Assembly: GCA_029260965.1 (NCBI GenBank)
Contig: JAJDCG010000001.1
Span: 509,803 to 549,591 of the forward strand
From: Candidatus Levyibacteriota bacterium
GTDB taxonomy: Bacteria; Patescibacteriota; Microgenomatia; Levybacterales; UBA12049
Reading direction: 5' to 3'
DNA length: 39,789 nucleotides
Shown here: positions 1 to 39,789 of the stretch, one piece after another
Numbering within the stretch: position 1 is the stretch's first letter
Layout of the letters: every line of letters begins with the position of its first letter
Notes under the pieces: generated by a model
What the model was told of the DNA's origin: nothing
Databases searched by the model: none
The model's input: only the letters and a program-made list of their open reading frames with translations
Program-made: the position numbers and the translations under genes

Positions 1-125
1 CCGTCTGCTGTTATAACTCCGTCGTTGTTGCTGATTACTGTGCCGACATGTTCTTTTTTGACACCTGTTCCAACAGCGCCAAGTCTTTTTTCAAGCTTTG
101 ATAATATGTCTTCTGAATTAATCAT
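1..125 (-). CDS. atpA: ATP synthase F1 subunit alpha, N-terminal fragment
   Basis: Partial gene leaving the window at its left edge; only about 41 codons are visible and it is absent from the ORF track. The translation starts MINSEDILSKLEKRLG and continues into EHVGTVISNNDGVITADG, the beta-barrel N-terminal domain of the alpha subunit (family pattern: GxVxxVxDGIAxxxGL). The family forms the non-catalytic nucleotide-binding subunit of the F1 hexamer on the cytoplasmic face of the membrane. The ATG overlaps the 3' end of the delta-subunit gene by 8 bp, the usual delta-alpha order of atp operons, so translation is probably coupled. Catalytic-region residues lie outside the window. Confidence 0.88.
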   Translation of the reverse strand, partial: MINSEDILSKLEKRLGAVGTGVKKEHVGTVISNNDGVITAD

Positions 126-474
126 AGTTTTCTCCAATACTTTCAACAATTGATTCTAAGCTATTTCGTAGGTTCATTTCAACTATGTCGTCATTATCTG
201 TGATTTTTGAACCTACCATTAGAGTTGGATTTTTTTTAAATACTACTTTTTTATCTGCGTAAATTTTTTGTATATGTCTTTTCGTTTCTATATTTTCATC
301 TATTGGTGTTTCAACAATTACTGTCCTTATTTTTTCTGCCATTCTTAACCCTTTGATGTATTTCTTCAAATCCTTCCTGTTAAGCCTGTCAGCGATTTTA
401 AGTATTCTGTCCTGGTTAAGTTCATTTTTTTTATAACTGGTTATAATTAGTTGTTTTAAAAAAGTTTTATTCAC
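118..474 (-). CDS. atpH: ATP synthase F1 subunit delta (short form)
   Basis: 118 aa. In the family, delta is the peripheral-stalk protein joining the alpha N-termini to the b subunits. The C-terminal half carries the recognisable strand-helix end of the delta family (PTLMVGSKITDNDDIVEMNL, then a short helix), corresponding to the usual 'P-LIGG-x-I-x-x-x-D-x-V-x-D-x-S-x-x-x-x-L'. The family is usually about 175-180 aa, so roughly 60 residues are missing from the N-terminal helical bundle. Position between atpF (8-bp overlap) and atpA (8-bp overlap) supports the call more than sequence alone. No other start or in-frame extension upstream is available because atpF occupies that DNA. Confidence 0.8.
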   Translation of the reverse strand: MNKTFLKQLIITSYKKNELNQDRILKIADRLNRKDLKKYIKGLRMAEKIRTVIVETPIDENIETKRHIQKIYADKKVVFKKNPTLMVGSKITDNDDIVEMNLRNSLESIVESIGENYD

Positions 475-979
475 TGATTTGTTTTCCTTTCATTTTTATT
501 AGGGCATTTTTCATGATTGCTTCTTGTTCTTTTGTTCCGAATAGTCCTTTGAGTGAGTTTTCAAGAAATGAAACAGCAAGATTACTTACTTTTAATTCAA
601 GTCTTTTTTCTGCTTGGGAAGTTTCATGTGCTATTTGAGCTTTTGCCTCCTCAAGTATAGATTCAGCTTTTTTCCTAGCATTTTCCTCAGCTTCTGTCAG
701 AATTTTATCATTTTCTATTTTTGCCTCATCTACTATTTTTTTTGCTCTTTCATGAGCAGACTTCAAGACCCTTTCTTCTTTTTGCGTAGCATCTGCAAGT
801 CTCTGCTCTGCTTCCTCAGCATCTTTTAGTCCTTTTGATATTTTGTTTCTTCTTGATTCAATAGTTTTTAGTAGTGGTTTATACATATATTTTTTTAGAA
901 TTATGTATATAACCACGAAATTAACTATCTGGCCAAAAAATAATATTGGTTCAAAACCGAAATTAAATAATATTTCCAT
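467..979 (-). CDS. atpF: ATP synthase Fo subunit b
   Basis: 170 aa. One N-terminal membrane helix (about residues 7-28, FGFEPILFFGQIVNFVVIYI) is followed by a long charged Ala/Glu/Lys-rich coiled coil to the C-terminus, the classic single-span b-subunit architecture. In the family, two copies form the peripheral stalk that holds delta and the alpha3beta3 head against the a subunit. The YKPLLKTIESRRNKISKGL segment after the helix is typical. Length is close to the usual 155-170 aa. It lies between atpE and atpH in normal operon order, but 126 bp separate it from atpE, and that gap holds an inverted repeat. Confidence 0.93.
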   Translation of the reverse strand: MEILFNFGFEPILFFGQIVNFVVIYIILKKYMYKPLLKTIESRRNKISKGLKDAEEAEQRLADATQKEERVLKSAHERAKKIVDEAKIENDKILTEAEENARKKAESILEEAKAQIAHETSQAEKRLELKVSNLAVSFLENSLKGLFGTKEQEAIMKNALIKMKGKQISE

Positions 980-1000
980 AGTTTATTAATGAATACTCGT

Positions 1001-1089
1001 TGTCATTCTGAGGCAAAGCCGAAGAATCTCAATTATTACCTAAGCGCTCTGCAACAACCGAGATCCTTCGCTTAACGCTCAGGATGACA
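1001..1089. repeat. MITE/REP-like inverted repeat between atpE and atpF
   Basis: Two 30-bp arms (1001-1030, beginning TGTCATTCTGAG; 1060-1089, ending CTCAGGATGACA) are near-perfect reverse complements around a 29-bp loop. Only the bases following CTGAG and two single positions differ. The 'GTCATTCTGAG...GAAGAATCTC' arm resembles a repetitive hairpin I recall from intergenic regions of diverse bacterial genomes. It is non-coding and sits inside the atp operon, so the transcript would carry a stable hairpin there. I saw no second copy in this window. The repeat-family assignment is from memory and moderate in certainty; the inverted repeat itself is directly visible. Confidence 0.8.
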
Positions 1090-1105
1090 GCGGACTCAGT
1101 CCGTG

Positions 1106-1312
<207 letters not shown>

Positions 1313-1421
1313 TTACAAATCACCCCCCTTCGACTCAACAAAAACCTTGATACAGGATGGTTGTTGAAAATTCTTTTTTTTATAATATTTTTATTCATAT
1401 ATAGATTATTGTTTCCTTGTC

Positions 1422-2318
1422 TCAATGTTCTTCTGCGTGTGCATGATGTGGTGTTGTCAGGACCGCCATAAACACGAGAGTTAGTATAGAAAAAACAAGA
1501 GCTTGAACAACACTAACTATCGATTCAAGCAATAGAAATGGGAGTGGTGCCAAGAATGCAATCAAATTAGAAATTGTATGAAGAGCCACTTCTCCCGCAA
1601 ATATATTACCAAAAAGTCGGAAAGAAAGCGAGATCACTTTTGTTCCCTCAGCAACAAGTTCTAAAAGTCCCACATAAAGATTTACAGGATTAAGAGAAAA
1701 GTATCGACTTAAATAATCTTTGATTCCTGTTAGTTGGATACTCAACATATGTGTTGCAACAATAGATACCACAGCCAATGCGAGCGTTACATTTATGTCG
1801 CTTGTAGCACCTCTTAAAAGAGGGACAAGTTCCTTATTCGCTTTTGTTGATTCTTGAGTAGCTCCCGTCGTATGATCTGTGTTTTCATCGTTCACACTAT
1901 GCTGTGTATTTGATTTTTCAACATCTTTTTTGTTTCCCGAATTTGTAGAGGAAGCAGCATGTGTTTTTTCAATTAAACGTGCATGTGCTGCTCCTTCTTT
2001 ATAAAAACCTATTGAACCCACGCCAGGTAAAAGCCCCATGAGGTTGGCCACAAGTATAAACAAAAATAAAGTCATTACATATGGGAATATTCTAAGCGCT
2101 GCTTTTTTAGTTGATGATATCGATTCGGTAAGGTTATACATCGATTCAATAAGGGGTTCAGAAATAGTCTGAAATCCGCTTGGAATTTTTTTTATGTTTT
2201 TTGATGTATATAGAGCTGCCAAAATTAGCACCCCATCTACAACAATGGTGTGCAAAAGTGTGTTTGTTATAGGTAGAGGACCTATATTGGTTATAATATC
2301 AGGGGAAAACGCCGCCAT
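1422..2318 (-). CDS. atpB: ATP synthase Fo subunit a
   Basis: 298 aa, hydrophobic, several membrane helices. It forms the ion half-channels against the c ring. The essential arginine helix is present (VISLSFRLFGNIFAGE). The N-terminal part has the usual 'ITNTLLHTIVVDGVLI' helix and the GLLPG end of a membrane segment. Between GLLPGVGSIGF and the next conserved block (ATSDINVTLALA) there is a Ser/Thr/Asn/Lys-rich hydrophilic stretch of roughly 60 residues (about 115-170) that I do not know from other a subunits. The C-terminus is His-rich (TTPHHAHAEEH). First gene of the operon, with a promoter close upstream. Confidence 0.95.
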   Translation of the reverse strand: MAAFSPDIITNIGPLPITNTLLHTIVVDGVLILAALYTSKNIKKIPSGFQTISEPLIESMYNLTESISSTKKAALRIFPYVMTLFLFILVANLMGLLPGVGSIGFYKEGAAHARLIEKTHAASSTNSGNKKDVEKSNTQHSVNDENTDHTTGATQESTKANKELVPLLRGATSDINVTLALAVVSIVATHMLSIQLTGIKDYLSRYFSLNPVNLYVGLLELVAEGTKVISLSFRLFGNIFAGEVALHTISNLIAFLAPLPFLLLESIVSVVQALVFSILTLVFMAVLTTPHHAHAEEH

Positions 2319-2332
2319 ATCTTTATGCCTTT

Positions 2333-2361
2333 ATTGTAATTGTAAGCTCAAAATAAGTCAA
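2333..2361 (-). promoter_or_regulatory. Predicted promoter of the atp operon
   Basis: On the minus strand TTGACT (2356-2361) and TACAAT (2333-2338) are separated by 17 bp, and the atpB ATG lies 14 nt after the -10 box. An AAAGG stretch may serve as ribosome-binding site. It sits right after the dnaE stop, so atp genes can be transcribed independently of the upstream run. Confidence 0.6.
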
Positions 2362-2365
2362 GAAG

Positions 2366-5300
2366 TTAATTGGGTAGATAATTAGATGCTTGTCTTATTG
2401 TTTCTGTAAGTATGACTGGGGTGTCATCTTTAAAATCAAGCTTACCTTCAACAACAATAACATTATCGTTGTATAATTCATGCTTGTATAGGTCAAATAC
2501 AGTTGGAAAAACAACTACCTCAATTCCCTTGCCAGTCTCATCCGTTATCCGCACAAATGCCATCTCGCGTCCTCCATTTTTTGTGATGATTTTTTTTGCG
2601 CTTTCTATAATTCCAGCTATTTTAACTTTTTTTCCTTCCTGATCTTCTTCAAGTGATTCTATGTCATGTGTCATAATTTTTTTAATTTTTTCAAGTGTTC
2701 CTAAATGGGGATGTGATGTAAGATAAAAACCTAAGTATTCTTTTTCAAATCCTAGTTTTTCTTGCAAAGTGAAGTCTTTTATGTCTGATGATGTTATGTC
2801 TATGCCAGAAGCGTCTGCTGCATCGTCTGTTTCAAATAATGATTTTTGCCCTTCGGATGAGTGCTTTTTTATTTGATTTGCTTTGACTACTACCTCGGAA
2901 AGTCCAACCAATAGACTTGCTCTGTTTCCAAACTTATCCATGGCACCTGCCTTTATAAGCGATTCCATAGTTTTTTTATTGACTGTCGAGAGATTTACTC
3001 GCATTGCAAAATCTCCAAGACTGACAAATGGTTTTTGGGATCTTTCTGAATATATTGCCTCAATTGCAGCACTCCCAACATTCTTGATAGCAGATAGGCC
3101 AAATCTGACTCTGGAACCGTTCTCAATTGAAAAGTCTTCTTCTGATCTATTGATATCAGGGGGGAGGACTTCAAGTTTTAATCTTTTACATTCAAGTATT
3201 GCCTGTGCTATTTTTTCGTTTTTTGCAGGGCCAGTCGTACCTCTAGACTCAGCGGTAAGCAGTGCGGTCATAAATTCTACGGGATAATTTGCTTTTAGAT
3301 ATGCTGTTCTGAAAGCAATTGTAGCGTAGCAGGCAGCGTGAGCTTTGTTAAATCCGTATCCTGCAAAAGGTGCTATAAGATCAAAAAATTCTTCAGCCTT
3401 TTTTTGTGTAAGACCATTTGCGATGCATCCTTTCACAAACAATGCTTTCTGCTTCTTCATTTCACTTGGGATTTTTTTACCAACAGCCTTTCTAAATTTG
3501 TCAGCCTCAAGCCATGTGTAACCAGCAATTGCAATTGCCGTTAGGAATACGTCGTCTTGATAGACGAGCATTCCATAGGTTTGTTTGAGTATGTCTTTGA
3601 GCCGTGGATCAGGATAGGTAATTAGCTTGGGATTGTGTTTTCTTTTTATATATTCTGGAATTATTCCCATGGGGCCTGGACGGTAGAGTGCAACCATAGC
3701 TTGTAAATCAAAAATACTGGTTGGTTTTAGCTCTTTTATATACCTTCTCATCCCTGGTGATTCAAGTTGAAAAATGCCTGTTGTCTCTCCGAGGGAAAGT
3801 AGTTCATAGGTTTTTTTATCAGAAAGATCTACTTTTTCAAAATTGATTTCTTTGTCTCTGTTTTTTTTAATAAACTTTATTGTTTCCTCAATAATCGTTA
3901 AGTTTCGGAGACCAAGAAAATCCATTTTTAGTAATCCCACTCCATCCTCGCCGACGTTGTACATATCATACTGTGTCACGATTTTGTCGCCATTTGTTTC
4001 TTTTTGAAGAGGTACATATTCAGTTAGCTCTTGGTCTGCTATGACAACTCCTGCAGCATGGACAGATGCATGGCGTGCCACACCCTCTAGTTTTTTTGCT
4101 AGATCAAGTAATTTTTTTGTTTCTGGTTCTGAGTCATATGCTTTTTTTAAATCCTGACTTTGGTTGAGTGCATTATCTATTGTCATGGAATGACCCTGCC
4201 AACCCGGAGGGATCATTTTTGATATTCTGTCAGGTGCAGAGTATGGCATGCCAAGCGCGCGGCCGACATCGCGTACAGACCCTCTGGCCTCCATTGTTCC
4301 AAAAGTGATTATCTGCGCAACTTTTTCCTTGCCGTATTTTTCTGTTACATATTCTATAACCTCATCTCGTCTGGTATCAGCAAAATCAAGATCAATATCT
4401 GGTGCAGATGGGCGATCGGGGTTGAGAAAGCGCTCGAATGGTAGTTTGAAAAAGAAAGGGTCAACATCAGTTATTCTTAGTGCGTATGAAACAACAGACC
4501 CAGCTGCTGATCCGCGTCCAGGGCCAACCATTATATTTCTGTTTTTTGCCCAATTTACAAAATCAGACACAACTAAAAAGTAGGTTTCATATTTTTTACC
4601 AGTTATTATTGAGAGTTCATAATCAACCCGTTCGTTGATTTCTGGGGTTATTTCGGGATAGCGGGATTTTAGTCCTTCCATAACAAGTTTTCTTAAATAT
4701 GTTGCTGGGGTAGTGTTTTTGGGTACATTGAAAATAGGCATTATCCATTTTCCTAGTTTTATTTCCACATTACATCTTTTACCAATTTTTATTGCGTTTT
4801 CAATTGCTTCTGGTGTTTCTTCAAAAAGTTTTTTCATCTCATTTGCTGGTTTGATATAGAAATCTGGAGATCCGATCATCGATAACTTGCGGTTCTTGTC
4901 GTTTATGGTATTTTGAGTTTGAATACAGAGAAGTATTTCCTGACCCTCTGCATCTTCTTTTTTCGTGTAGTGATTATCATTTGTGGCAACCACAGGAAGT
5001 CCGAGCTTTTTAGAAATTTTAAGTAATTTTTGATTGACATTCTCCTGGGGTGGTACGTTAATGTGTTTCTGAAGCTCTAGATAAAAATGATCTGGTCCAA
5101 AAATTTGAGAGAGTTTTTTAGCTCTCTCTTCTGCTAGTGCGTCTTCATTGTGATTTAATGGATCTGACACATATCCGTTAACACATGCACTCAAGCAAAT
5201 TAGTCCTTCATGATATTTTTCAAGAAGCTGTAGGTCAACCCGAGGTTTATAGTAGTATCCCTCGAGGTGAGAGATTGTGATTATTTTCATTAAGTTTTTA

Positions 5301-5596
5301 TACCCAGTATTATTTTCTGCAAGCAAAATAAGATGATTGTACTCCTTGTCTTCGTTGGGATCTTTATCCTTGAGGGATCTTTTCGCGACATATATTTCAG
5401 CTCCAATAATCGGCTTGATTCCTGCCTCACGACAAGTTTTGTAAAATTTAATTGCTCCATACATATTGCCATGATCTGTGATGGCTATAGAACTCATGCC
5501 GAGTTCCTTTACGTGTTCGACCATGTTTTGGATTTTTTGAAGACCGTCAAGAAGAGAATATTCTGTGTGATTGTGGAGGTGAACAAAATCTGCCAT
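2366..5596 (-). CDS. dnaE: DNA polymerase III subunit alpha (DnaE)
   Basis: 1076 aa replicative polymerase of the C family, complete and without an intein. Order: PHP domain (about 1-270), polymerase core, helix-hairpin-helix region (about 860-900), OB fold (about 985-1030). The polymerase site is visible as PDIDLDFAD near residue 400 after the PGRGSAAGS motif. All PHP metal-site motifs look intact (HLHNHTEYS, ITDHGNM, GAEIY, YNHLILLA, SACVNG, NDNHY), unlike the degenerate E. coli PHP. A PHP-based proofreading exonuclease is therefore plausible (inference from DnaE enzymes with intact PHP). The ATG is 15 bp after gatB, and a TATAAT box lies 6 nt before it, so it may also have its own promoter. 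Confidence 0.97.
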   Translation of the reverse strand: MADFVHLHNHTEYSLLDGLQKIQNMVEHVKELGMSSIAITDHGNMYGAIKFYKTCREAGIKPIIGAEIYVAKRSLKDKDPNEDKEYNHLILLAENNTGYKNLMKIITISHLEGYYYKPRVDLQLLEKYHEGLICLSACVNGYVSDPLNHNEDALAEERAKKLSQIFGPDHFYLELQKHINVPPQENVNQKLLKISKKLGLPVVATNDNHYTKKEDAEGQEILLCIQTQNTINDKNRKLSMIGSPDFYIKPANEMKKLFEETPEAIENAIKIGKRCNVEIKLGKWIMPIFNVPKNTTPATYLRKLVMEGLKSRYPEITPEINERVDYELSIITGKKYETYFLVVSDFVNWAKNRNIMVGPGRGSAAGSVVSYALRITDVDPFFFKLPFERFLNPDRPSAPDIDLDFADTRRDEVIEYVTEKYGKEKVAQIITFGTMEARGSVRDVGRALGMPYSAPDRISKMIPPGWQGHSMTIDNALNQSQDLKKAYDSEPETKKLLDLAKKLEGVARHASVHAAGVVIADQELTEYVPLQKETNGDKIVTQYDMYNVGEDGVGLLKMDFLGLRNLTIIEETIKFIKKNRDKEINFEKVDLSDKKTYELLSLGETTGIFQLESPGMRRYIKELKPTSIFDLQAMVALYRPGPMGIIPEYIKRKHNPKLITYPDPRLKDILKQTYGMLVYQDDVFLTAIAIAGYTWLEADKFRKAVGKKIPSEMKKQKALFVKGCIANGLTQKKAEEFFDLIAPFAGYGFNKAHAACYATIAFRTAYLKANYPVEFMTALLTAESRGTTGPAKNEKIAQAILECKRLKLEVLPPDINRSEEDFSIENGSRVRFGLSAIKNVGSAAIEAIYSERSQKPFVSLGDFAMRVNLSTVNKKTMESLIKAGAMDKFGNRASLLVGLSEVVVKANQIKKHSSEGQKSLFETDDAADASGIDITSSDIKDFTLQEKLGFEKEYLGFYLTSHPHLGTLEKIKKIMTHDIESLEEDQEGKKVKIAGIIESAKKIITKNGGREMAFVRITDETGKGIEVVVFPTVFDLYKHELYNDNVIVVEGKLDFKDDTPVILTETIRQASNYLPN

Positions 5597-5611
5597 GCGT
5601 TTATTATAAAG

Positions 5612-6928
5612 TTATTTTATCATTTTAACTAATAATTGTTTTACCTGGCTAGCATCTACCTTGCCAAGTTTTTTCATAGCTTGTCCCAAAAGAAACATCA
5701 GAGCATTTTCCTTTCCTCCTAAATATTCCTCAACTGCTTTAGTATTTTGAGTAAGTACTTCTTTTACTACTTTTTGAAGCTTCTTTTCATCCATCGCATC
5801 AGTCTGTCCTGCTTTTACGATAATTTTTACAAGAGTAGCAGGTAGGATATTTTCAATATTAGGTTTTTTATTTATTATTGTGTTTGCAATTTGTTTAGGA
5901 TTTATTTTATAATCCTGACCGACTTTAACTGTGTTCTCAAAATAATCCGCAAGATTTTTCTCTCTTGTTAATATTTCTGCATCATATTCAGTAAGTTTAT
6001 ATTCGGCTTCAAATCTTTTTCTTTTTGCATCTGGTAATTCAGGAATTTGAGATTTGAGTTCTGCAATTTGAGTATCTGTAAAAGTAATTGGTGGTATGTC
6101 CGGTTCGGGAAAGTACCTGTAGTCCATAGCATCTTCTTTTGATCTTTGAGAGAAGGTTTTTTGTTGTATCTCATCCCAACCTCGGGTTTCTTGAGGTGGA
6201 ACCTCATTTTTGTCAAGAATTTCTGTTTGCCTTTTTATTTCATAATTTACAGCTTTTTCTACAAACTTGAATGAATTAATGTTTTTAACTTCCACCTTGT
6301 AGTTTGGTAATATGTTGCTTGTTTCTTGCTGCTTATCTCTTAGTGAAATATTTGGCTCAAGTCTCATGTCGCCCTTTTCCATGTCAGCGTCAGCAACATC
6401 AAGATATCTGACAGCTTGTCTTAATTTTTGGAGGTATTCTTTTACGTCTTTTGCATCATGAAAATCAGGTTCAGTTACTATTTCAACAAGAGGAACGCCA
6501 GATCGGTTAAAATCAATCAAACTTATTTCCCCATCATGGATCAGCTTTCCTGTATCTTCTTCCATGTGTACGCGTCTGATTCTGATTCTATTGCCGTTTG
6601 ATAGGGTAATGTGCCCGTTATGACCAAATGGCAGATCATATTGGCTGATTTGATATCCTTTTGATAAATCTGGGTAAAAATAGTTTTTTCGATCAAATTT
6701 TGAGAACATATTTATTTTACAATTTAAACTGAGGGAAATTTTTATACACCAGTCGATTGCTTTTTTATTCGGAACAGGGAGCGCTCCAGGAAGCCCAAGA
6801 CAAACAGGGCAGGTTTGGCTGTTTGGTTGTTTGCCAAAATAATTTGCAGCACAACCACAAAACATCTTTGAACTTGTCTTTAGCTCTACATGTGTTTCAA
6901 GTCCAATTACTGGTGTGTATTTATTCAT
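5612..6928 (-). CDS. gatB: Asp-tRNA(Asn)/Glu-tRNA(Gln) amidotransferase subunit B
   Basis: 438 aa. Kinase/transamidase subunit of GatCAB, which converts mischarged Glu-tRNA(Gln) and/or Asp-tRNA(Asn) in the cytoplasm using ammonia channelled from GatA. Diagnostic motifs: GLETHVEL at the N-terminus, the CPVCLGLPG segment with neighbouring cysteines, and NRSGVPLVEIVTEPD. The C-terminal YqeY-like tail (about 290-438) is present; total length is slightly below the usual 475. The start overlaps the end of gatA by 4 bp (ATGA type). Presence of GatCAB suggests at least one of GlnRS or AsnRS is missing, which this window cannot show. Confidence 0.96.
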   Translation of the reverse strand: MNKYTPVIGLETHVELKTSSKMFCGCAANYFGKQPNSQTCPVCLGLPGALPVPNKKAIDWCIKISLSLNCKINMFSKFDRKNYFYPDLSKGYQISQYDLPFGHNGHITLSNGNRIRIRRVHMEEDTGKLIHDGEISLIDFNRSGVPLVEIVTEPDFHDAKDVKEYLQKLRQAVRYLDVADADMEKGDMRLEPNISLRDKQQETSNILPNYKVEVKNINSFKFVEKAVNYEIKRQTEILDKNEVPPQETRGWDEIQQKTFSQRSKEDAMDYRYFPEPDIPPITFTDTQIAELKSQIPELPDAKRKRFEAEYKLTEYDAEILTREKNLADYFENTVKVGQDYKINPKQIANTIINKKPNIENILPATLVKIIVKAGQTDAMDEKKLQKVVKEVLTQNTKAVEEYLGGKENALMFLLGQAMKKLGKVDASQVKQLLVKMIK

Positions 6929-8328
6929 AGTTTTGGTTTAATTTTGTTCCAATTTGTTTCCTGTTCATATTTGTATGCTGTGTTTAGGATTATTTCTTCT
7001 CCTAACTGCGGGCCGATTATGTCCATGCCGATTGGAAGTCCTGCTTTTGAAAAACCAACAGGAACGTTTACTCCGCTTAATCCAGCCAAAGATGATGGCT
7101 CTACCAACATATCTTGCAGTTCACCAAACATTGATTGATCTTTGCTTGCCCCAACTTTTAGGGCTGTGGTAGGGGATGTGGGACCGATGATCACATCCAC
7201 GTTATTAAATGCTTTATTAAAGTCATTTATTATAGCTGTCCTTACTTTCATGGCTTTATTGTAGTAAGCATCATAATATCCTGCTGAAAGTGTGTATGTC
7301 CCGAGCATTATTCTTCTTTTGGCTTCATCACCAAAGTAAGATCGATCATTTCCATATCTTATGCCGTCAAAACGTGCTAGATTCGATGAAACTTCAGCGC
7401 GTTGAATAATCGTATATACAGCAATTGAATATTTTGGATGTATAAGTTTTATGTTTTTTGTTTTTGCGCCAAGTTTCTCAAGAACTTGTATGGCATCTTC
7501 TACTTTTTCTTTTACCTCGTTGTCTACGCCATCAAAATAATCATCTGATATTCCAATCTTAAGGCCTCGTATATTTTTATTAATATTTTTCAGATAGTCA
7601 GGGATAGGAAGAGGTGAAGTGGTTGCATCATATGGATCAGATCCTGCGAGAACTTGAAGTAAAATAGCGGCATCAGTCACAGATTTAGTAATGGGACCCG
7701 GGGAATCAAGGCTTGATCCCATGGCAACTACACCATAGCGACTAACACGTCCATAAGTAGGTTTTAGACCTACTACTCCGCACCAGCTGGCAGGTTGTCT
7801 GATTGATCCTGCGGTTTCAGATCCAATTGCTGCTATAGTTTCGTCTGATGCAACGCTGGCTGCTCCTCCTCCAGATGAGCCACCAGGAAGATAGTCCGTA
7901 TCCCAGGGGTTTTTGGTGCTGCCATAATCAGATGTTTCGGTGCTTGATCCATGTGCCCAAGCATCCATATTGGTTTTGCCAAGTATCACAGCTCCTGCAT
8001 TTTTGAGTTTCTTCACAACAGTTGCATCAAAAGGTGGGATGTAGTCATCAAGCACCCTACTGGATGCAGTTGTTCTTATTCCTTTGGTTGAGAAATTATC
8101 CTTTATTGATAGGGGAATACCAAGAAGTGGTGAGTCTGATCCTGCAGCACGTTTTTTATCTGCTTTTCTTGCCTCCTCAATCGCTTCATTTTCCGTAACT
8201 GTCACAAAAGCATTGATCTTTGGTTCAAGCTTTTTGATCCTTGCAAGATATGCCTTTGTTAGTTCGACGGATGAGATTTCTTTATTTTTTAATTTTTTTA
8301 GAGCGTTGGTAATTGTGAAATTAATCAT
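6925..8328 (-). CDS. gatA: Glu/Asp-tRNA amidotransferase subunit A (amidase)
   Basis: 467 aa, amidase-signature family; releases ammonia from glutamine for GatB. The Ser-cisSer-Lys triad can be placed: Lys76 in SIKDNF, Ser151 in the GGSSGGG signature and nucleophile Ser175 in SETAGSIRQPA. Spacing agrees with known GatA proteins. YGSTKNPWD and GLKPTYGRVSRYG are also typical. It overlaps gatB by 4 bp and the upstream histidine-phosphatase gene by 8 bp, so the four genes are probably translated as a coupled unit. Full length, nothing missing. Confidence 0.97.
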   Translation of the reverse strand: MINFTITNALKKLKNKEISSVELTKAYLARIKKLEPKINAFVTVTENEAIEEARKADKKRAAGSDSPLLGIPLSIKDNFSTKGIRTTASSRVLDDYIPPFDATVVKKLKNAGAVILGKTNMDAWAHGSSTETSDYGSTKNPWDTDYLPGGSSGGGAASVASDETIAAIGSETAGSIRQPASWCGVVGLKPTYGRVSRYGVVAMGSSLDSPGPITKSVTDAAILLQVLAGSDPYDATTSPLPIPDYLKNINKNIRGLKIGISDDYFDGVDNEVKEKVEDAIQVLEKLGAKTKNIKLIHPKYSIAVYTIIQRAEVSSNLARFDGIRYGNDRSYFGDEAKRRIMLGTYTLSAGYYDAYYNKAMKVRTAIINDFNKAFNNVDVIIGPTSPTTALKVGASKDQSMFGELQDMLVEPSSLAGLSGVNVPVGFSKAGLPIGMDIIGPQLGEEIILNTAYKYEQETNWNKIKPKL

Positions 8329-8968
8329 TAGCTATTGTTTTATTGATACCATGAGTTTCCTTGATATAAAAGTCAACTCCGTCTGATTCAAGAATAAAAT
8401 AGCCTGTGTTTTCTATGCTATGTCCTGGGAGCTGGTCATACGTAGCAAAACCGATTTTTACCAAAAACTTTCTCATTATCCCACCATGACAGACTATTAA
8501 GACGGTTTTATGCTTATAAGCAACTGCAACCTCGCGTATAAATGTGATTAGTCTAATTGCCGCCTCCTCCGCAGTCTCTTCGTCAGCATATCTATATTGC
8601 ATTTTTGCTTCTTCTGAGAGATTGAGCAGTCCCTCCCTAATTTTTTCCATAAGCAGGTGTCTCTTGCCTGCATTTTTGCCTGAATTCATTTCCCTTATAG
8701 CATTTGTTGTTTGAATTGCAATTTTCTTCTCTAAAGCAATAATTTCGGCGGTTTGTTTTGCGCGTGCCATATCTGATGAAAAAACTGCATCAAACTTTAC
8801 ATTTTTAAATTTTTTAGAAAGAATTTTAGCTTGAGATATACCAAGAGATGTAAGATTCGCTAAAAGTTCTAGCTGAGGGTCAAATTCTTTTTTTGCCTTA
8901 ATAAGAACATTATGTTCAGCCTCTCCATGTCTGACGATGTAAATAGTTGTTAGGTCTTTTTTATTCAT
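8321..8968 (-). CDS. Histidine phosphatase (phosphoglycerate mutase-like) family protein
   Basis: 215 aa. The catalytic IVRHGEAEHN motif lies at the N-terminus (Arg13-His14-Gly15), a second motif FDAVFSSDMARAKQTAEII follows, and the second histidine is in VLIVCHGGIMRKF. It belongs to branch 2-like cofactor-independent phosphatases such as CobC/PhoE/GpmB relatives; substrate cannot be told from sequence. It sits between gatC and gatA, overlapping each by 8 bp, so it is co-translated with the amidotransferase. No known functional reason links it to GatCAB. Distinct from the GpmA-type domain encoded at 24111-25454. Confidence 0.88.
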   Translation of the reverse strand: MNKKDLTTIYIVRHGEAEHNVLIKAKKEFDPQLELLANLTSLGISQAKILSKKFKNVKFDAVFSSDMARAKQTAEIIALEKKIAIQTTNAIREMNSGKNAGKRHLLMEKIREGLLNLSEEAKMQYRYADEETAEEAAIRLITFIREVAVAYKHKTVLIVCHGGIMRKFLVKIGFATYDQLPGHSIENTGYFILESDGVDFYIKETHGINKTIAND

Positions 8969-9254
8969 TACTTAATATTGCTTTTACTTTGAATAAGCCA
9001 TTGTGCACCTCTTTGGCATTGGCAAGTGCCTCATCTTGAGTAAGGCTGTCTGTGGGTTTATCATCACGTGTGACGTTCTCTAGTCCGGTTACCTGTGAAG
9101 TTGGATCAGTGTTTTTTGTGTCAATTTCATTCAGTTCTTGAATATATGAAAGCGTGTCCTCAAGCTGGGACCCCAGCTCTTTTTTTTCATCTTCTGAAAG
9201 CGGTAAATTGGCGAGTCGGGAAATATGTGTTACGTCAATTTTATTCTTTGACAT
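8961..9254 (-). CDS. gatC: Glu/Asp-tRNA amidotransferase subunit C
   Basis: 97 aa from the ATG at 9254 (MSKNKIDVTHISRLANL). The track start at 9290 is a TTG inside gatD and would add 12 unrelated residues. The ATG start falls 7 bp after the gatD stop and fits the family's usual 95-100 aa. Typical features: N-terminal helix with 'hISRLANLPLSEDE', then LEDTLSYIQELNEIDT and a C-terminal strand ending in VKAILS. GatC wraps around and stabilises the GatA-GatB interface. It precedes the phosphatase gene rather than gatA directly. Confidence 0.92.
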   Translation of the reverse strand: MSKNKIDVTHISRLANLPLSEDEKKELGSQLEDTLSYIQELNEIDTKNTDPTSQVTGLENVTRDDKPTDSLTQDEALANAKEVHNGLFKVKAILSNE

Positions 9255-9261
9255 GTGGCTA

Positions 9262-10065
9262 TTATAGCTTAATACCAAGTCTTCTTGCAATTACAGATTT
9301 TGCTTGATTTGAGACAGCATTATCAAGGGGAGCAAGTGTTACTTTTTGTTTATATTTAGTCGTGATTGCTTTTGTAATTAGCCAATCAGCAATTCCTGGA
9401 TTCTTTGGAAGTAATGGTCCGTGCAAATATGAACCTATTGCGTTTTTATAGACTACACCTTCTGTACCATCTTCACCGTTATTTCCATATCCTTTGATAA
9501 CCATTGCGAAGGGTTTAGCATACTTACCCAGATAGGTACGTCCACCGTGATTTTCAAAGCCAACTATGATCCCAGAGTGTAGTATTGGATATTTTGTGTT
9601 GAGTATATTTTTGTTTATAATTTTGGCAATGACGTTTCCGGTTAAGCGTTTTTTTTGAGGTCCTGCGTGTATTGTTTCTATATCAAATATGCCTAATCCA
9701 TCTAAGCGTTTTCCAATTGATGGTTCGTAGTATTTTCCAAAAAGCTGAGGTGCACCACAGACAAAAAGTGCGGGTACTTCTTTCTCGATAAGCTTTCTGA
9801 TTTCAGTTTCATGTTTTTTTAAATTTTGAATTACAATTGATTGTTCGCGGTCTTGTGCACCACCTGCAAAGAGAAGATCGATAGTTTTTAGATCAGGGAT
9901 CTTGGACCTTTGATCAATGTTAATAATTTTTACTTCGATTCCTCGCCATTCGCAACGTTTCTGAAGCGTCATTATGTTACCCTTGTCCCCATATGTGCTC
10001 ATCAGCTCAGGGTAAAGCCAACCGATATTTAGCTGATAGCTTTTGGCTTTTAGCTTTTGGGTCAT
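9262..10065 (-). CDS. gatD: Lipid II isoglutaminyl synthase, glutaminase subunit GatD
   Basis: 267 aa class I glutamine amidotransferase of the CobB/CobQ-like type. Catalytic cysteine Cys103 in FVCGAPQLFG and histidine His215 in GSYLHGPLLPKNP. GWLYPELMSTYGDKGN at the N-terminus is typical of GatD. With MurT it amidates the D-Glu of the peptidoglycan stem peptide to D-isoglutamine, known mainly from Gram-positive bacteria. The gene overlaps murT by 4 bp, the standard pairing, which makes this assignment stronger than homology to cobyric acid synthase. Not to be confused with archaeal tRNA-GatD. Confidence 0.93.
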   Translation of the reverse strand: MTQKLKAKSYQLNIGWLYPELMSTYGDKGNIMTLQKRCEWRGIEVKIINIDQRSKIPDLKTIDLLFAGGAQDREQSIVIQNLKKHETEIRKLIEKEVPALFVCGAPQLFGKYYEPSIGKRLDGLGIFDIETIHAGPQKKRLTGNVIAKIINKNILNTKYPILHSGIIVGFENHGGRTYLGKYAKPFAMVIKGYGNNGEDGTEGVVYKNAIGSYLHGPLLPKNPGIADWLITKAITTKYKQKVTLAPLDNAVSNQAKSVIARRLGIKL

Positions 10066-11366
10066 AGAATTCTCCTCCCTGTTAAGATCTTCCTGGCATC
10101 AAGCATACCTGAATAGGTAGGTAGCATGAAAAGTATTTGATCGTCTTCAAGATATGAAATTGCTTTTTCAATTCCATTTTTAAGATTATCTATTACTTTA
10201 ACTCTGGTTTGATAATCGGTAATGCCCATTTCGTATTTGAGTCTGAGGGCCATGTCGTATGCCCGATCTCCTGCAACAAATATATTTTTAAATTTGCTAA
10301 TTCGGTTCATTTCTGTATCCCATATCCATGAAATATCTCTTCCATCAGGAATGCGATCATTCAGTATGATCAATAAATTTTTTGCATCTAAATCAAGAAT
10401 CGTGTTTAAGGATTGATTGAAGCTTGTCGGATTTTTAGATAGATAGATCTGTATGTTTTTATTTTTATATTTTATATTCTCCTGCCTACCAAATGCTGGT
10501 TTAAAATCCTTTATAGATTGCTTGATTATGGCAGTTTTCATCTTTAGATGTTTTAAAAGTGCAATAGCAGCATGCGTGTTGTATTTATTGTAGGTTCCAG
10601 GAAGCGGGTAATTTTCAAAAAAATCAACATCAGGATTTGGTCTTTTAAATTTGCATTTACGACATTTCCAGTCGCCGAGATGAGAAAAGATTTTATTTTT
10701 GTAAATTAGTTTGCCATTGCAATTTGGGCAGTAAGAAGAGTCTGTGGCATCATCCTGGGGGTGATTATTTTTATGATTAGAATCATGAAGTCCGAAATAT
10801 AGCTTTTTATTTTTTGTATCCTTGCCCATATATGCGATCAGGGGATCATCACTATTTAGAATAAGTGTTGTTTTTTTACTCAGAAAACTAATCGATTTTT
10901 TCCATTTTTCTCCGATAGTGTTGATCTCTCCATACCTATCCAGTTGATCGCGGAATAGATTGAGAAGCAGTAATGCATCGGGAGTGACCTCTTTCAATAC
11001 TAGGGGTAGATTGTTTTCGTCAATCTCAAATATTGCGTAGTCAGCATCTAGCCCACCTGTTGCTGAGGAGTGCATGATAAGCGTAGATGCGATGCCGTTT
11101 AGGAGATTTGCTCCAGACTCATTTTGAATTACTTTTCCGTTATTATGTCTTAGTGCATTTGTAATGAGCGAGGCGGTAGTCGTTTTTCCATTGGTTCCTG
11201 CGATAATAACAATTTTTGTTTTAGATTTTTTAAGAAATTGCTTTATAAATTTTTTATTTAGGTTAAGAGCAATGTGTCCTGGCCATGTCGAGCCGTTGCC
11301 AAGGTTCAAGACTTTTGCAAACTTTGAAATAGCCTTTCCAGAAATAATTAATGGATAGTTGAGCAT
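10062..11366 (-). CDS. murT: Lipid II isoglutaminyl synthase, Mur ligase-like subunit MurT
   Basis: 434 aa. Mur ligase central domain with the ATP-binding loop GTNGKTTT (57-64) and the NESGANLLNGIAS segment typical of MurT. A Cys4 zinc ribbon is inserted at about 209-236 (YCPNCNGK ... KCRKCKF), a hallmark of MurT versus other Mur ligases. The C-terminal domain (DUF1727-like) contains LLIILNDRIPDGRDISWIWD. It activates the glutamate carboxylate of lipid II with ATP for amidation by ammonia from GatD. It lies directly after htpX (6-bp gap) and overlaps gatD. Indicates that this lineage makes or remodels amidated peptidoglycan. Confidence 0.94.
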   Translation of the reverse strand: MLNYPLIISGKAISKFAKVLNLGNGSTWPGHIALNLNKKFIKQFLKKSKTKIVIIAGTNGKTTTASLITNALRHNNGKVIQNESGANLLNGIASTLIMHSSATGGLDADYAIFEIDENNLPLVLKEVTPDALLLLNLFRDQLDRYGEINTIGEKWKKSISFLSKKTTLILNSDDPLIAYMGKDTKNKKLYFGLHDSNHKNNHPQDDATDSSYCPNCNGKLIYKNKIFSHLGDWKCRKCKFKRPNPDVDFFENYPLPGTYNKYNTHAAIALLKHLKMKTAIIKQSIKDFKPAFGRQENIKYKNKNIQIYLSKNPTSFNQSLNTILDLDAKNLLIILNDRIPDGRDISWIWDTEMNRISKFKNIFVAGDRAYDMALRLKYEMGITDYQTRVKVIDNLKNGIEKAISYLEDDQILFMLPTYSGMLDARKILTGRRIL

Positions 11367-11372
11367 AATTTA

Positions 11373-12266
11373 TTACATTGAACGGAGAATTCTTACTCTC
11401 TCTTCAATAGGTGGATGGGTAGAGAATAACCCTGATATTTTACTCTTTAAATTTTTTTCCTTAAAAGGGCTTGCAATAAAAAGATGTGCAGTTGCACTGC
11501 TGGAGCTTCTCATTTCATTCTTGTCAGATGATATTTTTTCAAGTGCAGATGCAAGTCCTTCTGGATAGCGAGTGAGGAGTGCTCCTGATGCATCGGCGAG
11601 ATATTCTCTTTTTCTAGACACAGAAAGTTGTATAAGACTTGCAAATATGGGTGCCAATATCGCTAGTATGATGCCAGCAAGGAGAAATATTGCACCTGTT
11701 TTATTGTTTTCGTCTTTTCTGATCCCGCCCCAAAAAAGACTTCGGGTAAATATGTCTGCGAGTAGTGCTACAAATCCGACTAAAACAGCTGTGATCATGA
11801 GTAATCTGGTGTCGTAGTTTTTGACATGAGACAGCTCGTGCGCAATAACTCCCTCTAGTTCAATTTTGGATAATTTTTCCTGAAGTCCAGTAGTCACAGC
11901 AATTGAGGCATGCTTCGGATCTCTTCCTGTTGCAAAAGCATTTGGTGCAGGATCGTTTATAACATAGACATTTGGCATAGGGTTTCCGCTGGCGATGCTA
12001 AGATTCTCGACTATTCGGTAAAGTTCAGGGTTATTTTCTTTTTTTATTTTTTTTGCACGATTAGTGCCCAGTACAATTTTGTCTGAGAAAAAAAAGCTGC
12101 CAAAAGCGTAAAAAACAGAAAAGATAAAGACACCAGTTGTAAAAGGGTATCCATATCCAGTTGCTTCACCTATCACATAGCCAACGGTTAGCGCAAATAT
12201 TATAAATAATACGATTATAAGCCAACTTTTCCATTTATTGACCCTGATTGATTTATATATATTCAT
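11373..12266 (-). CDS. htpX: Membrane zinc metalloprotease HtpX (M48 family)
   Basis: 297 aa. Two N-terminal membrane helices (about 14-34 and 42-60), zinc motif HELSH at 143-147 in VIAHELSHVKNYD, a second pair of membrane segments (about 155-172 and 192-212) and the downstream metal-binding Glu in KREYLADASG. HtpX degrades damaged or misfolded membrane proteins in the cytoplasmic membrane. It follows lemA by 35 bp; lemA-htpX pairs are a recurrent bacterial arrangement. Complete, normal length. Confidence 0.95.
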   Translation of the reverse strand: MNIYKSIRVNKWKSWLIIVLFIIFALTVGYVIGEATGYGYPFTTGVFIFSVFYAFGSFFFSDKIVLGTNRAKKIKKENNPELYRIVENLSIASGNPMPNVYVINDPAPNAFATGRDPKHASIAVTTGLQEKLSKIELEGVIAHELSHVKNYDTRLLMITAVLVGFVALLADIFTRSLFWGGIRKDENNKTGAIFLLAGIILAILAPIFASLIQLSVSRKREYLADASGALLTRYPEGLASALEKISSDKNEMRSSSSATAHLFIASPFKEKNLKSKISGLFSTHPPIEERVRILRSM

Positions 12267-12301
12267 AATTTAGTTCGCGGCGATATGCTCACCACTTTCT
12301 A

Positions 12302-12853
12302 TCAAAAACTGACTTTTACTTCTTTCTTGTCTCCATCGTTTGCTTCAAAGAATTCAGCTTTCGTAAATCTGAACATACTAGCAACTAGCGAGTTTGGGAA
12401 TACCTGAATTTTCGTATTGTAGGCCATGACGTTGCTGTTATAAAACTGCCTTGAATAGGCAATTTTGTTTTCAGTATCTGATAGCTCCGCCTGTAGTTCG
12501 GAAAAATTCTGGCTTGCTTTCAAGTCAGGATAATTTTCTGCAACTGCAAAAAGCGATTTGAGCGATTCAGTAAGCATGTTATTTGCCTCTGCTTTTTTGT
12601 GTGCAGAATCAGCAGACATCAGACTGGCTCTCGCGTTAGTGACACTTTCAAGAACTCCTTTTTCGTGCTTGGTGTATCCCTTTACTGCTTCAACAAGATT
12701 TGGTATCAGATCCGTTCTTCTTTTTAACTGTACGTCTATCTGAGACAGTGATTCATTGATGCGCACCTTGAGTGTGACAAGACTGTTATAGGTAAATAGT
12801 GCATAGAGACCTACAAAGAGTAATATAGCAACAAAAATTGTAATTGGATCCAT
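12302..12853 (-). CDS. lemA: LemA family membrane protein
   Basis: 183 aa. One N-terminal membrane helix (about 4-23), followed by a four-helix cytosolic or extracytosolic domain with the LemA signature [22 protein letters not shown] and the later [21 protein letters not shown] segment. Biochemical role of the family is not settled; its frequent neighbour is HtpX, as here. The start is fixed by an excellent Shine-Dalgarno sequence (AAAGGAGGTG), the best in the window, in the short gap after polX. High expression relative to its neighbours is therefore likely. Confidence 0.93.
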
Positions 12854-12860
12854 AAATAAT

Positions 12861-12870
12861 CACCTCCTTT
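12861..12870 (-). promoter_or_regulatory. Strong ribosome-binding site of lemA
   Basis: Minus-strand AAAGGAGGTG ends 7 nt before the lemA ATG and overlaps the last bases of the polX stop region. It is a near-full complement of the canonical 16S rRNA tail. This shows that the organism uses Shine-Dalgarno initiation for some genes, in contrast to the many leaderless-looking starts nearby. Confidence 0.75.
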
Positions 12871-14641
12871 AATTATTAAACCATTTTCTCAATTTATTAT
12901 AGTCAAAAGTATTGAGAATGTCACTTCTTTGGCAAAATCCTCGTCGTGCTACTGAAACGCCGTATTCCATAAGTACCATCTGTGGTAGTGCGTGACTGTC
13001 TGTATTTATAAAAAATTTAACACCTTTACTGCGTGCAATTTGCACCAGATTGTCAGGTAAATCCAGCCTTTGGGGCCATGAGTTTATCTCAATTGCCTTT
13101 TGTTTTTCTTGGCAAAAATCAAACAGTTTTTCCCATTCAAGATCGTATCCTTCTCTTTGGTTTATAAGTCTGCCGGTCGGATGAGCAAGGATGCGTGCTT
13201 TGGGGTGGGAAAGTCCCTGAATTACTCGTTTTGTCATGTCCTGTCTGTTCATGGAAAAAGCGCTGTGTATAGAAACGATTGTCCCATCCAGAAGCGATAA
13301 TGATTTATCGTCCACAGCGAGTGTTCCGTCTGGTTTGATGTCAGTCTCAAGCAATGAAAATATCTGAATCGATTTATTATACTTGCTTCGTAACTTTTCG
13401 ATATGTTCATGTCTTTTTGCTATCAGATCGTATATTTGTTTGTTGCTGTGTCCTGATTGGCTGGGGTTATGTTCTGAAAAGCCGAGATACTTGTATTTGA
13501 GGAAAATTGCATTTTTTATCATATCTTCCATACTATTTTGTCCTGGATCATGGCTTTCCTCAACTGGGAAGCTGGAGTGGAGATGAAAATCACCCTTTAT
13601 ATCTGATAGTTCAATCAACCTGGGTAGTTTGTTTTTTTGTGCTAGTTCTATTTCTCCTTTGTCTTCGCGTATCTCAGGTGGTACCCATTGTAATCCGAGA
13701 AATTTATAAAGTTCTTGCTCTGTTTTGAAAAGCTTTATTTTGGATTTTGTATCTTCTTTTTTCTTAACTCCATAGTCAGATAAAGAATATCCTTTTTTCA
13801 GCGCGATTTCTCTTAGGTGGACATTGTGATCTTTGCTTCCAGTAAAATGCTGCAAGAGCGCGCCAAACCCATCTGGGTGCTCAACCATAAGATCTATCTG
13901 CCTGTTGCCTGAAGTGAGTATAGAAGATGTTCGCGTCCCTTTTTCGATAACACGTTCTGTGTGGGGATAGGATGCAAAATAGTTCAGAACTGCCTGTGGG
14001 TTCTTGCTGGATGCGGCGATGTCTATATCGCCAACTGTTGATTTTTTGCGTCTCAGACTTCCCAAGGGGTAGACCTCCTTGACATCTTTTGAGCGCTCTA
14101 GATAGTCAATCATTTTTCGCGCGAGTTCAGTCGCGTAGGGTAATACCATGCGTGCAGATTTGGTTTTGCCCATTCCGTATTCTTTGAATGACTGTAGTAT
14201 GTCTTTTTCTGATTTTTCACCAAAGCCAGGTAGACCAGCTATTTTTCCGCTTTCTGCTATTTTTACTAGATCATCCATTACGGTGTCGGGTTTCTTGAGG
14301 TTAAATTCTGTCACCAGTCGGTATGCTTTTTTGGGTCCAAATCCTGGTACATCAAGAAGTGGGAATACTGCTTTAGGAACCTGGAATAGTATGTCATCAA
14401 AGTATGTGACTTTGCCTTTTTTGAAGAGCTCTTCTAGATGAGATTTTATTGATTCTCCTACTCCAGGAAGATCTTTCAATTTACCTTCATTGTACAGCTC
14501 CTTCAGCTCTGTGGGTTCATGCTCTATTGTCTCTGCTGCTTTTTGGTATGCAATTATCTGGAAATAATGTTTTTTATTATCCAGAATAGAATACGCAGCA
14601 GATACATGAGAGAGGAGCTTTGCTATTTCTGAATTGGTCAC
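12869..14641 (-). CDS. polX: DNA polymerase/3'-5' exonuclease PolX
   Basis: 590 aa, family X polymerase fused to a PHP domain. N-terminal helix-hairpin-helix units (about 45-160: LPGVGESIKSHLEELF, LLDVPGFGPKKAY), a nucleotidyltransferase core with GSLRRKKSTVGDIDIA (catalytic aspartates of GDID) and the third aspartate in RQIDLMVEH. The C-terminal PHP domain starts at GDFHLHSSFP and has SEHNPS further on. The family fills gaps in base excision repair; the PHP part supplies 3'-5' exonuclease and AP-end processing. Start is GTG. An extended -10 box lies 6 nt upstream, suggesting a leaderless mRNA. First gene of the long minus-strand run to dnaE. Confidence 0.95.
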   Translation of the reverse strand: MTNSEIAKLLSHVSAAYSILDNKKHYFQIIAYQKAAETIEHEPTELKELYNEGKLKDLPGVGESIKSHLEELFKKGKVTYFDDILFQVPKAVFPLLDVPGFGPKKAYRLVTEFNLKKPDTVMDDLVKIAESGKIAGLPGFGEKSEKDILQSFKEYGMGKTKSARMVLPYATELARKMIDYLERSKDVKEVYPLGSLRRKKSTVGDIDIAASSKNPQAVLNYFASYPHTERVIEKGTRTSSILTSGNRQIDLMVEHPDGFGALLQHFTGSKDHNVHLREIALKKGYSLSDYGVKKKEDTKSKIKLFKTEQELYKFLGLQWVPPEIREDKGEIELAQKNKLPRLIELSDIKGDFHLHSSFPVEESHDPGQNSMEDMIKNAIFLKYKYLGFSEHNPSQSGHSNKQIYDLIAKRHEHIEKLRSKYNKSIQIFSLLETDIKPDGTLAVDDKSLSLLDGTIVSIHSAFSMNRQDMTKRVIQGLSHPKARILAHPTGRLINQREGYDLEWEKLFDFCQEKQKAIEINSWPQRLDLPDNLVQIARSKGVKFFINTDSHALPQMVLMEYGVSVARRGFCQRSDILNTFDYNKLRKWFNN

Positions 14642-14647
14642 GAGTTG

Positions 14648-14676
14648 AGTTTAGCAAAGGATTGACTACGAGGCAA
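14648..14676 (-). promoter_or_regulatory. Predicted promoter of polX
   Basis: Minus strand: TTGCCT (14671-14676), 17-bp spacer, extended -10 TGC-TAAACT (TAAACT 14648-14653), then 6 nt to the GTG start. It overlaps the divergent tRNA-Asp promoter, so the two may compete for polymerase. Confidence 0.5.
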
Positions 14677-14690
14677 GAGTAAAGTAAAAT
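14662..14690 (+). promoter_or_regulatory. Predicted promoter of tRNA-Asp
   Basis: TTGACT (14662-14667), 17-bp spacer, TAAAAT (14685-14690), with the tRNA 5' end 10 nt further on. A short 5' leader would have to be removed by RNase P. Confidence 0.65.
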
Positions 14691-14700
14691 AGGGAGACTT

Positions 14701-14775
14701 GGGGTTGTAGCTCAGTCTGGTTAGAGCGTCTCCCTGTCACGGAGAAGGTCGCGGGTTCGAGCCCCGTCAATCCCG
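14701..14775 (+). tRNA. tRNA-Asp (anticodon GTC)
   Basis: Cloverleaf folds by eye. Acceptor GGGGTTG pairs with CAATCCC (one G-U), the anticodon stem TCTCC/GGAGA carries the loop CTGTCAC with anticodon GTC, and the T arm is GCGGG-TTCGAGC-CCCGT. Discriminator G, as expected for tRNA-Asp. No CCA is encoded (CAA follows), so a CCA-adding enzyme is needed. It stands alone between divergent polX and the LysM gene. Confidence 0.96.
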
Positions 14776-14819
14776 CAAATACTGCCAAGCGTCTCCTCGC
14801 TCATAGGTTAACTGACCCC

Positions 14820-14848
14820 TTGCATTTTATCAAAAAACATTGTATTCT
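14820..14848 (+). promoter_or_regulatory. Predicted promoter of the LysM gene
   Basis: TTGCAT (14820-14825), 17-bp spacer, TATTCT (14843-14848). The ORF-track start at 14820 coincides with the -35 box, so the upstream start would be outside the transcript; this favours the ATG at 14901. Confidence 0.5.
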
Positions 14849-14900
14849 TTTGATAATTCACGCTACCTGCCCACACTATCTCTGCCTAGAAAGGAGGAAA

Positions 14901-15533
14901 ATGCATTTAAACAAATCAATTAAAAAAAATAAAAATCTTTCGGGATTTCTAAAAATGGGTGAATCCTACACTAGTTTGATCCTCGGCATTATCGCAGTTA
15001 TCATCGTAACTATACTTGTTATCTCTTTTGTAAAACAGAATAATAAAAATGCAACTGATGAAGAAGCTATGACTGATGAGCAAGAAGGAGTACATAAAGT
15101 AGCAGAGGGTGAGACTCTATGGAGTATATCTGAGGCTGCATACGGTAGTGGATACAACTGGGTTGATATCGCACAAGCAAACAATATCGAAAATCCTGAT
15201 TCTATCGAAGCTGGAGACGAGCTAAAGCTTCCTGATGTAGAACCAAAGACTCTGACGGTTGTTGGAGAAGCAATTGGAGGAGAGCCTGAGGTCATGGAAG
15301 AAGATGCCATGAATAAGGAGGAGGTAGATGATGCTATGGAGGCTGAGGAAGAAAAAGATTCTTCAGACAAAATCACAGGCGATAAATATACTGTAAAACA
15401 GGGTGAATACCTGTGGGATATAGCAGTTCGTGCCTACGGTGATGGATACAAATGGGTTGAGATCGCAAGAGCAAGTAAGCTTGCCAATCCTGATGTAATC
15501 CACGCTGGAAACGAACTCTCACTTCCTAGGTAA
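14901..15533 (+). CDS. Membrane-anchored protein with two LysM domains
   Basis: 210 aa from the ATG at 14901, preceded by AAAGGAGG at good distance. The 27 extra residues of the track ORF lie over the predicted promoter. Architecture: short basic N-terminus, one membrane helix (about 24-45, LILGIIAVIIVTILVISFV), acidic linker, LysM 1 (about 62-112: KVAEGETLWSISEAAYGSGY), an Ala/Glu/Asp-rich acidic spacer with many Met, and LysM 2 (about 160-208: YTVKQGEYLWDIAVRAYGDG). Both repeats end in a similar AGxELxLP. LysM binds N-acetylglucosamine-containing glycans, so the protein is likely to tether to peptidoglycan from the membrane outside. No catalytic domain is attached. Confidence 0.88.
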   Translation: MHLNKSIKKNKNLSGFLKMGESYTSLILGIIAVIIVTILVISFVKQNNKNATDEEAMTDEQEGVHKVAEGETLWSISEAAYGSGYNWVDIAQANNIENPDSIEAGDELKLPDVEPKTLTVVGEAIGGEPEVMEEDAMNKEEVDDAMEAEEEKDSSDKITGDKYTVKQGEYLWDIAVRAYGDGYKWVEIARASKLANPDVIHAGNELSLPR

Positions 15534-15559
15534 AAAACCTGCCCAGCTTAATTTCATTA

Positions 15560-15588
15560 TTGACAGTATGTCTAATTTAGACTAAAAT
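15560..15588 (+). promoter_or_regulatory. Predicted promoter of the AlaX-like/YheO-like operon
   Basis: TTGACA (15560-15565), exactly 17 bp, TAAAAT (15583-15588). The start codon at 15602 is 13 nt after the -10. The spacer is largely filled by a palindrome (separate entry). Confidence 0.7.
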
Positions 15589-15600
15589 GTCTAGTTAGAT
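15570..15600 (+). promoter_or_regulatory. Candidate operator: palindrome plus imperfect repeat over the promoter
   Basis: GTCTAATTTAGAC (15570-15582) is a perfect 6-bp inverted repeat around one base, lying between the -35 and -10 boxes. A second related element, GTCTAGTTAGAT (15589-15600), begins 19 bp later and covers the transcription start region. Both begin ATGTCTA. Position and symmetry suggest binding by a dimeric regulator; the YheO-like protein encoded by the second gene is the obvious candidate (inference). Confidence 0.5.
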
Positions 15601-15601
15601 A

Positions 15602-16330
15602 ATGAAAACGAAGCTTTTATATTTGGACGATTCATACCTGCGGGAGATGAATGCCTTAATTCTAGAAGTCATTCCTGAAGGTGAGGGAAAGTATAGATTG
15701 CTGCTTGATCAGACTGTCTTTTACGCAATGGGTGGCGGACAGCCGACGGATCAAGGTAAGTTAACTTCCAGTAATTGGCTAGGAGAGGTTTATCAAGTAA
15801 TCACAATAGACGGTGAGTTGTGGCACTATCTGAAAAGTGACAACGCACCAATAAATGGCGATGTTGTTCATGGAGTTATAGATTGGGAAAGAAGATATAA
15901 AAATATGAGATACCACACGGGTGGTCATATTGTTGATTTTGCACTTTATTTGCTTGGTTATTCCCCTGATAGACTCACTCCTATAAAAGCAGATCATGGG
16001 AAAAAGCCATACATTGTTTATAAGGGACTTGTGGATCACGACATTACACAGGAATTACAGAACAAAGTAGATGAGTTAATAGAAAAAGATCTTCAGTTTT
16101 CCTGGGATTTTCAGTCTTTTGAGGATTTGAAGAAAGAAGCTATTTATTTACAGCCAAATTTGCCCACAAACAAGCCGCTCAGGACATTACGTCTTGAAAC
16201 AGTCGGTGCTGTTGCGGATGGTGGGACACAACTTCATTCAACTTCAGAAGCTGGAAAAATCATGGTTGGTGACATAGATACTGAAGAAGATAGTACGATA
16301 ATTCATTATTTACTACCTCAACAAATATGA
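15602..16330 (+). CDS. AlaX-like alanyl-tRNA editing domain protein
   Basis: 242 aa, resembling stand-alone editing proteins related to the alanyl-tRNA synthetase editing domain, which hydrolyse Ser-tRNA(Ala) or Gly-tRNA(Ala). It has the glycine-rich FYAMGGGQPTDQG motif of medium AlaX proteins (about 40-52) and the first zinc motif HTGGH (His105, His109). The second motif, normally CxxxH within CGGTHV, reads DGGTQLH at 206-212: the Cys is Asp206 and the His is Gln210, with a His at 212. Zinc binding or the substrate may therefore differ. Its stop overlaps the next start (ATGA), so it is translationally coupled to a YheO/DauR-like regulator. Domain call confident, exact substrate unknown. Confidence 0.82.
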   Translation: MKTKLLYLDDSYLREMNALILEVIPEGEGKYRLLLDQTVFYAMGGGQPTDQGKLTSSNWLGEVYQVITIDGELWHYLKSDNAPINGDVVHGVIDWERRYKNMRYHTGGHIVDFALYLLGYSPDRLTPIKADHGKKPYIVYKGLVDHDITQELQNKVDELIEKDLQFSWDFQSFEDLKKEAIYLQPNLPTNKPLRTLRLETVGAVADGGTQLHSTSEAGKIMVGDIDTEEDSTIIHYLLPQQI

Positions 16331-16953
16331 ATTCAAAAGAATTAATTAAAACATATGAACCTGTTATCAATGGCGTTGTAGAGCTGTTCGCGCCATTTGT
16401 CGAGTGTGCTATTCATGATATAGAAAAAGGAAAGATTACTGCTATTTATAATAATATTTCCAAAAGAAAAATTGGCGACCCAAGCCCCTTGGCAGAGCTG
16501 AATACCCCTGTTGATAAATTTCCTGATGTATTTGATCCGTATTATGAAACTAACTGGAATGGGCATAAAATAAAATGTACAAGTATTACAATCCGCGATG
16601 AGTACAAAAAGCCAGCATTTATTATTTGTTTTAATTTCGATACTTCAGTATTTCAAGACATGCAGATAAATTTAAAAACATTTTTAGATGTAAAAAAGGG
16701 TACTGATAACCCGGTCGAGTTATTTAAAGAAGAATGGAGACAAAGAATTGACCGTTTCATTTCAGAATATGTAGCAAATAAAAAGTTAATATTATCTGAT
16801 TTAACAAGAGAAGAGAAAAAGGAACTGATTGATGAATTATCAAGACATGGAGTATTTTTTTATAAAAACGCATCGAGCTATATTGCGAGCAAGCTAAAGC
16901 TTTCAAGAGCAACAATCTATAATCACCTCAAAGTTTTAAGAGCAAATGAGTGA
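16327..16953 (+). CDS. YheO/DauR-like PAS-HTH transcriptional regulator
   Basis: 208 aa. The N-terminal part (about 8-120) matches the YheO-like PAS domain (VVELFAPFVECAIHDIEKGKI, then IGDPSPL and ITIRDEYKKPAFIICFNFD). The C-terminal part (about 150-206) holds a helix-turn-helix ending ASKLKLSRATIYNHLKVLR. Members include E. coli YheO and Pseudomonas DauR, which controls D-arginine catabolism. The 4-bp overlap with the AlaX-like gene implies joint control, perhaps by sensing an amino acid or related ligand (inference). The stop codon's last base is also the last base of the oppositely oriented tRNA-Gly. No signal peptide; cytoplasmic. Confidence 0.85.
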   Translation: MNSKELIKTYEPVINGVVELFAPFVECAIHDIEKGKITAIYNNISKRKIGDPSPLAELNTPVDKFPDVFDPYYETNWNGHKIKCTSITIRDEYKKPAFIICFNFDTSVFQDMQINLKTFLDVKKGTDNPVELFKEEWRQRIDRFISEYVANKKLILSDLTREEKKELIDELSRHGVFFYKNASSYIASKLKLSRATIYNHLKVLRANE

Positions 16954-17023
16954 GCGGGGTACGAGAATCGAACTCGCTTCTCCACCTTGGGAAGGTGGCA
17001 TACTACCGGTGTACTAACCCCGC
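16953..17023 (-). tRNA. tRNA-Gly (anticodon CCC)
   Basis: Minus strand. Acceptor GCGGGGT pairs fully with ACCCCGC, the anticodon stem CCACC/GGTGG carries the loop TTCCCAA (anticodon CCC), and the T loop is TTCGATT. Discriminator U, usual for bacterial tRNA-Gly. No encoded CCA. The 3' end meets the stop codon of the convergent YheO-like gene. Confidence 0.95.
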
Positions 17024-17030
17024 AATTTAT

Positions 17031-17059
17031 ATTCTAATAATACCATTTTAAGTATACAA
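17031..17059 (-). promoter_or_regulatory. Predicted promoter of tRNA-Gly
   Basis: Minus strand TTGTAT (17054-17059), 17-bp spacer, TAGAAT (17031-17036), then 7 nt to the mature tRNA 5' end. Transcription may start at or next to the mature end, leaving little or no leader. Confidence 0.6.
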
Positions 17060-17083
17060 TTTCATTAATTCATTTTTTCCCAG

Positions 17084-17112
17084 TTGACTAATTATTATTG
17101 TTTTGTTAACAT
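17084..17112 (+). promoter_or_regulatory. Predicted promoter of pyrG
   Basis: TTGACT (17084-17089), 17-bp spacer, TAACAT (17107-17112). The GTG start of pyrG is only 5 nt after the -10, so the predicted transcript begins at or within a base or two of the start codon. Confidence 0.6.
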
Positions 17113-17117
17113 AAATC

Positions 17118-18788
17118 GTGCCCCATACAAAATTAAAAAAGAAAAGAATAAAGTACATATTTGTCTCAGGAGGAGTCATCTCCGGAATCGGTAAAGGAAC
17201 CACCGCAGCATCAATTGCATATCTACTCAAACAAGCAGGCTACAAAGTAGAACCATTAAAATTTGAAAATTATCTAAATATCGACGCAGGTACTATAAAT
17301 CCTATTGAGCACGGTGATCCATTTCTTTGTGAAGATGGTACAGAGGGAGATATGGACATCGGAACGTACGAGAAATTTCTTGATAAGAATATGGGTGAGG
17401 AAAATTTCGTGACAATGGGAAGAATCTACAAGACTGTGATTGACCGTGAGCGTAGATTTGAATACAACGGTGAGGATGTTGAGGCAATACCTCACATCAC
17501 AGATGAAGTACAGGCAAGGATTGAAAAAGTTGCTAAAAAATCAGGTGCAGACATCATCCTCATCGAGCTTGGTGGTACAGCAGGCGAGTATCAGAATGTG
17601 TTTTATTATGAAGCATCCCGCATCATGACTCTCAGAAATCCAGGAGACGTGATCCATGTTCATGTCAGCTACGTTCCAACTCCTCAACATCTGGGTGAAC
17701 CCAAGACCAAGCCAACTCAGTTGTCTGTCCGCACTCTCAATTCCCTGGGAATTCAACCTGATTTTATTGTCGCTCGATCCAGGAAATATCTAGATAAAAG
17801 ACGTCGTGATCGTTTTGCTCTCTTTTGCAACATGCACCCTGAAGATATTATCTCAAATCCTGATTTAGAATCTGTTTATGAGATACCGTTGGTGCTCCAG
17901 GAGCAGGAAATGGATAAAAGAATATTTGAAAAGCTGGGTCTTGAAACAAAAAAAGCTAATCTTTCAGAGTGGAAAAACTTGGTAAAAAAAATAAAAGCTA
18001 AAAAAAGTAAAAAGATCGAGATTGCAATAATTGGTAAATATTTTGGTACTGGGGATTATCAGCTCAGGGATTCATACGCAGCACTTTTTGATGCAATAGA
18101 TCATGCTAGCTGGGAGGCTGGAGTTGAAACAACCACCAAATGGGTGGATGCTGAAAAAGTAGAAAAAAACGGAGTAAAAGAGATAGGTAATCCTGATGGA
18201 ATAATCGTACCTATCGGTTGGGGTAGTAGGGGTTCTGAAGGCATGATCGCTGCTGCTACATATGCCAGGGAAATGAAAATCCCATATTTGGGACTCTGTT
18301 ATGGTATGCAGTTGGCGGCTGTTGCATTTGCCCGTTCAGTTGTTGGTTGGGATGATGCTTCAAGTACCGAGAACCATCCAAAAAGCAAACACCCAGTGAT
18401 ATATATTATTCCATCACAAAAAGAATTGATGAAACGCCGTGCATATGGTGGAACTATGAGATTGGGCGGATGGGACGCAGTTGTTGAGAAAGGAAGTAGA
18501 GCATACTCTCTTTATGAGAGGTACGGAGGATTTATAGATAAGGAAAAGGGTCTTACAAGTGAGCGCCACAGACATAGGTATGAGTTCAATAATAAATTTG
18601 CAAAAGACATGGAAAAAGCAGGACTCAATATTACGGCTAGGTCAGTAGCTGAGGGGCTGGTTGAGATGATAGAGGTTCCAGATCATCCGTTTTATATGGG
18701 AACACAGGGACATCCTGAATATAAAAGTAGACCGCTCAAGCCTCATCCTATCTTCATAGGGTTTATTGAGGCAATGGCCAAGAAATAA
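17118..18788 (+). CDS. pyrG: CTP synthase (divergent)
   Basis: 556 aa, UTP + ATP + glutamine to CTP. Synthase half: ATP loop GGVISGIGKGT, the metal/nucleotide region NIDAGTINPIEHGDPF ... GDMDIGTYEKF, ELGGTAGEYQN, and the UTP-binding KTKPTQLSVRTLNSLGIQPD. Glutaminase half (about 295-556): nucleophile Cys in YLGLCYGMQ, and the His-Glu pair in QGHPEYKSRP. Many positions differ from the usual consensus (for example GGVVSSLGKG, GLCLGMQ), so it is a deep-branching version, but all catalytic motifs are present. GTG is the only usable start; no Shine-Dalgarno is seen and the promoter sits so close that a leaderless message is likely. Confidence 0.94.
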   Translation: MPHTKLKKKRIKYIFVSGGVISGIGKGTTAASIAYLLKQAGYKVEPLKFENYLNIDAGTINPIEHGDPFLCEDGTEGDMDIGTYEKFLDKNMGEENFVTMGRIYKTVIDRERRFEYNGEDVEAIPHITDEVQARIEKVAKKSGADIILIELGGTAGEYQNVFYYEASRIMTLRNPGDVIHVHVSYVPTPQHLGEPKTKPTQLSVRTLNSLGIQPDFIVARSRKYLDKRRRDRFALFCNMHPEDIISNPDLESVYEIPLVLQEQEMDKRIFEKLGLETKKANLSEWKNLVKKIKAKKSKKIEIAIIGKYFGTGDYQLRDSYAALFDAIDHASWEAGVETTTKWVDAEKVEKNGVKEIGNPDGIIVPIGWGSRGSEGMIAAATYAREMKIPYLGLCYGMQLAAVAFARSVVGWDDASSTENHPKSKHPVIYIIPSQKELMKRRAYGGTMRLGGWDAVVEKGSRAYSLYERYGGFIDKEKGLTSERHRHRYEFNNKFAKDMEKAGLNITARSVAEGLVEMIEVPDHPFYMGTQGHPEYKSRPLKPHPIFIGFIEAMAKK

Positions 18789-18852
18789 GATATTATTTAG
18801 GACCAAACACGAAAGATTATTTATTTTTTATAATTTTTGATCTGTATAATTC

Positions 18853-18881
18853 TTGATTCTCAAATAGGTTTAAGCTATAAT
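18853..18881 (+). promoter_or_regulatory. Predicted promoter of rplS
   Basis: TTGATT (18853-18858), 17-bp spacer, perfect TATAAT (18876-18881). ATG follows after 8 nt, again pointing to a leaderless mRNA. Confidence 0.7.
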
Positions 18882-18889
18882 ACTATTCT

Positions 18890-19177
18890 ATGTTGCAAGC
18901 AATTGATTTCAAACCAGGAGACATCATAAAAGTTCATCAAAGAATCCAGGAGGGAGATAAATCTCGTATTCAGGTATTCAAGGGAACAGTTCTGGGGATT
19001 CGCGGACGAGGAAGTAATAAGATGTTTACTGTTCAAAAAAAAGTAGGACAAATCGCGGTTGACCGTATCTGGGCTGTTGGATCACCTCTGATTGAGAAAA
19101 TAGAGATTGCTGAAAAACCAAAAAGGAGAGTTCGTCGTGCCAAGCTTTCCCACCTCAAAATAACTCACAAGAACTAA
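18890..19177 (+). CDS. rplS: 50S ribosomal protein L19
   Basis: 95 aa. FKPGDIIKVHQRIQEGDKSRIQVFKGTVLGIRGRGSNKMFTVQKK is the conserved L19 core, followed by VGQIAVDRIWAVGSPLIEKIEI and a basic tail (KRRVRRAKLSHLK). It lies at the interface of the two subunits in the 70S ribosome. About 20 residues shorter than the common 114-118 aa, lacking the first helix. Monocistronic here: own promoter and a terminator right after the stop, rather than the usual rpsP-rimM-trmD-rplS operon. Confidence 0.96.
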   Translation: MLQAIDFKPGDIIKVHQRIQEGDKSRIQVFKGTVLGIRGRGSNKMFTVQKKVGQIAVDRIWAVGSPLIEKIEIAEKPKRRVRRAKLSHLKITHKN

Positions 19178-19208
19178 GCTTGCTAATAAGTAGCTAAGCT
19201 ATTTTTTT
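19177..19208 (+). terminator. Rho-independent terminator of rplS
   Basis: AGCTTGCTA pairs with TAGCTAAGCT (one bulged base) around the loop ATAAG, followed by a run of seven T. The stem starts at the last base of the rplS stop codon. Confidence 0.7.
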
Positions 19209-19383
19209 AAAAACCGCCTTTGAAATCGTCTGGAAAAAATTTTTCTTCTGGATGATTTTTTCTCCAATTAAGCATCAATAGCAGAGTTTTATTGCGAATA
19301 TCTTCACTTTGATTAATAGATATTCCTGGAAAAGCTTCTTGGTCATTATTCCAAAGGTTCTTGCGGTCCATCTGAATCTCCAT
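19207..19383 (-). CDS. Small hypothetical protein, 58 aa
   Basis: Below the ORF-track cut-off. Minus-strand ATG at 19383 to TAA at 19207-19209: MEIQMDRKNLWNNDQEAF, then GISINQSEDIRNKTLLLMLNWRKNHPEEKFFPDDF and a Gly-Gly-Phe end. Charged, soluble, rich in aromatic residues and Asn/Asp, with no membrane segment. I do not recognise a family. Support: it fills an otherwise empty 270-bp gap and has a good upstream promoter (TTGACT-16-TATAAT at 19400-19427). Against: no homology known to me and its 3' end runs into the rplS terminator. Confidence 0.5.
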   Translation of the reverse strand: MEIQMDRKNLWNNDQEAFPGISINQSEDIRNKTLLLMLNWRKNHPEEKFFPDDFKGGF

Positions 19384-19399
19384 ATTCCATTATAAGTTA

Positions 19400-19427
19400 A
19401 TTATATTGAGTTATTTTATTAAGTCAA
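19400..19427 (-). promoter_or_regulatory. Predicted promoter of the 58-aa ORF
   Basis: Minus strand TTGACT (19422-19427), 16-bp spacer, perfect TATAAT (19400-19405), 16 nt before the ATG. Lies back-to-back with yraN. Confidence 0.5.
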
Positions 19428-19448
19428 TTTTTGGGGTAATATTAACCT

Positions 19449-19811
19449 ATGTCAAGGTTTTTGAAAGACGAAGGAGATGAGGGAGAGAGGTTGGCTGCAG
19501 AGTTTTTAAGTAAAAAAGGATATAAAATAATTGAGCGAAATTTTAGAATAAGAGGTGGAGAAATAGATATCATCGCAATTCATGATAATACATTGGTTTT
19601 TATAGAAGTCAAGACAAGATCATCAAATAAATTTGGAACACCACTGGAGTCAATTACTCCCTGGAAGCTGAAAGCTCTCATTCGAACCGCGCAATTTTAC
19701 AAAATCAAACATAAAAACCTGCCTGAGGGGATGCGTGTAGATGCAGTTACTGTAGAATATGACTATAGTGGCAAACCTCTGATAGAGCATGTGGAGAACA
19801 TTACATCTTGA
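19449..19811 (+). CDS. yraN: YraN/UPF0102 family nuclease-like protein
   Basis: 120 aa. Restriction endonuclease-like fold with the family signature GERLAAEFLSKKGYKIIERN, then GGEIDIIA (Asp of the PD-(D/E)xK site) and LVFIEVKTRSS (the ExK part). Metal-site residues are all present, so a nuclease activity is possible; the biological role is not established. The 3' end overlaps convergent uvrB by 11 bp. A TAATAT sequence lies 6 nt before the ATG, with only a weak -35. Normal length for the family. Confidence 0.92.
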   Translation: MSRFLKDEGDEGERLAAEFLSKKGYKIIERNFRIRGGEIDIIAIHDNTLVFIEVKTRSSNKFGTPLESITPWKLKALIRTAQFYKIKHKNLPEGMRVDAVTVEYDYSGKPLIEHVENITS

Positions 19812-21792
19812 TTTTTTTGATTTGATCCCGTAGACGAATGGCAGCTTCAAAATCAAGTCTTTCTGCTGCTTGCTTCATTTCCCGTCTCAGGAGCTTGAGT
19901 GCTTCATCTCTTTCATCCGGCAGTAAGACTTCTTTATTGGCAAAATTTATCACAGCCTCCATTGACGGATCAGGAGCTTCTTCTTCCTTTTTTACCATCC
20001 GTTCACGTATAGATTTTTTGATAGTTTCAGGCGTGATGCCATGTTTCTTGTTGTACTCAAGCTGTATCTCGCGTCTCCTTTCTACCTCATCAATTGCTCC
20101 CTTCATGGATTTAGTTTCTTTATCTGCATACATAATGACTGTTGCATCGACATTGCGTGCAGCACGGCCCATGGTCTGTATGAGTGAAGTCTTGCTCCTG
20201 AGGAATCCTTCTTTATCTGCATCAAGTATCGCAACCAGAGATACCTCAGGTAGGTCAAGTCCTTCCCTGAGGAGATTGATACCAACCAGGACATCAAATT
20301 CTCCACGTCTCAGACTGTCTAAGATATCCTGTCTCTCAAGTGTGATAATGTCTGAATGGAGATAGGATACTTTGATTTCTTTTTCTTCAAGATATGAAGA
20401 AAGTTCTTCCGCCATTCGTTTGGTAAGTGTGGTTACAAGCACGCGTTGTTTCTCCTTGACTCTTTTTGATATCTCATTTATAAGATCATCAACTTGTCCT
20501 GCGCTGGGACGCACAGAAATCGTCGGATCTACAAGGCCTGTTGGTCTAATAAGCTGTTCAGTAACACCATCCTTTTCCTCTTGTGCCAGGGAGAGTTCAT
20601 ACTCGTTGGGGGTTGCTGATACGTATGTAATTTTGTGAGTTTTTCTCATGAATTCCTCAAATTTAAGCGGTCTGTTGTCTAGTGCTGATGGGAGACGAAA
20701 TCCATAATCAATTAGTGTTTGTTTGCGGGATCTGTCCCCGTTGTACATTCCTCGTATCTGAGGAATAGTGATATGCGACTCATCAACCATCAACAGCCAA
20801 TCATCACTAGCGTGTTCAAAGTAATCAATAAGCGTGTATGGTGCTTGTCCTGGTTTTCGCTCATCAAAATAAATTGAATAATTTTCGATTCCATTTACAT
20901 ATCCGACCTCTTTTATCATTTCCATGTCAAAGTTTGTCCGCTGATTTATTCGCTGTGCTTCAAGCATTTTTCCTTCTGCACGTAGTTTTTTGATCTGGAG
21001 ATCAAGGTCATGTCTTATTTTAGTAAAAGCATCTGTATATGTACTAGGGTCAGTCATATAGTGTTTGGCAGGATAGATTATAGTTGCATGAAGAGGGTTT
21101 ATGATCTCACCAGTCAAGGAATCAAATTCGTACATTTTTATGAGCGTATCATCAATTTGCATGCGAATCCCATGGTCAACATATGCGGGAAAAACATCAA
21201 TTGTTCCACCTCTAACCCTAAAAGATCCTCTTTTAAATTCGTAGTCATTTCGAACATACTGTAGGTCTGTTAATCTCAATAGTACATCCTCCCGTCTTAT
21301 TTTCATACCTGTTTTTAGCTCGAGGATAAATTTACCGTATTCTACGGGAGAGCCTAGGTTGTAAATGCAGGATACGGATGCAACGACTATCACATCCTTG
21401 CGAGTTAGTAGATTTGCAGTTGCTGAGAGGCGAAGTTTGTCTATTTCTTCATTGATGTCAGCTTCTTTTTCGATATAAGTGTCTGATTGCGGGACATATG
21501 CCTCTGGTTGGTAATAATCATAATAAGAAACAAAATAAGAAACAGCATTTTCTGGGAAAAAGTCTCGAAATTCCTGATAAAGCTGTCCTGCCAGAGTCTT
21601 GTTGTGGGAGATTATCAGAGTCGGTTTTTGTATTTTTTCAATCACATTTGCCATGGTAAAGGTCTTGCCACTACCTGTTACACCCAGGAGTACCTGATTT
21701 TTGACATTGTTTTGAAGATTTTTTGTTAGTTTTTCAATAGCAGCAGGTTGATCACCAGTAGGCTTGAAATCTGATTTGAGTTTGAATTTCAT
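19801..21792 (-). CDS. uvrB: Excinuclease ABC subunit B
   Basis: 663 aa from the ATG at 21792 (MKFKLKSDFKPTGDQPAAIE), which matches where UvrB normally begins. The track adds 15 unrelated residues from 21837. Helicase motifs: Walker A GVTGSGKT (37-44), the beta-hairpin YYDYYQPEAYVP that clamps the strands, the VDESH box, and motif VI GRAARN. The C-terminal UVR motif (RREMKQAAERLDFEAAIRLRDQ) binds UvrC. Damage-verification step of nucleotide excision repair. No LexA-like operator was seen upstream, although lexA lies nearby. An extended -10 (TGC-TAAAAT) ends 8 nt before the chosen ATG. Confidence 0.97.
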   Translation of the reverse strand: MKFKLKSDFKPTGDQPAAIEKLTKNLQNNVKNQVLLGVTGSGKTFTMANVIEKIQKPTLIISHNKTLAGQLYQEFRDFFPENAVSYFVSYYDYYQPEAYVPQSDTYIEKEADINEEIDKLRLSATANLLTRKDVIVVASVSCIYNLGSPVEYGKFILELKTGMKIRREDVLLRLTDLQYVRNDYEFKRGSFRVRGGTIDVFPAYVDHGIRMQIDDTLIKMYEFDSLTGEIINPLHATIIYPAKHYMTDPSTYTDAFTKIRHDLDLQIKKLRAEGKMLEAQRINQRTNFDMEMIKEVGYVNGIENYSIYFDERKPGQAPYTLIDYFEHASDDWLLMVDESHITIPQIRGMYNGDRSRKQTLIDYGFRLPSALDNRPLKFEEFMRKTHKITYVSATPNEYELSLAQEEKDGVTEQLIRPTGLVDPTISVRPSAGQVDDLINEISKRVKEKQRVLVTTLTKRMAEELSSYLEEKEIKVSYLHSDIITLERQDILDSLRRGEFDVLVGINLLREGLDLPEVSLVAILDADKEGFLRSKTSLIQTMGRAARNVDATVIMYADKETKSMKGAIDEVERRREIQLEYNKKHGITPETIKKSIRERMVKKEEEAPDPSMEAVINFANKEVLLPDERDEALKLLRREMKQAAERLDFEAAIRLRDQIKKIKM

Positions 21793-21800
21793 GACAATCC

Positions 21801-21809
21801 ATTTTAGCA
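21801..21809 (-). promoter_or_regulatory. Extended -10 box of uvrB
   Basis: Minus strand TGC-TAAAAT (TAAAAT 21801-21806) placed 8 nt before ATG 21792. The -35 (TTTCAT at 17 bp) is poor, as often with extended -10 promoters. If the transcript starts here, the longer reading from 21837 is excluded. Confidence 0.5.
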
Positions 21810-21811
21810 GA

Positions 21812-21840
21812 TTTACTTTTTTTATGAAATCTGGCATACT
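21812..21840 (+). promoter_or_regulatory. Predicted promoter of the NlpC/P60-like gene
   Basis: TTTACT (21812-21817), 17-bp spacer, CATACT (21835-21840) with an upstream TGG extension. ATG follows after 11 nt. It overlaps the divergent uvrB control region. Confidence 0.42.
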
Positions 21841-21851
21841 ACCTGCCTAAT

Positions 21852-22640
21852 ATGATAACTTCAGAGGTTTTACGAAAAAAAGTAGAAGATTTTAAGTTAG
21901 AAGTACTTGACTGGAAAGTTTTTCCCGTTTATTGGATTAATACTCCAGATTTTGGGAGGGGATTTCTGGGCGCAAAAGGATCGCCAGAGCAGATGCAGAA
22001 AGAAGTAGCGCGGATTATTAAAGCAAGCAGTAATGCAGACGAAGAGATAAATGTAGTTAATGCAGGGAGTGCTAGAAATTTTTTATATAGAAATCAGATT
22101 GGTATTGATTGTTCGGGATTTGTTTTTCACCTTCTCAGCAAAAGCATAGGAGGTACAGGACGCCTGGTGGATACCTTGTTCGTTCCTCGTGATACAGTTA
22201 TTGCCGCATCTGAAAAAGACAGCTGGAAAAGAGTTCGTGAATTAAGCGATAAAGATAAAAGAAGGCTTCCCGAAATGGTCCCTATGGAATGGGTATGCAA
22301 CACTTTTAGTAAAGAACCTCAATTTCTTACAAATGTCAAAAGTTTTTCAAGCGATGAGACTTCTGCGATAGTTACAGACTATTCAGAAGTTACTGTTGGA
22401 GACATTGTAATTATGGAAAAAAAGGGAAGATATAAACATATGGGAATTGTGACTGATGTAAATGGTATGGAATGGGAAGTTTGGGACTCTTATCGTGAAG
22501 ATGATGGATATGGGGGAGTTAGAAGACACGAGGTAGAAATAGTAAATCCGAGTTTGTCACTAAATCTTCAGCACTGGACGGATTTTGATACTACGCGGTA
22601 TGATGCTTACTCTGTTAGGAGACTAAATGTTTTTCAGTAA
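21852..22640 (+). CDS. NlpC/P60-like cysteine peptidase-fold protein without signal peptide
   Basis: 262 aa, no signal peptide or membrane helix. A Cys-His pair fits the NlpC/P60 fold: Cys87 in GIDCSGFVFHLL and His196 in GDIVIMEKKGRYKHMGIV. The third polar residue is not certain. The N-terminal 80 residues and the region between Cys and His (about 100-175) are larger than in standard NlpC/P60 domains and I do not recognise them. Canonical members cut peptidoglycan stem peptides outside the membrane; the lack of an export signal is odd and suggests a cytosolic substrate, or release by other means. Divergent from uvrB, upstream of lexA. Family-level call only. Confidence 0.65.
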   Translation: MITSEVLRKKVEDFKLEVLDWKVFPVYWINTPDFGRGFLGAKGSPEQMQKEVARIIKASSNADEEINVVNAGSARNFLYRNQIGIDCSGFVFHLLSKSIGGTGRLVDTLFVPRDTVIAASEKDSWKRVRELSDKDKRRLPEMVPMEWVCNTFSKEPQFLTNVKSFSSDETSAIVTDYSEVTVGDIVIMEKKGRYKHMGIVTDVNGMEWEVWDSYREDDGYGGVRRHEVEIVNPSLSLNLQHWTDFDTTRYDAYSVRRLNVFQ

Positions 22641-22677
22641 AATTTAATATTGACCCCTTTTGTTCCCCTTTGTCATG

Positions 22678-22707
22678 TTGACAAAAATATACGAAGTATC
22701 GTATATT
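22678..22707 (+). promoter_or_regulatory. Predicted lexA promoter
   Basis: Perfect TTGACA (22678-22683), 18-bp spacer, TATATT (22702-22707), 13 nt before the lexA ATG. The spacer is occupied by the palindromic operator. Confidence 0.65.
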
Positions 22708-22710
22708 TTT
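22683..22710 (+). promoter_or_regulatory. Palindromic operator at lexA (candidate SOS box)
   Basis: AAAAATATACGA (22683-22694), spacer AGTA, TCGTATATTTTT (22699-22710): perfect 12-bp arms. Core ATACGA-N4-TCGTAT differs from both the E. coli (CTGT-N8-ACAG) and Bacillus (CGAAC-N4-GTTCG) boxes, though it shares the CGA-N4-TCG symmetry and spacing with the latter. It sits between -35 and -10 of lexA, where autorepression is expected. No second copy was found in the window. Confidence 0.7.
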
Positions 22711-22720
22711 CTATATACAT

Positions 22721-23356
22721 ATGGCAGGTGTTTTATACGCGAAAGAAAGGCAAGTTCTCGAATTTCTGGTTCAGTTCCAGAATAAAAACGGCTATTCTCC
22801 AACCCTTACTGAAATTGCTAGAGCCACGGGTCATAAAAGCGTTTCTACGATTCATGTTCTCATAAGAAGTCTTGTAGACAAGGGCTATGTGCAAAAAGTT
22901 GATGGCAATTCGCGAGTTCTTAGAGTTAAGGATGAAAATATAGTGTCTAAATTTATGGGCGTTGAGCCATCTGTCGAACTGCCTTTGATGGGATATATAG
23001 CAGCTGGCAAGCCACTTGAACCGCATACTGATCCCAATGCTACTTTTCAGGTTTCCGCATCCATGCTGTCTGGTGCCAAAACTTCATATGTTCTCCAAGT
23101 AAAAGGCGAATCAATGATAGAAGATGGGATACTAGACGGAGATTTTGTGGTTATTGAGAAGGTGGATGATGCAAAAAATGGTGAAATAGTAGTGGCGCTG
23201 GTAGATGATAGTCTCGCTACGTTAAAAAGATTTCAGAAAACTGGCGATGTTGTGAGTTTGCATCCTGCTAACGCAACAATGGAACCGATTTTCCCGAAAT
23301 CTCTTAAAATTCAGGGAAGAGTTGTAGGACTTGTTAGACGTTTTGCCTCTATTTGA
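22721..23356 (+). CDS. lexA: LexA repressor
   Basis: 211 aa. N-terminal winged helix (about 1-68; recognition region ATGHKSVSTIHVLIRSL) and C-terminal S24 self-cleaving peptidase domain. Cleavage bond Ala95-Gly96 in YIAAGKP, catalytic Ser131 in VKGESMIEDG and Lys169 in LATLKRF, so RecA-stimulated autocleavage should be intact. Represses SOS genes until DNA damage. The recognition helix would need to match the TACGA-type palindrome upstream. Monocistronic-looking, followed by rsmI with its own -10 box. Confidence 0.96.
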   Translation: MAGVLYAKERQVLEFLVQFQNKNGYSPTLTEIARATGHKSVSTIHVLIRSLVDKGYVQKVDGNSRVLRVKDENIVSKFMGVEPSVELPLMGYIAAGKPLEPHTDPNATFQVSASMLSGAKTSYVLQVKGESMIEDGILDGDFVVIEKVDDAKNGEIVVALVDDSLATLKRFQKTGDVVSLHPANATMEPIFPKSLKIQGRVVGLVRRFASI

Positions 23357-23399
23357 ATGGACGACTTTAGTGTTTGTTACTTTGAATTTTAGATTTTTG

Positions 23400-23408
23400 T
23401 GCTATCAT
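23400..23408 (+). promoter_or_regulatory. Extended -10 box of rsmI
   Basis: TGC-TATCAT (TATCAT 23403-23408) ends 7 nt before the rsmI ATG, so the message is predicted leaderless. No good -35 at 17 bp, but TTTGAA lies at 16 bp. Confidence 0.45.
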
Positions 23409-23415
23409 ACTGCTC

Positions 23416-24114
23416 ATGGGAACTCTTTTTGTAGTGTCTACTCCAATAGGCAATCTCAAGGACATAACTTTTCGTGCAGTTGAAACATTGTTTGCGGTAG
23501 ATGCAATTGCATGCGAAGATACAAGACGAACAGGCTTGTTGCTTGAAAATTTGCTGCATCATGTTGAGAGTAAATCAAAACCCAAGCTTGTTTCGTATTA
23601 CGAGCAAAATGAAGCTCAAAGAATTCCAGAAATTATTTCATTTCTTAAGAATGATTTTAGTATGGCGCTTGTCAGTGATGCAGGCACTCCTTTAATATCA
23701 GATCCAGGCTTTAAACTCGTTCGCGAATGCCTTAAAAAGGGAATAAAAGTTGAGTCACTTCCTGGCGCATCATCTGTCTTGACAGCTTTGACATCCTCAG
23801 GATTGCCAACAGATAAATTTTTCTTTGCAGGTTATCCACCACACAAATCAGGACACAGGAAAACATTTTTTGAAAATATCAAAAAATCCCAGGAATTTCT
23901 CAAAACAACCGTAATCCTTTTTGAGGCTCCTCACAAGCTAATCAAAACATTGAGTGAAATGAAGGAAGCCTTGGGTGATATTGAAATAGTACTTGCGCGG
24001 GAAATGACTAAAATACATGAAGAGCTTCTTTGTCAGAAGATTTCAATAGCTCTTGAATTTTACAAAAAACGCAAACCCAAAGGGGAATACGTATTGCTTT
24101 TTAATTTGAGCTAA
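23416..24114 (+). CDS. rsmI: 16S rRNA C1402 2'-O-methyltransferase RsmI
   Basis: 232 aa, tetrapyrrole-methylase fold. LFVVSTPIGNLKDITFRAVETL at the N-terminus, ACEDTRRTGLLL, then VSDAGTPLISDPGFKLVREC and LPGASSVLTALTSSGLPTDKFFFAGYPP are all diagnostic. It methylates the ribose of C1402 in the decoding centre with S-adenosylmethionine. It lacks the C-terminal extension of longer homologues (about 280 aa). The last 4 bp overlap the convergent fusion gene. Confidence 0.95.
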   Translation: MGTLFVVSTPIGNLKDITFRAVETLFAVDAIACEDTRRTGLLLENLLHHVESKSKPKLVSYYEQNEAQRIPEIISFLKNDFSMALVSDAGTPLISDPGFKLVRECLKKGIKVESLPGASSVLTALTSSGLPTDKFFFAGYPPHKSGHRKTFFENIKKSQEFLKTTVILFEAPHKLIKTLSEMKEALGDIEIVLAREMTKIHEELLCQKISIALEFYKKRKPKGEYVLLFNLS

Positions 24115-25451
24115 TCTCTGTTTTCTTTTTTGTTTCTTATTTCTTTTTTAACTATTTTTCCATCCTCATTTAGTGTGTAAACATATACTTCGCCGACTGC
24201 TATTTCAAGAGAAGAAATTTCGTCATCAGGTATGTCCTCCAAATATTTAACAAGTGCCCGGAGGCTGTTTCCATGTGCTGAGATTATCACATTTTTACCG
24301 CTTTTCAGTTTGGGCAAGATTATTGTTTCATAATATGGAATGACCCTGTGATAAACATCTTTCAGTGATTCACCATTTGGTAGCTGATAATCCCAGCTTC
24401 TTCTTATTTTTTGAAACATTTCATCTCCTACTTCACTTTTTATATCCCATTTGTTTTTTCCAGTATAGTCTCCATAATCACGCTCGTTAAGAGCCTGGTT
24501 TTCTAGAACTGGTACATGGATTTGCCCTTTGGATTTGAGAAGTTCACTTAGGGTTTGTTTGGCCCTTTTGAGTACTGATGTACATGCAAGGTCCAGCTTG
24601 ATATCTCTCAGATGAGAACCTGCGTCCCTTGCATCATCTCGGCCTTTATCGCTCAGATCAACATCTGTCCATCCTGTCCAGAGGCCGCGAGCATTCCAAA
24701 CAGATTGTCCATGTCTGACTAAAACAAGTTTTGTGTCATTCAAATTAGTTATAGGTTTTATATCTGTGACAAAAATATCAGTATCCTTAATTGCAAATTT
24801 AATAAGCTGTGGAAAGTGAAAATGTTCTTTTACTTTTTTCGCAATTTGAACCAGAGTCTTGGTTTGTTTATCTAAAATTATTTGTTCTGAAATCGGATTT
24901 AAATCAATTGTGGATATAGAACCTGTTATTTTTGTATTTAAGTCTTCCATTAGTATTAAAGCTTTTGGATTTGGGAGTTTGTTTATATTTGAAAGTAAGT
25001 TTTGGGGTGAAAAAGCATGACTCCAAAGTTTTCTTATTGCTTGAAAAAGCTTTTCCTCATTTTCAATATTGGTGATTGCTTCGTCAGATAATTGATCAAT
25101 AAGATTTATAGAATTGTCGGTTCTCTTTAAATTTTGAAAAGAGCTCAGCAGTAATGTTTTTAATTTCAGAGGAAAAAATTCATCTTGTATTAATTTTTGA
25201 ATGTGGTTTGAAACTTGGGATACTGATTCGTGTTTTTTAAAATGGATCGTTGAGAGAAGAAGTTTAATTTTTGGGTTTAGATTGTTTGATTGAAAAAAAA
25301 GTTCATATGCACTAGTGGTCACGACGAACCCATCAGGAATTTTTACTTCCAAATCAGCTATCCTTGATAAGGCGTAAGCGTAATCTCCGATAAGTCTTTT
25401 GTCTTCTCTTACTGCATTTTTTAGTTTTACAATCAATACTTCTTCTGTCAT
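24111..25451 (-). CDS. Fusion: degenerate PEP-synthase-type N-terminal domain + phosphoglycerate mutase
   Basis: 446 aa from the second ATG (25451), which lies 8 nt after a CATAAT -10 box; the track start is one codon earlier. Residues 241-447 (track numbering) are a GpmA-type phosphoglycerate mutase: LVLVRHGQSVWNARGLWTGWTDVDLS with catalytic His248, NERDYGDYTG and SAHGNSLRAL. It interconverts 3- and 2-phosphoglycerate in glycolysis. Residues 1-240 resemble the nucleotide-binding N-terminal domain of PEP synthase/pyruvate phosphate dikinase: KIPDGFVVTTSAYELF at the start, an IRKLWSHAFSPQNL block, and IFVTDIKPITN at the end. The RSSA-type ATP-site motifs are not visible, so this half is probably inactive or regulatory. 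I know of no described fusion of this kind. Confidence 0.75.
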   Translation of the reverse strand: MTEEVLIVKLKNAVREDKRLIGDYAYALSRIADLEVKIPDGFVVTTSAYELFFQSNNLNPKIKLLLSTIHFKKHESVSQVSNHIQKLIQDEFFPLKLKTLLLSSFQNLKRTDNSINLIDQLSDEAITNIENEEKLFQAIRKLWSHAFSPQNLLSNINKLPNPKALILMEDLNTKITGSISTIDLNPISEQIILDKQTKTLVQIAKKVKEHFHFPQLIKFAIKDTDIFVTDIKPITNLNDTKLVLVRHGQSVWNARGLWTGWTDVDLSDKGRDDARDAGSHLRDIKLDLACTSVLKRAKQTLSELLKSKGQIHVPVLENQALNERDYGDYTGKNKWDIKSEVGDEMFQKIRRSWDYQLPNGESLKDVYHRVIPYYETIILPKLKSGKNVIISAHGNSLRALVKYLEDIPDDEISSLEIAVGEVYVYTLNEDGKIVKKEIRNKKENRD

Positions 25452-25459
25452 CATTATCC

Positions 25460-25488
25460 ATTATGAGTAAATAAATTTTTAAATTCAA
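25460..25488 (-). promoter_or_regulatory. Predicted promoter of the fusion gene
   Basis: Minus strand TTGAAT (25483-25488), 17-bp spacer, CATAAT (25460-25465). First ATG 5 nt, second ATG 8 nt after the -10, favouring the second as a leaderless start. Confidence 0.5.
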
Positions 25489-25508
25489 CTCATAGGTGGT
25501 TATTTTAA

Positions 25509-25537
25509 TTGACAAGCAGGCTGATAATTCGTATAGT
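25509..25537 (+). promoter_or_regulatory. Predicted promoter of the pilus operon
   Basis: Perfect TTGACA (25509-25514), 17-bp spacer, TATAGT (25532-25537); the first ATG is 14 nt downstream. It is the only good promoter I see before the run of pilus genes to about 34745, most of which overlap or nearly touch. Confidence 0.7.
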
Positions 25538-25551
25538 AATTAGGTACCTTT

Positions 25552-25947
25552 ATGTCTATGAACAATAATGATATGGCTAAATTTAGAGAGCTTTTCCTGC
25601 AGACAGCGAGTGCGTATATTGAAGAAATAAAAAGCAATTTTTTAGAGTATTTAGAGGATAAAAGTAATATGACTGTAGTTGAAAATATTTTTGTTGCATC
25701 TCATTCTTTAGCAGGGCAAAGCTCAATGATGGGATATGTGGGGATTGCTAGTTTTGCAAGTGTGGTGGAAAATATTTTTAGAGCGAAAAAAAACCAGAAT
25801 AGAGAGGTAACAGATGAAGAGATAAATCTCATAAAAAGTGCTCTCGAAAAAGTAAATCAATCATTAGTGAGAATAAAAGATGGAGATGACGAAATCAAAA
25901 TTACTGATGAAATTTCAAGACTTAGGGATATAGTAGGTATTCAATAA
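25552..25947 (+). CDS. HPt (histidine phosphotransfer) domain protein
   Basis: 131 aa, all helical. The HPt motif is ASHSLAGQSSMMGYVGIASFASVVE, with phospho-accepting His51 (compare HTLKGSSGMMGF in CheA P1-like domains). The usual Lys after the His-x-Leu is Ala here. Helices before (about 8-35) and after (about 85-115) complete a four-helix bundle. It would relay phosphate between a histidine kinase and a receiver, or act as a docking module. It is followed one base later by a receiver protein and then pilus motor genes, so it likely controls pilus activity (inference). No histidine kinase is encoded in the window. Confidence 0.82.
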   Translation: MSMNNNDMAKFRELFLQTASAYIEEIKSNFLEYLEDKSNMTVVENIFVASHSLAGQSSMMGYVGIASFASVVENIFRAKKNQNREVTDEEINLIKSALEKVNQSLVRIKDGDDEIKITDEISRLRDIVGIQ

Positions 25948-25948
25948 T

Positions 25949-26323
25949 ATGAAAATTTTAATAATAGAAGACGATAAATTTTTCCGCGAGTTCTATGTTC
26001 ACAAATTAAAAGGAAAAGGGGTTGATGTTGATTCTGCTACTGATGGGGTTGAGGGTCTAGCAAAGATTCAGTCTTTTTCGCCTGATATTATCCTCCTTGA
26101 TCTTATTATGCCAAACAAGGATGGTTTTGAGGTATTGAAAGAGATGGCAGCACAGAACCTAGTCGACCAGATTCCTGTATTAATTTTTTCAACTCTCGCA
26201 CAGCAGTCAGATGTTGATAAAATAAAACAACTTGGCGCTGCAGAATATGTAGATAAGAGCTTTTTTGATTTTGACAAATTATTTGTTCGAATTACCGAAC
26301 TTTATAATGCAAAACATGCATAA
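25949..26323 (+). CDS. CheY-like response regulator receiver protein
   Basis: 124 aa single receiver domain with no output domain. Acidic pocket Asp8/Asp9, phospho-acceptor Asp51 in IILLDLIMPNKDGF, switch Ser81/Thr82 in LIFSTL and Lys103 in YVDKS: all functional residues are present. It follows the HPt gene directly and precedes pilB by 8 bp. Comparable single receivers (PilG/PilH type) regulate twitching motors elsewhere; here the same role is inferred from position. Cytoplasmic. Confidence 0.92.
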   Translation: MKILIIEDDKFFREFYVHKLKGKGVDVDSATDGVEGLAKIQSFSPDIILLDLIMPNKDGFEVLKEMAAQNLVDQIPVLIFSTLAQQSDVDKIKQLGAAEYVDKSFFDFDKLFVRITELYNAKHA

Positions 26324-26331
26324 GCCTGCCC

Positions 26332-28017
26332 ATGGTTATCACAGATGAACAGCTTAAAAAGCTTATTGTTGATGTAGGACTTCTCGATGAAGCAAAGCTT
26401 GCTGAAGTCGAAAAGTACGCTAAGAATTCAGATCTACCTCTTTATGATGCTTTAATTGAAAAGGATATTGCAACTGATGAGAATCTTGGAATTATAGTTT
26501 CAGACTATCTTAAAATCCCCTTCATCGTTCTCGGAAAAATCTCTATTCCAGAAAATGCGTTCAAGATCATACCAGAACGTATTGCCAGAAAATATAAAGT
26601 GATTCCTTTTGAACGTGGTCATGAGGGTGTGAAGTTGGCAATGGTTGACCCTAGTAATAAGCTCATACAGGAGACAATAGAGCACAAGACCGGTGAAAAG
26701 GTAATTCCCTACATGGCAACGGAAAGAGATATTTACGGCAAGTTGTTTATTTACAGAAAAGATCTTCAAAAAACATTTGATGTACTGGTTAATGAGCAAC
26801 TTAAAAATGTAGGAAAGAAAGGAGCAGGTGATGCGCCAATTGCAAAGATTGTTGACTTGATTATTAAATATGCATATCAAGACTTGACTTCAGATATTCA
26901 TATCGAACCAGAGGATAAGGATACCCTGGTGAGGTTCCGAATAGATGGAGTTCTTCATGATGTGCTTTATCTTCCTAAAAAATATCACGAACAAGTGGTA
27001 ACAAGAATAAAGGTATTATCATCTCTGCGTACTGATGAGCACTTGGCGCCTCAGGATGGAAAAATGAGCATGGATCTTGAAGAGGAACGTCTTGATATTA
27101 GGATTTCTATACTTCCTATTGTTTATGGAGAAAAAGTCGTTATGAGGCTTCTAGCATCTCACTTTAGGCAATTTTCTTTGGTAGATTTGGGTATGACTCC
27201 AGAGGATCTTCAGAAAGTTAATAATGGCTTTTCGAAATCATTTGGTATGGTTCTCTCAACTGGACCAACAGGCTCAGGTAAAACTACATCTATTTATTCC
27301 ATTCTCAAGATTGTCAATACTAGGGAAAAAAATATAACTACAATTGAAGATCCAGTAGAATATCGTATCAAAGGCGTTAATCAAATTCAAACAAACAAAA
27401 AGGCAGAGCTTACCTTCGCATCAGGACTACGTTCAATTCTTAGACAGGATCCAAATATTATTTTTGTTGGTGAGATAAGAGATAGCGAGACTGCGGGCAT
27501 TGCTGTCAATGCAGCCCTTACTGGACATTTGGTTTTATCAACTCTACACACAAATGATGCATCGGGAGCTCTTCCTCGTCTGATAGACATGAAGGTTGAG
27601 CCATTTTTGGTAGCATCAACGGTGAATGTCATAATCGCTCAGCGGTTGATCAGAAAGATCTGTGAAATGTGCAAAGCATCAATTGACATAACAAAAGAAC
27701 AGCTTTTGAAAAACTTTCCTGAGTCAGTCATCGGAAAATATTTTGGCGATAAGGAAACTCCTCGGATTTATAAAGGAAGTGGCTGCGCTGTATGTCATGG
27801 TGCTGGGTATGCAGGTAGGATCGGTATATTTGAAGTTCTTGAAGTTTCACCAGAAATTAAGAAATTGATTAGCGAAAAAAATGATGCTAATGCAATACTT
27901 AATCAGGCAATGCAGGAAGGAATGGATACAATGCTTGATGATGGCATGAAAAAGATTATAAAAGGTCTTACAACAATTGAGGAAGTACTCAGGGTTACAA
28001 AGATTGAAACGCTTTAG
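26332..28017 (+). CDS. pilB: Type IV pilus assembly ATPase PilB/GspE
   Basis: 561 aa. N-terminal MshEN-like domain (about 1-150: 'DIATDENLGIIVSDYLKIPFI'), then the secretion-ATPase core with Walker A GPTGSGKTT near 310-318, the Asp box before it (SDIHIEPEDKDTLVRFRIDG), Walker B IIFVGEIRDSETA near 375 and the His box LVLSTLHTND. A C-terminal zinc module has CEMC (about 444) and CAVCHGAGYAGR (about 484). Hexameric cytoplasmic motor that extends pili. Full length. No PilT-type retraction ATPase is found in the window. Confidence 0.96.
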   Translation: MVITDEQLKKLIVDVGLLDEAKLAEVEKYAKNSDLPLYDALIEKDIATDENLGIIVSDYLKIPFIVLGKISIPENAFKIIPERIARKYKVIPFERGHEGVKLAMVDPSNKLIQETIEHKTGEKVIPYMATERDIYGKLFIYRKDLQKTFDVLVNEQLKNVGKKGAGDAPIAKIVDLIIKYAYQDLTSDIHIEPEDKDTLVRFRIDGVLHDVLYLPKKYHEQVVTRIKVLSSLRTDEHLAPQDGKMSMDLEEERLDIRISILPIVYGEKVVMRLLASHFRQFSLVDLGMTPEDLQKVNNGFSKSFGMVLSTGPTGSGKTTSIYSILKIVNTREKNITTIEDPVEYRIKGVNQIQTNKKAELTFASGLRSILRQDPNIIFVGEIRDSETAGIAVNAALTGHLVLSTLHTNDASGALPRLIDMKVEPFLVASTVNVIIAQRLIRKICEMCKASIDITKEQLLKNFPESVIGKYFGDKETPRIYKGSGCAVCHGAGYAGRIGIFEVLEVSPEIKKLISEKNDANAILNQAMQEGMDTMLDDGMKKIIKGLTTIEEVLRVTKIETL

Positions 28018-28028
28018 TATATAAAAAT

Positions 28029-29078
28029 ATGAATACAAAAAATATTGGTTTTTCGATTAAAGAAAAAATGACACTTCTTAGCAACATGCAAACCATGTTG
28101 TCAGCTGGTATACCAATTCTAGAAACAGTTGATTCTCTTCATGAAGACGCAAAAGGAAATGTAAAAAAATTTCTTGTTGTCTTGAAAAATGACTTGATTC
28201 AGGGGCAAAAAGTTGCGTCAACATTAGCGAAATTTCCAAAAGTATTTGATAAAGTTACTGTTAATATCATAAAAGCTTCTGAAGAAGCTGGAAATCTCGA
28301 TACCGCACTTTCAGACATAAAAGATAATATTAAGAAACAATCTGAGTTTAATGACAAGATAAAATCTGCCCTTATTTATCCCATGTTTATAATGGTTGTT
28401 TTTACAATTGTTTTTACATTGATTCTTGTAGTGGTTATACCAAAGATTTCTGGAGTTTTTAAAAGTCTTCAGGTCACGCTCCCGCTTCCTACGAAAATTA
28501 TGATTGCAATGTCTGATGCACTAGTGACCAAACCCATTCCTATCGCTCTTTCTGTCTTTATCATAATATCAATTATTGTTTTCGCGTATAAAAAAAGTAA
28601 AAAAGTTTTTATAGAAGTTTTGACATCATTTCCTTTAATTTCGCAATTGGCAATTCAAGCAGATCTAACTCGTTTTACGAGAAGTCTTTATCTCCTGTTA
28701 TCAGCAGGTCTTCCTATTACAAACGCGCTTGAGCTTACCCAAGAAGTTGTAGTGAAAGAAAAAGTAAGGAGAGTTATTATTCATACAAAAAATTTAGTTT
28801 TTGGAGGGAAAAGATTGTCCGAGGGTCTAAAGGATCACAAAGAAGTTATCCCTGCAATAATGATAAAAATTATTGAAGCCGGTGAACGTACGGGAACACT
28901 TGATAAGTCGATGCAGGACATATCTGATTATTTAGATTACGAGGTTTCAAATAGTCTAAAGACACTAACTGCATTTATAGAACCTTTGCTTCTTGTTGTC
29001 ATTGGGGGTCTAATAGGTGGGATGATGATGGCTATTATATCACCAATCTACGGAGTTATCGGACAGGTAGGGAGATGA
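28029..29078 (+). CDS. pilC: Type IV pilus inner-membrane platform protein PilC/GspF
   Basis: 349 aa with two GspF repeats. First cytoplasmic helical domain (about 10-115: MLSAGIPILETVDSL ... ASEEAGNLDTAL), membrane helix about 117-137, second helix about 165-185, second domain (LLSAGLPITNALELTQ ... IEAGERTGTLDKSM) and a last membrane helix (about 315-335, LLLVVIGGLIGGMMMAII). It couples the PilB motor to the pilin base. The gene is slightly shorter than the usual 400 aa because the N-terminus is trimmed. Its stop overlaps the next start (ATGA). Confidence 0.95.
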   Translation: MNTKNIGFSIKEKMTLLSNMQTMLSAGIPILETVDSLHEDAKGNVKKFLVVLKNDLIQGQKVASTLAKFPKVFDKVTVNIIKASEEAGNLDTALSDIKDNIKKQSEFNDKIKSALIYPMFIMVVFTIVFTLILVVVIPKISGVFKSLQVTLPLPTKIMIAMSDALVTKPIPIALSVFIIISIIVFAYKKSKKVFIEVLTSFPLISQLAIQADLTRFTRSLYLLLSAGLPITNALELTQEVVVKEKVRRVIIHTKNLVFGGKRLSEGLKDHKEVIPAIMIKIIEAGERTGTLDKSMQDISDYLDYEVSNSLKTLTAFIEPLLLVVIGGLIGGMMMAIISPIYGVIGQVGR

Positions 29079-29587
29079 GTGTTATCAATAATTCAAAATT
29101 CATGATTAAAAATTTTAAAGGATTTACTCTTGTGGAAACAATAGTTGTAATGGGTATAATTGCAGCCCTCACAGGGTTGGGGACAATCAACTTGATAGGA
29201 GCCAAAAGGTCAGCAGACGTATCCGCAAGCGTAAATGTTCTTATTGCAGATTTGAAATCTCAGCAGTCAAGGACAATGAGTGGTGATACTGAATCAGGTT
29301 TGGTAATTGATGATTATGGAGTTTATTTTGCCACCCGTGAATATACTTTATTTAGAGGGGCTGATTTCGTAAGTAGTGACCCGGCTTCGCATTTTGTGGT
29401 GGAGTTGTCACAAGGAATTGTCTTTTCAGACTTAAACATTCAAGATTCTCAAGTTATTTTTGAGAAGGGAAGCGGAGAAGTTGTCGATTATTCAGCAACT
29501 GAGAATAGTATTACTTTGTCTGATCCTGTCGGGAATGAAAAAACTGTTTTGATAAATAGCCTGGGATCAATCACGGAAGTTAATTGA
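29075..29587 (+). CDS. Type IV pseudopilin (GspH/FimT-like)
   Basis: 170 aa. Class III prepilin leader ending in a Gly followed by FTLVETIVVMGIIAALTGLGTI: cleavage after the Gly, Glu at mature position 5, then the hydrophobic helix. The C-terminal globular region is beta-rich with GLVIDDYGVYF and SRT-like motifs reminiscent of GspH/FimT pseudopilins. Translationally coupled to pilC and 4 bp before the next pseudopilin, so it belongs to the minor-pilin priming complex. Subclass assignment is moderate. Confidence 0.85.
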   Translation: MSVINNSKFMIKNFKGFTLVETIVVMGIIAALTGLGTINLIGAKRSADVSASVNVLIADLKSQQSRTMSGDTESGLVIDDYGVYFATREYTLFRGADFVSSDPASHFVVELSQGIVFSDLNIQDSQVIFEKGSGEVVDYSATENSITLSDPVGNEKTVLINSLGSITEVN

Positions 29588-29591
29588 TAGC

Positions 29592-31643
29592 ATGATAGAT
29601 TTTTTGAAAATTAGTAAATTTAAAGACAAGAAAGGCTCTACAGGTCAGACGTTTATTGAGTTGATAATAATTATGGGGCTTGCAGTCCTGATAATTCCTG
29701 CGATAACCTCAGGTCTTATTAGTTCAAGGGAGGGTACCCCGCAACAGGAAAATAGACTTCAAGCAGCATCTATTCTTAAGGAGACCGAGTCAGCTGTGAG
29801 AAGCATCAAGAATGAAAGCTGGCTCAACTTTGATGCAGTTGTGGCTGGTGATCCCTATCATCCTCAGATTGCAGGTACATCATGGAGTCTTGTGGCTGGT
29901 GGTGATACTCTCGGAGGAGTTTATGATAGAGAGGTAGTAGTTAGTGATGTATATAGAGATGCCTCAGGTTCAATAGTGCAAACAGGTGGAGTTCTTGATC
30001 CTTCAACAAAAAAAGTTGATATTCGTATTGAATGGTCAAATCCTCGCCCATCTGAATTGGAATCTACTATATTTTTAACTAGAACAAAAAATGATACATT
30101 TGTTCAGACCCTTGATAGTGATTTTAACCCTGGAGATTTTATCGAAACTGTTGTGACTAATAATTCAAATGGGGAGGTTGAGCTAAATCAATCTTTTGGA
30201 ACAGCTGATTGGTGTAAGCCTCAGGATTCTCAAATTGCCAAATTGACACTTCCCAAGCCTGGTAACGCAATATATATTCCGTCAATCGGTTCGGCACAGA
30301 TAGCAACAGGAGATGGTGGCTCTGGGGAATCTCTTGTGGATGTAGATATCGCATTTTCTCCCCCACCTGCTCCTCCGAATGCAACAATTGATGGCACCTA
30401 CATAGGAAATTATCAGACCAATGCTATTTTTAGTGATGGAAATTATGCTTATTTAGCCATAAATGGTAGTAGTAAGCAGGTGAGAATTCTAAATGTTTCT
30501 TCAAAACCTTATACAGAAGTAGGGACAATCACTCTTCCCAGCAATACAAACGCAAACGGAATTTATGTAGATGGCAACACAGCCTATGTTACAAGTAATG
30601 ACGTTTTATATAAAGTTAATGTTACAAATAAGAATGGATCACATACGCCAAGTAACTCTGTAGCAATGAAAGCCCAATTTTGGTTTGAGGATGTTATAGC
30701 CAGGCAAGTGGTAGTCAGAGAGGACCGTGTTTTTGTAGCAGTGGAAGGAACTCTCTTCGGTCTACAAATTTTCAAAACAAATGATTTAAGTCTATTCGGT
30801 GTTTCCAAACCTACGGTAAAGCAGTTGCCAGAAGGGTTGTATGTTAATGAGGATGGATCAAGAGCATATATTGCTTTCAGTGGTGGGAGCGGACTTTTTC
30901 AAAAGGGATTTTTTATTCTCAACACAATTCCGACCAGAAAGGAATCTGTATGGATTCCTGGATTTGCGTTTTATTATCATCATATAGTTGGGAGTTACAA
31001 TACCAAGGCTACAATTCCTCGAGGTATGACACTTGCACCAGGAAATGCAAATAGAGCGCTTATCGGAGGAATAGGGGGAACATATCAGTATCATGTTGTT
31101 GATATTTCCAATGAATCAAAGCCTGTTTTTTGTGGGGGACTAAATATCCCACAAGGCGTTACAGGAGTTGCTGGTGCACTTGATCAATACACAAATGTGT
31201 ATTCATATCTTCTGACAGGTTCGGGGAATAAAGAGTTGAGGATTATTCAGGGAGGTGCAGGAGGAGGCGGTGGTGGAGGCTACTCTCCATCCGGAACTTT
31301 CACTGGAGATACATTTGATGCAGGAGAAAAATCAGCTTTCAATAGATTTGAGGCAACTATTAGTGAGCCTGTTAATACTGAAATCAAAATGCATGTTGCG
31401 GTTGGGCCTGATGGAGCAGCAGGTTGTGATCCTGCAGTTTTATCATACGTGGGTCCAGATGGTACCTCAAGCACGTACTTTACTCCAAATGGTTCTGTGA
31501 TTGCAGGTTCTATCCCGATGGGCGTATTGGCTGGATATTATGAGAATCCGGAAAGATGCTTTGGTTATAAAGTTTATTTTGAAACAAGCACGTCTACATC
31601 TACGCCTGTATTTGAGGATATTGTTGTCAATTATTCACAATAA
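29592..31643 (+). CDS. Large pseudopilin with beta-propeller-like region (putative tip adhesin)
   Basis: 683 aa. Prepilin-like start: leader to Gly18, then QTFIELIIIMGLAVLIIPAI with Glu at position 5 of the mature form (PilV/GspI-like). A pseudopilin-type globular part runs to about 175. Residues about 205-555 form repeated strand motifs of LVIVD/propeller type (NAIFSDGNYAYLAING, GIYVDGNTAYVTSNDVLYKV, GLYVNEDGSRAYIAFSGG, ending ELRIIQGG). A glycine linker (GGAGGGGGGG) leads to a C-terminal beta domain (about 570-683) with two cysteines. I infer a pilus-tip subunit displaying a binding propeller, comparable in idea to PilY1 but on a pilin stem. Propeller call is by eye. Confidence 0.72.
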   Translation: MIDFLKISKFKDKKGSTGQTFIELIIIMGLAVLIIPAITSGLISSREGTPQQENRLQAASILKETESAVRSIKNESWLNFDAVVAGDPYHPQIAGTSWSLVAGGDTLGGVYDREVVVSDVYRDASGSIVQTGGVLDPSTKKVDIRIEWSNPRPSELESTIFLTRTKNDTFVQTLDSDFNPGDFIETVVTNNSNGEVELNQSFGTADWCKPQDSQIAKLTLPKPGNAIYIPSIGSAQIATGDGGSGESLVDVDIAFSPPPAPPNATIDGTYIGNYQTNAIFSDGNYAYLAINGSSKQVRILNVSSKPYTEVGTITLPSNTNANGIYVDGNTAYVTSNDVLYKVNVTNKNGSHTPSNSVAMKAQFWFEDVIARQVVVREDRVFVAVEGTLFGLQIFKTNDLSLFGVSKPTVKQLPEGLYVNEDGSRAYIAFSGGSGLFQKGFFILNTIPTRKESVWIPGFAFYYHHIVGSYNTKATIPRGMTLAPGNANRALIGGIGGTYQYHVVDISNESKPVFCGGLNIPQGVTGVAGALDQYTNVYSYLLTGSGNKELRIIQGGAGGGGGGGYSPSGTFTGDTFDAGEKSAFNRFEATISEPVNTEIKMHVAVGPDGAAGCDPAVLSYVGPDGTSSTYFTPNGSVIAGSIPMGVLAGYYENPERCFGYKVYFETSTSTSTPVFEDIVVNYSQ

Positions 31644-32587
31644 TGAAAATAAATAAGTTATTTTTTATTAATTTATATAAAAAAATATTGAGCGACAGGT
31701 TAATTCTCCTGCTTGTTATTTTGGGAGTTATTAGTTTAACCGCTTCAATTATACTCCTCTCAGGAGAGGGAGATGAAAATGTAATAGATAGGAGAACTCC
31801 CAGTTCAAATAGAGTTGGTGACAGTTCAGATGTGTCTCCCACAAAATCTCCTTTTAATTTGTTTGGTTTGTTGAATAATTCGGCGAGTGAAGATGATAAA
31901 AAAAATGAAACGCAGGCAAATAAACAGGCACTTACAAATATTTCCAATGGTAACCCATCCGCCTCCGTTCCATCCTACATAACTTTGGTTAATTCAGGTG
32001 GTTCAGTCACAACACAACCTCTTTCAAGTAGTGGTGTCACAAGTACGTTACAGGGATCGATAAACCCAAACAGCAGCATTCAGCAAGGTGTTGATAGTAG
32101 TAGTGACGATAATATTGCGATAAAATTTGAAGTTCCTAATGGAGGAAGCTTTACTTATATACCTCCTGGAACACCAAATGCTGAGATAAAATGGGGAAGA
32201 TACAAAAATGAAGTTTATAATTACGCACTTAATTATCCAATTAATTGGCAGCAGGAGTTTGCGATTGATAATGAGGGTCATGAATTGCTTACACTTTACC
32301 CACCTGGAGTTGATACTAATAACCCAAATAGTCCATTTATAGCTTTTGCTTTTTCTTCACTATTTGACATTGTCGGCACGCATCTTGAGGATGGATTTGC
32401 AACCAGCATAGTTGTTGATGGCCAGAAAGGAAATCTTTATACAGATGGTGAAATAGGTTTCAGCTATATTACTTCGTTTATAAACTATTTGGATGGTTCA
32501 TTTGGCTTGACTGCAAGCAAAAGCGATGAAACATTTGCATATATTTATTATTACATGATTAATTCAATTGATTTTAATACAAAATAA
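31643..32587 (+). CDS. Pilus-locus membrane-anchored protein of unknown function
   Basis: 314 aa. Basic N-terminus, one membrane helix (about 20-42, LLLVILGVISLTASIILL), a long Ser/Thr/Asn/Pro-rich low-complexity linker (about 45-165), then a compact C-terminal domain (about 180-312) with WGRYKNEVYNYALNYPINW and later FGLTASKSDETFAYIYYYM. The 'YSLNYPxxW' beginning recalls PsbP-like or surface beta-sandwich domains, but I do not claim homology. It has no prepilin motif. Shares one base with the preceding stop codon. Probably exposed outside the membrane and part of the pilus machinery by position only. Confidence 0.7.
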   Translation: MKINKLFFINLYKKILSDRLILLLVILGVISLTASIILLSGEGDENVIDRRTPSSNRVGDSSDVSPTKSPFNLFGLLNNSASEDDKKNETQANKQALTNISNGNPSASVPSYITLVNSGGSVTTQPLSSSGVTSTLQGSINPNSSIQQGVDSSSDDNIAIKFEVPNGGSFTYIPPGTPNAEIKWGRYKNEVYNYALNYPINWQQEFAIDNEGHELLTLYPPGVDTNNPNSPFIAFAFSSLFDIVGTHLEDGFATSIVVDGQKGNLYTDGEIGFSYITSFINYLDGSFGLTASKSDETFAYIYYYMINSIDFNTK

Positions 32588-32588
32588 C

Positions 32589-33074
32589 ATGAATAAATAT
32601 AAAAAATTAAAAGGTTTTACACTTATTGAACTTACTGTTTCAATGGGGCTTCTAGTTATGGTGCTTGGGATAATAGGGGGTACTTTTGCATCAATCGTTG
32701 CTGGTCAGTTGGAGTCAAAAGCAACATCAAGTGTAGATCAGGATAGTAGATTTATTTTTGCTCGTCTTACTCATGATATAACATCAGCAAATGGTATAGT
32801 GACTCCCTCCAATCCGGGAGATTCTTCAGCATCTTTGATAATTACCGTTGATTCCCTAAACTATATATACAGTCTTGATCCAAATGGTAATTTTCTGCTT
32901 GACAAGGGGCTTGGTGGGGAGCAACTCAATGGCTACAATACGTGGGTTTCAGACTTAGAGTTTCAAAAGATAGGTGTTGACACAGTTCGTGTAAGTTTCG
33001 TCATAAGCTCCAAAACTCAGACAAAATCAGGCATTGAATCAAGAGAGGTACAGACAACGTTAGCACTGCCATGA
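32589..33074 (+). CDS. Type IV pseudopilin (GspJ/PilW-like)
   Basis: 161 aa from the ATG at 32589; the track start at 32568 is a non-ATG start inside the preceding gene. Short basic leader KKLKG, cleavage, then FTLIELTVSMGLLVMVLGIIGG with Glu5. The globular part has 'SSVDQDSRFIFARLTHDITSAN', typical of PilW/GspJ, which join the minor pilin tip complex. It overlaps the next gene by 4 bp. Confidence 0.85.
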   Translation: MNKYKKLKGFTLIELTVSMGLLVMVLGIIGGTFASIVAGQLESKATSSVDQDSRFIFARLTHDITSANGIVTPSNPGDSSASLIITVDSLNYIYSLDPNGNFLLDKGLGGEQLNGYNTWVSDLEFQKIGVDTVRVSFVISSKTQTKSGIESREVQTTLALP

Positions 33075-33490
33075 GAATTTCAAAATTCAATTTTCAAATT
33101 TCAAATCACTTTAGCGGACAAGCTCTTATAATGCTTTTGGTTTTTAGCATTATTGCAGTTACGATTACTACTGCATCTGTTGCAATAGTGATTGAAAATT
33201 CCAAAAGTGGAGATAGGCTAAACCAGGGAGTGATGGCTGGGCAAATCGCAAAAAGTGGGATTGAAAATGCTTTAATAAGAATACTCAGAGATCCAAACTA
33301 TAGCGGTGAAAATGATTTATTAATTGGAGATGGGAGTACAGATATTGTGGTATCTGGTGCAGGTACGCTTGTTGATCCATATATTATAATATCTGATGCT
33401 AGTCTCGATGGTTATAAAAAGAAAATAGAGACTAAAGCTACATATGTAAATGATATACTTAAAGTGGTTTCAGAAAGGGAAATTTATTAA
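33071..33490 (+). CDS. Pseudopilin lacking Glu5 (GspK/PilX-like)
   Basis: 139 aa. N-terminal segment with a Gly before QALIMLLVFSIIAVTITTASVA, a pilin-like hydrophobic helix. Position 5 after the Gly is Met rather than Glu, as in GspK-type tip subunits that lack Glu5. The following EKxGxxLxQ-like helix (SGDRLNQGVMAGQIAKSGIENALIRIL) fits PilX/GspK. It would cap the minor pilin complex. Small for the class because the usual large inserted domain is missing. Confidence 0.75.
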   Translation: MRISKFNFQISNHFSGQALIMLLVFSIIAVTITTASVAIVIENSKSGDRLNQGVMAGQIAKSGIENALIRILRDPNYSGENDLLIGDGSTDIVVSGAGTLVDPYIIISDASLDGYKKKIETKATYVNDILKVVSEREIY

Positions 33491-33492
33491 AC

Positions 33493-34227
33493 ATGACAGG
33501 AGTAATTTTTTTGCAAAAAAATAAATTTGATATTTATACAATGCCGCCAGGTAGAGTTAGTGAGTTTCTTTTTGTACCCGAGGTTATAAAAGAGTTGGAT
33601 ATTATAGATCGAGATCTATTGGATAATCTCGTTAAACTTTTTGTAACTAACAACAAGATTCCAGCATGTAATTTAGTAATTATTATTGCAGAAAATGCAT
33701 GTTTCACAAGAGATATACAATTGCAGTCTCCAGACTCTGAGGTTGCAGTTGAAGATATTGCTAAAGAATTTGTAGATAGTGTACCGTATGAAAAAATTGC
33801 AAGTAGAAATTTTCCGCTACAACGCGGGATTAGAGCTTTTGCGGTAAATGAAGATTTTTATTTGGGGATTGTTTCAGCATTTGAAAAAATGGGATTCAAG
33901 ATCGATGGAGTTTACCCAGGTCTTGCATTTGGAAATTTAATTGGGAAAGACTTTGTGCTTAGTTCTAGTAATTCTGAACTTGTTCTTTCAACTGCGAGAT
34001 CTCAAGGCAAGTATAATTTGTTACTTCCAGAAGAACGAGCGGAGAATGAGCAAGAAGATCACACAGTAGGTGAAGGAGTGTCAAATGCGCCAGAGCAGGT
34101 GGATGATTATGTAATTGAAAAAGAAGAACCTGTAAGAAAAAAGAGCAACAAGAGGCTTTTTTTGATGATTGGTGTATTTTTAGTGTTAATAATAATTCTC
34201 ATCATTACAATACTGAATCAATCTTGA
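33493..34227 (+). CDS. GspL/PilM-like protein with C-terminal membrane anchor
   Basis: 244 aa. The N-terminal cytosolic domain (about 1-180) has an actin-like/PilM-like look: strands such as LVIIIAENACFTRDIQL and a paired DIAKEFVDSVPYEKIASRN. An acidic linker (about 180-215) leads to a single C-terminal helix (about 222-241, LFLMIGVFLVLIIILIITIL) with a few residues beyond. In type II secretion, GspL joins a cytosolic domain to a membrane helix in this way; PilM and PilN do it as two proteins. No periplasmic PilN/PilO-like part is present. Function is inferred from context; sequence support is weak. Confidence 0.5.
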   Translation: MTGVIFLQKNKFDIYTMPPGRVSEFLFVPEVIKELDIIDRDLLDNLVKLFVTNNKIPACNLVIIIAENACFTRDIQLQSPDSEVAVEDIAKEFVDSVPYEKIASRNFPLQRGIRAFAVNEDFYLGIVSAFEKMGFKIDGVYPGLAFGNLIGKDFVLSSSNSELVLSTARSQGKYNLLLPEERAENEQEDHTVGEGVSNAPEQVDDYVIEKEEPVRKKSNKRLFLMIGVFLVLIIILIITILNQS

Positions 34228-34259
34228 CAATCAGCCTTAATCAGAGAATAATATATGCA

Positions 34260-34745
34260 ATGTCCAGAAAGTCTTACCCCTCCAAAGGTTTTACTCTTAT
34301 AGAACTGCTTGTAGTATTGGGAATTTTAGCAATACTTCTATCTATTACTTTAATTGCAATAAATCCGGCTAGACAATTCCAGCAAGCCAGAGATGCTCAG
34401 AGAGGCAGCGATGTGCTTGCGATCCTTAATGTTATAAATCAGTATTCAATTGACAATGACGGTGCTTTGCCTGGAGACGGGCTTGGACCATTAGGTGGAG
34501 ATATGATTACCACCACTCCACAGCTAATATCAACTAATGAATCCAATATATGCGCTGATTTGAGACCTAAGTATATTGCAGCAATACCTATAGACCCCGA
34601 GCTTGCTACAGATGAGATACCCAATGTTTCCGATTGTTCAGTTGAGTACAATACTGGCTATACTGTAGTAAAGAATGATGCTGGGAGAATAACTGTAGCA
34701 GCTCCAGCAACAGAAATACCCCCCACAAAACAAATCACAAGATAA
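34260..34745 (+). CDS. Type IV pilin, major-pilin type (copy 1)
   Basis: 161 aa from the ATG at 34260; the upstream track start is a TTG overlapping the previous gene. Leader MSRKSYPSKG, then FTLIELLVVLGILAILLSITLIAINPARQF with Glu5. Two cysteines in the C-terminal globular domain (CADLRPKY ... SDCSVEY) probably form a disulfide-bounded loop. It shares with the two later pilins the block AINPARQF-x-QA and the C-terminal pattern 'RITVxAPxxE...TR'. Last gene of the continuous operon; no clear terminator follows. Confidence 0.93.
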   Translation: MSRKSYPSKGFTLIELLVVLGILAILLSITLIAINPARQFQQARDAQRGSDVLAILNVINQYSIDNDGALPGDGLGPLGGDMITTTPQLISTNESNICADLRPKYIAAIPIDPELATDEIPNVSDCSVEYNTGYTVVKNDAGRITVAAPATEIPPTKQITR

Positions 34746-34769
34746 ATTAGCTTTTTAAAATTTAGTAGT

Positions 34770-35024
34770 TTATTTTTTCTTTCTTTTTGAGGATTTTTGT
34801 TTAGTAGATTTTGCATTGTGAGAGGTTTGTCCTGCCAGATAGACTAGTCCGATGAGAAATCCTCCTCCGACGATTGCGAACATTACATAGTTTCTCAGTG
34901 CCTCTAAGTCATCAAAAAAGTATTCCTGATTAACCCAAAATTTATAAAATACTACTACTGCTATAAGAAGTACCAAGAAATTCAATACTGCTTTTGCGCT
35001 GGATAGTGAATCGTGTGTTTTCAT
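34770..35024 (-). CDS. Small two-helix membrane protein
   Basis: 84 aa, opposite to its neighbours. Two membrane helices (about 12-28, VLNFLVLLIAVVVFYKF, and 46-64, YVMFAIVGGGFLIGLVYLA) separated by a short acidic loop, ending in a very basic Lys/Ser tail (TKQKSSKRKKK). I do not recognise the family. A TTGACA-like -35 (35059-35064) lies upstream with a TAATAT at longer than usual spacing. It is real by composition, but its role is unknown. Confidence 0.65.
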   Translation of the reverse strand: MKTHDSLSSAKAVLNFLVLLIAVVVFYKFWVNQEYFFDDLEALRNYVMFAIVGGGFLIGLVYLAGQTSHNAKSTKQKSSKRKKK

Positions 35025-35268
35025 GCTCTATATATATTAAGAGACATTCAGTATATATTGTCAAGTGGAAAAAAAGACGAAAAACAAAATAATCTTACAT
35101 GCACTATTCAATGTTATAAATTGTGGAATCCTACCTTTTTGTATTAAATAATATATTAAAAAACTGTTTAATTTGTATTTTGAAAAGTGTCTTTATGAGT
35201 GTAAGAAAATTGGTTCATCAGAAAATATAAAATTTATAGCCTTAAGTATTCGAATTATTTTCTATTTT

Positions 35269-35289
35269 TGCCCCCTTGACAGGGGCAAT
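35269..35289 (+). promoter_or_regulatory. Inverted repeat surrounding the pilin -35 box
   Basis: TTGCCCC-CTTGACA-GGGGCAA: perfect 7-bp arms with TTGACA in the loop. It is the only GC-rich patch in the region. It could be a regulator operator that blocks the -35, or a DNA cruciform; no T-run follows, so it is not a terminator. Confidence 0.5.
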
Positions 35290-35305
35290 TTCCTTGTGGC
35301 ATCAT
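35276..35305 (+). promoter_or_regulatory. Predicted promoter of the dedicated pilin gene
   Basis: Perfect TTGACA (35276-35281), 18-bp spacer, TGG-CATCAT extended -10 (35300-35305). Leader of about 40 nt before the ATG. Confidence 0.5.
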
Positions 35306-35350
35306 GAATACATACCAAAAATAAATTAAAAGATTTTTGGAAAAACAAAA

Positions 35351-35851
35351 ATGACTGCCCAAACAAAAACAACAAAAAATCTTAAAAAAGGTTTTACACT
35401 TATTGAGCTTCTCGTAGTTATCGGTATCCTCGCAGTCCTTCTCGCTATCACTCTTATCGCCATCAACCCAGCAAGACAATTCTCCCAAGCAAGAGACACT
35501 CAAAGAAACAGTGATGTAAATGCTATATTGAATGCAATTCATCAGTACATGGCTGATAACAATGGTGATCCTGCAACTCTCGGTATAGATACCACTGTGA
35601 GAACAATTACGGATTCAGGTGCAGCAAATACTGTAGATTTGTGCGCTACGGATTTGTTGGTGCCTACTTATATTGCTGATCTACCAATTGACCCACAAAC
35701 AGGAACGGAAACTCCTAGTGGTTCAACATGTACGGATGTTGGAGCAGATTACAATACAGGATATATGGTGGTAAGTAGCGCTACAGATAGTAGGATAACC
35801 GTTTCAGCTCCTGATGCAGAAATTGAAGCAGAGATATCAGTTACAAGATAA
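35351..35851 (+). CDS. Type IV pilin, probable main structural subunit (copy 2)
   Basis: 166 aa. Leader MTAQTKTTKNLKKG, then FTLIELLVVIGILAVLLAITLIAINPARQF with Glu5 and a C-terminal pair of cysteines (VDLCATDL ... GSTCTDVG). The first 60 codons use many C-ending codons (CTC, ATC, GCC, TCC) unlike the AT-ending codons of the neighbours, a sign of high expression. It has its own promoter and a clear terminator directly behind, so it is monocistronic. I take it as the main pilus subunit; copies 1 and 3 would be alternative or minor major-like pilins (inference). Confidence 0.93.
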   Translation: MTAQTKTTKNLKKGFTLIELLVVIGILAVLLAITLIAINPARQFSQARDTQRNSDVNAILNAIHQYMADNNGDPATLGIDTTVRTITDSGAANTVDLCATDLLVPTYIADLPIDPQTGTETPSGSTCTDVGADYNTGYMVVSSATDSRITVSAPDAEIEAEISVTR

Positions 35852-35880
35852 TTAAATAATTATTAATATTATTTAATAAG

Positions 35881-35902
35881 GCTACCAAGTGGTAGCTTTT
35901 TT
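35881..35902 (+). terminator. Rho-independent terminator after pilin copy 2
   Basis: GCTACC-AAGT-GGTAGC stem-loop followed by six T. The clearest terminator in the window; it closes the monocistronic pilin transcript. Confidence 0.88.
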
Positions 35903-35912
35903 AGTAAATCGG

Positions 35913-36919
35913 ATGAGGACCGTATTTCAAACAGTCTATAAAAGTTTAGTTTTTTTTGTCTTTATTGCTTCATTTTTTCTATTTCCCAGCATGTCTTTGG
36001 CAGAAACAACTCCCTATAGAACAGCGGGATGGGTAGATAGTGTCGGGGATCCTTCGTACACGAATTTAGATAAATGTCAAAAAACTGATGGTGAATATTG
36101 CAATAGAACAGGTGAGACTAAAAAAGGAGCTACATTGTATTTTGGTTGGCTGGTAATTTAGAAGGAGTAAAAGAGGTTGAATTCAAGATTGATAAGACTT
36201 CCCCATCAACTATTATTTATACGACCGGTACTGAGGGTGATGACGGCTGGTATAGATCAGAAGTTAAAATTGGACTTAATGGATTGGACTCATATTCCGG
36301 ATATGACAAAACGTTCTATTCCTTGGATAATGAAGGGAATTTTCAGGAATTTATTGACGATTTGAGGTTTGACCAAGAAGGAAAGCACGAAATTTATTAT
36401 TTTTCTGTTGACAATGCTGGTATTATGGAAGATAAAAAGGTATTTGAATTTTATATAGATAAAACCCCACCTGAAGCTGAAATTTCATATGATTTAAATG
36501 CTGAAGATGTTTTAATAAGCGGAAAAGATAATTTAGGTGAATCAAGCTTTTCAGAAAATATTGTAACCGATCAGGCAGGCAATACATTAAAACTGGAATA
36601 TCATAAGAAAAAGATAGGTAAATATGTCAAATTTGAGCTTAAAAGTCTTAAATATAACGATGATCCTGAAATAAAAATAGTCAGAAATCTCTTTTTTACA
36701 TTTCTGCTTAGAGATATTAAGAGTAATGATGTCAGACTCCTGAGTCAACATTATATCGATAAAGGAAACATGCGTATATTTTCACACTACTTTCTTCAGT
36801 TAAATAGGACGAATTTCTATATCAGAGAGCGGGGATCAAGACAAAAAATAATACAACAATCAGGCTTGGTCCTCTTGAAACTTTATACCCAAGAAGGTAC
36901 GATTAATTATAGCTACTAG
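35913..36919 (+). pseudogene. Frameshifted secreted Ig-like/OmpL47-type surface protein
   Basis: Two overlapping frames read as one protein. Frame A starts at the ATG 35913 with a good signal peptide (MRTVFQTVYKSL, hydrophobic core, SMSLA cut before ETTPYR) and continues to about ATLYFGW, stopping at 36161. Frame B (open from 36122) continues with LAGNLEGVKEVEFKIDKTSPST, then YSLDNEGNFQEF and YYFSVDNAGIMEDKKVFEFYIDKTPPE, typical of tandem Ig-like/OmpL47 surface repeats, up to 36919. A one-base gain would join them. An A6 run at 36120-36125 is one candidate site, the GGTTGGCTGG stretch another. It may be a real pseudogene, a sequencing error or a slippage-controlled gene. It ends 1 bp before pilin copy 3. 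Confidence 0.65.
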
Positions 36920-36920
36920 T

Positions 36921-37370
36921 ATGAAAAAAGCTGCTGGGTTTACGTTGATTGAGATGATCGTGGTGATTGGGATTTTTGCAGTTTTATTGGCTATCACAAT
37001 TGTTGCTATTAATCCCGCCAGACAGTTCGGGCAGGCCAACGACACCAAAAGAGGAAGTGATGTTCTCGCCATTCTAAATGCAATCCATCAGTATTTCATC
37101 GAAGAAGGAGACTTCCCAGTAGGGATACCATCAGGGACTGCGCTTGAAATCTCAAGTACAGATGCTGATATATGTAATGCTCTTATTACTGAGTACCTTG
37201 CTGCTCTTCCAGTAGATCCAAACATAAACGGAGGTGAAGAAATAGCGGAGGCGAGTTGTAGTAGTTACAGTACGGGATATGAGGTTGTTCGTGATCCAAT
37301 AAGTAATCGTATTACAGTTTCTGCGCCTCTAACACAAGTGGAGACAGTACTGATTTCGGTTACGAGATAA
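36921..37370 (+). CDS. Type IV pilin, major-pilin type (copy 3)
   Basis: 149 aa. Leader MKKAAG, then FTLIEMIVVIGIFAVLLAITIVAINPARQF with Glu5. Shares GSDVLAILNAIHQYF with the other two copies and the end RITVSAPLTQVE...SVTR. Two cysteines (DICNAL ... ASCSSY) frame the C-terminal loop. The globular middle is different from copies 1 and 2, so the pilus surface could change if it is used instead. It follows the frameshifted surface protein by 1 bp and is convergent with the PGI/PMI gene 13 bp away. Confidence 0.92.
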   Translation: MKKAAGFTLIEMIVVIGIFAVLLAITIVAINPARQFGQANDTKRGSDVLAILNAIHQYFIEEGDFPVGIPSGTALEISSTDADICNALITEYLAALPVDPNINGGEEIAEASCSSYSTGYEVVRDPISNRITVSAPLTQVETVLISVTR

Positions 37371-37383
37371 CTTTTATAATTTT

Positions 37384-38412
37384 TTATTCCTCCATTAGTT
37401 TTTTGAATTTTTCTACCAGATCAACGGGTGTAGGGTCTTGGTTGTAGCCAAGCGCTAGGTAATATGAAGTAAATTCACCTAGTGTCAGAGCCCATGAGAG
37501 TTTGTAGAAAGCGTTATTACCCTCTAGGGTGATAATCTCCACATCTGCACCGTTTTTACGTAGGAGGTCTGCTGTGATATCTATTCTTTTGATGCTGCGT
37601 GGATGATCTTCTGGATCCTTGAGGGAGATTATGAAGAATTTACCTTGCATATGTGTGTATCCTATCATCTCATTATGGTTCAGTTCAGGAAAAAAATTCC
37701 AGAATGCAGGAGTTTTGCTGTTTTCATTGAATTTGATTTTCCAGACCATGGCAAGTGCCTTGTATCTGAGGGAAGAGTGTATGACTGGAGTCTTACCCTG
37801 TATAAGGGTTGCAAGCTCTTTTCCTCTTTTTTCAAGCTCAGGTAGTGCTAATTTAATTTTTTCTACTTCTGTTAATATTTCTTCAGCTGTGTCAGGTGCA
37901 AGTTTCTGATTTATAAGTAGCTGCAAAAGTGCTGCAAAGAAGTAGCCTGTTGCAATACGGGGTTGAAAATTTTCAAATGGAATAGGTAGTTTAATATGAG
38001 GAATGTTGTTTGTTTTGCACATTTCTTCGATTCTCCCCCCGCTTGATAAACCAATGCATGGAAGATTGTTTTTGAGCGCTTCTTCAAATGAGGAGATAGT
38101 TTCTTCTGTATTTCCTGAGTAGGAGGAGATAATATTAAGTGAGTTTTTATATGCCTCAGGTGGCAGGGTGTAAAAGCGATTTTGGTAAAGATTTATGTGT
38201 TTGTCTGTTTTTTTTGTCTTTAGTAAGTCTGAGAGATAGATTCTGAGGATGTTTACATAAAGTGCGGATCCGCCCATGCCTGATACAGTAAAGCTGTCAA
38301 AATCGCCTTTTATTTGAATGTTTTTGGCAATCTCAAATCCTTTTGCAAATTGATTTGGAGTTTCCAGAATCATTTGTCTGAAATTATATGGATCCAGTGG
38401 ATTTTTATTCAT
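37384..38412 (-). CDS. Bifunctional phosphoglucose/phosphomannose isomerase family protein
   Basis: 342 aa, double SIS-domain isomerase of the archaeal-type PGI/PMI family. Motifs: VSGMGGSALYVNILR (phosphosugar loop), IISSYSGNTEETISSFEEAL, and LNHNEMIGY with the catalytic Glu/His region near the C-terminal half. Interconverts fructose 6-phosphate with glucose 6- and mannose 6-phosphate. Its neighbours upstream are an IMPase-family phosphatase (12 bp) and a phosphomannomutase, so the three genes form a sugar-phosphate operon feeding nucleotide-sugar or glycan synthesis. Full length. Confidence 0.92.
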   Translation of the reverse strand: MNKNPLDPYNFRQMILETPNQFAKGFEIAKNIQIKGDFDSFTVSGMGGSALYVNILRIYLSDLLKTKKTDKHINLYQNRFYTLPPEAYKNSLNIISSYSGNTEETISSFEEALKNNLPCIGLSSGGRIEEMCKTNNIPHIKLPIPFENFQPRIATGYFFAALLQLLINQKLAPDTAEEILTEVEKIKLALPELEKRGKELATLIQGKTPVIHSSLRYKALAMVWKIKFNENSKTPAFWNFFPELNHNEMIGYTHMQGKFFIISLKDPEDHPRSIKRIDITADLLRKNGADVEIITLEGNNAFYKLSWALTLGEFTSYYLALGYNQDPTPVDLVEKFKKLMEE

Positions 38413-38424
38413 TATGATATATTA

Positions 38425-39189
38425 TCAGTTATTTTTTCTGTTTACAATCTTTACAATCTCATCATGCACCAGGCCGTTTGTCATAATACATCCCGCATCG
38501 TTTAATGACAAATTTTTACCTTTTAAATTGGTTATTTTCCCTCCTGCCTCATTAATTATTGGCACAAAGGCTGCATAATCCCATAGTTGAGCGTAGGGGT
38601 CAATTGACGCCTCCATATGCGCGCTAGCAACCAGACAGTCGGCATATGTTGTTTCGTATCCTCTGGTACCTATACTGGTTTTAACCAGATCTAGCACGGT
38701 ACTCATGTTTGGAAAATATTTTGGATTTCCAAAATTTATAAACGATTTTGATAAAGGTTGAATGTTTGATACGTTTATTTTATTTCCATTGTGGAAGGCT
38801 CCTTTTCCTCGCTGTGCATAATACATCTCATCAAGCGATGGAAAATAACATACTCCTATCTCAAAGTTATTGTCAGTGTAATAACTAATTAGTATTGCCC
38901 ATTGTTTTATGCCTCTTGTGTAGATCCGTGTCCCATCTATTGGGTCAATTATCCAAAATGATTTGTTTTTTCGTGATCCACCCGACTCTTCCCCCACAAC
39001 GTTTGCATCAGGATATTTTGAGACTATATAATCATTAATTACTTTTTCTGTAGCAGGGTCAGCAAGGGCAACTGGTGTACCGTCTTTTTTGTATGTGACT
39101 CCCAGGTCATCTTCTCCATGAAAATATTGAAGCGCCTTTTCGGCGCCTATCTTCGCAGCATCTATCGCAGTTTTTAGCTCATCTGACAT
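38425..39189 (-). CDS. Inositol monophosphatase family phosphatase
   Basis: 254 aa, Mg-dependent sugar-phosphatase fold. Metal motifs: Glu in VVGEESGG, WIIDPIDGT (motif A) and the C-terminal LWDYAAFVPIINEAGG (motif B). Members hydrolyse inositol phosphate, histidinol phosphate, fructose bisphosphate or PAP; the substrate cannot be fixed here. The ORF reads MSDELKTAIDAAKIGAEKAL at the start, normal for the family. It begins 2 bp after the mutase gene stop and is thus cotranscribed with it; histidinol-phosphatase (HisN-like) function is possible but there are no his genes nearby. Confidence 0.92.
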   Translation of the reverse strand: MSDELKTAIDAAKIGAEKALQYFHGEDDLGVTYKKDGTPVALADPATEKVINDYIVSKYPDANVVGEESGGSRKNKSFWIIDPIDGTRIYTRGIKQWAILISYYTDNNFEIGVCYFPSLDEMYYAQRGKGAFHNGNKINVSNIQPLSKSFINFGNPKYFPNMSTVLDLVKTSIGTRGYETTYADCLVASAHMEASIDPYAQLWDYAAFVPIINEAGGKITNLKGKNLSLNDAGCIMTNGLVHDEIVKIVNRKNN

Positions 39190-39191
39190 AT

Positions 39192-39789
39192 TTATTCCTT
39201 TGCATTTGACTTTATTAGCTTGATTATTTCTTCTTGTTTTTCTATCATTTTGGCCTCATCATAGCTTTCAACATTTAGACGCAGAAGCGGTTCGGTATTT
39301 GAGGTTCTTACATTAAATCTCCAATCAGGATAGTTAACGGTTACTCCATCAAGTGTTACAAGCTCTCCGTCACTATATTTTTCTTTTAATAAATCTAGTA
39401 TTTGAAGAGCGTTTGATACTCTAAAATTTACCTCTCCTGATTCATGACTTCTTCTTAGATCATTTGCTACTTCAGATAGTGTTTTTCCCTCATCAGAGAG
39501 AACTTTTAGAACACAGATGAGAGTTGCTAGTTGTGATTCTGCATTTCCATTTTCTTTGAAGTAAAAATGACCTGATGATTCTCCTGCAAAAAGCCCGTCA
39601 TTTTTTGCCATTGCCTCAGTAATAAATGCATGCCCGACTCTAGTCATGACATATTTGCCTCCATATTCTTCGATTATTTTTTGGGTCGCTAAGGTGTATC
39701 GTATATCGCAAAGTATAGTTGCTCCTGGATTTTCTTTGAGTAGCTCTCTGGCAACTAGCGCTGTGATAATAGTTGCGGGAACTACTTGA
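39192..39789 (-). CDS. Phosphomannomutase/phosphoglucomutase, C-terminal part
   Basis: Partial: the gene enters from the right edge, and the open frame extends through the window end beyond the track ORF (which begins at an internal Met). Visible: VVPATIITALVARELLKENP, ILCDIRYTLAT, GGKYVMTRVGHAFITEAM, the sugar-specificity loop GESSGHFYF and the C-terminal phosphate-binding loop RTSNTEPLLRLN. These are domains 3 and 4 of the alpha-D-phosphohexomutase family. The phosphoserine loop lies outside the window. Interconverts hexose 6-phosphate and 1-phosphate, fitting the PGI/PMI-type isomerase two genes downstream. Confidence 0.93.
   Translation of the reverse strand, partial: QVVPATIITALVARELLKENPGATILCDIRYTLATQKIIEEYGGKYVMTRVGHAFITEAMAKNDGLFAGESSGHFYFKENGNAESQLATLICVLKVLSDEGKTLSEVANDLRRSHESGEVNFRVSNALQILDLLKEKYSDGELVTLDGVTVNYPDWRFNVRTSNTEPLLRLNVESYDEAKMIEKQEEIIKLIKSNAKE

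Follow-up and report, generated by a model that had tools for sequence, protein, structure and literature searches.

A shrunken PEP-synthase ATP-grasp domain in frame with a phosphoglycerate mutase in a Candidatus Levyibacteriota genome

What does a degenerate piece of PEP synthase (PEPS) do at the N-terminus of a phosphoglycerate mutase? The question is raised by one gene within a window of 39,789 nucleotides, which is the whole stretch of DNA analysed here, from the assembly of a Candidatus Levyibacteriota bacterium (G000; 796 kb, two contigs, 93% complete). The gene (24111..25454, minus strand) starts with ATG and encodes 447 amino acids, without internal stop codons and with the frame open across the join of its two domains. 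A Pfam search of the protein found PF01326 (PPDK_N) and PF00300 (His_Phos_1) and no other domain. Residues 1–236 (24747..25454, minus strand) make up the degenerate ATP-grasp domain and residues 241–447 plus the stop codon (24111..24734, minus strand) the mutase (GpmA). Between them lies the short linker NLND (residues 237–240; 24735..24746, minus strand), placed from the codon listing and the AlphaFold2 strands, the last of the N-domain ending at residue 234 and the first of GpmA beginning at 241.

Two domains in one reading frame

The C-terminal half had been taken for a GpmA-type mutase with its catalytic residues in place from the letters of the DNA, and this assignment holds. PF00300 matches residues 243–436 with E=1.2e-42, the dPGM model TIGR01258 scores 205 bits against a cut-off of 81.7, and the alignment shows R247, H248, N254, R297, E324 and H394 all to be there (the RHG motif, N, R, E and the second H). 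This half is 70% identical to the GpmA of G001, a genome of the same genus. As a side observation, the second catalytic histidine (H394 in the window) is a serine in 12 of the 45 aligned GpmA rows (G050, G014, G063, G005, G061, G016, G031, G013, G092, G064, G022 and G006), some of which come from genomes with apparently normal PEPS and enolase.

The claim that the N-terminal half is an eroded nucleotide-binding domain of the PEPS/PPDK type was confirmed as well, both by profile and by predicted structure. PF01326 was found with E=1.3e-18 and 67.8 bits against a cut-off of 27, and it is the sole PPDK_N match in a scan of the whole assembly. The match consists of two collinear stretches limited to profile positions 4–95 and 261–315, and the part of the profile between them is missing from the fusion protein. 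Full-length PEPS models stay far under their cut-offs (TIGR01418: 63 bits against 740), neither the swivel domain PF00391 nor the PEPS C-domain PF02896 (PEP-utilizers_C) matches within the 447 residues, and the N-domain alignment stops where GpmA starts. Residues 1–243 were modelled by AlphaFold2 from a 30-row alignment including relatives, giving a pLDDT of 94 and a pTM of 0.89. In a Foldseek search of this model against the PDB the top matches were all ATP-grasp domains of the PPDK/PEPS/RPH type (best E 1.3e-13), with a TMq of 0.82 to the rifampin phosphotransferase 5hv6_A and of 0.78 to the PEPS 2ols, and with HpeI (9goj) as the second best match. Chance similarity to PEPS is ruled out by the Pfam score, the confident fold and the Foldseek matches; residues 1 to about 236 are what is left of the PPDK_N (ATP-grasp) domain of a PEP synthase, reduced in size and predicted to be well folded.

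We regard it as highly improbable that the gene does not give one two-domain protein, be it through an assembly error or through an internal start that yields a separate GpmA. A candidate for such a start exists in the linker, where residue 238 is encoded by TTG in the same frame just ahead of the GpmA start. Against this, the frame passes the join stop-free, the GpmA part does not begin with an ATG, and by eye no Shine-Dalgarno-like AGGAGG can be seen just upstream of it. An artefactual join, which the sequence-only reading had named as a danger to its proposal, also looks unlikely given the well folded N-domain prediction and the synteny of both flanks with G001, G060 and G014. In these three relatives as in the window LexA and RsmI lie on one side and Hpt, a response regulator, PilB and PilT on the other. 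The convergent neighbour is the RsmI-like gene (23416..24114, plus strand), a flank which is also conserved in G108, and the divergent flank consists of the genes for the Hpt-domain protein, the response regulator and PilB (25552..28017, plus strand), with the Hpt-domain protein and a small response-regulator-like gene at 25552–26323 directly before pilB. Two further proteins of the region gave only Pfam matches below cut-off: a 683-aa protein of the pilus-type cluster (29592–31643), 56% identical in G001, and a 262-aa protein between the UvrB and LexA genes (21852–22640) with weak CHAP/NlpC/Amidase_6 matches.

The sequence-only reading had also proposed to look for the same fusion elsewhere. 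With the fusion protein as query and one match spanning both halves as the criterion, no second case was found among 82 genomes of the order, in a class sample of 374 genomes (E threshold 1e-66) or in a phylum sample of 380 genomes (E threshold 1e-72), thresholds at which a more distant fusion could be missed in the two latter samples. An apparent open frame of 24243 aa behind GpmA in one relative (G029:C12, L076) is spurious and stems from masked N bases. Open-access papers, an incomplete set of the literature, yielded no report of the fusion or of the short degenerate PEPS proteins described below.

The ATP site

From the sequence it had been proposed that the extra domain senses ATP, AMP or pyruvate and thereby regulates glycolytic flux. 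The predicted fold and its ATP-grasp ancestry speak for binding of a nucleotide, pyruvate or another metabolite in order to regulate the mutase, and the ATP domains of RPH and PPDK are established to respond to nucleotide by a change of conformation (PMC4844700). The residues speak against it. Of 17 ATP-site positions that are invariant in 14 canonical PEPS, the fusion retains at most two acidic letters. The K22-type catalytic lysine (Lys of GGK) is replaced by Y, the RSS block reads I-D-Q with the loop bearing RSSA shortened, the GQQ, GLGE and PDHY blocks are deleted, the E of EWA is K, and in QTRP the Q has become D and the R has become K. The changes thus hit Lys, Arg, Ser, Glu and Gln in the ATP site, and the absence of the RSSA motif that had been noticed at first sight is borne out, its block being deleted or replaced. 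RPH-Lm lost its activity when Lys22 was exchanged for Ala, and with Arg117Ala it no longer conferred resistance (PMC4844700).

With the ATP-site residues lost an ATP sensor is unlikely, and judged by its residues the N-domain is catalytically dead. PEPS binds pyruvate in its C-terminal domain, and as this domain is absent from the fusion protein, pyruvate sensing by the N-domain is likewise unsupported. Sensing of ATP, AMP or pyruvate was therefore rejected as the leading idea on the loss of ATP-site residues, and ligand sensing by the N-domain in general is in our opinion quite improbable.

Relatives and the surroundings of the orphan mutase

In most relatives gpmA is a separate gene, often located behind ppsA and eno, and about 15 relatives carry a short degenerate PEPS (pseudo-PEPS) of 345–485 aa (G001, G060, G014, G017, G018, G043, G052, G055, G106, G107, G108, G008, G058 and others). 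Of ten analysed with Pfam, all contained PPDK_N and nine matched the swivel domain PF00391 to some degree, six of these over the cut-off. The alignment shows that the ATP-site residues are lost in most pseudo-PEPS too. It would be false to say the same of the swivel histidine for every pseudo-PEPS, because the aligned His is kept in G001, G018, G043, G058, G008, G069 and G107. Most pseudo-PEPS adjoin gpmA or an eno-gpmA pair, and those of G008 and G058 have LexA and UvrB genes as neighbours, no gpmA close by and a PGI-like gene just upstream; a bacterial PGI-type isomerase is encoded in the window at 37384..38412 (minus strand).

Full-length yet degenerate PEPS are found in G006, G053, G030 and G027, and these look like possible intermediates. 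Such long PEPS-like proteins, degenerate in the ATP site, lie at L041 3645–5759, L079 3845–6076, L092 3344–5380 and L049 2–2023, and the swivel histidine is gone in three of them and present in that of G027.

Syntenic with the fusion locus are the loci of G001, G060 and G014, where the loss of the ATP site goes along with a position beside gpmA and between rsmI and the Hpt/response regulator/pilB genes. In G001 a spacer of 54 bp separates the gene of the pseudo-PEPS (346 aa) from gpmA (208 aa). The window has neither the swivel domain nor this spacer, as expected if some 0.4 kb had been deleted in frame from a G001-like ancestor. In the gene tree the pseudo-PEPS do not form one secure clade, the branches being long and the support weak, and the number of decay events cannot be deduced from it.

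The metabolic setting makes a link of the fusion to PEP and glycolytic flux, as it had been suggested before, doubtful. Neither enolase nor pyruvate kinase nor a PEPS C-domain (PF02896) was found in the 93% complete source assembly, and since no enolase was found GpmA would not feed PEP synthesis by the usual route. Phosphoglycerate kinase is present, and so is a protein of the EPSP-synthase family, which could be MurA, a PEP user; MurT/GatD-like genes lie in the window at 9262–11366. Similarly, no enolase and no PEP-utilizers_C match were found in G001 and G014. In G018, G043, G017, G055 and others the genome encodes another PEPS C-domain at a different place. Enolase and pyruvate kinase have been described as patchy in the CPR and other fates for the intermediates have been suggested (Jaffe et al. 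2020, PMC7304191); the passages of that paper concerned with this mention neither a pseudo-PEPS nor the fusion.

In the enolase beside the pseudo-PEPS of G043 (L051 2220–3473), G055 (L054 2637–3890), G052 (L058 2747–4000), G106 (L098 5880–7076) and G107 (L097 4844–5547), catalytic or metal-site residues are lost in the blocks examined. The D246-type Asp is changed to N (kept in G106), D320 to G or S, and the DEGG block is altered, the enolase of G107 being partial. Between species of genus g52 the altered enolase is 66–68% identical and the pseudo-PEPS 44–55%.

Constraint, decay and comparison with known systems

Is the N-domain kept for a purpose or just tolerated? In every pseudo-PEPS pair compared the differences follow the order of codon positions 3 > 1 > 2, for example 0.38/0.26/0.61 at positions 1/2/3 for G008 and G058, and the window–G001 pair shows the weakest contrast with 0.53/0.41/0.59. 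This order would fit proteins under constraint; dS is saturated, and the codon-position contrasts were used in its place. Conservation of the N-terminal half had been named as a check at the outset. Foldable pseudo-PEPS are kept in relatives, and the N-domain diverges fast, the copy in the window being 30% identical to that of G001 where GpmA is at 70%. With 27% identity to canonical PEPS against 22% for the G001 domain, the N-domain of the window stands closer to them, and it has the shorter branch in the tree (1.93 versus 3.85); hence the fusion has not sped up decay relative to the unfused relative.

The explanation we prefer, and to which we give an about even chance of being right, is that the N-domain is a pseudoenzyme domain which neither binds ATP nor catalyses and which acts as scaffold or stabiliser tied to an orphan mutase. 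As the comparison of the loci suggests, an ancestral ppsA-eno-gpmA locus would have lost its PEP-synthase activity, and PEPS would have shrunk in place to a pseudo-PEPS of 345–485 aa made of an ATP-grasp remnant and a degenerate swivel domain. In the source genome the swivel domain would have been lost too, and the ATP-grasp remnant would have been joined in frame to GpmA by the deletion of about 0.4 kb, again if the ancestor resembled G001. The N-domain, tethered through roughly six linker residues, might then stabilise, position or dock GpmA by its fold, and GpmA, with its catalytic residues being kept, probably still moves or removes phosphate on phosphoglycerates. The codon-position contrasts, the closeness of the window N-domain to canonical PEPS, its short branch and its confident predicted fold all suggest that the domain has a function. 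Against the preferred explanation stand the fast divergence of the N-domain, the weakest codon contrast in the very pair that includes the window, a fusion known from one genome, a pseudo-PEPS kept in G008 with no close GpmA found and the insecure grouping of the pseudo-PEPS in the tree.

The divergence, the weak contrast and the single occurrence are at the same time arguments for the main rival, a passive relic from a decaying operon in which a chance in-frame deletion produced a tolerated N-domain without function and only GpmA matters. Long branches and a reduced genome without detected enolase, pyruvate kinase or PEPS C-domain agree with it, and the N-part may have stayed stop-free only because GpmA lies downstream. 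Its weak points are the predicted fold of the window N-domain with its pLDDT of 94, the open and foldable pseudo-PEPS retained in many genera and the clear codon contrast of standalone pseudo-PEPS pairs with 44–55% identity, the two last of which bear on the family more than on the fused copy. We take a passive relic to be a serious possibility, though well short of even probability.

As a third option the remnant could have taken up a different role, for instance as a regulator like PspR, a PEPS-like protein without PEPS activity that turned into a repressor (PMC10948481). The pseudo-PEPS of G008, for which no close GpmA was found, persists nevertheless, so that the role of pseudo-PEPS may not depend on GpmA. 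The DNA-binding region of PspR is, however, its ligand-binding domain, which is absent from the fusion protein, and a regulator of this kind appears extremely improbable here.

What is surprising is the broader picture, in which pseudo-PEPS and pseudo-enolase are kept around a GpmA that is intact. A more far-reaching idea, which we put forward only tentatively and consider rather unlikely as it stands, is that in several genera of this family lower glycolysis lost its catalysts and kept their folds. The pseudo-PEPS, and in G043, G052, G055, G106 and G107 also the pseudo-enolase, would be conserved as partners without catalysis for a GpmA that is itself intact and has a non-glycolytic role, and the fusion would be the covalent form of such a complex. 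Should the non-catalytic role be true, the loci would form a natural series in which an enzyme turns first into a pseudoenzyme and then into a fused partner domain, all in one operon, and they would make it possible to test what a phosphoglycerate mutase is doing in a genome without detected enolase. Should there be decay only, one could still read from them how lower glycolysis is taken apart in a reduced genome.

Compared with known systems, the N-domain shares homology and fold with PEP synthase (PpsA; TIGR01418, PF01326; PDB matches 2ols and 8a8e) but is without its ATP-site residues, its swivel His domain, its PEP-utilizers_C domain and the middle of the PPDK_N domain itself. Residues 241–447 correspond to GpmA (TIGR01258; closest PDB entry 1fzt), from which the protein differs by the N-terminal pseudo-PEPS domain and by its genome without detected enolase. 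The standalone pseudo-PEPS of the relatives resemble the fusion in the loss of the ATP site, the shortened middle and the same or an equivalent locus, mostly by gpmA; they differ in still having a degenerate swivel domain and in being separate genes. PspR from Haloferax mediterranei is likewise a PEPS-like protein in another role, but it keeps the ATP, His and ligand domains and acts via DNA binding (PMC10948481). HpeI (9goj) of the two-component kinase HpeHI also has an ATP-grasp domain of the PEPS/RPH type apart from the catalytic swivel domain, and in contrast to the N-domain described here it is a working ATP-binding kinase component (PMC12167813).
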